64,000 nt of DNA. Source: Pseudoxanthomonas suwonensis 11-1 (GTDB lineage: Bacteria; Pseudomonadota; Gammaproteobacteria; Xanthomonadales; Xanthomonadaceae). Shown in pieces: positions 1 to 64,000 of this stretch (position 1 is its first letter; each line of letters begins with the position of its first letter). Both the position numbers and the translations under genes were made by a program. Where the stretch lies: NCBI RefSeq assembly GCF_000185965.1, contig NC_014924.1, positions 1,178,001-1,242,000 on the forward strand, given 5' to 3'. The notes beneath the pieces were generated by a model. That model was not told where the DNA came from and searched no databases. It saw only the letters and a list, made by a program, of their open reading frames with translations.

Positions 1-2
1 TG

Positions 3-833
3 CTCGACCCGTACGTCTACCTCAACAACACCTTCTTCGACTTCAACACCGGCGGCGTGTCCTACGCCAGCCGTGGCAATCCCTACCTGGAGCCGATGTA
101 CGCCAACCAGTTCGACACCTCGCTGGAGTGGTACTTCGGCCAGGGCTCGATGGTCTACGGCACCGCGTTCTACAAGAAGGTCGAGGGCTTCTACTACTAC
201 GACACGATGGAGGCGGACTACTACGACGCCGCCTTCACCGTGCCGCTGGAGGGCGGAGCGGCCGGTGAGACCCGGCCGTGCGTGGCGGCCGAGTGCGTGC
301 GTCCGTTCCAGCTGCAGACCCGTTCCAACGGCGAGGACGGCAAGATCAAGGGCGTCGAGCTGGGTTACCGCCAGTTCTTCACCTTCCTGCCCGGGGCGCT
401 GGATGGCCTGGGCGTGGAAGCGAACTACACCTACGTCGACAGCAGCGCGCCGGCGCCGGATGCGATGGGCACCGACGGCATCGAGCTGGCCTACCTGCCG
501 CTGGAAGGACTGTCCAAGCACAGCTACAACGTGGTGCTGATGTACGAGAAGGCGCGGGTCTCGTTCCGCGCGGCGTACAACTGGCGCGATACCTGGCTGG
601 TCACCACCCGTCCGCCCAACGCCGGCCACGTGCCGCAGTACCACGACGAGACCGGGCAGCTGGACGCCTCGCTGCGGATCAACCTCAGCGATGTGTGGTC
701 GATCACCCTCGACGGCACCAACCTGCTGGACGAAACCCGGTTCGACTACTACGGAAGCGAGACCCGACCCAACGGCTGGTACATCAACGACCGCCGCTTC
801 GGACTCTCCATCCGCGCAAACCTGGGCCTGTGA
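3..833 (+). CDS. TonB-dependent receptor, C-terminal part (xyloglucan oligosaccharide uptake)
   Basis: The reading frame is open from the left edge, so the N-terminal signal peptide, TonB box and plug are outside the window. About 276 residues of the beta-barrel remain. They show alternating aromatic strands, an NPYLEP segment typical of the barrel region that precedes a conserved Asn/Asp-rich strand, and a closing strand ending RANLGL. The usual terminal Phe/Trp is replaced by Leu. It lies 137 bp upstream of a GH74 xyloglucanase on the same strand, and known Xanthomonas xyloglucan loci carry such receptors, so the likely cargo is xyloglucan oligosaccharides crossing the outer membrane. The cargo is inferred from neighbours; the receptor family is clear. 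Confidence 0.85.
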   Translation, partial: LDPYVYLNNTFFDFNTGGVSYASRGNPYLEPMYANQFDTSLEWYFGQGSMVYGTAFYKKVEGFYYYDTMEADYYDAAFTVPLEGGAAGETRPCVAAECVRPFQLQTRSNGEDGKIKGVELGYRQFFTFLPGALDGLGVEANYTYVDSSAPAPDAMGTDGIELAYLPLEGLSKHSYNVVLMYEKARVSFRAAYNWRDTWLVTTRPPNAGHVPQYHDETGQLDASLRINLSDVWSITLDGTNLLDETRFDYYGSETRPNGWYINDRRFGLSIRANLGL

Positions 834-871
834 CGGGCCGGGTGGCGGCGGCCCGGCCCGCCGCCGGAATC

Positions 872-893
872 CTGCCCCGGCCTGCCGGGGCAG
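872..893 (+). other. intercistronic hairpin between receptor and GH74 gene
   Basis: CTGCCCCGG and CCGGGGCAG form a perfect 9-bp stem around a 4-base loop, 39 bp after the receptor stop codon. No T-run follows, so it is not a standard terminator. Such a hairpin could trim or stabilise the receptor mRNA and lower expression of the downstream enzymes. The function is inferred. Confidence 0.5.
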
Positions 894-970
894 CGCATCC
901 ACGCCTGCCCACCTGCCACCGGCAGGCGCGGCGGCACACCCACGCGGTGGGGAAGGAGAGTGGCCTGGCG

Positions 971-3214
971 ATGGCCGTGCAATCGGTTCGCAGTTTCCTG
1001 GCACGGGCCGGGGCGTCGCTGTTCGTGGCCGCCGCGGCACTGGCCCATCCGTCCGGTGCGGCTGCCAGTGACGCCGCGGTCGCATACCGCTGGCAGAACG
1101 TGGCCATCGGCGGCGGCGGCTTCGTCACCGGTATCGAGTTCCATCCCGCCGAGCCGGGCCTGGCCTATGCCCGCACCGACGTGGGCGGGGCCTACCGGCG
1201 CGATGCGGCATCCGCGCGCTGGGTCCCGCTGACCGACTGGATCGGCCATGCCGATGCCAACCTGATGGGCATCGAGAGCGTCGCCCTGGATCCCTCCGAT
1301 CCGGAGCGCGTGTACCTGGCGGCCGGAACCTATACCCACGAGCGCGCCGGCAATGGCGCGATCCTGCGCTCGGCCGACCGCGGCGCGACCTTCCAGCGCA
1401 GCGACCTGCCGTTCAAGCTCGGCGGCAACGAACTGGGGCGTGGCAACGGCGAGCGCCTGGCGGTCGATCCCAATGACGGGCGCGTGCTGTTCCTCGGGTC
1501 GCGGGCCCATGGCCTGTGGCGCAGCGGCGACCGCGGTGCGTCCTGGGCGCGCGTGGAGGCGTTCCCGGCGCTGGCAACTTCGCAGTCCGCCATGGCCAGC
1601 AACAGCTGGCGCAGGCAGTCCATCGGCATCGTGTTCGTGGTGTTCGACCCGGCCAGCGGCCAGCCCGGCTCGCCCACGCCGGTGGTGTACGCCGGCGTTT
1701 CCAGCCGCGAAGGCGGGCTGTTCCGCTCAAGCGACGGTGGCAGGCGCTGGGAAGCCGTGCCCGGGCAACCTGGCGGACTGCGCCCCAACCACATGGTGCG
1801 TGACGCGCGTGGCGATTTCCTGGTCAGCTACGGCGACGAGCCCGGTCCGGACCAGATGGGCAACGGCGCGCTGTGGCGCTGGTCGCCCGACAGCGGCCGC
1901 TGGACCGACATCACCCCGGCGCCGCAGTCGAGCGACCTGCAGGGCGATGGCTTCGGCTGGGGCGCGGTGGCGGTGCAGGCCGACAATCCGGACGTGATCG
2001 TCGCCACCACCTTCAACCGCTGGGCGCCGCACGACGACGTGTACCGCAGCACCGATGGCGGCCGCAGCTGGCGGCCGGTGTTTCAGCAGTCGCGGTTCGA
2101 GCATTCGGCCTCGCCGTGGACCGCGCAGGCCAGGCCGCACTGGATGGCCGACATCGAGATCGACCCGCACGATCCGGACCGGGTGCTGTTCGTCACCGGC
2201 TACGGCATCTGGGCCTCGCGCGACATGCGCGCGCTGGACCGCGGCGGCCGCGTGCACTGGTGGTTCGACAACGCCGGGCTGGAGGAAACCGTGCCGCTGG
2301 CCCTGGTGAGCCCGCCGCAGGGAGCGCCGCTGGTCAGCGGTGTCGGCGACATCGACGGCTTCCGCCACGACGACCTGCGGCGCACCACCACCCAGTTCGC
2401 CGGCCCGCGCTACAGCAATACCGAAAGCCTGGACTACGCCGGGCAGCAGCCGCAGGTGCTGGTGCGCAGCGGCCATCTGCACCAGCCCGATCCGGCCGTG
2501 GTGCGCGCCGCCTGGTCGCGCGATGGCGGCGCCAGCTGGACCGCGTTCGCCAGCGAGCCGCAAGGCGCCGGCGCCGGCAAAGGGGCCGGCCGCATCGCCA
2601 TCGCCGCCGACGGCAGGCGCGTGCTCTGGCAGCCGCGCGAGGGCGTGCACTGGTTCACCGACGATTTCGGCCGCCGCTGGCAGAAGGTCGCGGGATTGCC
2701 GCAGGGCGCCGTGGTGGCGGCGGACCGCTTCGACGCGGCGCTGTGGTACGGCTTTGATCCGGCCAGGGGCGCGTTGTACCTGAGCGCCGACGGCGGGGTC
2801 TCGTTCCAGCCAGCCGCCGGAGGCAGCGATGGGGTCGGAGACGGCGCTGGCGGCCAGTTGCTGGCGTCCACCCGGGCCACGGGCGTGGCCTACATCGCGG
2901 CAGGCCGCGGCGGCCTGCTGCGCTGGAGTGGCGGCAGCCTGCGGCGCATGCCTGGTGTAGGCGAGGCGCTTGCGCTCGGATTGGGCGCACCGGCACCCGG
3001 GAGCAGCGTGCCGGCGCTGTTCCTGCATGGCGAGGTCGGCGGCGGCGTGGGGTTGTATCGTTCCGATGATGAAGGCCGCAGCTGGGTGCGGATCGACGAT
3101 CCGCAGCACCGCTTCGGCAGCGTGCGCACGCTTGCCGGCGATGCGCGTATCCATGGCCGCGTCTACCTGGCCACCGGCGGGCGCGGCGTCATCTACGGAG
3201 AACCTGTGCCATGA
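971..3214 (+). CDS. GH74 endo-xyloglucanase
   Basis: Secreted glycoside hydrolase of family 74, which cleaves the beta-1,4-glucan backbone of xyloglucan with inversion. The 747-residue protein starts at ATG 971, behind a GGAAGGAG ribosome site about 13 bases upstream. It has a Sec signal peptide (residues 1 to about 32, Ala-rich). The fold is a double seven-bladed propeller, seen as repeated S-DGG-W and D-G-W Asp-box-like motifs. The family's two catalytic aspartates fit D70 in RTDVGGAYR and D460 in SGVGDIDGF. Its stop overlaps the next gene's start (ATGA), indicating translational coupling. It probably makes the xyloglucan oligosaccharides that the upstream receptor imports. Confidence 0.9.
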   Translation: MAVQSVRSFLARAGASLFVAAAALAHPSGAAASDAAVAYRWQNVAIGGGGFVTGIEFHPAEPGLAYARTDVGGAYRRDAASARWVPLTDWIGHADANLMGIESVALDPSDPERVYLAAGTYTHERAGNGAILRSADRGATFQRSDLPFKLGGNELGRGNGERLAVDPNDGRVLFLGSRAHGLWRSGDRGASWARVEAFPALATSQSAMASNSWRRQSIGIVFVVFDPASGQPGSPTPVVYAGVSSREGGLFRSSDGGRRWEAVPGQPGGLRPNHMVRDARGDFLVSYGDEPGPDQMGNGALWRWSPDSGRWTDITPAPQSSDLQGDGFGWGAVAVQADNPDVIVATTFNRWAPHDDVYRSTDGGRSWRPVFQQSRFEHSASPWTAQARPHWMADIEIDPHDPDRVLFVTGYGIWASRDMRALDRGGRVHWWFDNAGLEETVPLALVSPPQGAPLVSGVGDIDGFRHDDLRRTTTQFAGPRYSNTESLDYAGQQPQVLVRSGHLHQPDPAVVRAAWSRDGGASWTAFASEPQGAGAGKGAGRIAIAADGRRVLWQPREGVHWFTDDFGRRWQKVAGLPQGAVVAADRFDAALWYGFDPARGALYLSADGGVSFQPAAGGSDGVGDGAGGQLLASTRATGVAYIAAGRGGLLRWSGGSLRRMPGVGEALALGLGAPAPGSSVPALFLHGEVGGGVGLYRSDDEGRSWVRIDDPQHRFGSVRTLAGDARIHGRVYLATGGRGVIYGEPVP

Positions 3215-5157
3215 CACCACGCATCGTCCTCGCCTCGCTGGCCTGGCTGGCATTCGTGCCCGCGGCCACGGCCGCAGCTGCCGCATCCCTGGAGCTGCCG
3301 CTGGTTTTTGCTGACGGCATGGTCCTGCAACGCGATGCGCCCCTGCCGGTCTGGGGCCAGGCCCGGCCGGGTTGCCAGGTTCGGGTGACGCTGGACGGAG
3401 AGCATGCGTCGGGCACTGCCGACCCTGCCGGACGCTGGGCGGTGACGCTGCCGCCGCAGGTCGCCGGCGGCCCCTACGTGCTGGCGGTCGAGGGCTGCGG
3501 CCAGCGCCAGCGGATCGCCGACGTGCTGGTGGGCGAGGTATGGCTGGCTTCGGGCCAGTCGAACATGGAATGGCCGGTGGCGCAGACCCTGCACGCGGCC
3601 GAGGACATCGCCGCCGCCGGCGATCCGCAGCTGCGCCACTTCAAGGTGCCGCGGTCCTGGGCCGAGGCACCGCGCACGCAGCTGGAAGGCGGGCAGTGGC
3701 AGGCCGCCAGTCCGGAGACGGTGGGCGCGTTCTCCGCCGCCGGCTATGCTTTCGCGCAGGAGCTGCGCCGCACCCTGCAGGTGCCCGTCGGCATCATCGA
3801 CAGCACCTGGGGCGGCAGCTCGATCGAGGCGTGGATGAGCGCCGGCATGCTGGGCTTGGATGCGGCTGCTCTGGAAGCGAAGATGCGTGAGCGTCGCGCC
3901 GCCGAGGAGAAGATCGAACAGGCGGTCTACCAGCGGGTGGCTGCCTGGGCACCGGTCGACCCGGCGTCGGACGCGTTCGCCGGGGCCGAACTCGACACCA
4001 GTGGCTGGCAGCCGATCAAGGTCCCCGCCGCGTGGGAATCGCAGGGCTACGAAGGCATGAACGGCGTGGCCTGGTACCGCACCACGTTCGAGCTCAGCGC
4101 CGCCGAGGCCGCCGCCGGGATCACCCTGGGCGTGGGCCAGATCGACGACACCGACACCACCTGGGTCAACGGCAAGCAGGTGGGCAGCACGGTCAACGCC
4201 TACAACAAGCCGCGCGTCTACGAGGTCCCGGCAGGCGTGCTGCGCGCCGGCACCAACACCATCGCGGTGCGGGTCCAGGACGATGGTGGCGGCGGCGGCA
4301 TCATGGGTTCGCCGGAAGAAATCTTCGTGCGCCCGCAGGGTGGCGTGGCGCGCGCGCTGGGCGGCCCGTGGCTGTTCCGCACCGCGCAGGCCAGCGTGGC
4401 GATGCTGGACGACAAGAACCAGGACGACACCCTGCTGTACAACGCGATGCTGCATCCGCTGCAGCCATACGCGCTGGCCGGCGTGATCTGGTACCAGGGC
4501 GAGACCAATGCCAGCCCCGAGGGCGCCTACCGCTACCGCGACCAGTTCCGCAGCCTGGTCGAGGGCTGGCGCGCGGGCTTCCGCACGCCTGCGCTGCCGT
4601 TCCTGTGGGTGCAGCTGGCCCCGTTCCATTCCGGTGGCGACCAGCTTGATGCGCAGGGCCGGGTGCTCGAGAGCCCCTGGGCCACGCTGCGCGAGTCGCA
4701 GTCGGCGACGCTGGCATTACCCGCCACCGGCCAGGCGGTGATCACCGATGCCGGCGACAGCAACGACATCCATCCACGCGACAAGCACGTCGTCGGCCAG
4801 CGCCTGGCGCGGATCGCACTGGCCAGGGTCTACGGCCAGCAGCACATCGCCTGGACCGGCCCGGTGTTCCGCGAGGCCGAGGTGCGCGGCCGCGAGCTGG
4901 TACTGCACTTCGACCACGCCGACGGCGCGCTTGCCGCACGTGGCGGCGGCGCGCTGGCCGGCTTCGAGCTGGCCGGTGCCGATGGCCGTTTCCATCCGGC
5001 CCGGGCGCGGATCGAGGGTGACACCGTGGTGCTGCAGGCCGCCGGCGTGGATCGCCCGGTGGGCGCACGCTACGGCTGGAGCGATGACCCCGGGGACGCG
5101 AACCTGGTGGGCCGCGATGGCCTGCCCGCCTCGCCGTTCCGCACGGGCCAGTGGTGA
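3211..5157 (+). CDS. SGNH carbohydrate acetylesterase (CE20-like, sialate O-acetylesterase family)
   Basis: Predicted periplasmic esterase of 648 residues with a signal peptide ([20 protein letters not shown] start). The SGNH blocks are visible: nucleophile S117 in SGQSNMEWP, block III in WYQGETNAS, and the Asp/His pair at D519 and H521 in NDIHP. Between the catalytic halves, at roughly residues 250-355, lies a jelly-roll-like insert ([19 protein letters not shown]) that may bind carbohydrate. Automatic annotation usually says sialate O-acetylesterase. However, its position inside a xyloglucan operon matches the Xanthomonas CE20 enzyme that removes acetyl groups from xyloglucan oligosaccharides. 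The xyloglucan substrate is inferred from context and that precedent. ATGA overlap with the GH74 gene. Confidence 0.85.
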
Positions 5158-5179
5158 TTCGACGGAAGGGAAGGGACTG

Positions 5180-6880
5180 ATGACCGGAACGGCTTTGCCG
5201 CGCACCGCGCGGATGGGACTGGGGGCGCTGCTGGCCTTGCTGCTGGGCGCCTGCGGCGGGGGTGCCGGGGCACCGCTGGCGGATGGCACCGGGGGCACTG
5301 GCTCGCAGGCCGGCCGCGGTGACCGCACTGCTGCACCCACCGAGGCACCGATCCCGCAGGTGGTCACCCGCGATGGCCGCCACGCCCTGCTGGTGGATGG
5401 CAAGCCGTTCCTGATCCTGGGCGCACAGGTCAACAATTCCAGCAACTGGCCGCAGGCGCTGGCGGACGTATGGCCGGCGATCGAGAGGGTCCGCCCGAAC
5501 ACGGTGATGGTGCCGGTGGCCTGGGAGCAGGTGGAGCCGGAAGAGGGGAAGTTCGACTTCTCCTTCGTCGATACCCTGCTCGCCCAGGCACGCGAGCGCG
5601 ACGTGCGCTTGATCCTGCTGTGGTTCGCCACGTGGAAGAACAACGCGCCGCACTACGCGCCCTCCTGGGTGAAGCTGGACAACGGGCGTTTCCCGCGCGT
5701 GGTCACCGAGGACGGGCGCGTGCTCAACTCGCTCTCGCCACATGGCGAGGCGACGCTTGAAGCGGACCGGAAGGCCTTCGTGCAGCTGATGCGGCACCTG
5801 AAGGCCAACGACCCGCAGCGCACCGTGATCATGGTGCAGCCGCAGAACGAACCAGGCACCTATGGCAGCGTGCGCGATTTCTCGCCGCTGGCGCAGCAGG
5901 CGTTCGACGGGCCGGTGCCGCAGGCGCTGCTGGACACGCGCGGCCTGCAACCAGGCACCTGGCGCGAGGTGTTTGGCGCCGATGCCGACGAGATCTTCCA
6001 CGCCTGGCACATCGCCCGCTTCATCGACCAGGTGGCCGCGGCAGGCAAGGCCGAGTACCCGCTGCCGATGCTGGTCAACGCCGCGCTGCGCGGCCCGTTC
6101 AACCCTGGCCAGCCGGGCCAGTACGCCAGCGGCGGGCCGACCGACAACGTGCTGGACGTGTACAAGGCCGCCGCCCCGAACATCGACCTGCTGGCGCCGG
6201 ACATCTACATGCCCGAGTACACGCACTACACCACGGTGCTGGAGCGTTACTCGCGTCCGGACAACCCGCTGTTCGTGGCCGAGACCGGCAACCGCGGCGA
6301 GTACGCGCGCTACTTCTTCTCTGCGCTGGGCCGGCAGGCGATCGGCTGGGCGCCGTTTGGCATCGACTATTCGAAGTATTCCAACTACCCGCTGGGCGCG
6401 AAGGTGGTGGATGCCCAGGCGCTGGAGCCTTTCGCACTCAACTACCGGCTGGTGGCCCCGGCTGCCGGCGTGATCGCCCAGGCCAGTTTCGAAGGGCGCG
6501 TGCACGGCACGGCCGAGCAGCCCGGCACGCCGGTGCAGACCCTGCGCATCGACGACCGCTGGAATGCGGTGGTGACCTATGGCGTGCCGCAGTTCTGGTT
6601 CCAGGGCACGCCGCCGGGCAACCCCGAGCCGGTCGGCCGCGCGCTGGTGGTGCAGCTGGGGCCGGACGAATTCCTGGTGACCGGGGCGTATGCGCGGATC
6701 AACCTGGTGGCGGCCGACCCGGCCGTGGCCGATCGGCAGATCTACGAATACGTGGACGAGGGCACCTACGTGGACGGGCAATGGCAGTTCCGCCGTCGCT
6801 GGAACGGCGACCAGACCGACTACGGGCTCAATTTTTCCGACGCGACCCAGCTGTTGCGGGTAAAGCTGGCGACCTACTGA
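5180..6880 (+). CDS. GH35 beta-galactosidase lipoprotein (DUF5597 C-terminal domain)
   Basis: Removes terminal beta-galactose from xyloglucan side chains. The 566-residue protein starts at ATG 5180 after a purine-rich GGAAGGGAAGGG site. A lipobox (LGAC, C25) with Gly at +2 predicts outer-membrane anchoring. The (beta/alpha)8 domain begins at [10 protein letters not shown]. The acid/base fits E224 in QPQNEPG and the nucleophile E368 in FVAETGNRG. The C-terminal third matches the accessory beta domain seen in related GH35 enzymes. Architecture and lipidation resemble the Cellvibrio xyloglucan beta-galactosidase Bgl35A. It lies 22 bp after the esterase gene in the same operon. Confidence 0.88.
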
Positions 6881-6929
6881 TTGCAGACGACGGTGCCGCT
6901 TCCGGGCGCCGCATGGGAGAGGAGTGGAG

Positions 6930-9797
6930 ATGAAGCAGAACAACAGGCCCAGGCACGCCAGGCGCACCCTGCTGGCCATGTCGGTGGTGGCGTCGCTGGT
7001 TCCGTTGCAGGCGCTGGCGCAGAGCGTCGAGCGCCAGGCCGACGGGGTGATCGTGCGTCCGGCCGACCCGCAGGCGGCGGACGTGCGCCTGCAGCTGGTG
7101 TCCGACCGCATCGTGCGCGTGAGCGCCGACGTGGACGGCGACTTCCAGCGCAGCCCCAGCCTGATGCGCACCGAGCCGCCCGCGCCGGCGCCGGCGTTCG
7201 AGGTCGAGCAGGGTCCGGAGAAGGTGCGGGTCAAGGCGTCAGGCATCGCCGCCGAGGTCGCCCTGGCCGATGGCAGCGTCAGTTTCTTCGACGGCGAGGG
7301 CAAGCCGCTGCTGGCCGAGCGCCCCGGCGCCCGCGAGTTCCAGCCGGCGACGTTCGACGGCCGTGATTACTACAGCGTGCGCCAGCGCTTCGACGCGGTG
7401 GAAGGCGAGGGCCTGTACGGCACCGGCCTGCACCAGCAGGGCTGGATGAACCTCAAGGGCCGCGACGTCGAGCTGCTCCAGCACAACATCGACAACGCCA
7501 TCCCGTACCTCATCTCCACCCGCAACTACGGCATCCTCTGGGACAACAACTCCATCACCCGCTACGGCGATCCCAGGGGCCTGCGCCCGCTGCAGGAGTC
7601 GCTGGTGGTGTACGACGCCAAGGGCAAGCCCGGCGGTTTCACCGCGACCTATTCGATCGACGGCAAGCGCAAGGTCCAGCGCCGCGAGGCCGAGATCAAC
7701 TACCAGTACATCAAGGACCTGGTCGCCTTCCCCGAGCAGGCCAAGAACAAGGCGCCCGGTGGCCGCACCCTGGTCACCTGGGAAGGCGCGATCGAGGCGA
7801 AGACGGGCGGCCGCCACACCTTCTCGCTGTACAACAGCGAGTACGCCAAGGTGTACGTCGACGGCGAGCTGGTGATCGACCGCTGGCGCCAGAACTGGAA
7901 CCCGTGGCACCACGAGTTCGCGCTGGAGCTGGAACCGGGCCGCCGCTACCAGGTGAGGGTCGAGTGGGACACGATCGATCCGGCCTATATCGCCCTGCAG
8001 CATCGTGATCCGCTGCCGGGCGACCAGGCCGGCGACCTGTCGATCTGGTCCGAGGCCGGGCAGATGATCGACTACTACGTGGTCGCCGGCGGCAATGCCG
8101 ACGACCTGATCGCCGGCTACCGCTGGCTGACCGGCAAGTCGGTGATCCTGCCCAAGTGGTCCTATGGCTTCTGGCAAAGCCGCGAGCGCTACAGGACCCA
8201 GGCCGAGCTGACCGGTGCGCTGGACGAATACCGCCGCCGCGGCCTGCCGATCGACGCCATCGTGCTCGACTGGTCGTACTGGCCGGAGGACGCCTGGGGC
8301 TCGCACGACTTCGATCCGGCCAACTTCCCGGATCCGGACGGCATGATCAGGCACGTGCACGGGCAGAACGCGCAGATCATGATCTCGGTCTGGCCGAAGT
8401 TCTACCCGACCACCGAGCATTACAAGGAGCTCGACGCTGCCGGTTTCATGTACAAGCGCAACGTCGAGGTCGGCGAGCTGGACTGGATCGGCAAGGGCTA
8501 CCTCAACTCCTTCTACGACCCGTTCGCGAAGCAGGCCCAGGACATCTTCTGGCGCCAGGTCAATACCAAGCTCAACAGCAGGGGCATCGACGCCTGGTGG
8601 CTGGACGCGTCCGAGCCGGACCTGCACAGCAACATCGACGTCGGCGAGCGCAAGGCGCGCACCATGCCAAACGCGCTGGGTTCCTCGGTCGAGTACTTCA
8701 ACGCCTATCCGCTGCCGCACTCGGAGGGCGTGTACCGCGGTTCGCGCCAGGTCGATCCGGACAAGCGCGTGTTCATCCTCTCGCGTGCGTTCTTCGCCGG
8801 GCAGCAGCGCGCCGCGTCGGCGTTCTGGAGCGGAGACATCGTCCCGCGCTGGGACGACCTGCGCGAGCAGATCTCCGGCCTGGTCAACGCCTCGATGGCC
8901 GGTGCGCCGAACGTGTCGATGGACATCGGCGGCTTCTCGCCCGAGCGCCGCTACGAGCAGAAGGATCCGGCCCACCTGGACGAATGGCGCGAGCAGAACC
9001 TGCGCTGGTTCCAGTACGGCGCCTTCGTGCCCGTATTCCGCCTGCACGGCCAGTTCCCTTACCGCGAGATCTGGGAGATCGCGCCGGAGGGCACGCCGCA
9101 CTACGACAGCTTCGTGCATTACCTGAAGCTGCGTTACACCCTGCTGCCCTACGTCTACACCCTGGCCGGCGACACCTGGCACCACGACGGCACCATCCTG
9201 CGCGCGCTGGCGATGGACTTCCCGCAGGACCCGAAGGTGCGCGACATCGCCGACCAGTACCTGTTCGGCCCGGCCTTCCTGGTCGCGCCCGTGACCAGCT
9301 ACCAGGCGCGCGAGCGGCAGGTCTACCTGCCGGCCGGCACCAGCTGGATCGACTTCCATACCGGCCAGCGCCACGCCGGCGGGCAGGAGATCACCGCCGC
9401 CGCACCACTGGAGCGCAGCCCGCTGTTCGTGCGTGCCGGCTCGATCGTGCCGCGCACCGTGGTCCAGCAGTACGTGGACGAGAAGCCGGATGCGCCGCTG
9501 ACCATCGAGGTCTACACCGGCGCCGACGGCAGCTTCCCGCTGTACGAGGACGACGGCCGCAACTACGGCTACGAGCGCGGCGAATTCGCGCGCATCCCGC
9601 TGTCCTGGAACGAGGCCAGGGGCGAGCTGGTGATCGGCGCCCGCGAGGGCGGATATCCCGGCATGCGTGACCAGCGCGAGATCCGCGTCCGCTGGATCGA
9701 CGGCCCGCGCGAAGATGCAGGCGCGCTGGAGCCGCAAGCCGACGCAAGCGTGCGCTACACCGGCGAGGCCGTCACCGTGCGCCGTCCGCGCGGGTGA
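6930..9797 (+). CDS. GH31 alpha-xylosidase with inserted PA14 domain
   Basis: Releases alpha-xylose from the non-reducing end of xyloglucan oligosaccharides. The 955-residue protein starts at ATG 6930, six bases after GAGAGGAG; a GTG two codons earlier is less well placed. A Sec signal peptide ends near residue 32 (LQALAQ). After the N-terminal beta-sandwich there is an inserted PA14-like module at about residues 255-370 (TWEGAIEAKTGGRHTF, YVDGELVIDRW). The catalytic barrel carries nucleophile D559 in WWLDASEPD and acid/base D636 in FWSGDI. The PA14 insert is the hallmark of Cellvibrio Xyl31A-type alpha-xylosidases, which prefer longer oligosaccharides. Location in the operon agrees. Confidence 0.9.
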   Translation: MKQNNRPRHARRTLLAMSVVASLVPLQALAQSVERQADGVIVRPADPQAADVRLQLVSDRIVRVSADVDGDFQRSPSLMRTEPPAPAPAFEVEQGPEKVRVKASGIAAEVALADGSVSFFDGEGKPLLAERPGAREFQPATFDGRDYYSVRQRFDAVEGEGLYGTGLHQQGWMNLKGRDVELLQHNIDNAIPYLISTRNYGILWDNNSITRYGDPRGLRPLQESLVVYDAKGKPGGFTATYSIDGKRKVQRREAEINYQYIKDLVAFPEQAKNKAPGGRTLVTWEGAIEAKTGGRHTFSLYNSEYAKVYVDGELVIDRWRQNWNPWHHEFALELEPGRRYQVRVEWDTIDPAYIALQHRDPLPGDQAGDLSIWSEAGQMIDYYVVAGGNADDLIAGYRWLTGKSVILPKWSYGFWQSRERYRTQAELTGALDEYRRRGLPIDAIVLDWSYWPEDAWGSHDFDPANFPDPDGMIRHVHGQNAQIMISVWPKFYPTTEHYKELDAAGFMYKRNVEVGELDWIGKGYLNSFYDPFAKQAQDIFWRQVNTKLNSRGIDAWWLDASEPDLHSNIDVGERKARTMPNALGSSVEYFNAYPLPHSEGVYRGSRQVDPDKRVFILSRAFFAGQQRAASAFWSGDIVPRWDDLREQISGLVNASMAGAPNVSMDIGGFSPERRYEQKDPAHLDEWREQNLRWFQYGAFVPVFRLHGQFPYREIWEIAPEGTPHYDSFVHYLKLRYTLLPYVYTLAGDTWHHDGTILRALAMDFPQDPKVRDIADQYLFGPAFLVAPVTSYQARERQVYLPAGTSWIDFHTGQRHAGGQEITAAAPLERSPLFVRAGSIVPRTVVQQYVDEKPDAPLTIEVYTGADGSFPLYEDDGRNYGYERGEFARIPLSWNEARGELVIGAREGGYPGMRDQREIRVRWIDGPREDAGALEPQADASVRYTGEAVTVRRPRG

Positions 9798-9805
9798 CCG
9801 CATGT

Positions 9806-9830
9806 CGCGCGCCGGCCGGTCCGGCGCGCG
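9806..9830 (+). other. intercistronic hairpin between GH31 and GH95 genes
   Basis: CGCGCGCCGG and CCGGCGCGCG form a perfect 10-bp G+C stem with a 5-base loop, nine bases after the GH31 stop and 39 bases before the GH95 start. It lacks a T-run. It is a second hairpin in this operon and may set different mRNA levels for its two halves. The role is inferred. Confidence 0.5.
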
Positions 9831-9869
9831 GCAGGATGCCGAGGGCAACGACACGGAGTACGCCGCCGC

Positions 9870-12287
9870 ATGAGCCTGACCCGTCGTGAACTGATCAAGG
9901 CCACCGCGGCCGCACTTGCGGCCAGCGCCGCGCCCTCCACGCTTGCGGCCACGCCAGCCACTGCTCCCGCCAACCAGGCGACGACGCGTGTGGCCGGCGA
10001 TCCAGCGACGGCGGCACCTGGGCGCCCACTGCGGCTGTGGTATCCACGCCCGGCCACGCGCTGGGTCGAGGCCCTGCCGCTGGGCAACGGCCGCCTCGGC
10101 GCGATGGTCTGGGGCGGTGGGCGCTCGGAGCGGCTGCAGCTCAACGAGGACACGCTCTACGCGGGCCGGCCCTACGACCCGGTGCCGGACGGCGCGCTGG
10201 AGGCATTGCCGGAGGTGCGGCGCCTGCTGTTCGCCGGGCGCCATGCGGAAGCCGAAGCCCTGGCCGACGCCACCATGATGGGCGCCCCGCGCAAGCAGAT
10301 GCCCTACCAGCCGCTGGGCGACCTGTGCCTGGATTTCGTCGAGGTTTCCGACCTCGACGACTACCGGCGCGAACTGGACCTGGATCGCGCCGTGGCCACG
10401 ACCAGCTTCGGTTCCGGCTGGAAGCTGGAGCACACCCGCGAGGCCTTCGTCTCGGCGGAGGACCAGTGCCTGGCCGTGCGCCTGCGCACCAGCCAGCCGG
10501 GCCGGGTGCGGGTGCGGATCGGGCTGGACAGCGACCATGCCCAGGCCGAGGTCGTGCCCGACGGCGACGCCGGCCTGCTGCTGCGTGGGCGCAACGGCGA
10601 CGCCTTCGGCATCGAGGGCGGGCTGCGCTTTGCCGCCCGGCTGGGGGTGCAGGTGCGCGGTGGCACGCTGCGCCGCCGCGGCGACCGCATCGAGGTCGAA
10701 GGCGCGGACGAGGTGGTGCTGCTGCTGACCGCCGCCACCAGCTTCCGTCGCTACGACGATATCGGCGGCGACCCGGAGGCGACCACGCGCACGCAGCTGG
10801 AGGCGGCCGCGCGCAGGTCGTGGGACGCACTGCTGGCGGCGCATGAGGCCGCGCACCAGCGCCTGTTCCGGCGGGTCGCCATCGATCTCGGGCGCAGCGC
10901 GGAGGAGGTCGCCGCGCTGCCTATTGACGAGCGCGTGGCCCGCTTCGCCGAGGGCCACGATCCCGAGCTGGCCGCGCTGTACCACCAGTTCGGACGCTAC
11001 CTGCTCGTCTGCAGTTCGCGCCCCGGCACCCAGCCGGCCAACCTGCAGGGGATCTGGAACGACCTGCTCGCGCCCCCATGGGAGAGCAAGTACACGATCA
11101 ACATCAACACCGAGATGAACTACTGGCCGGCCGAGGCCAATGCGCTGCCCGAGTGCGTCGAGCCGCTGGAGCGCATGGTCGCCGAACTGGCGCAGACCGG
11201 CGCCGACGTGGCGCGGCGCATGTATGGCGCGCCGGGCTGGGTCGTGCACCACAACACCGACCTGTGGCGCCAGGCGGCGCCGATCGATGGCGCCAAGTGG
11301 GGCCTGTGGCCGCTGGGCGGCGCCTGGCTGCTGCAGCACCTGTGGGACCGCTGGGACTACGGACGCGAGCCCGGCTATCTGGAGAAGGTCTGGCCGCTGT
11401 TCCGCGGCGCGGCCGAGTTCTTCGCCGCCACCCTGGTGGAAGACCCGACGACCGGGGCGATGGTCACCGCGCCCTCGATATCGCCGGAGAACGAGCACCC
11501 GCACGGCGCCGCGCTGTGCGCCGGCCCGTCGATGGACGCGCAGATCCTGCGCGACCTGTTCGGCCAGTGCATCGAGATCGCCGGCCTGCTGGGCGTGGAT
11601 GCCGACCTGGCGGCGCGCCTGGCGCGGCTGCGCGAGCGCCTGCCGCCGCACCGCATCGGCAGGGCGGGGCAGCTACAGGAATGGCAGCAGGACTGGGACA
11701 TGGACGCGCCGGAGATGGACCACCGCCACGTCTCCCACCTGTATGCGCTGCATCCGTCGAGCCAGATCAACATGCGCGATACCCCGGAGCTGGCCGCCGC
11801 GGCGCGGCGTTCGCTGGAGATCCGCGGCGACGAGGCCACCGGCTGGGGCATCGGCTGGCGCCTCAACCTGTGGGCGCGGCTGCGCGACGCCGGACACGCC
11901 TACAAGGTGCTGGGGATGCTGCTGAGTCCGGAGCGCACCTATCCCAACCTGTTCGATGCACACCCGCCGTTCCAGATCGACGGCAACTTCGGCGGCACCG
12001 CCGGCATCACCGAGATGCTGCTGCAGAGCTGGGGCGGCACGGTATTCCTGCTGCCGGCGCTCCCGCAGGCGTGGCCACGCGGTAGAGTGTCCGGCCTGCG
12101 CGTCCGCGGTGCCGCCGAGGTCGCGCTGGAGTGGGACGCCGGCCGGCTGCGCCAGGCCAGGCTGCATGCCTGGCGTGGCGGCCGCTTCCGGCTCGAATAC
12201 CGCGACCAGGCACTGGAGCTCGCGCTGGGGCCGGACGAAGCGGTGGAAGTGGGGGAGAGGGGCGGGCGGCTCGTGCGCCTGGCCTGA
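9870..12287 (+). CDS. GH95 alpha-L-fucosidase, Tat-exported
   Basis: Hydrolyses alpha-1,2-linked L-fucose (or L-galactose) from xyloglucan side chains with inversion. The 805-residue protein begins at ATG 9870 with a twin-arginine signal (TRRELIK followed by an Ala-rich stretch), so it is probably exported folded to the periplasm. Residues equivalent to the Bifidobacterium AfcA active site are present: N411 and N413 in TININTEMNYW, general acid E540 in ISPENEH, and D704 in IDGNFGGTAGI. The N-terminal beta domain begins at LWYPRPATRWVEALPLGNGR. It follows the GH31 gene by 72 bp. Unlike the Sec-exported GH31 and the lipoprotein GH35, it uses the Tat route. Confidence 0.9.
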   Translation: MSLTRRELIKATAAALAASAAPSTLAATPATAPANQATTRVAGDPATAAPGRPLRLWYPRPATRWVEALPLGNGRLGAMVWGGGRSERLQLNEDTLYAGRPYDPVPDGALEALPEVRRLLFAGRHAEAEALADATMMGAPRKQMPYQPLGDLCLDFVEVSDLDDYRRELDLDRAVATTSFGSGWKLEHTREAFVSAEDQCLAVRLRTSQPGRVRVRIGLDSDHAQAEVVPDGDAGLLLRGRNGDAFGIEGGLRFAARLGVQVRGGTLRRRGDRIEVEGADEVVLLLTAATSFRRYDDIGGDPEATTRTQLEAAARRSWDALLAAHEAAHQRLFRRVAIDLGRSAEEVAALPIDERVARFAEGHDPELAALYHQFGRYLLVCSSRPGTQPANLQGIWNDLLAPPWESKYTININTEMNYWPAEANALPECVEPLERMVAELAQTGADVARRMYGAPGWVVHHNTDLWRQAAPIDGAKWGLWPLGGAWLLQHLWDRWDYGREPGYLEKVWPLFRGAAEFFAATLVEDPTTGAMVTAPSISPENEHPHGAALCAGPSMDAQILRDLFGQCIEIAGLLGVDADLAARLARLRERLPPHRIGRAGQLQEWQQDWDMDAPEMDHRHVSHLYALHPSSQINMRDTPELAAAARRSLEIRGDEATGWGIGWRLNLWARLRDAGHAYKVLGMLLSPERTYPNLFDAHPPFQIDGNFGGTAGITEMLLQSWGGTVFLLPALPQAWPRGRVSGLRVRGAAEVALEWDAGRLRQARLHAWRGGRFRLEYRDQALELALGPDEAVEVGERGGRLVRLA

Positions 12288-12360
12288 GGTTGCGGGTACG
12301 ACAGATACATACAACACGCCGGATACACCGGCGCCGAAGCACACACTGGAGGGACCCCGG

Positions 12361-13803
12361 ATGGCGGGCATTGGCAACACCACGACCGGCACGACGAACA
12401 TCGAAGCCGGCGGCGAGAACACGCGTTTCATCATCCTGATCAGCCTGGTGGCCACCATCGGTGGCTTCCTGTTCGGCTACGACAGCGGCGTGATCAACGG
12501 CACGGTCGACGGCCTGACCGCGGCGTTCAAGTCCGACGCGGCGGTGACCGGCTTCAACGTCGCCTCGATGCTGCTGGGCTGCGCGGTCGGCGCCTGGTTC
12601 GCCGGCACCCTGGCCGACCGCTACGGCCGGCGCACCATGCTGCTGTGGGCGGCGGTGTTCTTCATCGTTTCGGCGTGGGGTTCGGGCATCGCCACCTCCT
12701 CGGCCGAATTCGTGGTCTACCGCGTGATCGGCGGCTTTGCCGTCGGCGCGGCCAGCGTGATGTCGCCGGCCTACATCGCCGAGGTGGCCCCGGCGCACTA
12801 CCGCGGCCGGCTGGCCACGGTGCAGCAGATCGCGATCATCTCCGGCCTGTTCTTCTCGTTCCTGAGCAACTGGTGGCTGGCCGGCCATGCCGGTGCCTCC
12901 ACCGCGGTGCTGTGGATGGAGCACGAGGCCTGGCGCTGGATGTTCTGGGCAGAGCTCGTGCCGGCGTTCCTGTTCCTGGTGGCGCTGTTCTTCATTCCCG
13001 AGAGCCCGCGCTACCTGGTGGCCCGCGGCCTGAAGGAGAAGGCAGGCAAGGTGCTGGCGCGGCTGTACGGCGAGCAGGGCGGGGCGCGCAAGCTGGCGGA
13101 GATCGACGCCTCGCTGGCGACCGACCACCACCGTCCGCGCCTGTCGGACCTGATCAGCAAGGCCACCGGCAAGGTGCGGCCGATCGTGTGGGTGGGCATT
13201 GGCCTGGCCACGTTCCAGCAGCTGGTCGGCATCAACGTGGTGTTCTACTACGGCGCGGTGCTGTGGCAGGCGGTGGGCTTCTCGGAGAACGACGCGCTGC
13301 TGATCAACGTGCTGTCCGGCGCGCTGAGCATCGGTGCCTGCCTGGTGACGATCGTGCTGGTGGACAAGGTCGGTCGCAAGCCGCTGCTGTGGGTCGGCTC
13401 GGCGGGCATGGCGGTGACCCTGGGCATCGTGGCCTGGGCGTTCTCCACCGGCACCCTGGACGCGGCCGGCAAGCTGCAGCTGCCGGGGCAGATGGGCCTG
13501 GTGGCGCTGGTGGCGGCCAACGCCTACGTGGTGTTCTTCAACGCCTCGTGGGGCCCGGTGATGTGGGTGATGCTGGGCGAGATGTTCCCCAACCAGATCC
13601 GCGGCTCGGGCCTGGCGGTGGCGGGCCTGGCGCAGTGGGTGGCGAACTTCGTCATCACCTGGACCTTCCCGATGCTGCTGGCCGGCATCGGCCTGGCGGC
13701 GGCCTACGGCCTGTACGCGGCGGCGGCGGTGCTGTCGGTGTTCTTCGTGCTGCGCTTCGTCCGCGAAACCCGCGGGCGCGAGCTGGAGCAGATGGAAGGA
13801 TGA
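12361..13803 (+). CDS. MFS sugar porter (sugar/H+ symporter)
   Basis: Inner-membrane transporter of 480 residues with about 12 membrane segments. Sugar-porter family signatures are present: GYDSGVINGT in TM1, LADRYGRR after TM2, PESPRYLV after TM6, DKVGRKPLL after TM8, and RETRGRELEQ at the C terminus. The start is ATG 12361, 7 bases after GGAGGG. It closes the xyloglucan operon, 73 bp after the fucosidase. It probably imports a released monosaccharide such as xylose, galactose, glucose or fucose. The family resembles XylE/GalP, but the sequence alone does not fix the substrate. Confidence 0.88.
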   Translation: MAGIGNTTTGTTNIEAGGENTRFIILISLVATIGGFLFGYDSGVINGTVDGLTAAFKSDAAVTGFNVASMLLGCAVGAWFAGTLADRYGRRTMLLWAAVFFIVSAWGSGIATSSAEFVVYRVIGGFAVGAASVMSPAYIAEVAPAHYRGRLATVQQIAIISGLFFSFLSNWWLAGHAGASTAVLWMEHEAWRWMFWAELVPAFLFLVALFFIPESPRYLVARGLKEKAGKVLARLYGEQGGARKLAEIDASLATDHHRPRLSDLISKATGKVRPIVWVGIGLATFQQLVGINVVFYYGAVLWQAVGFSENDALLINVLSGALSIGACLVTIVLVDKVGRKPLLWVGSAGMAVTLGIVAWAFSTGTLDAAGKLQLPGQMGLVALVAANAYVVFFNASWGPVMWVMLGEMFPNQIRGSGLAVAGLAQWVANFVITWTFPMLLAGIGLAAAYGLYAAAAVLSVFFVLRFVRETRGRELEQMEG

Positions 13804-13858
13804 GCGCCACGTGCCCGGATGCGGCCACGCGTCCGGGCGCGTCCATAACTGCAACGGA

Positions 13859-13882
13859 GAGCCCCGCATCGCGGGGCTCTTC
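13859..13882 (+). terminator. terminator-like hairpin after xyloglucan operon
   Basis: GAGCCCCGC-ATC-GCGGGGCTC is a perfect 9-bp stem with a 3-base loop, followed by TTCAC, 56 bp after the transporter stop. The T tract is short, so termination may be weak. Confidence 0.65.
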
Positions 13883-13905
13883 ACGTGCGCCTGGACGCAG
13901 GCAAC

Positions 13906-13930
13906 AAAAAACCCCGCCGGGGCGGGGTTT
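13906..13930 (-). terminator. Rho-independent terminator of tRNA-Glu
   Basis: Read on the minus strand, AAACCCCGCC-CC-GGCGGGGTTT is followed by a continuing T-run. It lies 25 bases beyond the 3' end of the tRNA gene. In the plus direction the stem also faces the end of the xyloglucan operon. Confidence 0.8.
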
Positions 13931-13954
13931 CTCGTCTGCTTCGCTGCACCGGGA

Positions 13955-14029
13955 TGGCGCTCCCTAGGGGACTCGAACCCCTGTTTTAGCCTTGAGAGGG
14001 CCACGTCCTAACCACTAGACGAAGGGAGC
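13955..14029 (-). tRNA. tRNA-Glu (anticodon CUC)
   Basis: The minus strand gives a complete 75-base cloverleaf including an encoded CCA end. The acceptor stem pairs GCTCCCT with AGGGAGC. The D arm contains CGTCTAGTGGTTAGGAC. The anticodon loop is CUCUCAA, with anticodon CUC reading GAG (Glu). The T arm is GGGGTTCGAGTCCCC. It has its own promoter and terminator. It lies back to back with pcnB. Confidence 0.95.
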
Positions 14030-14030
14030 G

Positions 14031-15467
14031 TTGTGCGGGTGTTCCCAGCGAAGGCGCGCTAGTATATTCACCCGCCAGCCGGACGGCAATGGCCCCGGCG
14101 AAATATTTTTCCAAGCCCACGGAATCACTCCCATCGATCCGCAAGCCCTCCCGCAACCTGTCCTGCGCAGCGTCCCGCGCGACCAGCACCCGATCTCGCG
14201 AAAGGACATCAGTCCCAACGCATTGCGCGTGCTCTACCGGCTGCGCGAGGCCGGCTTTGGCGCCTACCTGGTCGGCGGCGCGGTCCGCGACCTGCTGCTG
14301 GGGATGCACCCCAAGGATTTCGACGTGGCCACCGACGCCACGCCGGAGCAGGTCAAGCAGCTGTTCCGCAACTGCCGCCTGATCGGCCGCCGCTTCCGCC
14401 TGGCCCACGTGGTCTACGGCCGCGAGATCATCGAGGTCGCCACCTTCCGCGCCAACGTCGACGACGGCAGCGGCGACCGCGAGGTCGAGGACGGCCGCCT
14501 GGTCCGCGACAATGTCTACGGCACGATCGAGGACGACGCGGTCCGCCGCGACTTCACCTGCAACGCCCTGTACTACGCGATCGAGGATTTCTCGGTGCGC
14601 GACTACACCGGCGGCTACGAGGACGTGCTGGCGCGCAAGATGCGCCTGATCGGCGATCCAGAGACCCGCTACCGCGAGGACCCGGTGCGCATGCTGCGTG
14701 CGGTGCGCCTGGCGGCCAAGCTGGGCTTCAGCATCGACCCGCCCACCGCCGAGCCGATCCCGCGCCTGGCCGGGCTGCTGGCCGAGGCCGCGCCGGCGCG
14801 CCTGTTCGAGGAAATGCTCAAGCTGTTCCTGTCCGGGCACGCGGTGGCCAGCTTCGAGGGCCTGGAGCGCCACGGCCTGCTGGGCGCGCTGATGCCCGAG
14901 ACCGCCGCCGCGCTGCGTTCCAACCGCAGCGGCGCGCTGCGGCGCATGGTCCTCAAGGGCCTGGCCGGCACCGACGCCCGCGTGGCCGCGGACGAGCCGG
15001 TCTCGCCGGCCTTCCTGTTCGCCCTGCTGCTGTGGCCGGCCTACTGCCGCGCCCTGGCCGGGCTGCAGGCGCAGGGGATGCCGGTGGAGGAGGCCCAGCG
15101 CCGCGCCGCCGACCGGGTGACCCTGCACCAGGTGCAGACCATTGCCCTGCCCAAGCGCTTCTCCCTGCCGATGCAGGAGATCTGGCTGCTGCAGTCGCGC
15201 TTCTCCACCCGCCAGCGCAAGCGCGTGTTCCGGCTGCTGGCGCACCCGCGCTTCCGCGCCGCCTACGACTTCCTGGCCCTGCGCCTGGCTGCCTCCGACA
15301 GCCATGCCGCCGACGTGGAATTCTGGCGCGAGGCCCAGCAGAGCTCGGGCGATGCCCTTGCCGCCAGCCTCGATGCTTCGGCCGCCAGCGGTGAGGACGC
15401 CGACCTGGACGGGGCGCCGCGCCGTCGCCGTCGCCGCCGTCGTCGCGGGGCCACTGCGTCCGAATGA
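14031..15467 (+). CDS. pcnB: poly(A) polymerase I
   Basis: Adds poly(A) tails to RNA 3' ends and so speeds decay. Nucleotidyltransferase motifs are clear: YLVGGAVRDLLLG, then the metal-binding DFD in HPKDFDVATDAT, and RRFRLAHVVYG. The RNA-binding C terminus ends in a run of arginines. The conserved N-terminal segment SVPRDQHPISRKDISPNALR lies at 14169-14230, upstream of the first well-placed ATG/GTG/TTG codon. The given left end, TTG 14031, is the outermost ordinary start but lies upstream of the likely transcription start. A non-standard codon such as ATC 14124 or 14133 is plausible, and E. coli pcnB uses AUU. The stop overlaps folK (ATGA). Confidence 0.9.
   Translation: MCGCSQRRRASIFTRQPDGNGPGEIFFQAHGITPIDPQALPQPVLRSVPRDQHPISRKDISPNALRVLYRLREAGFGAYLVGGAVRDLLLGMHPKDFDVATDATPEQVKQLFRNCRLIGRRFRLAHVVYGREIIEVATFRANVDDGSGDREVEDGRLVRDNVYGTIEDDAVRRDFTCNALYYAIEDFSVRDYTGGYEDVLARKMRLIGDPETRYREDPVRMLRAVRLAAKLGFSIDPPTAEPIPRLAGLLAEAAPARLFEEMLKLFLSGHAVASFEGLERHGLLGALMPETAAALRSNRSGALRRMVLKGLAGTDARVAADEPVSPAFLFALLLWPAYCRALAGLQAQGMPVEEAQRRAADRVTLHQVQTIALPKRFSLPMQEIWLLQSRFSTRQRKRVFRLLAHPRFRAAYDFLALRLAASDSHAADVEFWREAQQSSGDALAASLDASAASGEDADLDGAPRRRRRRRRRGATASE
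14061..14089 (-). promoter_or_regulatory. sigma-70 promoter of tRNA-Glu
   Basis: On the minus strand TTGCCG (14084-14089) and TATACT (14061-14066) are separated by exactly 17 bases, ending 32 bases upstream of the tRNA 5' end. The same AT-rich core reads TATATT on the plus strand and could also serve pcnB. Confidence 0.75.
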
Positions 15468-15967
15468 GCGCCCCGGTCCGCGCCTGCATAGGCCTGGGCG
15501 CGAACCTGGGCGAGGCCGCCGCCACCGTGCGCGCGGCCTTCCCGGCCCTGGCCGCGCTGCCCGGCTGCCGCCTGCTGGCGACCTCGCGGCTGTACCGCAC
15601 TCCCGCCTGGGGCCGCACCGACCAGCCCGACTTCATCAATGCCGCGGCGGTGCTGGAAACCACCCTGCCGGCGGCGGAGCTGCTGGCCGGACTGCTGGAG
15701 ATCGAGCGCCGCGCCGGCCGCGTACGCGGCGGCGGGGACACCCGCTGGGGTCCGCGCATGCTCGACCTGGACCTGCTGCTCTACGGTGACCAGGAGCTGG
15801 ACCTGCCGGGCCTGCAGGTGCCCCATCCGTACCTGCGCCAGCGCGCCTTCGTGCTGGTGCCGCTGGCGGAGATCGCCGCCGACGCGCCGCTCCCGGGCCA
15901 TGGCACGGTCGGCGAAGCCCTGCGCCTGGTCGATGCAACCGGCGTCGAGGTCCTGGAACCGGCCTGA
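15464..15967 (+). CDS. folK: 2-amino-4-hydroxy-6-hydroxymethyldihydropteridine pyrophosphokinase
   Basis: Transfers pyrophosphate from ATP to 6-hydroxymethyl-7,8-dihydropterin in folate synthesis. The 167-residue protein matches the usual HPPK length. Family motifs are in order: IGLGANLG at the N terminus, SRLYRTPAWG, QPDFINAA, the signature RWGPRMLDLDLLLYG with its two Mg-binding Asp, and VPHPYLRQRAFVLVPL. Start ATG 15464 overlaps the pcnB stop, so the two are translationally coupled; pcnB-folK is a common order in gammaproteobacteria. A terminator-like stem follows, before panB. Confidence 0.95.
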   Translation: MSAPVRACIGLGANLGEAAATVRAAFPALAALPGCRLLATSRLYRTPAWGRTDQPDFINAAAVLETTLPAAELLAGLLEIERRAGRVRGGGDTRWGPRMLDLDLLLYGDQELDLPGLQVPHPYLRQRAFVLVPLAEIAADAPLPGHGTVGEALRLVDATGVEVLEPA

Positions 15968-16023
15968 AACCCCGCCAGCGGGATGCAGCGTGGCCATCCC
16001 CGGCCGGGGCAGGGCGGGGTTTT
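15967..16023 (+). terminator. terminator-like stem after folK
   Basis: AAACCCCGCC (15967-15976) pairs perfectly with GGCGGGGTTT (16013-16022), followed by one more T. The 36-base loop contains a smaller CCCCGGCCGGGG palindrome. It separates pcnB-folK from the pan genes. Confidence 0.6.
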
Positions 16024-16060
16024 GCGCGATAATGCGCGGCTTGCCGAACCGGATGCCGAA

Positions 16061-16876
16061 ATGAGCGTACATGCCGACCAGAAGCCCTGGACCGTCCCCG
16101 CGCTGGCCGAAGCCAAGCGCCAGGGCCGTCGCATGGCCATGCTGACCGCGTACGACGCCGGATTCGCCCGGGTCATGGACCAGAACGGGATCGACCTGGT
16201 CCTGGTCGGCGATTCGCTGGGCATGGTGGTCCAGGGCCATGGTTCGACCCTGCCGGTGACCGTGCCCGACATCGCCTACCACACCGCCGCGGTGGCCCGG
16301 GTGCTGAAGCAGGCGCTGCTGGTCAGCGACCTGCCGTTCCAGGCCGATGCCACCCCGGAGCGGGCGCTGGACGCCTCGGTGGCGCTGCTGCAGGCCGGCG
16401 CGCAGATGGTCAAGCTGGAAGGCGCGGGCCACAAGCTCGACGTCATCCGCTTCCTGTCCGAACGCGACATCCCGGTCTGCGCGCACCTGGGCCTGACCCC
16501 GCAGTCGGTGCTCAAGCTCGGCGGGTTCAAGCTGCAGGGCCGCGACGAGCAGGCCGCGGCGCGGTTGCGCGCCGACGCCCTGGCGGTGCAGGAGGCCGGC
16601 GCCTCGATGCTGGTGCTCGAATGCGTGCCGACCCCGCTGGCCCAGCAGATCACCGCCTCGCTCGGGATCCCCACCATCGGCATCGGCGCTGGCCCGCATT
16701 GCGACGGCCAGGTGCTGGTGCTGCACGACTTCCTCGGGCTGGACAGCGGCCATCGCCGTCCGCGCTTCGTCAAGGATTTCCTGGCCGAAGGCGGCTCGGT
16801 GGCCGGCGCCGTGCGCGCCTATGCCGAGGCCGTGCGTGACGGCAGCTTCCCCGATGCCGCCCACGCCTACGCCTGA
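16061..16876 (+). CDS. panB: 3-methyl-2-oxobutanoate hydroxymethyltransferase
   Basis: First committed step to pantothenate: it transfers a one-carbon unit from methylene-tetrahydrofolate to 2-oxoisovalerate to make ketopantoate. The 271-residue protein starts at ATG 16061. Metal-binding and catalytic motifs are present: [34 protein letters not shown], and the acidic LECVP late in the barrel. Length and order match KPHMT. A GATAAT at 16028-16033 may be its -10 box, but no clear -35 box is seen. It is followed 27 bp later by panC. Confidence 0.95.
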
Positions 16877-16903
16877 GCCTCCCCCCTCCTTCCTGGCAGT
16901 ACG

Positions 16904-17746
16904 ATGATCGAAACCATTACCGAGCTGGACGCGCTGCGCGAACGCGTACGTGGCTGGAAACGCGAAGGCCTGCGCGTGGGCTTCGTGCCCACCATGGGCA
17001 ACCTGCACGCCGGCCACTTCTCGCTGGTGCGCCTGGTGCGCCAGCACGTGGACCGCGTGGTCTCCAGCGTGTTCGTCAACCCGACCCAGTTCGGGCCGAA
17101 CGAGGACTTCACCCGCTATCCGCGTACCCCCGACGCCGATACAGCGGGCCTGTCCGACGCGGGCTGCGACGTGCTGTGGCTGCCGACGGTCGAGTCGATG
17201 TATCCGTTCGGCGTCGAGCTGGCCTCCAGGGTGCACGTGCCGGGCGTGAGCGGCGTGCTTGAAGGCGAGTGCCGTCCCGGGCATTTCGACGGCGTCTGCA
17301 CCGTGGTCAGCCGGCTGTTCAACCAGGTGCTGCCCGACGTGGCTGCGTTCGGGCTCAAGGACTACCAGCAGCTGGCCGTGATCCGCCAGCTGGTGGCGGA
17401 CCTGCAGTTCCCGATCGAGATCATCGGTGGTCCGATCGTGCGCGAGGCCGATGGCCTGGCGATGAGCTCGCGCAACCAGTACCTGGGCGCCGAGGAGCGG
17501 CCGCGCGCGGCCACCATCCACCGCGTGCTGGGGCAGATGCGCGACGCCCACCTGGCCGGCACCCCGCGCGCCCAGGTCGAGGCGCAAGGCCGCGCCGCGC
17601 TGGCCGACGCCGGTTTCGTGGTCGATTACGCCGTGCTGCGCCGTCCGGACCTGTCCGAGCCGGCCGACGGCGAGCCTGGTCCGCGGGTGGCCCTGGTCGC
17701 CGCGCGGCTGGGCAATACGCGCCTGATCGACAACCTCGAGTTCTGA
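16904..17746 (+). CDS. panC: pantothenate synthetase
   Basis: Joins pantoate and beta-alanine using ATP. The 280-residue protein has the adenylate-forming signatures [11 protein letters not shown] near the N terminus and AMSSRNQYL (the KMSKS-like loop), plus [21 protein letters not shown] and the dimer-region segment GNTRLIDNL at the C terminus. It lies between panB and panD, so the product of panB and the beta-alanine made by panD meet here. Start ATG 16904. Confidence 0.95.
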
Positions 17747-17881
17747 CCTGGCGGGCCAGCGTGGCCCGCCGTTCCAGCGACGCTTTCGCATGCAACGGTC
17801 CCGCACCCGCATGCGTTGCACGTGCGTGCCACAACCGCGGCGCGTGCATTGCTAACATCCAAGACCCGGAGTACTTCCCCC

Positions 17882-18262
17882 ATGCACCTGACCCTGCTCA
17901 AAGCCAAGATCCACCGCGCCACCGTCACCCATTCGGAGCTCAACTACGAAGGCTCGGTGGCGATCGACGGACTGCTGCTGGAAGCCACCGGCATCCGCGA
18001 GTTCGAGCAGGTGCACGTGTGGGACGTGACCAACGGCGCGCGCTTCACCACCTATGCCATCCGCGCCGACGAGGGCAGCGGCATCATCTCGCTCAACGGC
18101 GGCGCCGCGCGCCACGTGCAGGTGGGCGACCTGGTGATCATCGCCGCGTTCGCGTCGATGGACGCCGCCGAAGCCGACGCGTTCGAGCCGAACCTGGTGT
18201 ACGTGGACGGCCAGAACCGCATCACCCATACCAACCATTCAATCCCCAAGCAGGCTGCCTGA
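17882..18262 (+). CDS. panD: aspartate 1-decarboxylase (pyruvoyl-dependent)
   Basis: Decarboxylates aspartate to beta-alanine for panC. The 126-residue proenzyme starts at ATG 17882 ([20 protein letters not shown]). The self-cleavage site is G24-S25 in YEGS, where S25 becomes the pyruvoyl group. Other family motifs are [14 protein letters not shown] and [19 protein letters not shown]. No cofactor-independent alternative start fits as well. Its TGA overlaps the pgi ATG by one base, tying the pan genes to pgi. Confidence 0.95.
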
Positions 18263-19776
18263 TGACGACATCCGCCACCGGTTTCGAATCCCTCCAGTCC
18301 CACGCGTCGCGCCTTGAAGGCACGGGCATCGCCGGGCTGCTGAAAGACGAACCGGGGCGGGTGGACGCCCATGCGCTGCAGGTGGGGCCGCTGTACGCGA
18401 ACTTCGCCCGCCAGCGCTACGACGCGGCGGCGTGGGATGCGCTGCTGCAGCTGGCCCGCCAGCTCGAACTGCCGGTTGCGTTCCGGCGCCTGTTCGACGG
18501 CGAGAAGATCAACCTGACCGAAGGCCGCTCTGTGCTCCACACCGCGCTGCGCGGCGACCTGTCGCAGTCACCGGTGGCCCGCGAGGCGTACCAGACCGCG
18601 GCGGAAGTGCGCCAGCGCATGCACGCGCTGGTGCGCGAGCTGGAAGCCAGCGACGTCACCGACATCGTCAGTGTCGGCATCGGTGGTTCGGACCTGGGCC
18701 CGCGCCTGGTGGCCGATGCCCTGCGCGGCCCGCTGCCGGGCCGCTTCCGCGTGCACTTCATTTCCAACGTCGACGGCGCCGCCGCGCAGCGCGTGCTGGC
18801 GCCGCTGGACCCGAAGCGCACCGCGGCGGTGTTCATCTCCAAGACCTTTGGTACCCAGGAGACCCTGCTCAACGGCGCCATCGTGCGCGACTGGCTGGGC
18901 AGCAGCGAGCGCATCTACGCGGTCAGCGCCAACCCCGGGCGTGCCGCGTCCGCGTTCGACATCGCACCGGAACGGGTGCTGCCGATGTGGGACTGGGTGG
19001 GCGGACGCTACTCGCTGTGGTCGGCGGTCGGCTTCCCGATCGCGCTGGCGATCGGCACCGAGGCCTTCGACCAGCTGCTGGCCGGCGCGGCCGGGTTCGA
19101 CCGCCACGTGCTGGAAGCGCCGCTGGAAGCCAACCTCGCCGTGCGCCACGGCCTGACCGCGGTGTGGAACCGCAACGCGCTGGGCCTGGCCTCGCATGCG
19201 GTGATGACCTACGACCAGCGCCTGGCCCTGCTGCCGGCCTACCTGCAGCAGCTGGTGATGGAATCACTGGGCAAGCGGGTGAAGGTCGATGGCAGCCCGG
19301 TCGATGGCGACACCGTCCCGGTGTGGTGGGGCGGCGCCGGCACCGACGTGCAGCACAGCTTCTTCCAGGCCCTGCACCAGGGCACCGGGATCGTGCCGGC
19401 CGATTTCATCGGCACCGTGCGCAATGACGATCCGTACGCGCAGAACCACGAAGCGCTGATGTCCAACCTGTTGGCGCAGACCGAGGCGCTGGCCAATGGC
19501 CAGGCCAGCGAGGACCCGCACCGCGCCTATCCGGGCGGGCGTCCCAGCACCACCATCCTGCTGGAGTCGCTGACCCCGCGTTCGCTGGGCGCGCTGCTGG
19601 CCATGTACGAGCACAGCGTGTACGTGCAGTCGGTGGTGTGGGGCATCAACGCCTTCGACCAGTTCGGCGTGGAGCTGGGCAAGCAGGTCGCCAACACCCT
19701 GCTGCCGGCGCTGCGTGGCGAAAGCCAGGCGCAGGACCCGGTGACCGCAGCGCTGATCGCGCGCCTGCGCGGCTGA
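18262..19776 (+). CDS. pgi: glucose-6-phosphate isomerase
   Basis: Interconverts glucose-6-phosphate and fructose-6-phosphate. The 504-residue protein starts at ATG 18262, overlapping the panD stop. Signatures are [68 protein letters not shown] and [16 protein letters not shown]. It is shorter than the 549-residue E. coli enzyme, and the N-terminal arm is compact, as in other xanthomonads. Translational coupling to panD is unusual outside this group. Confidence 0.95.
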
Positions 19777-19798
19777 TCGCAGCCGGCCCGCAGTGCTA

Positions 19799-19832
19799 CA
19801 GAAGGCGCCCGCCGCAAGGTGGGCGCCTTCTG
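19799..19832 (+). terminator. terminator hairpin after pgi
   Basis: CAGAAGGCGCCC (19799-19810) pairs perfectly with GGGCGCCTTCTG (19821-19832) around a 10-base loop, 22 bp after the pgi stop. The following TTCCTAC is only weakly T-rich. Confidence 0.75.
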
Positions 19833-19848
19833 CTTCCTACGGCAGCAG

Positions 19849-20013
19849 AAAAAACCGGGGTCAGAGTGCAATTTCCCGCAAGAGGAAAACCGGGGCCAGA
19901 GTGCGATTTCCTCCCAGGCCGCCAACCGCTGTCCGGCAGGCGTGAAATCGCACTCTGACCCGGGTTTTTCCTGCCCGGCTGGCGATGGAAATCGCACTCT
20001 GACCCCGGTTTTT
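19849..20013. repeat. nested inverted-repeat cluster (REP-like, four copies of a ~26-bp unit)
   Basis: Four copies of an AAAACCGGGGTCAGAGTGCG-ATTTCC unit occur: 19849-19876 and 19886-19911 on the plus strand, and 19944-19969 and 19987-20013 inverted. Copy 1 pairs with copy 4 and copy 2 with copy 3, so the whole 165 bp can fold into one branched palindrome. It sits between the convergent ends of pgi and a minus-strand gene. Similar sequences are known to me as gammaproteobacterial extragenic repeats near REP-associated tyrosine transposases. No transposase is present here, so the cluster could only be mobilised in trans. Confidence 0.85.
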
Positions 20014-20021
20014 GTGGGCTT

Positions 20022-20288
20022 CTATTTGCGGGAGAGGTATTCCTGCATCAGCGCCAGCTGCTCGATCGCCTCGGGATGGCCGGCCGCGGCGGCGGCCCGG
20101 ACCTGGGCGAGGTCGGGATGGTGGACCACCAGCACGATGTCCTCGCACTGCGGGCACAGGTACTCGCTGAGGTCCTCGTGCGGTTCCAGGGTCATGGCAC
20201 GGCTGTCGCCTTCCCATTCGCAGGCGGCGCAGGTCACGACGCGCAGGCGCCATCCGGGCTGGAAGTAGTTGTCGATCAGCAGGGGCAC
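20022..20288 (-). CDS. small zinc-ribbon-like protein, function unknown
   Basis: An 88-residue protein read from GTG 20288, which lies 13 bases after the preceding hydrolase gene's stop. It begins PLLIDNYFQPGWRL and contains two Cys pairs, CAAC and CPQC, spaced about 27 residues apart, as in a single zinc ribbon. Acidic residues lie between the pairs. The C terminus (ARAAAAAGHPEAIEQLALMQ) is helical. No in-frame ATG precedes the first Cys pair, so the GTG start is the simplest choice. I do not recognise the family. It may bind zinc and act in protein or nucleic-acid contacts. Confidence 0.6.
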   Translation of the reverse strand: MPLLIDNYFQPGWRLRVVTCAACEWEGDSRAMTLEPHEDLSEYLCPQCEDIVLVVHHPDLAQVRAAAAAGHPEAIEQLALMQEYLSRK

Positions 20289-20301
20289 AGGAAGATCCGG
20301 T

Positions 20302-21102
20302 TCAGGGCAGGCGCTGGGCGAACAGCCAGTCCCACATCGCGGGATCGGCATAGGTCGCGTCCCAGGCATTGTGGTTGCCTTCGGGGTATTCGGTATAGCG
20401 GAAATCCGCGCCCGCCTGCCGGGCCAGCTCGTGCACGCGCCGGGCGTCGTGCGGCAGGACCAGGTCGTCGCGGGCGCCATGGAACATCCACACCGGCACG
20501 TGCCGCAGCCGCCGTACCAGCTCGGCGTGGGGATCGGTCGCGTCGGCTACCGGCGTGACGTAGAGGGTGGGGCGCACCGCACGCGGCGCGAGCACGCCGG
20601 CGCAAACCGGCACCAGCGCGGCGAAGCGCTGCGGTTCCAGCAGCGCCACTTCCCAGGTGCCATAGCCGCCCATGGACATGCCGGTGGCGTAGGTGCGCCG
20701 CGGGTCACCGCCGAACTCGGCGCTGGCCGCGTCCAGCGCCGCCAGGGCCATGCGCGCGTTGGCGCCGGTCCATTCCTCGTTCTTCGGGACCTGCGGCATC
20801 ACCACCAGGGCCGGGAAGGCATCGGCATTGCGGCGCAGGTACGGGCCGAGGCCGGAGGTCGTCTGGGCGTGGCCGTCGCTGCCGCGCTCGCCGGAGCCGT
20901 GCAGGAAAAGCACCACCGGCAGCGGGCCCTGCTGGTGCGTGGCCGCAGGCACGAACACCGCATAAAGGTGGGTGCGGCCGGCGTACTCGATGCTGCGCTG
21001 GACGAAGGTGCCGGTGGGCGGCGGCGTGGGACGGTTCTGGCAGGCGCTCACGAGCAGGCTCAGCAGCAGGGCGGGCAGGAATAGCAGGCGGGTCTTGCGC
21101 AT
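20302..21102 (-). CDS. alpha/beta-hydrolase lipoprotein (COG4099-type esterase/peptidase)
   Basis: A 266-residue predicted lipoprotein with a lipobox VSAC at C21. The hydrolase core is complete: oxyanion region LFLHGSGERG, nucleophile S143 in ATGMSMGGYG, an acidic segment FHGARDDLV, and the catalytic His in EGNHNAWD. Length and motif spacing match the secreted esterase/phospholipase-like family sometimes called predicted peptidase. Start ATG 21102 follows GGAGACC. The substrate cannot be read from sequence. It is probably anchored in the outer membrane facing the periplasm, and may form an operon with the small zinc-ribbon gene downstream. Confidence 0.75.
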   Translation of the reverse strand: MRKTRLLFLPALLLSLLVSACQNRPTPPPTGTFVQRSIEYAGRTHLYAVFVPAATHQQGPLPVVLFLHGSGERGSDGHAQTTSGLGPYLRRNADAFPALVVMPQVPKNEEWTGANARMALAALDAASAEFGGDPRRTYATGMSMGGYGTWEVALLEPQRFAALVPVCAGVLAPRAVRPTLYVTPVADATDPHAELVRRLRHVPVWMFHGARDDLVLPHDARRVHELARQAGADFRYTEYPEGNHNAWDATYADPAMWDWLFAQRLP

Positions 21103-21424
21103 CGGGAGGTCTCCGCGACGGGGGACCAGCTTAGCGCCATGGGAGCGGCCAGGTAGGGACACGCCCCGCACTACGGGAATCGCGTCCGCACGGGTATTGC
21201 TCCGCTGGCCTGTCGTCCTTCCCAACGGGCGGCAAGCGTGCTCGTGACGCTACGCCGAGTGGCGCATGTCTTGATGCTGCAGTGACCAGCGGTGGATGCC
21301 ATTCCGACCCTCTTTCCCCGGTCGCCGCTCCGCGCCCGGCCCGGGTCCGCCGGGACGCGGGCATTCGACGACATGCGTGCCGATTGCGCCCAGACACGCC
21401 GCCTCTCCCCATGGGGACCCGGAG
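21103..21424. other. 322-bp non-coding gap
   Basis: This lies between the start of the hydrolase gene and the end of the ligase gene, both on the minus strand. I see no convincing promoter, hairpin or conserved small gene. Short open frames here have no family likeness. Confidence 0.5.
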
Positions 21425-22288
21425 CTACGGATCCGCCGGTGGAAGCTCATGGCGGATACGCAGGAAACGCGGGAAGCGTGGCAGTCCCTTGCTGGTGAGG
21501 CCGCTGTAGCGGTAGGTGACCCAGCTGCCGATGGGCGGCGGATCGGCGCGCTGCGCGTCGCTGAAGCCGCTGCCGATGCGGAAGCTGCGCCCGTCCGGGG
21601 TACGCACCTGCAGCGCACCCAAGCGCCCCTCAAGGCGGCCCTTGCCGGGCAGGTGTGCGACGACCTGGGCCTCGGCGTCCGCGTGCGGCTTGTACTTGAA
21701 CAGTGCGTCGCTGCGGCCGGGCCGGTACAACGCATCGGCCCGGTGCAGCATCAGGCCCTCGCCGCCCGCGGCCACCACCCGCGCCAGTTCGGCATCCAGC
21801 GCCGCGGTCGTGGCGATGCGCCGCTGTTCGATCATGGCCAGGGTCGGGCTGCGCGCTTTGGCGACCAGCTCGCGCATGTACTGGACGCGCCGGGCGAAGC
21901 TGCCGGGGTGGGCGGGCAGGTCAAACAGCATGAAGCGCACGCTGTCCCAGTCGCGCGCGTCGCCGCTACTGCGGCGCACCAGCGCGCTGACTTCCTCGAA
22001 GCGGCCACGCCCGGCCCACAGCTCGCCATCCATCGGTTGGGAAGGCCAGCCGCGGGTGAAGCCGGCAGGTGGAACGATGGGCGCGCCGCCGCGGGTCCAC
22101 AGCCGCCTGCCATCCCAGCGGGCACGCACGCCGTCCAGTTTCTCGCTGACCAGGAAGGCGTCCACCGCGAGCCCGCCGCGCCAGGTCGAGGCCAGCATCG
22201 GAGCAGGCGCGGGCGCCGTAGTGGGGGGGACGGCCGGCAGCACGGAAGCTGGCAGCAGGCAGAGCAGGGCGAGCAGCAGGAAACGCAT
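21425..22288 (-). CDS. ligE: ATP-dependent DNA ligase, LigE type, predicted periplasmic
   Basis: A minimal 287-residue ATP-dependent DNA ligase without extra domains. Nucleotidyltransferase motifs are in order: I with adenylation lysine K50 in SEKLDGVRARWDG, II/III around FMLFDLP, IV EGLMLHR and V LFKYKPH. A short OB-like C-terminal part follows. The N terminus is a strong hydrophobic signal (MRFLLLALLCLLPAS), predicting export. Known LigE proteins of Haemophilus and Neisseria share this design and are linked to competence or extracellular DNA. Start ATG 22288 is preferred over a GTG two codons earlier. Nick-sealing of imported or biofilm DNA is inferred. Confidence 0.85.
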   Translation of the reverse strand: MRFLLLALLCLLPASVLPAVPPTTAPAPAPMLASTWRGGLAVDAFLVSEKLDGVRARWDGRRLWTRGGAPIVPPAGFTRGWPSQPMDGELWAGRGRFEEVSALVRRSSGDARDWDSVRFMLFDLPAHPGSFARRVQYMRELVAKARSPTLAMIEQRRIATTAALDAELARVVAAGGEGLMLHRADALYRPGRSDALFKYKPHADAEAQVVAHLPGKGRLEGRLGALQVRTPDGRSFRIGSGFSDAQRADPPPIGSWVTYRYSGLTSKGLPRFPRFLRIRHELPPADP

Positions 22289-22408
22289 GGGCACGAGGGT
22301 GGCCGGGGAAGGCCACAGCTTCGTACCCGGGCTGGCACGGTGGAATCGGCCGAAGCCGGCCGCGCGTGTAGGAGATTGCCGAGCGTCCGGGTCGCCTGGA
22401 AGCCGCCC

Positions 22409-23770
22409 TCAGTGCAGCAGGATCGCCGTCGCCAGGCCGAGGAAGCAGAAGAAACCCATCACGTCGGTCACCGCGGTCACCACCACGGTGCCGGCGACGG
22501 CCGGGTCGATGTTCATCCGCCGCAGCAGCAACGGCAGCAGCACACCGGCGGCGGCCGCGGCGCAGAAGTTGATCACCAGGGCCATCGCGATCACCAGCGA
22601 CAGCACCGGGTCGCGGAACCACAGCAGCGCGATCAGGCCGACGATGCCGCCGATCAGCACGCCGTTGATCAGGGCGACGCGGATCTCCTTCCACATCAGG
22701 ATGCCGGCATTGCTCGAGCCCACCTGGCCCAGGGCCAGGCCACGCACCATCAGGGTCAGCACCTGCACCGCGGCATTGCCGCCGATGCCGGCCACGATCG
22801 GCATCAGCACCGCCAGCGCCACTACCTTCTCCAGCGTGGCCTCGAACTGGCCGATCACGCCAGCGGCCATGAAGGCGGTGAACAGGTTGATGCCCAGCCA
22901 CACCACGCGGCCGCGCACGGCGCGCTTGACCGGCGAGAACAGGTCCTCGTCCTCGTCCAGGCCTGCGGCGCCCAGCGCCTGGTGCTCGGCCTGCTCGCGG
23001 ATGATGTCGACCACGTCGTCGATGGTGATGCGGCCGAGCAGGATGTTGTTCTCGTCCACCACCGGCGCCGACACCCAGTCGTGGTCGGAGAAGCGGCGCG
23101 CCACTTCCTGCGCGCTCTCGCCCACGTCGATCGCCGGCTGCTCGTCGTCGATCAGGCGGTTGATCGGGGTGGTGTCCTCATGGGTCACCAGCGCGGCCAG
23201 TGGAACCCGGCCCAGGTACTGGTGGCGGCGGCTGACCACGTACAGGTGGTCGGTGTGGTCCGGCAGCTCGCCGCGCAGGCGCAGGTAGCGCAGGACCACG
23301 TCGACGTTGACGTCGGCGCGCACGGTGACCACGTCCGGGTTCATCAGGCGGCCGGCGGTGTCCTCCGGGTAGGACAGCACCTGCTCCAGGCGCTCGCGGT
23401 TCTCGCGGTCCATCGACTTGAGCACCTCGTCGATGACCGTGTCCGGCAGGTCCTCGACCAGGTCGGCCAGGTCGTCGATGTCCAGGTCCTCGACCGCGGC
23501 GACCAGCTCGTCCGGGTCCATGTCCGCGATCAGGCTCTCGCGCACCTCGTCGCCGACATGCAGCAGCACCTCGCCGTCGTCCTCGGCGTCGACCAGGCCC
23601 CACACCACCTCGCGCTTGCCCGGGGGCAGCGACTCCAGCAGGTTGCCGATCTCGGCGGGGGAGAGGGTGTTGACCAGCCGCCGCACCGGGCCCAGCCGGC
23701 CACTGTCCAGCGCATCGGACAGCAGGCGAAGCTGGCGCGCGGTCTTGTCGTAGCGGACGGCCTCGGCCAT
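22409..23770 (-). CDS. mgtE: magnesium transporter MgtE
   Basis: Mg2+ channel of 453 residues. An acidic N-terminal domain (helical repeats with LVEDLPDTV and AEDDGEVLLHVGDEV) is followed by two CBS domains at about 130-250 (VVTVRADVNV to DDVVDIIREQ). Five membrane helices then contain the family signature PIVAGIGGNAAVQVLTLMVRGLALG. The C terminus is hydrophobic (FCFLGLATAILLH). It is the last gene of the PTS/RapZ cluster, 103 bp after ptsI. No Mg-sensing leader is recognisable in that gap. Confidence 0.93.
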   Translation of the reverse strand: MAEAVRYDKTARQLRLLSDALDSGRLGPVRRLVNTLSPAEIGNLLESLPPGKREVVWGLVDAEDDGEVLLHVGDEVRESLIADMDPDELVAAVEDLDIDDLADLVEDLPDTVIDEVLKSMDRENRERLEQVLSYPEDTAGRLMNPDVVTVRADVNVDVVLRYLRLRGELPDHTDHLYVVSRRHQYLGRVPLAALVTHEDTTPINRLIDDEQPAIDVGESAQEVARRFSDHDWVSAPVVDENNILLGRITIDDVVDIIREQAEHQALGAAGLDEDEDLFSPVKRAVRGRVVWLGINLFTAFMAAGVIGQFEATLEKVVALAVLMPIVAGIGGNAAVQVLTLMVRGLALGQVGSSNAGILMWKEIRVALINGVLIGGIVGLIALLWFRDPVLSLVIAMALVINFCAAAAAGVLLPLLLRRMNIDPAVAGTVVVTAVTDVMGFFCFLGLATAILLH

Positions 23771-23873
23771 GCGCGTCTCCGGGTTGGGGGCGGTGCCGCA
23801 ACGGAGGTGCGCGGCAGGTCAGGCGTTCATGGCGCGCATTATCCCCCGCGCACGCGGGGTTTGGATAGGCCGC

Positions 23874-25583
23874 TCAGGCCGTGGCGAGCCAGCGCTCGAT
23901 GCCGCGGCGGTCGCGCGCCTGCAGCAGGCGGGGAGCGCGGGCCTGCAGCTGCGACAGGTCGCAGTCGCGGATCGCGCGGCGCAGTTCCAGCAGTCCGGCC
24001 GGGTGCAGGCTGAACTCCTTGAGGCCCAGGGCCAGCAGCAGCGGCGCCAGGCGCGCATCGCCGGCCATCTCGCCGCATACCGCCACCGGAACGCCGTGCT
24101 CGTTGCCGGCGCGCAGCACGTGGGCGACCAGGCGCAGCACGCCCGGGTGCAGAGGCGAGTAGAGGTCGCCGAGGGCGTCGTTGTTGCGGTCCACCGCCAG
24201 CAGGTACTGCACCAGGTCGTTGGTACCGATGGAAAGGAAATCGACCGCGTCGGCCAGGCCGTGCACGCCGATGGCCGCGGCCGGCACCTCGATCATCGCC
24301 CCCAGCGGCGGCACCTGCACGGAGACGCCGCGGCCACGCACGGCGGCCACCGCGCGGCGCAGGCGGCGGCGCACGATCAGCACCTCCTCGCGGCAGGAGA
24401 CCATCGGCACCAGCACCCGAACCGGCCCGTAGGCGGAGGCGCGGACGATGGCGCGCAGCTGGGTGTCGAACACCGCGTCGTACAGCAGCGACAGGCGCAC
24501 GCCGCGCACGCCCAGCGCCGGGTTGTCCTCGTTGGCCAGGGCCAGGCCGGCGCGGTCGGCCTTGTCCGCGCCCAGGTCCAGGGTGCGGAAGGTGACCGGG
24601 CGCCCGCCCATCGCCAGCACCGCGTCGCGGTAGGCGATGAACTGCTCCTCCTCGTCCGGCGTTTCGCGGTCCTGCAGGAACAGGAACTCGGTGCGGTAAA
24701 GGCCGACGCCGGCCGCGCCCAGGGCGTGGGCACGGGCCACGTCCTCGCGCGATTCGGCATTGGCGTAGAGGGCGATGTCGACGCCGTCGCGGGTGCGGGT
24801 GGGCTTGCTGCGCAGGCGCTCGAGGTCGCGGCGCTCGCGCAGGTCGCGCTGCTGCAGCTCGCGGTAGCGGCGCAGGTCTCCGGCGTCCGGGTCCAGCACC
24901 AGCTGGCCGCTCTCGCCGTCGACCATGACCACGTCGCCGTCGTTGATCCGCGACAGCACCTCGGCCGCGCCCACCACCAGCGGCATGTGCAGGCTGCGGG
25001 CGAGGATGGCGGTATGCGACAGCGGGCTGCCGGCGGCCGAGACGATCGCCACCACGCCCGCGGCCTGCAGCTGGGCCAGCTCCGAGGGCGCCACGTTCTC
25101 GCACACCAGCACCTCGCCGGCGGTGCCGCGCGGCAGCGGGTCGTGCCTGTGCAGGTGGGCGTTGATCCTGCCGATGATGTGGTCGAGATCGTCCAGGCGC
25201 GCCCGCAGGTAGGGGTCGTCCATGGACTGGAACACCGCGGCCAGGCGGTCGCGCTGCACGCGCAGGGCGTAGCCGGCGGAATAGCGTTCCTGCTGGATCA
25301 GCGCTTCCAGCGCCTGCACCAGCTCGGGATCGTCCAGCAGCAGGGCGTGCAGGTCGATGAACTCGATCGCCTCGCTGGACAGGGCGCCCTGCAGCTTCTC
25401 GCGCAGGGTGCGCATCTCGGCGCGGGTGGCTTCCAGCGCCTCGTGCAGGCGCGCGGCCTCGTCCTTCGTGCGTGCGGCAGGGACCCGCTGCTCGGCGACT
25501 TCGAGCGCATGCGGCAGGCGCACCCGCGCCCGGCCCAGGGCCAGGCCACGGGAAGCGCCATGGCCGGCGAAGGCCAGCCTCAT
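23874..25583 (-). CDS. ptsI: PTS enzyme I (phosphoenolpyruvate-protein phosphotransferase)
   Basis: Phosphorylates HPr using PEP. The 569-residue protein has the phospho-histidine H190 in GSPLSHTAILARS, the PEP-binding barrel motif GLYRTEFLFL, ADKADRAG, FFSIGTND-like FLSIGTNDLVQY, and the C-terminal Cys in VAVCGEMAGD. It has no GAF domain, so it is enzyme I rather than EI-Ntr. It lies downstream of HPr and a mannose-type EIIA. No EIIB or EIIC gene is nearby, which suggests a regulatory phosphorelay, although a fructose permease could be elsewhere. Confidence 0.93.
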   Translation of the reverse strand: MRLAFAGHGASRGLALGRARVRLPHALEVAEQRVPAARTKDEAARLHEALEATRAEMRTLREKLQGALSSEAIEFIDLHALLLDDPELVQALEALIQQERYSAGYALRVQRDRLAAVFQSMDDPYLRARLDDLDHIIGRINAHLHRHDPLPRGTAGEVLVCENVAPSELAQLQAAGVVAIVSAAGSPLSHTAILARSLHMPLVVGAAEVLSRINDGDVVMVDGESGQLVLDPDAGDLRRYRELQQRDLRERRDLERLRSKPTRTRDGVDIALYANAESREDVARAHALGAAGVGLYRTEFLFLQDRETPDEEEQFIAYRDAVLAMGGRPVTFRTLDLGADKADRAGLALANEDNPALGVRGVRLSLLYDAVFDTQLRAIVRASAYGPVRVLVPMVSCREEVLIVRRRLRRAVAAVRGRGVSVQVPPLGAMIEVPAAAIGVHGLADAVDFLSIGTNDLVQYLLAVDRNNDALGDLYSPLHPGVLRLVAHVLRAGNEHGVPVAVCGEMAGDARLAPLLLALGLKEFSLHPAGLLELRRAIRDCDLSQLQARAPRLLQARDRRGIERWLATA

Positions 25584-25645
25584 CCGGCCAGGCTCCCGCC
25601 CACGGCTTCGACCGGCACGTGGCGGTGGCCCGGCCGGCGCATGGT

Positions 25646-25915
25646 TCAGGCGTCCTCGTCGAACCGGTTTTCGAACAGGTCGACCACGGCCTGCATGGCT
25701 TCGGCCTCGTCGACCCCGTCGGTGCGCACGGTCACCGGGGTGCCCTGGCCGGCGGCCAGCAGCATCACGCCCATGATGCTCTTGGCGTTGACCTCGCGTC
25801 CCTTGGCCTGCAGGGTCACGGCGCAGCGGAAGGGGGCCAGCACCTGGACCAGCTTGGCGGTTGCCCGGGCATGCAGGCCCAGGCGGTTGGACACGGTGAG
25901 TTCACGTTCAAGCAT
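25646..25915 (-). CDS. ptsH: phosphocarrier protein HPr
   Basis: An 89-residue carrier. H15 in NRLGLHARATAKLV accepts phosphate from enzyme I. S46 in VNAKSIMGVM is the site that HPr kinase modifies. Start ATG 25915 overlaps the end of the EIIA gene by eight bases. It sits between the EIIA and EI genes, so all three PTS proteins are made together. S46 is intact, consistent with the hprK gene just upstream. Confidence 0.95.
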   Translation of the reverse strand: MLERELTVSNRLGLHARATAKLVQVLAPFRCAVTLQAKGREVNAKSIMGVMLLAAGQGTPVTVRTDGVDEAEAMQAVVDLFENRFDEDA

Positions 25916-26300
25916 CGTCGATGATCGCTCCATTGCGCGTGCCCGCCGCCGCGGTGGCGGGCAGTTCGTCCAGTCCCTGTTCCGGATAATTCATGATCCG
26001 CAGCAGCATGGGCAGGCTCAGCGCCGAGACACGCCGGACCGGCGTGCCGAGCCTTGCCACCTGCGCGGCGAGGTTGCTGGGGCTGGCGCCGTACAGGTCG
26101 GTCAGGACCAGCACGCCGTCGCCACCGTCCACCCGCCGCAGCGCCGCCGAGGCGGCCGGCAGCAGCTGCCCGAGGTCGGCGTCGAACGGGACCTCGAAGG
26201 CCTCCGCCTGCAGCGGCAGCTTGCGCAACAGCGCCGTCGCGACGGAGAGCAGGGCGCTACCGACGCCGGGATGGGTGATCAGGAGAATGCCACATGCCAT
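25908..26300 (-). CDS. PTS EIIA component, mannose family
   Basis: A 130-residue EIIA-Man-like domain. The N terminus is MACGILLITHPGVGSALL, with H10 as the probable phosphorylated residue. DLYGASPSN is typical of the family, and the C-terminal half is Ala/Leu-rich. It stands alone, without the IIB domain that usually follows in sugar transport. This fits a signalling role with HPr kinase and RapZ. It overlaps ptsH by eight bases. The alternative, transport together with distant IIB/IIC proteins, cannot be excluded. Confidence 0.88.
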   Translation of the reverse strand: MACGILLITHPGVGSALLSVATALLRKLPLQAEAFEVPFDADLGQLLPAASAALRRVDGGDGVLVLTDLYGASPSNLAAQVARLGTPVRRVSALSLPMLLRIMNYPEQGLDELPATAAAGTRNGAIIDDA

Positions 26301-26387
26301 GGCGGGAAGTTAACAGAGGGCCATGACCGCCGTCGCGCCTTTTCCGGCGGGACGGCGCCGCCGATGCCGGGAACGGTGGCGCCGGCC

Positions 26388-27260
26388 TCAGTCCTGCTCG
26401 CGGTGGTAGGTGGCGACCTCGCTCCAGCCCTGGGCGCGGGCATGGGCGGCCAGGCGTTCGGCCAGGTAGACCGAGCGGTGCTTGCCGCCGGTGCAGCCGA
26501 AGGCCACCGTCACGTAGGCGCGGGTGTCGTTGCGCAGGCGCGGCAGCCAGGTGTCGAGGAAGTCGGCGACCTGGCGGGCGTAGGCGTCCACCTCCGGCTG
26601 GCCGTCCAGGTAGTCGCGCACGCGCTGGTCGCGGCCGGTGAGCGGGCGCAGCTCCGGTTCCCAGTGCGGGTTGGGCAGGACCCGGGCGTCGAACACGAAG
26701 TCGGCTTCCTCCGGCACCCCGCGCTTGTAGGCGAAGGACTCGAACAGCAGGGACAGGCCGGGGCTGTGCTCCAGGGCGAAGCCGGTGATGACCTGGCGGC
26801 GCAGCTGGTGCACGTTGAGGTGGCTGGTGTCGATCACCGCATCGGCCTCGCTGCGCAGCGGGGCGATGATCTGGCGCTCGCGCGCGATCGCCTCCGGCAG
26901 CGACAGCCCCAGCCGGCTCAGCGGATGGCGGCGGCGGGTGTCGGCGTAGCGCCGCAGCAGGATGTGGTCCTCGGCCTCGAAGAACAGCAGGCGCGCGTCA
27001 ACGCCCAGCGACTCGGCCGCTGCGCGCCATTCGGCCAGCTCGCCAAGGTCGGCGCTGCGGCTGCGCACGTCGATGCCCACGGCCATGCGCTCGGGCAGGC
27101 CGTCCTCGCGCACCAGCGAGGCGACGAAGGACGGCAGCAGCTCCAGCGGCAGGTTGTCGACGCAGTAGTAGTCCAGGTCCTCGAAGGTCTTCAGCGCCAC
27201 CGACTTGCCGGAGCCGGACAGGCCGCTGACGATCACCAGGGTGGGGCGGGGTGCGCTCAT
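26388..27260 (-). CDS. rapZ: RNase adapter protein RapZ
   Basis: A 290-residue P-loop protein. In E. coli it guides RNase E to the GlmZ small RNA and so controls glucosamine-6-phosphate synthase. The Walker A motif is G13 to S20 in [10 protein letters not shown], and a second nucleotide-binding segment is [17 protein letters not shown] near the C terminus. DYYCVDNLP and [11 protein letters not shown] are family hallmarks. Start ATG 27260 overlaps the hprK stop (ATGA). Its place after hprK, in an operon with rpoN, is conserved in proteobacteria. Regulation of amino-sugar supply would suit the LPS and peptidoglycan genes nearby. Confidence 0.94.
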
Positions 27261-28210
27261 GATCCGCGGCGCTCCAGCAGGTTGCTGTGGCGGGCGATGA
27301 ACATCGCCGCCGGGTCGATGCCCTTGGTGCGCAGGATGTGCAGGCGGGTCGCCGCCTCGGTCAGCACGGCCAGGTTGCGGCCGGGCATCACCGGCAGGGT
27401 GATCAGCGGCACGTCCAGGTCCAGCACGTGGCGGGTGCCGGAATCGCCGGTCAGGCGCTCGTAGCCGTGCGGGTTGGGCTCGGTCATCGGCCGGGTCAGG
27501 TGCACGATCAGGCGCAGGTACTTGTTCTTCTTGACCGCAGTGTCGCCGAACATCTCGCGCACGTTGAGCACGCCCAGGCCGCGTACCTCGAGCAGGTCCT
27601 GCAGCAGCTCCGGGCAGGTGCCGTCGAGCACGTCGGGCGCGATCTGGGTGAACTCCGGGGCGTCGTCGGCGACCAGGCGGTGGCCGCGGCTGAGCAGTTC
27701 CAGCGCCAGCTCGCTCTTGCCCGACCCCGCCTCGCCGGTGATCAGCACGCCGATGGAGTAGATCTCCATGAACACCCCGTGCAGGGTCACGCGCGGGGCG
27801 AGGGTGCGGGCGAGGTGGTAGGAGAGGTGGTTGAGCAGCTCGTGGCCGCGGCGCGGCGAGACCCACAGCGGGGTGTCGGTTTCCTCGGCGGCGGCGCGCA
27901 GGTCCTCCGGACAGGACTGGTTCTTGCTGATCACCAGCGCCAGCGGACGCGCCTGGGTGATCTTCTCGATGGTTTCCCAGCGCTGGCGCGAGTCCAGTGA
28001 GTCGAGCCAGGCCAGTTCCTCGCTGCCGAGGATCTGCACCTTGTTGGGATAGATGGCGTTGAGGTAGCCGGCAAGCGACGGGCGGCGGGCGTTGGTGTCG
28101 CCGGAGTCGATCTCGCGGATCCCGCCCTTCTGTCCGGCCAGCCAGCGCAGCGACAGCTTCTCCTGCTGCTGCTCGAACAGTTCGCGTGCGGTGATGCTGG
28201 CATTCCTCAT
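27257..28210 (-). CDS. hprK: HPr kinase/phosphorylase
   Basis: Phosphorylates or dephosphorylates HPr on S46. The 317-residue protein has an N-terminal Mur-like domain and a C-terminal kinase domain. The Walker A loop is G159 to S166 (GEAGSGKS) and the catalytic [11 protein letters not shown] starts at H144. The family signature is [17 protein letters not shown], and [14 protein letters not shown] closes the protein. Full length, with both the kinase and phosphorylase loops intact. It is coupled to rapZ by an ATGA overlap. Confidence 0.94.
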
Positions 28211-28309
28211 GCGGCCCGGGTCCTGTTTGGCTGGCTGGGGTCGCGTGATTGTCGCCCAAACGGGCTCGCGCGTCCCGGCCGGCAGGGGCCGGCCGGGACG
28301 CGGGGCGGG

Positions 28310-28627
28310 TCAGCCCACGTCCGGGAGGACGCGGGGCGCCTGGTAGTCCTGGGTCTTTTCCTTGTGCTTGAGGATCTGGCGGTCCAGCTTGTCCGCCAGC
28401 AGGTCGATCGCCGCGTACATGGTCTGGGCCTCGGCCTCGGCGTGCAGGGTACGGCCCGGAACGGTCAGGTCCGCGGCGGCGCGGTGGTTGGGCTTGTGCA
28501 GTCCGAGCTGGACCCGCGCGGAGATCGGCTGGTCGAAATGCCGATCGAGTCGACGCAGCTTCTCCTCCACGTAATCGCGCAGTGCCGGGGTGATCTCCAG
28601 CTGCTGGCCGTACGTTTCGATGCGCAT
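28310..28627 (-). CDS. hpf: ribosome hibernation promoting factor, short form
   Basis: A 105-residue protein of the HPF/YfiA family. In the 30S subunit it blocks the mRNA channel during stress. It starts [20 protein letters not shown], with the conserved [11 protein letters not shown] helix and [23 protein letters not shown] helix. The length is that of short HPF, so dimerisation would need a partner factor. It lies between rpoN and hprK, as in many proteobacteria. A ptsN gene, which often follows here, is absent. Confidence 0.93.
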
Positions 28628-28685
28628 CGTGAACCTCCTTCTTGGTTGCCGCTGTGGCGGCCCCGCACGATGCAGGTCGCGTTTG

Positions 28686-30110
28686 CTAGCCGATGCGGAC
28701 CCGCTCGTGCGATGCCGGAATGTTCATGAGCTCACGATACTTCGCCACCGTGCGCCGCGCCACCGGTACGCCGCCCTGCTTGAGCATGTCGGCCAGCTTG
28801 GCGTCAGAAAGCGGCTTGCGCGGGTTCTCGTCGTCGATCAGGCGGCGGATCATGGCCTGGATCGCGGTGCTGGACGCCTCGCCGCCACCGTCGGTGTCGA
28901 TGCCCGAGGCGAAGAACGCCTTCAGCGGCAGGGTGCCGCGCGGGGTGCGCACGTACTTGCGGGCGATGGCGCGGGACACGGTGGATTCGTGCAGGCCCAG
29001 TTCGGCGGCGACCTCGCGCAGGGTCAGCGGGCGCAACGCCTGCCCGCCGAACTCCAGGAAAGCCGCCTGCTGGCGCAGCAGGCAGCGCACCACCTTCAGT
29101 AGGGTCTCGCCGCGTGCCTCCAGGCTCTTGAGCAACCAGCGCGCTTCCTGCAGCTGGGTGCGCAGGTAGCCGGCATCGCCGTCGCCACAGCGGCGGATCA
29201 GCTGTTCGTAACCGCGATGGATCGAGACCCTGGGCTGCGCCTGTTGCGACAGCGCCGCCTTCCATACCCCGCGCTGGCGCCAGATCACGCAGTCCGGCAC
29301 CACGTAGGTGTCGTGTTCGACCTCGGCCAGCTGCTTGCCCGGACGCGGATCCAGCGAGCGCACCAGCTGCACGGCCTGCTCGACCTCGTCGACCGGCGCG
29401 CGCAGTTCCTGGACCAGCCCCTGGGTGCCGATCTTCGGCAGCCGCTCCATCGGCCCGGCGACGATGCGCAGGGCCAGGGCGCGGCCCGGGGTGCATTCGG
29501 GCAGCACTTGCAGCTGCAGGCGCAGGCATTCGCCGAGGTCGCGCGCACCGACGCCGGCGGGGTCGAAGCGCTGCACCTGGTGCAGCACGGTGAGGATTTC
29601 CTCCTCGCTGGCGCGGGTTTCCGGCAGCAGCGATTCGGCGATCGACGACAGCGGCTCGCGCAGGTAGCCGTCCTCGTCCAGCGCATCGATCAGCATCGCG
29701 CCGATGCGGCGGTCGCGCGCCGACAGCGGCGAGAGGTGCAGTTGCCACAGCAGGTGGTCGGCGAGCGTCTCGACCTCGGCCATGCGCTCGGCCGCGCCTT
29801 CGCCGTCCTCGTCGTAGCCCTGGCCCCCGGGGGACTGCCAGGCCACTTCCTCCGGCGCCCAGTCCTCGCCGCCGCCATCGTCGGGCGGTGCGGCCTCGCT
29901 GGTTTCCGGAGAGACGGTGTCGCTGCCAGAAGACGCGGGCGCCTGGAACTCGGCCTCGTCGGTCCATTCCAGCAGCGGATTGGTTTCGATCGCCTCGGCG
30001 ACTTCGGCCTGCAGCTCCACGGTCGACATCTGCAACAGGCGGATGGCCTGGCGCAGCTGGGGCGTCATGACCAGGCTCTGTCCCAGCGATGTCTGCAGCC
30101 TTGCCTTCAT
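28686..30110 (-). CDS. rpoN: RNA polymerase sigma-54 factor
   Basis: Directs transcription from -24/-12 promoters with enhancer-binding proteins. The 474-residue protein has the Gln/Leu-rich activator region (QSLVMTPQLRQAIRLLQMST), an acidic middle (EDWAPEEVAW), a core-binding region with LGECLRLQLQVLPE, the helix-turn-helix LREVAAELGLHESTVSRAI, and the RpoN box ARRTVAKYRE near the C terminus. It is full length, 42 bp after lptB in the LPS-transport/PTS operon. Confidence 0.96.
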   Translation of the reverse strand: MKARLQTSLGQSLVMTPQLRQAIRLLQMSTVELQAEVAEAIETNPLLEWTDEAEFQAPASSGSDTVSPETSEAAPPDDGGGEDWAPEEVAWQSPGGQGYDEDGEGAAERMAEVETLADHLLWQLHLSPLSARDRRIGAMLIDALDEDGYLREPLSSIAESLLPETRASEEEILTVLHQVQRFDPAGVGARDLGECLRLQLQVLPECTPGRALALRIVAGPMERLPKIGTQGLVQELRAPVDEVEQAVQLVRSLDPRPGKQLAEVEHDTYVVPDCVIWRQRGVWKAALSQQAQPRVSIHRGYEQLIRRCGDGDAGYLRTQLQEARWLLKSLEARGETLLKVVRCLLRQQAAFLEFGGQALRPLTLREVAAELGLHESTVSRAIARKYVRTPRGTLPLKAFFASGIDTDGGGEASSTAIQAMIRRLIDDENPRKPLSDAKLADMLKQGGVPVARRTVAKYRELMNIPASHERVRIG

Positions 30111-30152
30111 GTCCCTGCCAGAAAGGAAGCCATGGGCTGCCGGGCCGGGGGG

Positions 30153-30874
<722 letters not shown>

Positions 30875-30875
<1 letters not shown>

Positions 30876-31399
30876 CAGCTGCCTTCCTTGTTCTGGGCGC
30901 GCGGCTGGATCACGGTGCGCACGCGGGTACCGTCGCCGCCGCTCTGCATCTGGCCGCTGGCCATGTTGTAGACCATGCGCTGGCCGCTGTTGCTGCCGCG
31001 CGGGGACTCGACCTGGTAGTTGCCGGTGAGGGTCAGCAGTTCCTTCTTCGGCTCGTAGACGATGCGGTCGGCGCGTGCGTTCATGGTGCTGCCGTCGTCC
31101 ATGTCCTGCTGCATCGTGGCCTGCTTGCCGGTGAGGATCACCTGCTCGATCTGTTCGCCGCGCTGGATGATCTCGGCGCGCGCGGCGTTGATGCGCAGGC
31201 TGCCCTGCACGATCTCGACGTTGCCGGTGAACACGCACTGCATGTTGCCGCCCTGGCTGCATTCCGAGGCACCGGAGTCGATGGTCATCGGCTGGTTGCG
31301 GTCCGAGCTCTTGCCCAGGGCCGTGGCGGACGCGAGCAGGGCCAGCGCCGCGAGGGCGAGGGTGGCGGCCTGCGGCTTAAGGGCGCGCGGAAGGTTCAT
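30875..31399 (-). CDS. lptA: LPS transport periplasmic protein LptA
   Basis: Forms the periplasmic beta-jelly-roll bridge that carries LPS. The 174-residue protein has a signal peptide ([16 protein letters not shown]) and the OstA-type domain with [25 protein letters not shown] and [18 protein letters not shown]. Its start lies 23 bases inside lptC, and its stop overlaps lptB, so the lptCAB genes are tightly coupled. It has a disordered C-terminal tail. Confidence 0.93.
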
Positions 31400-31934
31400 A
31401 GCGTGTCCTGACCTGGGAGAGGAGTCGGTACTGGCGGGTCTTGAGGTTGGCTTCCATGCCGGTCCCGGTCTGCGACAGCCCAGGGCGGGACAGGCTCACC
31501 GCCTTGTCGGTCCGCGCCAGGTCCTGGCCCGGCAGCAGTTCCAGCGAGTCGGTGCGGAATTTCGTCGGCGCGGGGCTGGCCGGGTCGCTGTCGCCGGAGA
31601 CGCTGCCGTCCAGGCGCAGCAGCTCGCCATCCGGGCTGATCCAGCCGCGCTCGGCGGTCAGCTTCCACGGACCGGGCTCGGCCGGGGTGAGGAACACCGG
31701 CTCGGCCACGTCCATGCTCTCGTCGTCGCGGCGCTGCAGTTCCGGCGACTGCACGCGCACGGTCTCGCTGCCGTCCTTGCCCAGCACGACCAGCTCGAAA
31801 TCGCGCAGCACGTAGTCGGAGCGCTCGCCGCCACCGGTCGCCACGGCATCGCGGCCGCGCATCTTCCACGCCGACCAGCCGGTGACCACCGCGGCCAGCA
31901 GCAGGACCACGCCGAGGAGCAGGCGCCAGTTCAT
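31377..31934 (-). CDS. lptC: LPS export protein LptC
   Basis: Single-pass inner-membrane protein of 185 residues that passes LPS from LptBFG to LptA. An N-terminal membrane anchor (RLLLGVVLLLAAVVTGWSAW) precedes an OstA-like jelly roll (YVLRDFELVVLGKDGSETVR, WKLTAERGWI). The C-terminal [19 protein letters not shown] is the conserved edge strand. Its start overlaps the kdsC stop (ATGA). The 23-base overlap with lptA is longer than the other junctions. Confidence 0.92.
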   Translation of the reverse strand: MNWRLLLGVVLLLAAVVTGWSAWKMRGRDAVATGGGERSDYVLRDFELVVLGKDGSETVRVQSPELQRRDDESMDVAEPVFLTPAEPGPWKLTAERGWISPDGELLRLDGSVSGDSDPASPAPTKFRTDSLELLPGQDLARTDKAVSLSRPGLSQTGTGMEANLKTRQYRLLSQVRTRYEPSARP

Positions 31935-32515
31935 GCGCGGCGCCCGTCGCGGGAGCCGTGCCCGGCGAGGATCGCCGGTACGTGGCCATGTGCGGCCAGC
32001 AGCACGTCGCAGACCTCGCGCACCGCGCCTTCGCCGGCGCGCGCGCGCGTGCGCCAGTGCACCTGCTCGGCGATCCACGGATGCGCGGTCGCCGGCGCCA
32101 CCGACAGGCCGACCACCCGCAGGCAGTCCAGGTCCGGCAGGTCGTCGCCGACGAAGCAGGCCTGCCCGCGGTCGAGGCCATGGCGTTCGAGCAGGCCGTC
32201 CATGCAGGCCAGCTTGTCGAGCACGCCGATGTGGGTGTCCAGACCCAGGTCGGCACCGCGCTTCTGCGCGACCAGGCTGGGGCGGGCGGTGACCAGGGCG
32301 ACGTGGAAGCCGAACTTGCGCAGCTGCACCAGGCCCTGGCCATCGAGCACGCTGAAGGACTTCATCTCGTTGCCGGCGGCATCGAAGTACAGGCGGCCGT
32401 CGGTAAGCGTGCCATCCACGTCCAGGCACACCAGGCGGACCTGGCGCGCGCGTTCGGCGATCTCGGGGGCGATGATGGACAGCGGGTCGTACGGCACGGT
32501 CGGTTCCGGGGACAT
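31931..32515 (-). CDS. kdsC: 3-deoxy-D-manno-octulosonate 8-phosphate phosphatase
   Basis: HAD phosphatase making Kdo for lipid A. The 194-residue protein has the catalytic motif LDVDGTLTDG, the second motif LVTAR, and FVGDDLPDLDCLRVVGLSVA with the Mg-binding Asp pair. Start ATG 32515 gives the usual tetramer-forming length; an earlier start would add unlikely residues that overlap kdsD. The C-terminal tail ends GHGSRDGRRA. It is adjacent to kdsD, which supplies the preceding pathway step two reactions upstream. Confidence 0.94.
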   Translation of the reverse strand: MSPEPTVPYDPLSIIAPEIAERARQVRLVCLDVDGTLTDGRLYFDAAGNEMKSFSVLDGQGLVQLRKFGFHVALVTARPSLVAQKRGADLGLDTHIGVLDKLACMDGLLERHGLDRGQACFVGDDLPDLDCLRVVGLSVAPATAHPWIAEQVHWRTRARAGEGAVREVCDVLLAAHGHVPAILAGHGSRDGRRA

Positions 32516-32522
32516 GGGGCGG

Positions 32523-33518
32523 TTAAACCACGCGTGCTCGCAACAGGTCGTGAACATTCAGCGCGCCCACCGGGCGGCGCTCGCCATCGATCACGACCAG
32601 GCCATTGATGCGGTGCTGTTCCATCAGGTGCGCGGCCTCGGTGGCCATCTGGGTGGCGTCGATGGTGCGCGGATTGCGGGTCATCACCTCGGCGATGCCG
32701 GCCTGGCGCACGTCGATGCCGCGGTCCAGGGCGCGGCGCAGGTCGCCGTCGGTGAAGATGCCGGCGAGGGTGCCGTCGGCCGCCGCGATCGCGGTCATGC
32801 CCAGGCGCTTGCGGCTCATCTCCACCAGCGCCTCGGCGACGCTGGCTTCCTCGCCCACGCAGGGCAGCTCCTCGCCGCCGTGCATCACGTCGGTCACGTG
32901 CAGCAGCAGGCGCCGGCCAAGGCTGCCGGCCGGGTGCGAGCGGGCGAAGTCGTCGGCGGTGAAGCCGCGCGCCTCCAGCAGCGCCACCGCCAGCGCGTCG
33001 CCCATCGCCAACGAGGCGGTGGTCGAGGAGGTCGGTGCCAGGTGCAGCGGGCAGGCTTCGGCGGGGACGTTGACGTCCAGGTGGATGTCGGCCTCGCGCG
33101 CGAGGGTGGAATGCTCGCGGCCGGTCATGGCGATCACCTTGTTGCCCTGGCGGCGCAGGGCCGGCAGCAGCATCAGCACCTCGTCGGACTCGCCCGAGTA
33201 GGACAGGGCCAGGACGATGTCGGTATCGGTGATCATGCCCAGGTCGCCGTGGCCGGCCTCGCCCGGGTGGACGAAGAACGCCGGGGTACCGGTGGAGGCC
33301 AGGGTCGCCGCGATCTTGCGCGCCACGTGGCCGGACTTGCCCATGCCGGTGCACACCAGCCGGCCGGGCGAGGCCAGGATCAGGCTGCAGGCGCTGGCGA
33401 AGGCCTCGCCGATGCGTGCGCCGACGGCCTCGAGGGCCTGGGCTTCGACCTGGAACACGCGACGGCCGGCGGCGGCCAGCTGCACGGATTCGGTGTGGGG
33501 CACGGCGGCTGCGCTCAT
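32523..33518 (-). CDS. kdsD: arabinose-5-phosphate isomerase
   Basis: Converts ribulose-5-phosphate to arabinose-5-phosphate, the Kdo precursor. The 331-residue protein has an N-terminal SIS domain (VCTGMGKSGHVARKIAATLASTG, ALSYSGESDEV, HLAPTSSTT) followed by two CBS domains from about residue 210 (VTDVMHGGEELP, FTDGDLRRALD, VMTRNPRTI). It is the first gene of the minus-strand LPS/rpoN operon and is divergent from ibaG over 63 bp. Confidence 0.95.
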   Translation of the reverse strand: MSAAAVPHTESVQLAAAGRRVFQVEAQALEAVGARIGEAFASACSLILASPGRLVCTGMGKSGHVARKIAATLASTGTPAFFVHPGEAGHGDLGMITDTDIVLALSYSGESDEVLMLLPALRRQGNKVIAMTGREHSTLAREADIHLDVNVPAEACPLHLAPTSSTTASLAMGDALAVALLEARGFTADDFARSHPAGSLGRRLLLHVTDVMHGGEELPCVGEEASVAEALVEMSRKRLGMTAIAAADGTLAGIFTDGDLRRALDRGIDVRQAGIAEVMTRNPRTIDATQMATEAAHLMEQHRINGLVVIDGERRPVGALNVHDLLRARVV

Positions 33519-33581
33519 GTATCGGCCCGGGAAGGTCCCGGATTCGCTAGACTAGGGCGCTCATTCTAGGCCAAGCGCTCC

Positions 33582-35138
<1,557 letters not shown>

Positions 35139-35139
<1 letters not shown>

Positions 35140-35441
35140 TGCTGCTGCGCGGACGCATGAGCCCGCGGCGCAAGGTCCTGCTGGGCCTGCTGGCCGCCGT
35201 TTTCGTGCTGGTCGGCGTGGCCGGCTGGCTGGGCATGGCCGCCACCCGCGGCATGGCTACCAGCGAGATGGACTGGAACGGCGACGGCCGCGTCGACCGC
35301 AGCGAGATCCTGCAGTCGTTCTACGCGGTGACCGCGAAGCGCTCGACCGAAGGCAACCGCGAATGCACCACCTACCGCTGGTTCCGCAGCGGCGAGGTGA
35401 TCCGGGTCGAGTGCCAGACGGTGTTCAAGGACGGGGAATGA
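35139..35441 (+). CDS. small membrane-anchored EF-hand protein
   Basis: A 100-residue protein translationally coupled to murA (TGATG). One membrane helix at about residues 12-33 is followed by a canonical EF-hand loop: D45, N47, D49, D53 and E56 at positions 1, 3, 5, 9 and 12 of MDWNGDGRVDRSEI. Two cysteines (C76, C92) in the C-terminal part could form a disulphide if it faces the periplasm. I know no function for it. Calcium binding is a reasonable guess from the loop. A second ATG at codon 7 is an alternative start. Confidence 0.7.
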
Positions 35442-35462
35442 CCCCGTCCGCCGGGGCGCCGC

Positions 35463-36146
35463 TCAGCGCAGCGCCTTGAGGGTCAGGTCGATCGTGTCCT
35501 GGCCGTTCTCGCGCTGGAGGATGCGTGCCGGTACCGGCATGTCCGGCACGATCCAGGCGATGGTTTCCTTCTTGTCGTCGCGGCGCACGACCTTGGTCGC
35601 CTGGTGCGGCTTGCCGCCGACGGTGACCTGCTCCTTGCCGGCGACCTCGTAACGCATCGGCTTGACCCGGCCCTCGTCGACCATCCGGTAGGACAGGGGC
35701 TTGCCCTCGGCCAGGTCGCGGGCCACCGCGAGGTTGATCAGCAGCGCATCCATGTCGCCGGCCTGCAGCTTCACCGGGCCGCGTCGCTCCGGCTTGATGT
35801 CGCCGCTCCAGCTGGCCTGCGCGTTGGCCCAGTCGTAGCGCGCCTGCACCGACTTGCGCTTGATCAGGGCCACCGAGCTGTCGCTGCTGGCGAGCGGGCG
35901 CAGCTTGCCCTGGTGCACGTCGAAGATGGTGTTCTGGCTCAGGTCCGCGACCTGGTTGCGGATGCGCAGGCTGTACTTCCAGCGGTCGCCGCCTTCGCGC
36001 GCCAGGGTCATGGTGCCGTTGGCCGACATGCCCATGTAGCTGGCGGTGTAGTCCGCGGTGAACGGCTCCAGCGCCAGCGCGGGCAGCGCGGTGCCAAGCA
36101 GGCCCAGCAGCAGCGGGAGACGGGTGAGGGTGCGGGTCCGGTTCAT
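35463..36146 (-). CDS. DUF3108 periplasmic protein
   Basis: A 227-residue secreted protein with a signal peptide ending near TALPALA. The DUF3108 pattern is visible: EPFTADYTASYMGMSANG near the N terminus, YDWANAQASW, GDMDALLINLAVARDL, and the closing RILQRENGQDTIDLTL. Members are periplasmic beta-rich proteins of unknown function. It lies immediately after a paralogue, the two genes being separated by one base, so this is a tandem duplication. Confidence 0.85.
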   Translation of the reverse strand: MNRTRTLTRLPLLLGLLGTALPALALEPFTADYTASYMGMSANGTMTLAREGGDRWKYSLRIRNQVADLSQNTIFDVHQGKLRPLASSDSSVALIKRKSVQARYDWANAQASWSGDIKPERRGPVKLQAGDMDALLINLAVARDLAEGKPLSYRMVDEGRVKPMRYEVAGKEQVTVGGKPHQATKVVRRDDKKETIAWIVPDMPVPARILQRENGQDTIDLTLKALR

Positions 36147-36147
36147 G

Positions 36148-36927
36148 TCAGGCTCCGTGGTACTCGATCAGGCGCAGGTCGACTTCGTCCTCGCCGTCTT
36201 CGCGTTGCAGGATGCGGATCGGGGTGGGCACCCCGTCGGCGACCCAGACCAGGGTCTGGTCGCCATCGTCGTCGCGGCGCTCAACGCGCAGCGCCTCGTA
36301 GCTCATGTCGCCCACGGCCAGGGTCTCCGGCAGCTGGGCCACATGATAGACGTGGGCGCGCACGCGGCCGCCGTCGACGAAGCGGTAGTCCATGCGCGCG
36401 CCAGGCTGGGCGTCGCGCATGACCGCCAGGTTGATCAGCAGGGCGCTCATGTCGCCGGGCTGCAGCGCGACTGGGCGGCGGCGCTCCTTGCTGAGGTCGC
36501 CCTCCCAGCGCGCCTGCATGTTCTTCCAGTCGTAGATCCCGGCGACTTCCTTGCCGAACAGGATGGCGCGGCGCTCGGTGTCCTGGCTCAACGGCCGGTA
36601 GTGGCCGTCGTGCTCGTCGAACAGGGTGCGCTGGTGGATGTTGAGCCGGGCCAGGCTGGCCACCCCGCGCTCGGCACGCAGGTCCAGTTCGATCCGCCAG
36701 CGCGACGTTTCCTCGCGCGCCAGGCGCATGGTCGCGCTGCCGGCGGGGCGACCGCGGTAGTACGCCTGGTAGGTGGCGACGAACGGCTCGAGCACGCGCG
36801 GCGCCGCAGGCAGGGCTTCGGCGGCCGGCGCGGATCCGGCGGAAGCAGGATCCTCCTGCGCACGAGCCGGCTGCGCCGCGAAGGCGCAAGTGGTCAGGAG
36901 CAGGAAGGAAAACAGGATGGGGCGCAT
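36148..36927 (-). CDS. DUF3108 periplasmic protein, paralogue
   Basis: A 259-residue secreted protein (signal peptide ends near QPARAQ). It is clearly related to the next gene: EPFVATYQAYYRGRPAGS, IYDWKNMQARWEGDL, GDMSALLINLAVMRD and IRILQREDGEDEVDLRL match at the same positions. An Ala/Pro linker of about 20 residues separates the signal from the domain. It is upstream of its paralogue in a likely two-gene operon, downstream of purN. The divergence suggests the duplication is old. Confidence 0.85.
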   Translation of the reverse strand: MRPILFSFLLLTTCAFAAQPARAQEDPASAGSAPAAEALPAAPRVLEPFVATYQAYYRGRPAGSATMRLAREETSRWRIELDLRAERGVASLARLNIHQRTLFDEHDGHYRPLSQDTERRAILFGKEVAGIYDWKNMQARWEGDLSKERRRPVALQPGDMSALLINLAVMRDAQPGARMDYRFVDGGRVRAHVYHVAQLPETLAVGDMSYEALRVERRDDDGDQTLVWVADGVPTPIRILQREDGEDEVDLRLIEYHGA

Positions 36928-36974
36928 GCGGCTCGGGCAGTGGAGGGATACAGGAGCATGCCCGCGCGCCGGTG

Positions 36975-37640
36975 TCAGGCGCGTGATTCCGGCTGCAGGT
37001 TTCCGGCGGAATCTAGTCGCAGCGGTCTAAACAGGCACTGACCATCCAGCCATACCTGCGCATCCCGTTCAGCCAGGCGCCCGGACGCCGCCAGTGCCAG
37101 TACCGCCGCCACCAGGCGGTGTTCATGCGGGAGCAGGCGTTCGGCCAGGGTTTCCGGGGTGTCGCCGGGCAGTACCGGGATCCGCACCTGGGCGACTACC
37201 GCGCCGGCGTCCAGTTCCGGCACCACGAAATGCACGCTGGCGCCGTGCTCGGCGTCGCCGGCCTCAAGCGCCCGCGCATGGGTTTGCAGGCCCTTGTACA
37301 GCGGCAGCAGGGACGGGTGGACGTTGAGCAGGCGGCCGTCGAAGCGGCGCACGAAGGCCTCGCCGAGGATGCGCATGTAACCGGCGCAGAACACCCAGTC
37401 GGGATTGCTGGCAGCCACCGCGTCGGCCAGGTCGGCATCGAACGCGGCGCGGTCGGGATAGGCACGGGGCTTGCGGCTCCAGCGCAGCGCGGGCGCGACC
37501 TTCTGCAGTGCCGGCGCGTCCGGGCGGTCGGAGAACACCCCGGCCACTTCGGCATCCAGGCGTCCGTCGGCGATGGCGTCGAGCACCGCCTGCAGGTTGC
37601 TGCCGCGGCCGGAGACGAGCACGGCGATGCGCGCGCTCAT
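36975..37640 (-). CDS. purN: phosphoribosylglycinamide formyltransferase
   Basis: Formylates GAR with 10-formyl-THF in purine synthesis. The 221-residue protein has VLVSGRGSNLQAV for phosphate binding, the catalytic N-H-D set in LLNVHPSLLPLYKGLQTH and VHFVVPELDAGAVVAQ, and the cofactor-binding FCAGYMRILG. It is on the same strand as purM, separated from it only by a small membrane protein gene. Confidence 0.95.
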   Translation of the reverse strand: MSARIAVLVSGRGSNLQAVLDAIADGRLDAEVAGVFSDRPDAPALQKVAPALRWSRKPRAYPDRAAFDADLADAVAASNPDWVFCAGYMRILGEAFVRRFDGRLLNVHPSLLPLYKGLQTHARALEAGDAEHGASVHFVVPELDAGAVVAQVRIPVLPGDTPETLAERLLPHEHRLVAAVLALAASGRLAERDAQVWLDGQCLFRPLRLDSAGNLQPESRA

Positions 37641-37683
37641 GCGCAGGCTCCCGTGCCCGGGAAGATGGTCATGGCCGGTGCCA

Positions 37684-38067
37684 TCAGCCCTCCCCGAACA
37701 GGGCCCTGACCCGGGGGCGGGTCAGGACCACGAGGGTGGACACACCCAGCACCGTGCCGAGCGGCACCAGCAGGCAGGAGAGCGCGGCGGCCACCATGCA
37801 GAACATGTGCTTGCGGCGCCGGGACAGGCAGTAGCCGGCCACGGCGATGAGCCCGGTCATACCCAGGCCCATGGCGATGATCAGCGCCAGGACCACCAAG
37901 AACATGGCGCCGGACAGGTCCGGATCGGGCCACATGCCCGCGTCGCGCATCCCGGCCACCATGTGGGCCGCCGGCACCAGCGTCGACAGTGCGACCACTG
38001 CGGCGACCACGTAGTGGGCGATCACCAGCGCCTTGAGGTACCTCAGTTCGTCGGCCGTCGGTTCCAT
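37684..38067 (-). CDS. small inner-membrane protein, unknown function
   Basis: A 127-residue protein with three predicted membrane helices: ALVIAHYVVAAVVALSTLV, FLVVLALIIAMGLGMTGLIA, and MVAAALSCLLVPLGTVLG. A basic loop SRRRKH lies between helices 2 and 3. I do not recognise a family. Start ATG 38067 is used; GTG 38088 is an alternative. It sits between purM and purN and is probably co-transcribed with them, but nothing links it to purine synthesis. Confidence 0.7.
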   Translation of the reverse strand: MEPTADELRYLKALVIAHYVVAAVVALSTLVPAAHMVAGMRDAGMWPDPDLSGAMFLVVLALIIAMGLGMTGLIAVAGYCLSRRRKHMFCMVAAALSCLLVPLGTVLGVSTLVVLTRPRVRALFGEG

Positions 38068-38095
38068 CGCGGCAGGGACACTGTCCACGCAGGCC

Positions 38096-39148
38096 TCAGC
38101 CGATGCGCACGCGCTCGCCGTCGCCGGAGGCGGACACCACCTGGCCGATCGCGCGGTGGGCCAGGCCCAGCGCGTCGAGGCTGGCGGAAACCGCGGCGAC
38201 CGCTTCCTGCGGCAGCACCAGCACGAAGCCGACGCCACAGTTGAAGGTGCGCCACATCTCCTCGTTGGCCACCGCGCCCTCGCGCTGCAGCCACTCGAAC
38301 ACCGGCGGCAGGACGATGGCCGAGGCCTCGATGTCCAGGCCCAGGCCCTCGGGGATGACGCGGATGATGTTCTCGGTCAGGCCGCCACCGGTGATGTGGG
38401 CCATGGCGTGGATCGCCTCGCCGTGCTCGCGCAGCAGCGACAGCACCGGCTTCACGTACAGCCGGGTGGGGGCCATCAGCGCGTCGGCCAGGGCCACGCC
38501 GCCGACCTGCAGGTCGGCCGGGCGGCCGGCGCGGTCGTAGATGCGGCGGACCAGCGAATAGCCGTTGGAGTGCGGGCCGGAGGAGGCGATGCCCAGCAGC
38601 ACGTCGCCGGCGCGGACCTTGGAGCCGTCCAGCAGCTGCGACTTCTCCACCGCGCCGACGGCGAAGCCCCCCAGGTCGTACTCGCCCGGCGGGTACATGT
38701 CGGGCATCTCGGCGGTCTCGCCGCCGATCAGGGCGCAGCCGGACTCCTCGCAGCCGCGGGCGATGCCGCCGACCACGGCGACCGTGGTGTCCACGTCCAG
38801 CTTGCCGGTGGCGAAATAGTCGAGGAAGAACAGCGGCTCGGCGCCCTGGACCAGGATGTCGTTGACGCACATGGCGACCAGGTCGATGCCGATGGTGTCG
38901 TGGCGGCCCAGCTGCTGGGCCAGCTTGAGCTTGGTGCCCACGCCGTCGGTGCCGGAGACCAGGACCGGCTCGCGGTACTTGCCGGACAGGTCGAACAGGG
39001 CGCCGAACCCGCCCAGCCCGCCCATCACCTCGGGGCGGAAGCTGCGCCGCACCAGCGGCTTGATCCGCTCGACGACCTCGTTGCCGGCGTCGATGTCCAC
39101 GCCCGCGTCGCGGTAGGTCAGGGGAGTGGGCGTAGGGGTCTGGCTCAC
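38096..39148 (-). CDS. purM: phosphoribosylformylglycinamidine cyclo-ligase
   Basis: Closes the imidazole ring (AIR synthetase). The 350-residue protein starts at GTG 39148 ([20 protein letters not shown]). Motifs are [57 protein letters not shown] and [10 protein letters not shown]. It is divergent from the DUF2066 gene; that gap contains a doubled GCACCGGGAAT but no recognisable PUR box. Confidence 0.95.
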
Positions 39149-39336
39149 GTCGGTGCCTGCGGCTGCGGGAAAGGCCGCGATTCTACCAGCCGCGCCCGCG
39201 CCGGGGACGGGCCGGGGACGCACCGGGAATGCACCGGGAATGCAAGGGGGGGGCGGCCTTCGCGCGGCGTCGATTGGCGCGGGGGTGCGGTTCGGGCAAC
39301 AATTCGCCGGTATTCCCCGTCCTCCGAGGATTTCCC

Positions 39337-40413
39337 ATGCCCGTCCGCCGCGGCCCGACCCTGTTCCTGGCGCTGCTGCTGTGCCTGCCACTCATGCCGG
39401 CGCTGGCCCAGGACGGTCTGCGCACGGAAGGCGAGGTGGCCAGCGCCCAGGGCCTCTACGCGGCCGAGGTGCCGGTCAACAGCCAGGTCGATTCCGCGCG
39501 CCAGGCCGGTTATGCCCGCGCCCTGGCCCAGGTCCTGGCCAAGCTCTCCGGCGACGCCGGGGTGGCCAGCCGCCCGGGCGTGGCCCAGGAACTCCGCAAC
39601 GCCGACGCCTACGTCGACGGCTACGACTACCGCCAGGACCAGAGCACCTCGCCCGGCGGCGCCCCGACCTTCCGCACCATGCTGGTGGTCCGCTTCCAGC
39701 CGGAGGCGGTCGACGCCCTGGTCTCGGCCCTGGGCCTGCCGGTGTGGGCGCAGCCGCGGCCCAAGCCGGTGGTGTGGCTGGCGATCGACGACGGCAGTGG
39801 CCCGCGCCTGCTCGGCACCGGCCAGGTCAACGCCGCGCGCCCGCTGCTGGACCGCGCGACCGAGCGCGGCTACCGCCTGGGCCTGCCCACCGGTGCCGCC
39901 GCCGAGCAGGCGGTGGTCGGTGCCATCTGGCGCGGCGACACCGCCGCGGTGGCGCGCGCCTCCGCCCGCTACAGCCCGCCGATGCAGCTGATCGGCAAGA
40001 TGTACCGCAGCGGCGGCGGCTGGGCCACGGACTGGACCTTCGTCGACGGCGGCCGGGTGCTGGCCACCCGCACGGTCAGTGAATCCGACCCGCGGCGCGC
40101 GCTGTCCAGCGGCGCCGACGTGGCCGCCGACGCGCTGATCCAGCGCTACGCCAAGGTTCCGGTCTCCGAGCCGGCCGGCACCTACCGGGTGGCGGTCACT
40201 GGCCTGTCCGGCGCCGAGGACTACCTGCAGGTCTCGGCCCTGCTGCAGCGCCTGGCCGTGGTGCGCCGGATCGTGCCGGTGCGCGCGAACGCCGACCGCG
40301 TCGAGTTCGACCTGGAACTGCTGACCGGCCTGTCCGGCCTGGACCGCATGCTCGGCCAGCACGCGCCGATCGTGCCGGTCGAGGGCGTGCCCGGGGAGTA
40401 CCGCATCCGATGA
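39337..40413 (+). CDS. DUF2066 exported protein
   Basis: A 358-residue protein with a clear signal peptide ([17 protein letters not shown]). It begins the mature part with [21 protein letters not shown], typical of DUF2066, and ends with a SLOG-like repeated beta region ([26 protein letters not shown]). Known members precede a PerM-family permease and hda in gammaproteobacteria. That holds here: its stop overlaps the next gene by four bases. The function is unknown; a periplasmic or outer-membrane role is inferred. Confidence 0.85.
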
Positions 40414-41606
40414 GCCAGGACGTCGGCGCGCAGGCCGAGATCGCGCGGTTCCTGCAGCAGCTCAAATGGATCGTGCTGGCCCTGGTGGCCCTGTGGATGG
40501 TCGGGCTGCTGGCGCCGATCCTGACGCCATTCGTGCTCGGCGCGCTGCTGGGCTGGATGGGCGACCCGCTGGTGGACCGCCTCGAACGCGCCGGGCGCTC
40601 GCGCAATGTCGCCGTGACCCTGGTGTTCGGCCTGATGACCCTGCTGCTGGTCCTGGCCCTGCTGATCCTGGTGCCGATGCTGGAGCGCCAGGTGCGCACC
40701 CTGGTCGAGACCCTGCCGGAGTACCGCGAGTGGTTCGTGGATACCGCGGTGCCGTGGCTGGAGGCGCGTACCGGGCTGGAGCTGAGCGTCTGGCTGGACC
40801 CGGAGCGGGCGGTCAACTGGGTGCGCGAGCACTGGCAGCAGGCCGGCGGCGTGGCGACCAGCGTTGCCGGCTACATCTCGCGTTCGGGCTTCGCAATGGT
40901 GGCCTGGGTGGTGAACCTGGTGCTGCTGCCGATCCTGACCTTCTACTTCCTGCGCGACTGGGACCTGCTGGTGGAGCGGGTCGCGGCGCTGGTCCCGCGC
41001 GACCACCTCGACACCGTCACCCGCCTGGCGCGCGAGTCCAACGACGTGCTCGGCGCGTTCCTGCGCGGCCAGTTCGTGGTGATGATCGCGCTCGGCGCGA
41101 TCTACGCGATCGGCCTGCAGCTGTCCGGGCTCAAGCTGGGCCTGCTGATCGGCCTGATCGCCGGCCTGATCAGCTTCATCCCGTACCTGGGCGCGACCAC
41201 CGGCATCGTGCTGGCGGTGGTGGCGGCGCTGGTCCAGGCGCAGGGCTTCGATACCCGCCTGCTGGTGCTGGTGGGCGTGGTGTTCACCGTCGGCCAGCTG
41301 CTGGAGAGCTACGTGCTGACCCCGCGCATCGTCGGCGACAAGATCGGCCTGCATCCGGTGGCGGTGATCTTCGCGGTGATGGCAGGTGGCCAGCTGTTCG
41401 GCTTCCTCGGCATGCTGATCGCGCTGCCGGCGGCTGCGGTGATCAACGTGCTGCTGCGCTACGCGGCCGAGCGTTACCGCCAGAGCGGCCTGTACATGGG
41501 CGCGCAGCCCACGCCCGCGATCGTGCTGGAGCCGTTCGCGGCCGAACGCGCCACGACCGTAGAGGCCACGCCGCAGCCGCCGCTGCACAAGGGTCCCGAA
41601 GCGTGA
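40410..41606 (+). CDS. AI-2E family permease (PerM-like)
   Basis: A 398-residue inner-membrane protein with about eight helices. N-terminal helices (IVLALVALWMVGLLAPILTPF) precede a large soluble loop. The family core is FLRGQFVVMIALGAIYAIGL, LISFIPYLGATTGIVLAV and ESYVLTPRIVGDKIGLHPVAVIFAVMAGG. The family includes exporters of signalling molecules and Na+/H+ antiporters; the substrate here is unknown. ATGA overlap with the DUF2066 gene and GTGA overlap with hda. Confidence 0.88.
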   Translation: MSQDVGAQAEIARFLQQLKWIVLALVALWMVGLLAPILTPFVLGALLGWMGDPLVDRLERAGRSRNVAVTLVFGLMTLLLVLALLILVPMLERQVRTLVETLPEYREWFVDTAVPWLEARTGLELSVWLDPERAVNWVREHWQQAGGVATSVAGYISRSGFAMVAWVVNLVLLPILTFYFLRDWDLLVERVAALVPRDHLDTVTRLARESNDVLGAFLRGQFVVMIALGAIYAIGLQLSGLKLGLLIGLIAGLISFIPYLGATTGIVLAVVAALVQAQGFDTRLLVLVGVVFTVGQLLESYVLTPRIVGDKIGLHPVAVIFAVMAGGQLFGFLGMLIALPAAAVINVLLRYAAERYRQSGLYMGAQPTPAIVLEPFAAERATTVEATPQPPLHKGPEA

Positions 41607-42316
41607 GTGTTCCCCCCAACGCCGGCGGCACGCCGCAGTTGCCGCTGGCCCTGCGCTATCCGCCCGAGCAGCGCCTGGAAAGCTACATCGGCGCGCCGGA
41701 GGGAGCGCTGGGACAGCTGCGCGGGCTGGCGCTCAATCCCGGCGTGGACTGGATCTACCTGGAAGGCCCGGCCGGTTCCGGCAAGACCCACCTCGGCCTG
41801 GGCGTGTGTGCGGAGGCCGATGGCGCCGGCCGCCGCGCCGCGTACCTGCCGCTACGTGCGGCGCGTGGCCGCCTGCGCGAGGCGCTGGAGGCGCAGGAGG
41901 CCGACGTGGTCGCGCTGGACGGGCTGGAGGCCATCGCCGGCGACCGCGACGACGAGGTCGCGCTGTTCGACTTCCACAACCGCATGCGCGCCGCTGGCGC
42001 CAGCGTCCTGTACCTGGCCACCGCCGCACCGCAGGCGCTGCCGCTGGTGCTGCCGGACCTGCGCTCGCGCCTGGGCCAGTGCACCCGCATCGCCCTGCAT
42101 CCGCTGGACGACGAGGGCCGGCGCGCGGTGCTGCGCGACCGTGCACGCCGCCGTGGCCTGGTGCTGGAGGAGGCGGCGATCGACTGGCTGCTGACCCGCA
42201 CCGGCCGCGACATGGGCCGCCTGCTGGGCCTGCTCGAGCGCATCGACCGCGCCTCGCTGGCCGCGCAACGTCGGGTCACGGTGCCGTTCCTGCGCGGGCT
42301 GCTCGACGCCGGCTGA
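41603..42316 (+). CDS. hda: DnaA regulatory inactivator Hda
   Basis: Stimulates hydrolysis of DnaA-ATP together with the DNA clamp, to prevent re-initiation. The 237-residue AAA+ protein starts at GTG 41603. It has the N-terminal clamp-binding QLPLAL motif, Walker A G55-T62 (GPAGSGKT), a Walker B-like VVALDGLEAI and the sensor region VLPDLRSRLG. The C-terminal part resembles the DnaA lid domain. GTG start and overlap with the permease gene are consistent with low, coupled expression. Confidence 0.92.
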   Translation: MSVPPNAGGTPQLPLALRYPPEQRLESYIGAPEGALGQLRGLALNPGVDWIYLEGPAGSGKTHLGLGVCAEADGAGRRAAYLPLRAARGRLREALEAQEADVVALDGLEAIAGDRDDEVALFDFHNRMRAAGASVLYLATAAPQALPLVLPDLRSRLGQCTRIALHPLDDEGRRAVLRDRARRRGLVLEEAAIDWLLTRTGRDMGRLLGLLERIDRASLAAQRRVTVPFLRGLLDAG

Positions 42317-42391
42317 CGCGCCACATCGCGTCGATACGCGATCCCCGTGCAGCCCGCCACGGACTGGAGATGGACCGGTGATGCTACCGCC

Positions 42392-42871
42392 TCAGTCGCA
42401 GGCTTCGGCGCGGGTATCCCACACCACCGGCTCCCAGTAGGCCTTGTCGCGGATGCTGCCCGCATCGAGGCGGTCGCGCAGCACGCGCGCGCCGATGGCC
42501 AGGCTGCTGCCGGCTGGTACCTCCACGGTGAAGCTGCGGTACGCACGCTGCTGCTCGAGTTTCTTCATCTTCGCGATCTGGGCGACGGCGGCGCCGGGCA
42601 GGCGGTCCGGATCGATGCGCTCGGCCACGGTCAGCACGTGTTCCCCCGGCTCCAGGCGGTAGCGGGGCTGCCCGCCCAGCGGCGTGCTGCGCCCGTCGAT
42701 GCGGGTGATCTCGACCGGGTAGATGTCCTGGCTGTTGGGCACCGATCCACGCTGGTCGGTCACGTAGCCGCACGAGTCGGCGGCTGTCGCGTTGCCGGCG
42801 ATGGCAGCGCCGGCCAGGGCCAGGCAGGCGGCAAGCAGGCGGGTCGGGACCGGAGGACGTGGCATGGACAT
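42392..42871 (-). CDS. secreted hypothetical protein
   Basis: A 159-residue protein with a Sec signal peptide (RLLAACLALAGAAIAGNATAA). The mature part starts DSCGYVTDQRG, contains the strand-rich segment YRLEPGEHVLTVAERID and ends TRAEACD, so a Cys lies near each end and may form a disulphide. The middle resembles PEGA-like protein-binding folds, but I do not recognise a family with confidence. Start ATG 42871 follows CGGAG by eight bases. Confidence 0.65.
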   Translation of the reverse strand: MSMPRPPVPTRLLAACLALAGAAIAGNATAADSCGYVTDQRGSVPNSQDIYPVEITRIDGRSTPLGGQPRYRLEPGEHVLTVAERIDPDRLPGAAVAQIAKMKKLEQQRAYRSFTVEVPAGSSLAIGARVLRDRLDAGSIRDKAYWEPVVWDTRAEACD

Positions 42872-42973
42872 GACGGCGGCTCCGTGGGAATGCCCATCGG
42901 TATACGCCGCACTGCACGCGTCCGCCAACGGGTGGCGCGACCTGCGTTCAGTCGCGGGTCGGACCGCCGCGGC

Positions 42974-44676
<1,703 letters not shown>

Positions 44677-44755
44677 GCGTCGGTGTCTGCCGGGGTCGGC
44701 ACAGGGTAATAGAGGGTAATAGGGGCACGCGTCCGCGGCGAGGCGGCGGACGCCC

Positions 44756-44789
44756 AAAAGCGAAGCGCCGGGGATTGCCCGGCGCTTCG
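44756..44789 (-). terminator. Rho-independent terminator after M20 peptidase gene
   Basis: CGAAGCGCCGGG and CCCGGCGCTTCG form a perfect 12-bp stem with a 5-base loop (44761-44789). On the minus strand it is followed by CTTTTGGG. It ends the peptidase transcript before amgK. Confidence 0.85.
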
Positions 44790-44811
44790 TGTCATGCAGG
44801 TAGCCTTGGGA

Positions 44812-46317
44812 TCAGCAGCAGCCGTGGCCGCCGTGCTGCTCGCCGCCGGCCACCGCGCCGACGCCGGTGGTCTCGCCGCGCAGGCTGGCGCGGTAGTGCT
44901 CGGCGATCACGTGCGACACGCACTGGGTGACGCGCTTGCCCATCGGGATGTGCAGGAACTCGTTCGGGCCATGGGCGTTGGAGTGCGGGCCCAGCACGCC
45001 GGTGATCATGAACTGCGCACCGGGGAACTTCTCGCCCAGCATGCCCATGAACGGGATCGAGCCGCCTTCGCCCATGTACATGGCCGGCTTGCCGAACGCG
45101 GCCTGCGACGCACCCTCGATCGCCTCGGTCAGCCACGGCGACTGCGCCGGGGCGTTCCAGCCCGAGGAGGCCTTTTCCAGCTCCAGCTCGACGTGGGCGC
45201 CGTTCGGCGGATCCTTCAGCAGGACCTCCTTGAGCAGCTCGCCGGCCTTCGCGCCGTCCAGGGTCGGGGGCAGGCGCAGCGACAGCTTCACCGCGGTATG
45301 CGGGCGCAGCACGTTGCCGGCCGAAGACAGCGGCGGCATGCCGTCGACGCCGGTGACCGACAGCGCCGGGCGCCAGGTGCGGTTGAGCACCAGCTCTGCC
45401 GGATCGTCGGACATGGCGCTCATGCCCTTGAGGAACGGGAACTTGCTGAAGACCTCGTCGCGCAGGGTCTCGGCGACCTTGCGCGCCTGCTCGACGCGCT
45501 CGGCCGGAACCTCGACGTACAGGCCATCGACCTTGATCCTGCCGGTGTCCTCGTCCTCCAGCCGCGACAGCAGCTGGCGCAGCAGGCGGAAGCTCGACGG
45601 CACCACGCCCGACGCGTCGCCGGAGTGCACGCCTTCGCTGAGCACCTTGACCGTCAGGTTGCCGCCGGCCAGGCCGCGCAGCGAGGTGGTGCACCACAGC
45701 TGCTCGTAGTTGCCGCAGCCCGAATCCAGGCACACCACCAGCGAGGGCTTGCCGATGCGTGCGGCCAGGTGGTCGACGTAGGCCGGCAGGTCGTAGCTGC
45801 CGGATTCCTCGCAGGCCTCGATCAGCAGCACGCAGCGGGCGTGCGGGATGTTCTGCTCGCGCAGGGCCAGGACCGCCGCCAGCGAGCCGAAGATCGCGTA
45901 GCCGTCGTCGGCGCCGCCGCGGCCGTACAGCTTGTCGCCACGCAGCACCGGCTTCCACGGGCCCAGGTCCGGATCCCAGCCGGTCATCTCCGGCTGCTTG
46001 TCCAGGTGGCCGTACAGCAGCACGGTGTCATCGCCCGACTCCGGGCCGGTCGCCGGCACTTCCACGTAGATCAGCGGGGTGCGGCCTTCCAGCTCCAGCA
46101 CCTCGACCTGCAGCCCGGGGATGGCCTGGGCGCGGGCCCAGGTCTCCATCAGCTTCACCGCTGCATCCATGTGGCCGTTGGCCTTCCAGTCCTTGTCGAA
46201 CATCGGGGACTTGTTGGGGATGCGGATGTATTCGACCAGCTGGGGGACGATTTCGTCGTCCCACTTGGCGCCGATGAAGCTCGCGGCGGCAGCGGGATCG
46301 AGGCGTGCGATGTCCAT
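44812..46317 (-). CDS. M20 family metallopeptidase (dipeptidase-like)
   Basis: A 501-residue cytosolic dizinc peptidase. Metal-binding motifs are LLYGHLDKQPE, GRGGADDGYA, IEACEESGSYD, CLDSGCGNYEQL and the late His in FLHIPMGK. The dimerisation domain lies at about 220-390. Family resemblance is to carnosinase/CPG2-type dipeptidases rather than DapE. The C terminus carries an unusual tail, GGEQHGGHGCC, with two His and two Cys that could bind metal. No signal peptide. It is monocistronic, with its own terminator. Confidence 0.9.
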   Translation of the reverse strand: MDIARLDPAAAASFIGAKWDDEIVPQLVEYIRIPNKSPMFDKDWKANGHMDAAVKLMETWARAQAIPGLQVEVLELEGRTPLIYVEVPATGPESGDDTVLLYGHLDKQPEMTGWDPDLGPWKPVLRGDKLYGRGGADDGYAIFGSLAAVLALREQNIPHARCVLLIEACEESGSYDLPAYVDHLAARIGKPSLVVCLDSGCGNYEQLWCTTSLRGLAGGNLTVKVLSEGVHSGDASGVVPSSFRLLRQLLSRLEDEDTGRIKVDGLYVEVPAERVEQARKVAETLRDEVFSKFPFLKGMSAMSDDPAELVLNRTWRPALSVTGVDGMPPLSSAGNVLRPHTAVKLSLRLPPTLDGAKAGELLKEVLLKDPPNGAHVELELEKASSGWNAPAQSPWLTEAIEGASQAAFGKPAMYMGEGGSIPFMGMLGEKFPGAQFMITGVLGPHSNAHGPNEFLHIPMGKRVTQCVSHVIAEHYRASLRGETTGVGAVAGGEQHGGHGCC

Positions 46318-46525
46318 GGAAACTCCGGGAAATTGGATGTGGCCATTCTACGCCCCGGCGCCGTGCGGGGATTTCCTACAGATGAATGCAGCGTTTCCCG
46401 GCACGAGATTCGGCAAGCCGGCGATGGCGGCGGCGTGGCCGGGCCGACAGACTCTGGCTACCGGGAACAGCCGGCAGGAAGCCGGCCCCCGGGGCCCCAT
46501 CCAGACCGCTACAGGGAGTGTCGCC

Positions 46526-46903
46526 ATGAAGCTGTTCCACCTTTCGCGCCCGCTGCTGCTCTCGCTGCTGCTGGCGCTGGGCGCGGTGTTCGCCGCCTCC
46601 GCCGCAGACAAGGTCAACATCAACACCGCCGATGCCGCGCAGCTGGAGGCCGGCCTGGTCGGCATCGGCCCGGCCAAGGCCGAGGCCATCGTCGCCCACC
46701 GCAAGGCCAACGGCCCGTTCAAGAGCGCCGACGAGCTGGCCCTGGTCAAGGGCATCGGCCTGAAGACCATCGAGCGCAACCGCGACCTGATCACGGTGGG
46801 CACGACCGCCGCCGCCAAGCCGCCGGCGGGCGCCAAGGCCCCCGCGGCCGGAAACACCGCGGCCAAGACGCCGGCACCTGCGACCCCGGTTGCACGCCGC
46901 TGA
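46526..46903 (+). CDS. ComEA-like helix-hairpin-helix protein
   Basis: A 125-residue exported protein with signal peptide (LLLSLLLALGAVFAASAA). The ComEA DNA-binding core follows: VNINTADAAQLEAGLVGIG, then KSADELALVKGIGLKTIERN with the second hairpin. The C terminus is an Ala/Pro/Lys tail. In competent bacteria ComEA pulls DNA through the outer membrane. Start ATG 46526 after AGGGAG. It stands alone, divergent from the peptidase gene. A role in DNA uptake is likely but not proven by context. Confidence 0.85.
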   Translation: MKLFHLSRPLLLSLLLALGAVFAASAADKVNINTADAAQLEAGLVGIGPAKAEAIVAHRKANGPFKSADELALVKGIGLKTIERNRDLITVGTTAAAKPPAGAKAPAAGNTAAKTPAPATPVARR

Positions 46904-47098
46904 GCCCGCCGCCCACCGGACGCGGGTTCCGTAACCCCCCGGTCGTACGCAGGGACGCGTCGACCGGAAACTGCACGCCAGGCAAGGCGTCAGTGCAGTC
47001 CACCGCCCGGTGCGCACATGGATGTGTGGCCGGGCGGATCCTTTGCGGCCTGTCAGTGCGCCGGTACCGGCGACGGCGGGCTGGGGCACAATCGGCCC

Positions 47099-47731
47099 AT
47101 GCCCGATTTCGGTAATGCCCGCCACCTGCCGGCCCATGAGTACACGCGCGAGCGCTGGCACAACGGTGCGGGATGGACGCGCCGGATCCTGCGCCTTCCC
47201 GGCGAGCCGTGGCCGCTGGGCCTGTCCGTTGCCGAGATCGACGAACCCGCGCCGTACTCCCTGTTGCCCGGGGTCGAGCGCGAGCAGGTGCTGCTGTCCG
47301 GGGACGGGTTGCGCCTGGAGTTCGCCGACGGCGAGGTGGCCGGGCTGCTGCCGCCACACCAGCGCATCCGTTTCGATGGCGGGCGCGAGGTCCGCGGCAT
47401 CCCGCTGGATGGACCGCCGGTGCGGGCGTTCAACGTGATGTGGCGTCCGTCGGCGCTCGAGGTCACGGTCCTGCACCGGCCGCTGGTCGGCGGCATGTTC
47501 TGCTTCTGCGACCCGGACACGGCCTGGGCGATCTACCTGCTGGGCGGCACCGCGCGGGTGGCGTCGGACGGGATCGATTTCCAGCTCGATGGCGGCGACA
47601 GCGCCTGGCTGGCCTCTGCCGCGCGCCAGCGCTTCGTGGTCGATGGCGCGGGCGAGGCGTTGATGATCCGCGTCCGCGGTGCCGCCGGGGCCAAGGGCCA
47701 GGACACCAGCGGGCTGGCGACCGCGCTGTAG
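47099..47731 (+). CDS. HutD/Ves family protein
   Basis: A 210-residue cupin-like protein. Family segments are RWHNGAGWTRRILR, LGLSVAEIDEPAPYSLLPGVER, VLLSGDGLRLEF and RAFNVMWRP. Members include HutD of histidine-use operons and E. coli Ves, both of unclear biochemical role. No hut gene is nearby, so the Ves-like assignment is generic. Start ATG 47099. The 195 bp before it show no clear gene. Confidence 0.8.
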   Translation: MPDFGNARHLPAHEYTRERWHNGAGWTRRILRLPGEPWPLGLSVAEIDEPAPYSLLPGVEREQVLLSGDGLRLEFADGEVAGLLPPHQRIRFDGGREVRGIPLDGPPVRAFNVMWRPSALEVTVLHRPLVGGMFCFCDPDTAWAIYLLGGTARVASDGIDFQLDGGDSAWLASAARQRFVVDGAGEALMIRVRGAAGAKGQDTSGLATAL

Positions 47732-47788
47732 TCAAGCCGTGTCGTTGCGCTTCACGCGCCGCCGGGAGCTGTTCGCCGCAGGGGAGGC

Positions 47789-49411
47789 TCAGTACACGTC
47801 GCGGCGGTAGCGGCCCTGCTCGCGCAACGCGTCGCGCCGCCCGCTGCCGAGGATGTCCGCCAGTGCGGCGTCCACCGCCGGGGCCATGGTGTCGGCACTG
47901 CCACAGACCAGGACGGTCGCACCCTGGTCCACCCATTCGGCCAGGACCGGGCCGGCGGCGCGCAGCCGGTCCTGCACGTAAGCGCGGTCGCCTTCGCGGG
48001 AGAAGGCCAGGTCCATGCGCTCCAGCCAGCCCCCGGCCTGCCAGCGCCGCAGCTCCTCGCCGAAGAACAGGTCGCAGGCGGCGTTGCGCTCGCCGAACAA
48101 CAGCCAGTTGCGGCGCGCGCCGGCGGCGACGCGGGCGGCCAGATGCGCACGCAGGCCGGCGATGCCGGTGCCATTGCCCACCAGGACCAGCGGCGATTCC
48201 GGTGCAGGCGGATGGAAGCCCGGGTTGGCGCGCAGGCGCAGGTCGATGTTCCCGCCCACGGGCGCGTGGCGGCACAGCCAGCCGCTGCCGAGCCCTGGCG
48301 AGCCGTCCTCGCGGTAGGTCTCGCGGACCAGCAGCCGCAGCTGGCCCTCGGCCGGGATCGAGGCGATCGAGTAGGCGCGGTGCGGCAGCTGCTGCAGGCG
48401 TGCAGCCAGTACCGCCGGCGCCAGGCCGCGCGCGCCGCCGGCGTCGGGCAGCACGCTGCGTGCGAGAAGATCGGCCAGCGGCAGGCTGCCGTCGCCGGTT
48501 TCGACCACGGCAGTGCCATCCACCCCGGCCTCGGCCAGCCACGCAGCCACCTGGGCCGGCGCGTTGCGCGGACCGATCTCGGCGATATCGCCGGGCTGCC
48601 AGTCGGGCAGGGCGCCGCTGGCCGGTTGCAGCGCAAGCGCATGCGCCGGGCCGCCCTGGCTGCCGGGATTGAGCAGCTGGCGCGCGGCCAGCCGCCACGG
48701 GACATAGGCGGGCGCGCTCCAGTCGGCGCTGTCGGGATCGCCACCGATGCGGCCGACGCCGTACTGCCACTGGCGCAGCGCGGCCTCGTCGGCGTTGTCG
48801 ACTTCGACCCGGTCGAACAGCGGGCGCGCACCGCGGTCGCGCAGCCAGCCGTCCAGCTGCCGGCCGAAGGCGCAGAACGCGCTGTAGCTGCGGTCGCCGA
48901 GCGCGAGCACGGCGTACTGCAGCCGCGACAGGTCGGTGTCGGCGTCCATCCGCTGCAGGAAGCCCAGCGCGTGGTCGGGCGGGTCGCCCTCGCCGGTCGT
49001 GCTGGCCACGAACAGCGCCTGGCGGGTTGCGGCCAGGCGCGCGGCGTCGACCTCGTCCAGCGGCAGCAGCACGACGTCGCGGCCGCCGGCTCGCAGCATG
49101 CTGGCAGTGCGCTCGGCCAGGCTGCCGGCGAAGCCGGTCTGGCTGGCCCAGGCCACCAGTACTGCATTCCCGTCGTCCACGGCTGCCGCGGAGGACTGCG
49201 CGCGGCGCGCAGGACGCAGGAAGGCGAGGGTGGCCAGCAGCCAGGCGGCGCCGATGGCCACGGCCGCCCAGGCCCGGCCAGACGCAGGCGCCGCCGGCCA
49301 CCAGTCGCCGCCGTGCAGCGGCAGCAGCAGGCCTGCCGCGCCCAGCAGCAGCGCAAGCAGCGCCAGCTGGCCCGCCAGTGCGAGGCGGTTGGAGGAGGGC
49401 GAGGAACTCAT
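47789..49411 (-). CDS. membrane-anchored FMN/FAD NAD(P)H reductase (CysJ-like)
   Basis: A 540-residue diflavin reductase, often annotated sulfite reductase flavoprotein. Two membrane helices (about residues 10-31 and 47-66) precede a flavodoxin domain from residue 83 (ASQTGFAGSLAER, STTGEGDPPD, LGDRSYSAFCAFG). An FNR-like domain follows, with FAD motif RAYSIAS and NAD(P)H motif GNGTGIAGL. The anchored topology suggests it passes electrons to a membrane partner, here the PepSY protein, rather than to sulfite reductase; no cysI is present. ATGA overlap with apbE. It is the last gene of the iron cluster. Confidence 0.88.
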   Translation of the reverse strand: MSSSPSSNRLALAGQLALLALLLGAAGLLLPLHGGDWWPAAPASGRAWAAVAIGAAWLLATLAFLRPARRAQSSAAAVDDGNAVLVAWASQTGFAGSLAERTASMLRAGGRDVVLLPLDEVDAARLAATRQALFVASTTGEGDPPDHALGFLQRMDADTDLSRLQYAVLALGDRSYSAFCAFGRQLDGWLRDRGARPLFDRVEVDNADEAALRQWQYGVGRIGGDPDSADWSAPAYVPWRLAARQLLNPGSQGGPAHALALQPASGALPDWQPGDIAEIGPRNAPAQVAAWLAEAGVDGTAVVETGDGSLPLADLLARSVLPDAGGARGLAPAVLAARLQQLPHRAYSIASIPAEGQLRLLVRETYREDGSPGLGSGWLCRHAPVGGNIDLRLRANPGFHPPAPESPLVLVGNGTGIAGLRAHLAARVAAGARRNWLLFGERNAACDLFFGEELRRWQAGGWLERMDLAFSREGDRAYVQDRLRAAGPVLAEWVDQGATVLVCGSADTMAPAVDAALADILGSGRRDALREQGRYRRDVY

Positions 49412-50388
49412 GCGGCCAGGTGGCGGCGGAACGCCGGTGTCATCGCTTCCACCGGGCCGTCGGGCGTGCGGCTGACGAAGCGCGCGGCCAGGCCGTGGTC
49501 CTCGGCGAAGCGCAGGCCGGCGTCCGCGCCCATCACCGTCAGCGCGGTGGCCCAGGCATCGGCATGCATGGCATCGGTGGCAACCACGGTCACGGCGGCG
49601 GCGGCCTGGCTCACGGGCACGCCGCTGCGCGGATCGAAGCTGTGCGAGTAGCGCACGCCCTCGTGTTCGAAGTGGTGCCAACGGTCGCCGGAGGTGGCGA
49701 CCGCGGCATCGTCCAGCGCCAGTACCCGCGGCGGGAGTTCGGCCACGGGGGTGTCCAGGTCCGGCTCGGCTTCGACCAGCACCTGCCAGAGGCTGCCATC
49801 GGGCTTGCGGCCGTAGGCGCGGATCTCGCCGCCAACCTCGACCAGGGCCGCGGCAATGCCGGCGCTACGCAGGCGTTCAGCGGCAAGGTCCGCGCCGAAG
49901 CCCTTGGCGATCGCCGACAAGTCCAGCGCCAGCCCGCCGGGCTGCAGCAGCTCGCGACCCCCGGCGCGACGCTGCACGCGCTGCCAGCCGGTGCGCGCTC
50001 GGGTTTCGGCCATCAGCGCCGGCGCAGGCACCTGCAGCGGCCGGTCGCTGGCGCCGAAGCCCCACAGCTCGACCAGCGGCGCGACCGTGGGATCGAACGC
50101 GCCACCGCTTGCGGCGGCCACTTCCAGCGCCGCATCCAGCACGCGGGCGAAGGATTCCGGCAGCGCCTGCCAGGTCCCGGTGGCGGCGCGCCGGTAGCGG
50201 CTGATGTCCGAGCCGGCCTCCCAGGTGCTCATCTGCGCCACCACCTCGTCCAGCGCGTCCTGGACGATGGCGTGCAGGGCATGCAGGTCGAACGAGGGGC
50301 GCACGGCCACGCGCGCGCTCCAGCGCGTTCCCATGGTTTCGCCGCCGAGGGTCGCCAGACCCGCGGCGGACACGTGAGTGGCGCCCAT
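49408..50388 (-). CDS. apbE: FAD:protein FMN transferase (ApbE family)
   Basis: Attaches FMN covalently to Thr/Ser of target proteins outside the cytoplasm. The 326-residue protein has GETMGTRWSARV, GGAFDPTVAPLV, the FAD-binding LALDLSAIAKGFGAD and VEVGGEIRAYG, TSGDRWHHF, HSFDPRSGVP and the metal-binding region ATDAMHADAWATAL. Most ApbE proteins are lipoproteins or Sec substrates, yet no signal peptide is visible from ATG 50388. The likely substrate is the adjacent DUF2271 protein. It lies 11 bp after the DUF4198 gene. Confidence 0.92.
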   Translation of the reverse strand: MGATHVSAAGLATLGGETMGTRWSARVAVRPSFDLHALHAIVQDALDEVVAQMSTWEAGSDISRYRRAATGTWQALPESFARVLDAALEVAAASGGAFDPTVAPLVELWGFGASDRPLQVPAPALMAETRARTGWQRVQRRAGGRELLQPGGLALDLSAIAKGFGADLAAERLRSAGIAAALVEVGGEIRAYGRKPDGSLWQVLVEAEPDLDTPVAELPPRVLALDDAAVATSGDRWHHFEHEGVRYSHSFDPRSGVPVSQAAAAVTVVATDAMHADAWATALTVMGADAGLRFAEDHGLAARFVSRTPDGPVEAMTPAFRRHLAA

Positions 50389-50399
50389 CGCGGCGTGGC

Positions 50400-51263
50400 T
50401 TACTGCGGCAGGACTTCCAGGGTCGCCACGTAGCTGAGGCGGCGCTTGTTCGCCTTGGGCGCGCTGGCCCTGGCATCCTCGGTCGTCACTTCCAGCCAGT
50501 ACACGCCGGCTTGCGGGAAGGTGATGGCGACGCTGCCGTCCTTGCCGCTGGTGGCCTGGATCTCCTCCTGGGCATTGCGGTAGCGGGTCTCGCCGCGCAC
50601 CACCTCGACTTCCAGGCCAGCGGCCGGCCTGCCGTCGACGTGCAGCACGAACCGTGCTTCCTCGCCGGCGAACAGGTCGTTCGGATGGGTCACCGGCACC
50701 AGCTCCAGGCCTTCGCCCACCGGCCTGATGTCGGTGGTGCGGCCATTGGTCACGAAGGTTTCGACCCGGCCCATGGTCTCGGTGACCTGCACGTTCTGCG
50801 CGTCGGCGGGGATCTTCGTCGCCAGCTCTTCGGGTTTGGCATTGCGCAGGAAGCCGCCGCGCGGCGCGCCGGGGCCGGTCACCGGCTTGCCCTCGGCCTC
50901 GGCCTTGGCCTTCGCGGCCAGGCTCGCGGCGGTATCCCAGCTGGCCGACAGGCCACGGTTGACGTTGGCGATGCGGTAGGTGCCTTCCTGCTGCAGCTGC
51001 AGGTCGAAGGTGCTGCGGTACTTGCCGGTGCTGGCGTTCTGCAGCTGCACCTGGCTGCCGTCCGGCGCGGTGGCGACCACGTTGTCCAGGCGCATGGGCA
51101 CGTGGTCGGGGAAGAACAGCTGGTTGGACACGGCGGCGTCGAAGGTCACCCACACGTCCTGGCCGTTGACCGTGGCCTGCGAGGGCACCAGCCACTGCTT
51201 GTGCGCGGCGGCGGAGAAGGGAAGCGCCAGCGCCAGGGCGATGACGAACGCGTGCTTCTTCAT
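50400..51263 (-). CDS. DUF4198 periplasmic protein
   Basis: A 287-residue secreted protein. The signal peptide probably ends after SAAA, making H21 the new N terminus (HKQWLVPS). The fold is two beta-sandwich-like parts: the first has DVWVTFDAAVSNQLFFPDHVPMR, and the second, at about 190-285, resembles a CNA-B/Ig domain (FVLHVDGRPAAGLEVEVVRGETRYR). DUF4198 proteins are found with nickel or iron transport genes, and a metal-carrying role is suspected. It lies between the DUF2271 and apbE genes. Confidence 0.85.
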   Translation of the reverse strand: MKKHAFVIALALALPFSAAAHKQWLVPSQATVNGQDVWVTFDAAVSNQLFFPDHVPMRLDNVVATAPDGSQVQLQNASTGKYRSTFDLQLQQEGTYRIANVNRGLSASWDTAASLAAKAKAEAEGKPVTGPGAPRGGFLRNAKPEELATKIPADAQNVQVTETMGRVETFVTNGRTTDIRPVGEGLELVPVTHPNDLFAGEEARFVLHVDGRPAAGLEVEVVRGETRYRNAQEEIQATSGKDGSVAITFPQAGVYWLEVTTEDARASAPKANKRRLSYVATLEVLPQ

Positions 51264-51279
51264 GTGATGCTCCTTGGGG

Positions 51280-51792
51280 TTACTTGATCGACAGGCTGAC
51301 CGCGCCCAGCTCGCTGCTGCCCTGGGCCTTGCCGGTCTGGCTGCCCTTGGCCGGCCAGTTGAACGGGATCTTCAGCAGCTCGCGGCCGCCGACTTCGCGC
51401 ACCGCCTCGACCACCAGGGTGTACTGGCCGGCCTGCAGCTTGGCCAGACGCGGCGAGCCGGAGTCGACCTTGACCACGTGCTTGCCGACCGGGCGGGTCG
51501 GCCCGGTCACGCCGTCCACCGGCAGGTCGAGGTTGCGGCCGGACTTGCGCCACCACTGGCGCAGGTCGGGCAGCCACTTGGTGCCGTGGCCCTCGGCGGT
51601 GTCCTTCATCTGGTACCAGACCGCCAGGTCGGCCACGGCCTTGCTGTCGGCGCCCTCGATCCACACCGCCACGTACGGGCGGTGGTACTCGGCGACGTTG
51701 AGCTTCGGGATCTCGACCGTGACCTCGAGCTCGGCGGCATAGGCCGGCAGGGTCAGGAGTCCGGTCACCGCGAACAGCACTTTGGCGCGCAT
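51280..51792 (-). CDS. DUF2271 periplasmic protein with flavinylation-like motif
   Basis: A 170-residue secreted protein (signal MRAKVLFAVTGLLTLPAYAA, mature from about E21). DUF2271 hallmarks are YHRPYVAVWIEGAD and WRKSGRNLDLPVDGVTGPTRP. The segment D93-G-V-T-G-P-T99 resembles the D-G-x-T-G-A-T site that ApbE modifies, so T99 may carry FMN. Pro replaces the usual small residue before it. It lies 14 bp after the PepSY gene. A role as a periplasmic flavin electron carrier is inferred from motif and neighbours. Confidence 0.85.
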   Translation of the reverse strand: MRAKVLFAVTGLLTLPAYAAELEVTVEIPKLNVAEYHRPYVAVWIEGADSKAVADLAVWYQMKDTAEGHGTKWLPDLRQWWRKSGRNLDLPVDGVTGPTRPVGKHVVKVDSGSPRLAKLQAGQYTLVVEAVREVGGRELLKIPFNWPAKGSQTGKAQGSSELGAVSLSIK

Positions 51793-51806
51793 GGGTTGGT
51801 ACCTCG

Positions 51807-52454
51807 TCAATGGATGAAGATCAGGATCAGGACCAGCGGCACCACCAGGCCCAGGCCGACCAGCGGCCAGGTCATGCGCCGCTGCCGCGCGTGCAGGTGC
51901 AGCAGGAACAGGCCGGTGATGCAGAACACCAGGCAGGCGATGGCGAACACGTCGATGAACCAGCCCCAGGCCGGTCCGGCGTTGCGGCCCTTGTGCAGGT
52001 CGTTGAGGAACGAGACCGCGCCACGGTCGGTGCGCTCGAACTCGACCTCGCCGCTTTCGCGGTCGATGCTCAGCCAGGCGTCGGCACCGGGCGAGGGCAT
52101 GGACAGGTAGGCCTCGTCCTCCGACCACTCCGCCGGGCGCCGGCCCGCGGCGATCGACAGCTCGTCCTGCAGCCAGCCGGCGATGGCCGGCGGCAGCGGC
52201 GCATTGCCTTCGGTGGGCGCGTCGGCAAGCACGTCCAGCAGCGGTTCCGGCAGCTGCGCGGTGCGGTTGTCGACCTGCGGCTGCGCCTCGATCCGCGCGG
52301 CGTGGTTGAGGGTGATGCCGGTGGCGGTGAACAGCAGCATCCCGACCAGGCACACCGCCGAGCTGATCCAGTGCCACTGGTGCAGCGTACGCAGCCAGAA
52401 ACCACGCTTGCGCTGGGCGGATACGGGATCTTCGCGGGTCGTGGTTGCCGGCAC
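51807..52454 (-). CDS. PepSY-associated TM protein (probable haem reductase)
   Basis: A 215-residue inner-membrane protein from GTG 52454. An ATG at 52508 would add 18 residues, but it lies inside a Fur-box-like site and upstream of the likely -10 box. Helices are at about 29-49, 162-188 and 194-215, with a periplasmic PepSY-like domain between the first two. His pairs sit at both membrane faces: H25 and H28 (LHQWHW) with H186 and H188 (LLHLHA) inside, and H51 (LNHAA) with H154 (DLHKG) outside. That pattern fits two b haems, as in FoxB-like siderophore reductases. Family clear, haem inferred. Confidence 0.85.
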
Positions 52455-52481
52455 GTCTGCAGGGGGCTCGGGAGGCAGGGG

Positions 52482-52508
52482 AGTATAGCGGTCGAGAACG
52501 ATTCCCAT
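52482..52508 (-). promoter_or_regulatory. Fur-box-like operator and -10 element before PepSY gene
   Basis: On the minus strand ATGGGAATCGTTCTCGA (52492-52508) matches the GAGAAT-n-ATTCTC core with two half-sites GGGAAT and GTTCTC. TATACT (52482-52487) lies just downstream as a -10 box. No good -35 box is seen. This would give the PepSY-to-reductase genes their own iron-regulated promoter. Confidence 0.6.
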
Positions 52509-52520
52509 TCGGTTAACGCA

Positions 52521-52552
52521 CGAGGGCCCGGACGGTTGACGCCGGGCCCTCG
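52521..52552 (-). terminator. hairpin after TonB receptor gene
   Basis: CGAGGGCCCGG (52521-52531) and CCGGGCCCTCG (52542-52552) form a perfect 11-bp stem with a 10-base loop, nine bases after the receptor stop. There is no strong T-run. It may terminate part of the receptor transcript. Confidence 0.6.
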
Positions 52553-52560
52553 CGGTTCGA

Positions 52561-55032
52561 TCAGAACTGGACGTTGAGGCTGACCCAGACGCTGCGGGCC
52601 TTGTCCTTGTTGTTGTAGTCGTCCAGGAACAGCACCTCGTTGCTGCCATCGAGCCAGGTGCCGTCGCCATCGAGGTCGCGGAACTCGGTGGCGTAGGTGG
52701 TGAAGTCGCGGTCCAGCAGGTTGTTGATCCGCGCGTTGAGCGTCACCGTGTCGTTGATCTGCCAGGCGCCGCCAAGGTGCAGCACGGTGTAGTCGCGGTA
52801 GTACAGCGGCTCCTGGGTGATCGCATGCAGGCCGCGGTAACGCTTCGAGCGCGATTCGGCGGTCAGGAACAGGCCGAGGTTGTCGAGCACCTGCCAGTCC
52901 AGGGTGAGGTTGGCCATGTGCCGGGCGCTCTCGCCCAGCGGCAGGCCCTGCTGGGCGCCGCTGCGCTGCTCGCTGTCGGTCCAGGTGTAGTTGCCGCGCA
53001 GGCCGAAGGCGTCGGCGATCTGCCAGCGGCCGGCCAGTTCGGCGCCCTGGATCACCACCTTGTCGATGTTCACCGTGCGGCTGCTGTTGGCATAGCCCAG
53101 GCCGGCGTACTCGCCGGTGCCCGCGCACTCCAGGGCCAGTCCATTGCCGCAGGGTTGCGACGAGATCTTGTCGTCGAAGGTGTTGCGGAAGATGGTGGCG
53201 TTGAAGTTGTGGCCGCCCTCGTGGTGCCAGTACGCGGCCAGCTCGTAGCTGGTGCTGGTTTCCGGCCGCAGGTCGGGGTTGCCGAACATCGGCGAGGTCC
53301 CCTGGCCGCCGAAGCCGACCACGCCGTCGTACAGCTGGGTGGTCTTGGGGGTCTTGAAGCCGGTGCTGGCGCCGCCCTTGAAGGTCCAGGCTGGGCTCGC
53401 GGTGTAGACCGCGTACAGGCGCGGACTGACGTGGCTGCCGAACACCTTGTGGTCGTCGTAGCGGATGCCGCCGGTCAGCGACAGCGCTTCGGACGGCTTC
53501 CAGGTGTCCTCTGCGAACAGCGACTGCATGTCGTGCCGCTGCCGGCCGCCGGGACGGCCGGCCTCCATGCCGAACACGCCGTCGGTCAGTTCGCCGCGCA
53601 CGATCTGGGTACCGACCACGGCGATGTGCTCGCCGGCGGCCTGGAAGGGGATGTCGAGCTTGGCGTCGAGGGTGTACTGCGAGCTCTCGAGGCTGCGCTG
53701 CGGGCGCGGCAGGTAGGCCAGCAGCTGGCTGTACTGCTCCGGCGACAGGTTGGCCTGCATGATCGCCAGCTTCTGCGCCTCGGACTGGTTGTTCCAGGCG
53801 TTGGCGTTGCGGAAACCGATCGCCGCGCCGGGCGCGCAGTAGCCGCCCGCGCCGACGCTGCCGCCCAGGCTGGTGCAGGCCGCGTTCCAGACCTGCTGCA
53901 GCGACTGCCGCTCGGCCACGGTGAAGGGCAGGGTGCGGCCCTCGTTGTTGGTGTCCACGTACGCCAGCGAGACCGTGCTGTCGCCGAAGGACCAGTTGCC
54001 TTCGTGGGTCAGCGCGAAGCTGTCGCGGGTGAAGCGTTGGGTCGGGGCATAGCCGGCGCGCGGTTCGACCCGGCCGTTGTTGCCGATGCGCAGCACCGCG
54101 CCGAGGTTGTCCACCGTGCCGACCGGGTATTCCTCCACGCCCTCGTCGTTGACGCGGATGGCGTTGTCGTACTCCTGGCGCGAGGTGTCGGCGTCGAGGG
54201 TGAGCGTCTGGCTGCCGGTCGGGGTCCAGGCCAGGCTGATGCCGCCGGCCTTGTTGGTGTTGTCCACGGTCTTGCCGCCGCCGCCGAAGCCCAGGGCGCG
54301 GCTGTGGCGCTCCCCGGAGGGATCGACCACGTCGTCGTACACCGGGTTGGAGGCTTCGCGCTTGTACCAGCTGCCGCGCACGGTCAGGTCGAGGACGCCG
54401 CGGACCAGGGGGCCGGTCAGGTGGAAGTCGGCGGTGGTGTCGTCGCCGTAGGCATCGTCGGTCTCGAAGGTGCGGCCGAGGGTGACCGAGCCGGCCCAGG
54501 TGTCCAGGCCCTTGCGGGTGATGATGTTGACCACGCCGCCCATGGCGTCGGCGCCGTACAGGGTCGACATCGGACCGCGGATGACCTCGATCCGCTCGAT
54601 CGCGTCCAGCGGCGGGATGTGGTTGAACTGGTTGCCGCCGAAGGAGTTCGGGTAGATGTCGCCGTGGTTGTTCTGGCGGCGTCCGTTGACCAGGACCAGG
54701 GTGTAGTCGGCGCCCATGCCGCGCATGGAGATCGTGCCCTGGCCGGTCTTGTCGCGGGTCTCGCCGATGTCCACGCCTTCCAGGTCGCGCACGGCGTCCA
54801 GCAGGGTGATGTAGGGACGGCGGGCCAGGTCCTCGCGGGTGATCACGCTGATGCTGGCGGGCGCGTCGACGATCTTCTGCTCATAGCCGGTGGCGGTGAC
54901 CACCACGGTATTGAGGGTGCTGGGCTCGCCGGCGATGTCCGGCCCGGGCGCGGCGAGGGAGGGAGTGGCGACCAGCGCGATGCACAGCGCAAGCGGGAGG
55001 CGTGCGGGACGGAGCGGACGGAGATTGGACAT
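52561..55032 (-). CDS. TonB-dependent receptor (catecholate-siderophore/CirA-like)
   Basis: Outer-membrane receptor of 823 residues. The signal peptide ends near SLAA. The TonB box is LNTVVVTAT and the plug is [30 protein letters not shown]-like [12 protein letters not shown] closes the plug. The barrel contains the conserved [15 protein letters not shown] and NLLDRDF, and ends in the assembly signal LNVQF. It belongs to the FepA/CirA/BtuB-like group. Iron regulation is suggested by a Fur-box-like site in its promoter. The ligand, a ferric siderophore or other ferric complex, is inferred. Confidence 0.92.
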
Positions 55033-55259
55033 GTTTTCCGTATGCGGGCATGGGCCGCGCGGGCGCGGGCCCACGTGGCACTGGAATGGGAATGAGGGGC
55101 GCGGCTGGCGTCAGGGGGGCGCCGGGCAACCGGATGCGGTTGCCGGTCGGCGGAGGCCTGAATGTGCGTGCTGGCGCGGTGGGATCTGGCTCATCTCTGG
55201 AGGAGCGGCCCGGTGCCTGGATATGCCCAGGGCCCGGGACGCCCCCATCTAAGGTTGGC
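55033..55259 (-). other. long 5' leader of TonB receptor mRNA
   Basis: From the predicted promoter, about 225 untranslated bases precede ATG 55032. The region is G+C-rich with several inverted segments. A weak ACGGAAAAC ribosome site lies before the start. I could not match it to a known riboswitch; a cobalamin element was considered and not supported. Confidence 0.4.
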
Positions 55260-55265
55260 GTCGTG

Positions 55266-55294
55266 CATGATAATGATAGGGATTCTTATTTACA
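55266..55294 (-). promoter_or_regulatory. Fur-box-like promoter of TonB receptor
   Basis: On the minus strand TTGTAA (55289-55294) and TATCAT (55266-55271) are 17 bases apart. The overlapping plus-strand sequence GATAATGATAGGGATTCTT (55268-55286) matches the 19-bp Fur consensus at 14 positions, including its first ten. It is one of the few AT-rich stretches in the window. Confidence 0.75.
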
Positions 55295-55589
55295 ACGGGT
55301 CCGTCTGGGCCTGCCGGGCCAGGGCAGGCCATCAGGTGCGCCATGCGGCTGGATCGCTCCCCTGTGTCCCCGGGAGCGGTGCCAGTGCCGAGGGTCGAGC
55401 TGGAGGGGCGCACGTCGCGGCGTACCGGGACAGACCGGCGTACCGGTGTTCCGGAACATTGGTCATGGCAGGGCGTGCGGCTCGGCCCGATCCTGCTCCG
55501 CGCCCCGGCCGCGTCCATGGGACGCAGGCGTCCGCCGGCATGCGTGCCACGGCGCGCATGCCGCCTGATCCCGTGGGGAGGTAGAAGGA
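55295..55589. other. non-coding gap
   Basis: This stretch lies upstream of the receptor promoter and downstream of the Rieske gene. I see no gene, clear terminator or repeat. Open frames on both strands look like composition artefacts. Confidence 0.5.
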
Positions 55590-55922
55590 TCAGTCCCGGT
55601 CGTCGCGGGTCCAGATACCCGTGGCGTCGACCCTGACCGGGAACTTGGCGACAGGCGAGTAGGCCGGGGCGCACAGGGCGCGGCCGTCGCGCAGGTCGAA
55701 GCGGGCGCCGTGCAGGACGCACTCGATGCTGCCCTCGGCCGGATCCACCGGGCCGGCGGACAGCTCGTAGTCCTCGTGGCTGCAGCGGTCCTCGAGCGCG
55801 TACAGGTCGCCGTCGAGGTTGACCACCAGGATCGGTGCGTCGGTCACCTCGTCGAACACGGTGCGCATTTCGCCCGGCAGCAGTTCCGACGGGGCACAGA
55901 CGAAGGTCCAGGTCCCACTCAT
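55590..55922 (-). CDS. Rieske [2Fe-2S] ferredoxin-like protein
   Basis: A 110-residue protein with the Rieske cluster motifs C-x-H in EDRCSHEDYEL and C-x2-H in IECVLHGARFDL, spaced about 18 residues apart. It resembles the ferredoxin subunits of aromatic dioxygenases. No oxygenase gene is nearby. It lies at the end of the suf cluster and overlaps the GNAT gene (ATGA), so it may serve or be matured by the Fe-S machinery. Start ATG 55922. Confidence 0.9.
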   Translation of the reverse strand: MSGTWTFVCAPSELLPGEMRTVFDEVTDAPILVVNLDGDLYALEDRCSHEDYELSAGPVDPAEGSIECVLHGARFDLRDGRALCAPAYSPVAKFPVRVDATGIWTRDDRD

Positions 55923-56461
55923 GCGGCCACTCCAGCACGCAGCGGCTTCTCCAGCACCTCGAAGCGCAGGTCGTCGCGCAGCGGGACGCCGAAGCGCTCG
56001 TCGCCGTAGGGGAAGGGCTTGTGGATGCCGGTGCGGACGTAGCCGCGGCGCTCGTAGAAGGCGATCAGGCTGTCGCGCACGTCGATCACGGTCATGCGCA
56101 TGGTCGCCAGGTCCCATTCCTCGCGGGCGATGCGCTCGGCCTCGGCCAGCACGGCCTTGCCCACGCCGCCGCCCTGCAGGTCGGGGCGCACGGCGAACAT
56201 GCCGAAATAGCCGGCGCCGTCCTCCTCGGCTACGTGGGCGCAGGCCAGCAGCGCGCCGTCGCGCTCGGCCAGCAGCACGACGCTGCGCGGGCGGGCGATG
56301 TCCGCGGCCAGCACCCCGGGCTCGATGCGCTGGCCGTCAAGCAGGTCGGCCTCGGTGGTCCAGCCCTTGCGGCTGGCCTCGCCGCGGTAGGCGGAGGTGA
56401 CCAGCTCGACGATGGCGGGGATGTCGGCGGTGGTGGCGGGGCGGAAGCTCGGCATGTCCAT
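55919..56461 (-). CDS. GNAT family acetyltransferase
   Basis: A 180-residue acetyl-CoA-dependent N-acetyltransferase. The core has FRPATTADIPAIVELV at the N terminus, YFGMFAVRPDLQGGGVGKAVL (motif A, acetyl-CoA pyrophosphate binding) and LIAFYERRGYVRTG (motif B). The substrate is unknown. It lies 108 bp after sufS and overlaps the Rieske gene. A second ATG two codons in is also possible. Confidence 0.88.
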   Translation of the reverse strand: MDMPSFRPATTADIPAIVELVTSAYRGEASRKGWTTEADLLDGQRIEPGVLAADIARPRSVVLLAERDGALLACAHVAEEDGAGYFGMFAVRPDLQGGGVGKAVLAEAERIAREEWDLATMRMTVIDVRDSLIAFYERRGYVRTGIHKPFPYGDERFGVPLRDDLRFEVLEKPLRAGVAA

Positions 56462-56569
56462 CCGCGCATTCTAGGCTCCGCCAGCAGCCTCGGCAGCACG
56501 GGCCACGGGACCGGCGGCGGCCGGCGCAGGCAGATCGTGGCGGGACCGCGCCTCGCCGGGCGCCGCCGC

Positions 56570-57826
56570 TCAGGCGAGCAGGCGGCGGGTCTTTTCCAGC
56601 GCGGCGACGAAGCGGTCGATCTCGTCGTGCGTGTTGTAGAACGCCAGCGAGGCGCGCAGGGTCGCGGCCACGCCGAAGTACTGCAGCAGGGGATGGGCGC
56701 AATGCTGGCCCGAGCGCACGGCCACGCCTTCCAGGTCCAGCAGGGTGGCCAGGTCGTGCGCATGCGCGCCCTCGACCAGGAACGAGATCACCGCGGCCTT
56801 GCCCGGCGCGTTGCCGAAGATGCGCAGGCCGGGGATCGCCTGCAGCGCCTCGGTGGCGTGCGCCAGCAGCTCGCCCTCGCGTGCGGAGATCGCCTCCATG
56901 CCGATGTCGTCGAGGTAGTCCATGGCGGCGTGCAGGCCGACGAAGCCGGCGATGTTGGGGGTGCCGGCCTCGAACCTGTGGGGCGGGTCGTTGAACACCG
57001 TCCCTTCGAAGCTGACTTCCTTGATCATTTCGCCGCCGCCGATGAACGGCGGCATTTCCTGCAGCAGCTCGCGGCGCGCCCACAGCGCGCCGGTGCCAGT
57101 CGGGCCGCACATCTTGTGGCCGGTGACCGCGTAGAAGTCGCAGCCGATGCCGGCCACGTCCAGCCTGAGGTGCGGCGCGGCCTGGGAGCCGTCGACCACG
57201 GTCGTGATGCCGCGGCGGCGCGCCTCGCGGCAGATCTCGCGCACCGGGTTGACCGTGCCCAGCACGTTGGACACATGGGCCACGGCCAGCAGCTTCACGT
57301 CGCCGGTCATCGACCGGTACAGCGCGTCCAGGTCGAGGCTGCCGTCGGGCAGGATCTCGGCGACCCTGATCCTCGCGCCGGTGCGCTCGGCCACCAGCTG
57401 CCAAGGCACGATGTTGGCGTGGTGCTCCATGCGCGAGACCAGGATGGTGTCGCCCTGCTTCAGCCGCGGCAGCGCCCACGAGTACGCCACAAGGTTGATG
57501 GCGAAGGTGGTGCCGCTGCACAGCACCAGCTCGTCGGCGCGCACGTTGAGGAAACGCGCCAGGCGTGAGCGCGAGGCCTCGTAGGCCTCGGTGGCCTCGG
57601 TACCCAGGGCGTGCACGGCGCGGCTGACGTTGGCGTTGTGGCGGCGGTAGAACTCGTCCTGCGAGGACACCACGGCCAGCGGCTTCTGCGAGGTGTTGGC
57701 GTTGTCCAGGTAGACCAGCGGACGGCCGTGGACCTCGCGCATCAGCAGCGGGAAGTCGGCGCGCACGCGCTCCCAGTCGACCTGGCCCGGCTGGGCGGCC
57801 TCGTCCACCGCGGGCTTGCTGTTCAC
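56570..57826 (-). CDS. sufS: cysteine desulfurase SufS
   Basis: PLP enzyme that removes sulfur from cysteine for Fe-S assembly. The 418-residue protein starts at GTG 57826, overlapping sufD (GTGA). Motifs are YLDNANTSQKPLAV, LVSRMEHHANIVPW, the PLP lysine in VTGHKMCGPTGTGALW and the persulfide Cys in VRSGQHCAHPLL, with the short loop of group II desulfurases. No sufE follows in this window. Confidence 0.95.
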   Translation of the reverse strand: MNSKPAVDEAAQPGQVDWERVRADFPLLMREVHGRPLVYLDNANTSQKPLAVVSSQDEFYRRHNANVSRAVHALGTEATEAYEASRSRLARFLNVRADELVLCSGTTFAINLVAYSWALPRLKQGDTILVSRMEHHANIVPWQLVAERTGARIRVAEILPDGSLDLDALYRSMTGDVKLLAVAHVSNVLGTVNPVREICREARRRGITTVVDGSQAAPHLRLDVAGIGCDFYAVTGHKMCGPTGTGALWARRELLQEMPPFIGGGEMIKEVSFEGTVFNDPPHRFEAGTPNIAGFVGLHAAMDYLDDIGMEAISAREGELLAHATEALQAIPGLRIFGNAPGKAAVISFLVEGAHAHDLATLLDLEGVAVRSGQHCAHPLLQYFGVAATLRASLAFYNTHDEIDRFVAALEKTRRLLA

Positions 57827-59129
57827 GCCTGCACCTCGCCGTCCAGGGCCGCGGCCAGGGCCGCATCGAGCCGGGCCAGCAGCAGCTGGCGCAGGCCGTC
57901 GTCCACCATCGCCAGCAGCGGCTCGCGGCAGAAGGCCACGGTCAACAGGCGCTGGGCGTCGGGCAGGGGCACGCCGCGCGAGCGCAGGTAGAACACCGCG
58001 TTGGCATCGAGCTGGCCGACGGTGGCGCCGTGCGCGGCCTTGACCTCGTCCGCGTCGATCACCAGCACCGGCTGGGTGTCGATCTCGGCGTCGGCCGACA
58101 GCAGCAGGTTCTTGTTGGACAGGTTGGCATCGGTGCCGTCCGCGCCCGGGCGGATGTTGATGCCGCCGTGGAACACGACCCGGCTGCGGCCGTCGGCGAT
58201 GCCGCGCCACAGCAGGTCGCAGGCGGTATCGCGGGCGACATGGTCGATGCCCAGGCGGGTATCGACGTGGCGGCGGCCGCTGCCCAGCAGCACGCCGTTG
58301 GCGGTCAGGCGGGCGCCGTCGCCCTCCAGGCGCACGTTGAGCTCGTGGCGGCTGAGCGCGGCGCCCAGCTCCAGGTCGAAGCGCCGGTACTGCGCATCGC
58401 GCGCCAGCACCGCGTCGGTGCGGGCGAAGCGGCTGGCCCTGGCCGAATCGGCCTGCACCCGCGCGTGGCGGACCACGGCGCCCTTGCCGGCATGCAGGTG
58501 CAGCACGTCGTTGGACAGGTTGGCGTGTTCGCCGGCGCCGAGCTGGTGCTCGACGATGTCCAGCGCCGCGCCCTCGCGCAGGTCGATGAAGTGGCGCAGG
58601 TGCCAGGCACGGTCACCTTCCTGCGCCACGCCCACGAACACCAGGTGCAGCGGCGCCGGGAGGCGCACGCCGGCATCCAGCCGCACCACTGCGCCCTCCT
58701 CGGCGAGGGCGGCGTTGGCGCGGGCGAAGACCTCGTCGCGGCGCTCGTAGCGGCGCAGCAGGAAGTTGGCATCGCGCGGCTCGCCGCGCTCCAGCACCTG
58801 CGACAGCGCCTCGACGCTGGCACCGGCCGGCAGGCCGGCCAGGTCGCTGTGGGCGGCATCGAAGCGGCCGTTGGCGAACACCAGGCGCGGCGCCGGGATG
58901 CCTTCCAGCACGCCGGCGTCGAACGCCGGGGCGGTGGCATCGGCCGGGGCGAAGCCGCGGCGCTCAAGCGCACGCAGCGGGGTGTACTTCCAGGCTTCCT
59001 CGCGCGGGCCGGGCAGGCCGTCGGCCAGCAGCGCGTCCAGCGCGGCGCGGCGGCCCGGGCCCAGTTCCTGCGCCTCAGGCGCGCGCAGGGCATCGAAGCC
59101 CTGGCGGAACGATTCCAGCAGCGCGGCCA

Positions 59130-59130
<1 letters not shown>
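57823..59130 (-). CDS. sufD: Fe-S assembly protein SufD
   Basis: Scaffold partner of SufB. The 435-residue protein has an N-terminal helical region (EEAWKYTPLRALERRG) and the beta-helix core with LSNDVLHLHAGKGA. The conserved C-terminal SKNLLLS-like segment is NLSNKNLLLSADAEIDTQP, and KAAHGATVGQLD contains the cluster-site His. Start ATG 59130 overlaps the sufC stop by one base. Confidence 0.94.
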
Positions 59131-59894
<764 letters not shown>

Positions 59895-59914
59895 GGGATT
59901 GGGGATTCGGGATT
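59895..59914. repeat. GGGATT heptamer repeat before sufC
   Basis: Three GGGATT units spaced seven bases apart begin at 59895, 59902 and 59909, with a degenerate fourth unit (GGGATC) near 59922. The array fills the sufB-sufC gap directly in front of the sufC start codon. Similar GGGATTGGGGATT stretches are familiar from xanthomonad intergenic regions. Confidence 0.75.
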
Positions 59915-59945
59915 GGGGAGAGGGATCCGGAAGAAGGCGGCGGCC

Positions 59946-61421
<1,476 letters not shown>

Positions 61422-61437
61422 CGGGCTGCCTACGGGT

Positions 61438-61902
61438 TCAGCTTGCGACCTGCACGGCGATCTCGCGCCGGCGGGTGGCAGGGGGGGCGGGAGGAGGGAG
61501 CGGGCGCAGCATCTGCGCCAGGGTCACCCCGCGCAGGGCGTCGGCGACCACGTCGTTGATCAGGCGCCAATTCGAACGCACGCCGCACTGGTGGGCGATG
61601 CCGCACTGGTTGGCGCCGGCCTGGCTGCACTCGGTCATCGCCAGCGGGCCTTCCATCGCCTCGACGATCTCGATCAGGGTGATGCGGTCGGCGTCGCGGC
61701 TCAGGCGGTAGCCGCCGCGCACGCCGCGCAGGCCCTCGACCAGGCCGGCCTGGGCCAGCGGCTTGAGCAGCTTGCTGACGGTGGGCTGTTCCAGGCCGGA
61801 CTGCTCGGCCAGTTCGGCCGCGCTCAGCACTTCGCCCGGACGCGCCGCGAGGACGGTCAGGACGACGGTGGCGTAGTCGGTCAGCTTGGTGACGCGGAGC
61901 AT
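61438..61902 (-). CDS. sufR: Rrf2-family SUF operon regulator (Xanthomonas SufR type)
   Basis: A 154-residue winged-helix repressor. The DNA-binding domain reads [51 protein letters not shown]. Three cysteines in [18 protein letters not shown] could hold a [2Fe-2S] cluster, so it would sense cluster supply like IscR. It precedes sufB and reads from a promoter whose spacer contains a near palindrome. The name sufR here means this gammaproteobacterial type, not the cyanobacterial SufR. Confidence 0.92.
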
Positions 61903-61923
61903 GGACGGAAGGGACCTTTAAAA

Positions 61924-61961
61924 CGGACCGAAATTGTACGCTTTAGTCCGGTCCCGGCCAA
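61924..61961 (-). promoter_or_regulatory. suf operon promoter with near-palindromic operator
   Basis: On the minus strand TTGGCC (61956-61961) and TACAAT (61933-61938) are 17 bases apart. CGGACCGAAA (61924-61933) and TTTAGTCCG (61942-61950) form an imperfect palindrome around the -10 box, a plausible site for the Rrf2-type repressor. Confidence 0.7.
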
Positions 61962-62110
61962 GTCCGTATTCATCCTTGCCTTCAGGAAGGTGGTTTGGAA
62001 GCGGACGGCGGCCCGTGGCGTCCCCCGTGGCGGACCGCCTTGCGGCCGGGCTTGGGCCTTCCGCCCGCATCGGCGAGAATCGCGGACCAGCCGCCGTCAC
62101 CGGAACGCCA

Positions 62111-62578
62111 ATGCCCCGCAAGATCGTCGCCCGCAAGTCCCCCATCCACGGCAATGGCGTGTTCGCCGTGGAGCCCCTCCGCAAGGGCGAGCGCGTCATC
62201 GAGTACAAGGGCATGCGCCGTACCCACGCCGAGGTGGACGCCGATTCCAGCGGCGACGTCGAGAGCGGGCACACCTTCCTGTTCACCCTCAACGACGACT
62301 ACGTCATCGACGCCAACTACAAGGGCAACGACGCGCGCTGGATCAACCACAGCTGCGATCCCAACTGCGAGGCGGTGGTGGTCGAGGCCGACGGCGACGA
62401 CCGCAGCAAGGACCGCATCTTCATCGAGGCGATCCGCGACATCCGTCCGGGCGAGGAGCTGACCTACAACTACGGCATCTCCCTGGCCGAGCGGCACACG
62501 CCGCGGCTGAAGAAGATCTGGGCCTGCCGCTGCGGCTCGCCCAGGTGCACCGGGACCATGCTCCAGCCCAAGCGCTGA
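62111..62578 (+). CDS. SET-domain protein lysine methyltransferase
   Basis: A 155-residue compact SET domain. The SAM-binding and catalytic motifs are complete: SPIHGNGVFAVEPLRKGERV, ARWINHSCDPNCEA, and GEELTYNYG, followed by a post-SET zinc-like CRCGSPRC. Start ATG 62111. This eukaryote-type family is sporadic in bacteria but familiar in xanthomonads, where its substrate is unknown to me. It is divergent from sufR over 208 bp. An earlier in-frame start would overlap the suf promoter. Confidence 0.9.
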   Translation: MPRKIVARKSPIHGNGVFAVEPLRKGERVIEYKGMRRTHAEVDADSSGDVESGHTFLFTLNDDYVIDANYKGNDARWINHSCDPNCEAVVVEADGDDRSKDRIFIEAIRDIRPGEELTYNYGISLAERHTPRLKKIWACRCGSPRCTGTMLQPKR

Positions 62579-62587
62579 GCGAAGCGG

Positions 62588-63160
62588 TCACTCCGCGGCC
62601 GGGATCCCCGGGTCGCGGTCCAGCAGCACGTACAGCCGGCCGTCCTGGACGCCGGCCGATTCGACCTGGATGCCGCCCAGCATCGCCGCCAGCGGCGGTT
62701 CGATCCGGTACACCGGCTCGGTGCGCGCGTAGTCGGCCAGCCAGGTGTTGAGCAGGCCGCGGGTGCCGGCGTCCAGTTCCAGGCCGGCCCGTGCCGGGCG
62801 GAAGTCCTCGATCGCCGGCTGGTCCAGGAAGAACGCCCTGGCCGCCGGGTCGTAACGCAACGCGCTGCTCAGGCGCACCCGTCCGACCGGGGAGGGCGCC
62901 GCTCCCGCGGTCGCCGCGGCCAGGTCCAGCGCAAGCTGCATGCGGGTGCCCGGCGGCAGCTCCAGCGAGGGGTTGGAGACGGTCAGCCGGAGCAGGCCGC
63001 CAAGGGTGTCGTGGGTTTGCGGGAAGCGTTCCTGCACGAAGGCCTGGGCATCGCCGGCCTCCACGCTGAGCCGCCGGCCCTCGACGCGTGGCTCGGCCTG
63101 CGCGGCTGTCGGCACCAGCAGGGCGGCCAGGAGGGCGGGGAAAATCCGGGTCAGGCGCAT
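62588..63160 (-). CDS. DUF1439-like secreted protein
   Basis: A 190-residue protein with a signal peptide (LTRIFPALLAALLVPTAAQA). The mature part begins EPRVEGRRLSVEAGDAQAFV and includes LELPPGTRMQLALDLA, LRYDPAARAFFLDQP and the closing VQDGRLYVLLDRDPG. This is the pattern of DUF1439/YceB-like lipid-binding-fold proteins. Here it ends in a signal-peptidase I site rather than a lipobox. The family match is moderate. Start ATG 63160 after GGAG. Confidence 0.7.
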   Translation of the reverse strand: MRLTRIFPALLAALLVPTAAQAEPRVEGRRLSVEAGDAQAFVQERFPQTHDTLGGLLRLTVSNPSLELPPGTRMQLALDLAAATAGAAPSPVGRVRLSSALRYDPAARAFFLDQPAIEDFRPARAGLELDAGTRGLLNTWLADYARTEPVYRIEPPLAAMLGGIQVESAGVQDGRLYVLLDRDPGIPAAE

Positions 63161-63215
63161 CGGTGGCTCCTCGCAGAGGGGAGCTCCATCGTGGCCAAGG
63201 CCGGTGAACCGGCCG

Positions 63216-63761
63216 TTAGTGGCGCCCGGGCAGTTCAGCCTGGAGCGCCGCCGAGGTGATTTCCCAGCCCTCGCCATCCTTGCGTGCGCGCAGGCGATAG
63301 TCGCCCTGGACCAGGCGCGTGCTGCCGTCCGCCAGCGCCAGGCGCAGGCGTACCGGCACTTCCACCACGCGTGGCACCGGATCGGCATCAAGCGGGCGCG
63401 CACTCGCGCTGGTGATCCGCAGGGAGCGGAACGGCTCCTTCGTGCGCAGGATGGCATCGCCGCGCGAGCGTCCGGGACGGCCCTTGGCCCACCACTGGTC
63501 GGCCTGCTGCGGGTCGGGGCCGGCCAGTGCGGCCAGGTAGGCATGCACCGCCGACCTGGCGCCTGCGAGCGCCAGGCTGCGGGCGCCATCGTCAATCAGG
63601 GCGGCATCCGCGGTGTCGGTTGCCTCCGGGGATTTCGGCTCCGCCCCGGTGTCGGCTGGCGGCGGTATGTCCAGCGGCGTGGCTGGCAACGGACGGCAGG
63701 CGCGCCAGGCCAGGACCAGGGCGAGCAGGACGACGATGGAGAGGATCAGGCGGTTACGCAT
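63216..63761 (-). CDS. membrane-anchored hypothetical protein
   Basis: A 181-residue protein with an N-terminal membrane helix (LILSIVVLLALVLAWRA). A Pro/Glu-rich linker follows to about residue 50, then a soluble NTF2- or SnoaL-like domain (ARSAVHAYLAALAGPD, REP-like REPGRSRGD absent, YRLRARKDGEGWEITS). The final segment is typical of small folds that follow such anchors, but I do not assign a family. It precedes the DUF1439-like gene by 55 bp. Confidence 0.6.
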   Translation of the reverse strand: MRNRLILSIVVLLALVLAWRACRPLPATPLDIPPPADTGAEPKSPEATDTADAALIDDGARSLALAGARSAVHAYLAALAGPDPQQADQWWAKGRPGRSRGDAILRTKEPFRSLRITSASARPLDADPVPRVVEVPVRLRLALADGSTRLVQGDYRLRARKDGEGWEITSAALQAELPGRH

Positions 63762-63808
63762 GGGGCGACGACGGGAACGGCCGGCGCAGCTTACGGAACC
63801 GGGGCGGA

Positions 63809-64000
63809 TCAGTCGCCTGGGCGGACTTCGAGCCGGGCCAGCAGCTGTGCCAGCGGCTCCCGCAGCCCGACAAGCGGATCATCGGCGAGGGCGGGATGGC
63901 GGCGGGCGATGCCATCGAGCAGGCGTGCGCCGATCACCAGCGCGGTGCGCTCGTCGGCGCTGAGCCCGGGCAGGCGCTGGTTGCTTTCGACCACGCGCAT
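63809..64000 (-). CDS. hypothetical protein, partial or at the window edge
   Basis: A frame of 63 residues whose first codon, ATG, occupies the last three bases of the window, so the true start may lie outside. It reads MRVVESNQRLPGLSADERTAL and ends LLARLEVRPGD, with an all-helical, Leu/Ala/Arg-rich composition. No family is recognised. Confidence 0.5.
   Translation of the reverse strand: MRVVESNQRLPGLSADERTALVIGARLLDGIARRHPALADDPLVGLREPLAQLLARLEVRPGD

Follow-up and report, generated by a model that had tools for sequence, protein, structure and literature searches.

A probable Fur-controlled operon for periplasmic ferric reduction, encoded beside a CirA/FepA-like TonB receptor

Six neighbouring genes at 47789-55032 of a 64,000-nt window (the whole stretch of DNA analysed, to which all coordinates refer) raise the question of whether a cell could use them to reduce ferric complexes in its periplasm. 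We consider it likely that the five genes at 47789-52454 form one operon under the control of Fur, and that it encodes a periplasmic reductase of ferric complexes (ferri-siderophores) belonging to the known PepSY-like flavinylation type, with the receptor encoded beside them supplying the ferric complex, probably a catecholate. Clusters of this kind very likely pass electrons from the cell interior to periplasmic iron complexes.

Gene order, transcription units and iron control

Along the minus strand, the genes encode a TonB receptor, a PF16357 PepSY protein, a DUF2271 protein, a DUF4198 protein, ApbE and an anchored CysJ-like diflavin reductase. A preliminary description of this DNA had named the same six families in a one-direction run, and both points hold, as Pfam confirms each family name and all six genes lie on the minus strand. 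NCBIfam matches the reductase, ApbE and the receptor, and has no model for the PepSY, DUF2271 and DUF4198 proteins. With our own start codons, the gaps are 14 bp (PepSY-DUF2271), 16 bp (DUF2271-DUF4198) and 11 bp (DUF4198-ApbE), and the ApbE and reductase genes overlap by 4 bp; the five genes from PepSY through reductase are a tight operon. The junctions had been given as 9-52 bp or overlapping, which stands for these genes but probably not for the receptor-PepSY junction. The 52-bp value corresponds to an ATG at 52508, and this codon sits within a Fur-box-like site (52494..52512, 12/19) and upstream of a TATACT at 52487-52482, so the GTG at 52454 is the likelier PepSY start, leaving a gap of 106 bp (52455-52560). 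After the receptor gene, this gap holds a GC-rich, terminator-like inverted repeat (52521..52552, minus strand) with an 11-bp stem (52552-52542 pairing with 52531-52521) and no T-run, which the terminator scan does not list. With a hairpin and a Fur-like box lying between the receptor and PepSY genes, there are probably two transcription units, each likely to be under Fur: one with the receptor gene, which probably has its own promoter, and one with the five genes from PepSY through reductase.

Fur-like sites were scored against a 19-position consensus, scanning the whole 64 kb. The top match (55269..55287, 14/19) falls in the receptor promoter, where it overlaps TTGTAA-17-TATCAT, the sole sigma-70-like promoter detected in 47500-55700. 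The runner-up among independent matches (13/19, at 16903) is outside the cluster, and the top scores of five shuffles were 11-13. At the receptor promoter, 12/19 was reached in 3/16 relatives, and conservation of this site is thus not established. The 12/19 match at 52494 is by itself no better than the shuffles; the regions upstream of PepSY in relatives, however, are enriched for such matches, scoring at least 11 in 104/146 cases versus 64/416 control stretches, and the distance of this PepSY box is 105 bases in the window and 105-109 in six related loci (L154, L155, L157, L162, L034 and L042). Calling this cluster iron-regulated rests on the motif and the conservation of its position, which suggest that it is probably switched on by iron shortage.

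Of the 40 loci of the taxonomic order (places above cut-off fetched from among the order matches), 38 retain the five-gene arrangement, as do 62/80 named loci and 15 of the 60 loci fetched for the phylum sample. A receptor of the CirA-like family, the only receptor family sought, was absent beside PepSY in 21 of those 38 order loci.

Components of the proposed electron path

The receptor (52561..55032, minus strand; 823 aa; Pfam Plug and TonB_dep_Rec_b-barrel) is a CirA/PfeA/FepA-like TonB-dependent outer-membrane protein, and its best solved relative is the colicin I receptor (8.9e-89). The NCBIfam CirA and FepA models match it below their cut-offs (346.2 of 745 bits for CirA; CfrA gives 406 of 1200), so that it is related to the CirA/FepA catecholate receptors at a level short of the curated cut-off, a kinship that does not assign its substrate. 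A search for FecCD permease found none in the window's own genome, the same search being positive in 13/14 control genomes, and one FeoB is present. The genome thus seems to lack the standard ABC pathway for taking in whole siderophores, and this combination of FeoB with no FecCD found favours reduction.

Electrons would start from cytosolic NADPH and pass through FAD and FMN in the anchored reductase, as its domains suggest. This 540-aa protein (47789..49411, minus strand) combines a flavodoxin domain with a CysJ-like FAD/NAD(P)H domain (Pfam Flavodoxin_1 and NAD_binding_1), and two hydrophobic stretches can be read in its N-terminus. It matches CysJ (6efv) at 2e-45 and TIGR01931 at 8.3e-66, but its 222.8 of 668.15 bits fall under the CysJ equivalog cut-off, so we call it CysJ-like rather than CysJ. 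The PepSY_TM_like_2 protein (51807..52454, minus strand; ~215 aa, three long predicted helices), encoded three genes upstream of ApbE, matches PF16357 at 5.2e-86 and PF03929 at 4.3e-10 and is a putative conduit that would carry electrons across the inner membrane via two bis-His haems. This role is suggested by its histidines, whose pairing had been noticed earlier and is borne out by four conserved positions in 37 operon-type sequences (H28, H51 and H154 invariant; H188 at least 90%). In a wider PepSY set (n=28), H28 and H154 are invariant and H51 reaches at least 90%, with the fourth His below that. Sequence and profile searches returned no solved relative, Foldseek against the PDB gave no match under 0.001, and the structural match to FoxB (7ABW) is weak.

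The DUF2271 protein (51280..51792, minus strand; 170 aa; Pfam 9.9e-51), with a Sec-type signal peptide read from its sequence, carries the flavinylation-type motif DGVTGPT, the final Thr of which, T99, is the predicted FMN site and is invariant in 30/30 aligned sequences. Across 88 loci, the motif reads TGPT/SGPT in 30, TGAT/SGAT in 39 and SGTT in 1, and lies outside the search pattern in 18. A homologue is described as flavinylated by its cognate ApbE, with a Thr-to-Ala change abolishing flavinylation (PMC8238504). Covalent FMN attached to T99 by ApbE would accordingly be the site from which electrons reach the ferric complex, and the Fe(II) released would enter via FeoB. The DUF4198 protein (50400..51263, minus strand; 287 aa) has a metal-binding fold, one solved for the DUF4198 family, and predicted cleavage after AxA makes a His its first mature residue. 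This His is conserved among relatives, as are H34 and H173. The nearest structural matches are those of Zcp bound to Cu, Zn or Co, a DUF4198 protein of Ideonella is reported to bind Ni via its N-terminal His (Kd 18 nM), and the protein is related to metal-binding proteins. In a comparison with IsDUF4198 (PDB 9GCB) and Zcp (PDB 9MHM), the second Ni ligand, His18, has no obvious counterpart here, where mature residue 18 is Trp. The N-terminal His of DUF4198 is where the released metal would probably be bound or passed on. The preliminary description had passed over this kinship, the receptor's probable own promoter and the lack of an export signal on ApbE.

The proposal of a chain from NAD(P)H to the ferric complex fits this anatomy and comes close to the published model (PMC8238504, PMC12004947). 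It had been called not biochemically shown, yet more is established than that implies: DUF2271 flavinylation has been shown biochemically, and in Caulobacter the operon is targeted by Fur and has a fitness phenotype in EDTA. In the literature available to us we met no assay of haem, flavin or ferric reduction for any complete operon of this kind, so the full chain is still inferred.

An ApbE lacking an export signal

The unexpected feature of the cluster is that its flavin transferase has no export signal, although its presumed substrate carries one. ApbE (49408..50388, minus strand; 326 aa; Pfam 1.2e-79), the only copy found in the genome, lacks the signal peptide or lipobox expected of a periplasmic ApbE; its residue 6 already aligns with position 29 of the PRK10461 model, and no hydrophobic segment precedes the catalytic domain. 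An upstream in-frame start concealing a signal peptide was considered, and no such start in the window precedes a hydrophobic stretch. As for a cytosolic acceptor besides DUF2271, the genome holds no FMN_bind protein, in a search that did not extend to DUF3570 and newer substrate families.

For the operon type at large, we used a hydrophobicity cut of 1.9 over 10 residues, a simple measure rather than SignalP, with internal ApbE segments as controls. One set held 63 loci (64 order/phylum loci minus L141, below score cut-offs) and the other 69 of 80 named loci (leaving out 9 with no ApbE match, L194 with no PepSY and L231 with an ApbE fragment); the sets overlap, the DUF2271 of two named loci being identical to those of set-one loci. 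The ApbE N-termini fell below the cut in 51/63 and 60/69 loci, and passed it in 12/63 and 9/69, against 28/252 and 35/275 internal segments. This cut still misses 7/63 and 12/69 DUF2271 proteins; it replaced a stricter one (2.0 over 11 residues; DUF2271 passing 47/64), which had dropped likely true DUF2271 signal peptides. ApbE and DUF2271 are fused in one exported chain at five loci.

As DUF2271 has a signal peptide and ApbE does not, the sequences suggest that flavinylation may precede Sec export. It may be, at a chance we put just short of even, that in this operon class a cytosolic, signal-less ApbE uses cytosolic FAD to place FMN on the DxVTG(A/P)T of unfolded pre-DUF2271, after which Sec exports the flavin-bearing chain and neither periplasmic FAD nor periplasmic ApbE is needed; an exported or lipoprotein ApbE, or an ApbE-DUF2271 fusion, would then be an alternative solution. 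In the passages of literature that we consulted, we met neither an ApbE without a signal peptide nor flavinylation before export. Should this signal-less ApbE be the sole flavin transferase, there are two possibilities: FMN attachment comes ahead of Sec export, or ApbE and DUF2271, though accepted as partners, are wrongly paired in these operons. Attachment before export, if true, would alter the presumed maturation site of extracytosolic flavoproteins.

Other readings and relation to known systems

The same hardware might reduce or handle copper or nickel, with DUF4198 as metal chaperone. The nickel binding in Ideonella and the metals bound in Zcp are in line with this, as is the Bordetella PepSY_TM protein CrpH, described as acting in copper supply next to a TonB-dependent importer of that metal. 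It is nevertheless unlikely, given Fur-like boxes here and in relatives, a receptor resembling catecholate receptors and a Caulobacter operon reported as Fur-bound and iron-responsive, whereas the CrtA operon promoter reportedly has no Fur site. That the flavin-haem chain reduces some other periplasmic acceptor, for envelope redox balance or respiratory cofactors, with iron control reflecting only the cost of haem or flavin, seems to us improbable. The 21 loci in which no receptor of this family adjoins PepSY do imply that the core can do without this ferric substrate; against this reading stand the Caulobacter EDTA fitness phenotype and Fur control, the missing FecCD and the Alteromonas account, in which iron-responsive DUF4198/DUF2271 pairs occur only near iron-responsive receptors. 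The Alteromonas PepSY proteins have also been proposed to be inner-membrane permeases for intact siderophores. For the present protein, such a role instead of electron transfer is very improbable, since it is short and three-helical with conserved paired His, the operon around it also encodes a diflavin reductase and a substrate for ApbE, and FoxB, a solved relative, is described as a haem reductase. On the reading we prefer, periplasmic ferric reduction, xanthomonads would have a reductive route to iron that can be tested, here in a genome in which the search for FecCD permeases found none.

The cluster adds one more member to a class already published, and is not a new system. The co-occurrence of ApbE with PepSY/DUF2271, earlier said to be described, is indeed that of the PepSY-like flavinylation systems, of which 3220 clusters were counted (Meheust 2021; PMC8238504). 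We find here a PF03929/PF16357 protein in a flavinylation-associated cluster and a DUF2271 with an ApbE-type motif, and the published systems likewise include PF16357, DUF2271, DUF4198, ApbE, an iron context and, in some, TonB receptors. As described there, however, the PepSY protein itself has an NAD-binding domain as electron donor, in place of the separate anchored diflavin reductase seen here, the motif is [S/T]GA[S/T] rather than TGPT, and the ApbE used was signal-peptide-truncated, whereas ours has no signal peptide. FoxB, which has been described as reducing ferri-siderophores, and HiuB, a candidate for the same role, are likewise membrane PepSY proteins whose haem-ligand His are conserved or putative. 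The Fur-regulated HiuB operon includes its receptor but, as published (receptor, PepSY and a small membrane protein only), lacks the DUF2271, DUF4198 and ApbE present here. In Caulobacter crescentus, CC_3059-3063 (CCNA_03155-03159) encodes the same five families, arranged as they are here (transporter/PepSY, DUF2271, DUF4198, ApbE, sulfite-reductase flavoprotein). Its published gene table, the sole basis for this comparison, has no receptor row inside the five, unlike the CirA-like receptor directly upstream here. The Caulobacter operon is reported to be iron-responsive and Fur-repressed (lacZ, EMSA), with a fitness defect in EDTA, and its Fur-controlled promoter is matched in our cluster by Fur-like motifs.

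Gene content and transcription units

Pfam searches bore out the six gene families that the preliminary description had placed in one direction. They lie on the minus strand (47789-55032) in the order TonB-dependent receptor (52561-55032), PF16357 PepSY membrane protein, DUF2271, DUF4198, ApbE and diflavin reductase; the genome is a single 3.42-Mb contig with a completeness rating of 100%. In a search of solved structures, the receptor's best relative was the colicin I receptor (8.9e-89), followed by ferric-enterobactin receptors, and it scores under the curated NCBIfam cut-offs. Judged by DUF2271, the closest named relatives are Pseudoxanthomonas (84% in P. suwonensis J47). The reductase carries two hydrophobic stretches at its N-terminus, and by sequence and NCBIfam comparison it resembles CysJ in both the flavodoxin part and the FAD/NAD(P)H part; from CysJ residues, we take its probable donor to be NADPH, not NADH. 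Upstream on the same strand are SufS (TIGR01979) and SufD (TIGR01981) genes (56570-60516, minus), so that Fe-S cluster assembly adjoins the iron cluster. A small Rieske [2Fe-2S] protein (55590-55976, minus) is encoded between these and the receptor promoter, and a HutD-family gene (47018-47731, plus) converges on the operon's 3' end.

The tight junctions described earlier hold for the five genes from PepSY to reductase (47789-52454; neighbours are 11-16 bp apart, save for one overlap of 4 bp), but the receptor gene is separate from this run: after its stop codon come an inverted repeat (11-bp stem), a Fur-like box (52494-52512), TATACT and the likely PepSY GTG start at 52454. The 52 bp given previously for the receptor-PepSY junction fits an ATG inside the Fur-like box. 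Scored as matches out of 19 to a Fur consensus, the top site of the window (14/19; 55269-55287) is in the receptor promoter, where it overlies the sole sigma-70-like promoter found in 8.2 kb; conservation of this site was not found, with 3 of 16 relatives reaching 12/19 within 350 bp. The box before PepSY is weaker (12/19) and falls inside the shuffle range. Regions 5' of PepSY in relatives are enriched for Fur-like matches (mean best 11.4 vs 9.5 in controls; scores of at least 11 in 104/146 vs 64/416 controls), and by the same measure the distance of the box is 105 bases in the window and 105-109 bases in six close relatives. We regard the cluster as real and, as a system, ordinary, with its proposed iron regulation predicted from Fur-like motifs and homology.

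Conservation of the gene order

DUF2271 was present in 59/200 genomes of the order and exceeded the cut-off in 75/397 genomes of the phylum. The five genes occurred in the same order in 38 of 40 fetched order loci, the remaining two (L069 and L070) being of a different second type, and in 62 of 80 named loci; 9 of the 80 had no ApbE nearby, and the others missed one gene or were broken by contig ends. Among phylum loci, the full five stood in order in 15/60 and an ApbE match was absent in 23/60, counts that may miss distant genes because the search models were built from the order's sequences. A receptor of the window's family adjoined PepSY in 17/40 order loci, all within the window's own taxonomic family, and in 24/80 named loci. 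Co-occurrence elsewhere, which the preliminary description had put forward for checking, is seen for the five genes within the order and among named loci, but the full five-gene set is clearly not universal. Six Stutzerimonas and Pseudomonas loci (L200, L204, L214, L215, L219, L221) carry PepSY, DUF2271, DUF4198 and reductase with no ApbE match nearby. A locus titled Bacillus subtilis SK7B5 (L183) holds this Gram-negative operon, whose six genes, receptor to reductase, score like Stenotrophomonas loci; this record is probably mislabelled or contaminated.

ApbE topology and proposed flavinylation of DUF2271

ApbE and DUF2271 are each single in the genome, as found, and no FMN_bind protein was found there. 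The ApbE N-terminus starts MGATHVSAAGLATLGGETMGT; in an alignment with the PRK10461 ApbE model, its residue 6 already falls at position 29, which leaves no space for a signal peptide. Signal-like hydrophobicity (cut 1.9 over 10 residues) was assessed over loci with PepSY, DUF2271 and ApbE in two overlapping sets (63 order/phylum and 69 named loci), using internal ApbE segments as controls. ApbE N-termini passed the cut in 12/63 and 9/69, a rate near that of the internal segments (28/252 and 35/275); DUF2271 passed in 56/63 and 57/69, and DUF4198 in 61/62 and 67/69. Clear exceptions, with signal-bearing or lipoprotein-like ApbEs, comprise part of the order and a few others (L033, L036, L038, L041, L049, L055, L061, L066; L190, L193, L202, L205, L217). 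In five loci (L069, L070, L137, L139, L141), ApbE and DUF2271 share one open frame with a hydrophobic stretch at its N-terminus, an arrangement unlike the window's; L069 and L070 gave no PepSY or reductase matches.

ApbE is described as modifying tags down to seven residues (PMC12052999), and the published DUF2271 flavinylation test used truncated proteins in E. coli (PMC8238504). Together these make cytosolic flavinylation of DUF2271 chemically possible. Work in Klebsiella reportedly separates cytosolic from periplasmic ApbE targets by localisation, which counts against it. Setting the chemical possibility against this argument, we hold only tentatively, at slightly below an even chance, that DUF2271 is flavinylated before export. 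No statement of such pre-export flavinylation was found in the titles and passages surveyed, which for PMC8238504 covered text outside its Figure 4C and supplement. The cluster's interest lies in this one topological question of candidate flavinylation before export.

Iron uptake and published relatives

A FecCD family search found no such permease in the genome (13 of 14 control genomes have one), and one FeoB is present, which favours periplasmic reduction and ferrous uptake. The genome also encodes a second PepSY_TM protein, so redundancy is possible.

Published relatives include Caulobacter CC_3059-3063, whose listed products are a transporter, DUF2271, DUF4198, ApbE and a sulfite-reductase flavoprotein. 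These genes are strongly induced when iron is limiting and when fur is mutated, with lacZ and EMSA confirmation (PMC3751524). PMC8238504 counts 3220 PepSY-like clusters, of which 2833 have DUF2271, 1500 have DUF4198 and 231 have a TonB receptor; it also shows DUF2271 flavinylated at the motif threonine. DUF4198/DUF2271 pairs were found only near iron-responsive receptors in PMC7190382. DUF4198 is described as a secreted Ni-binding protein with N-terminal His (PMC12537917), in whose main text "iron" occurs 0 times. The nearest fold to the window's DUF4198 is that of the Zcp metal-binding structures (PDB 9MHI-9MHO), whose molecule name in the sequence table is phosphoribosylglycinamide formyltransferase. 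The literature consulted also included PMC13001220, PMC13038864, PMC12914433 and PMC11334425. Given the published CC_3059-3063, PepSY-like and DUF4198 work, the flavin/haem electron path proposed earlier is better known than was supposed, DUF2271 flavinylation having already been demonstrated (PMC8238504); the cluster is of a known kind, and the proposed path is close to the published model.
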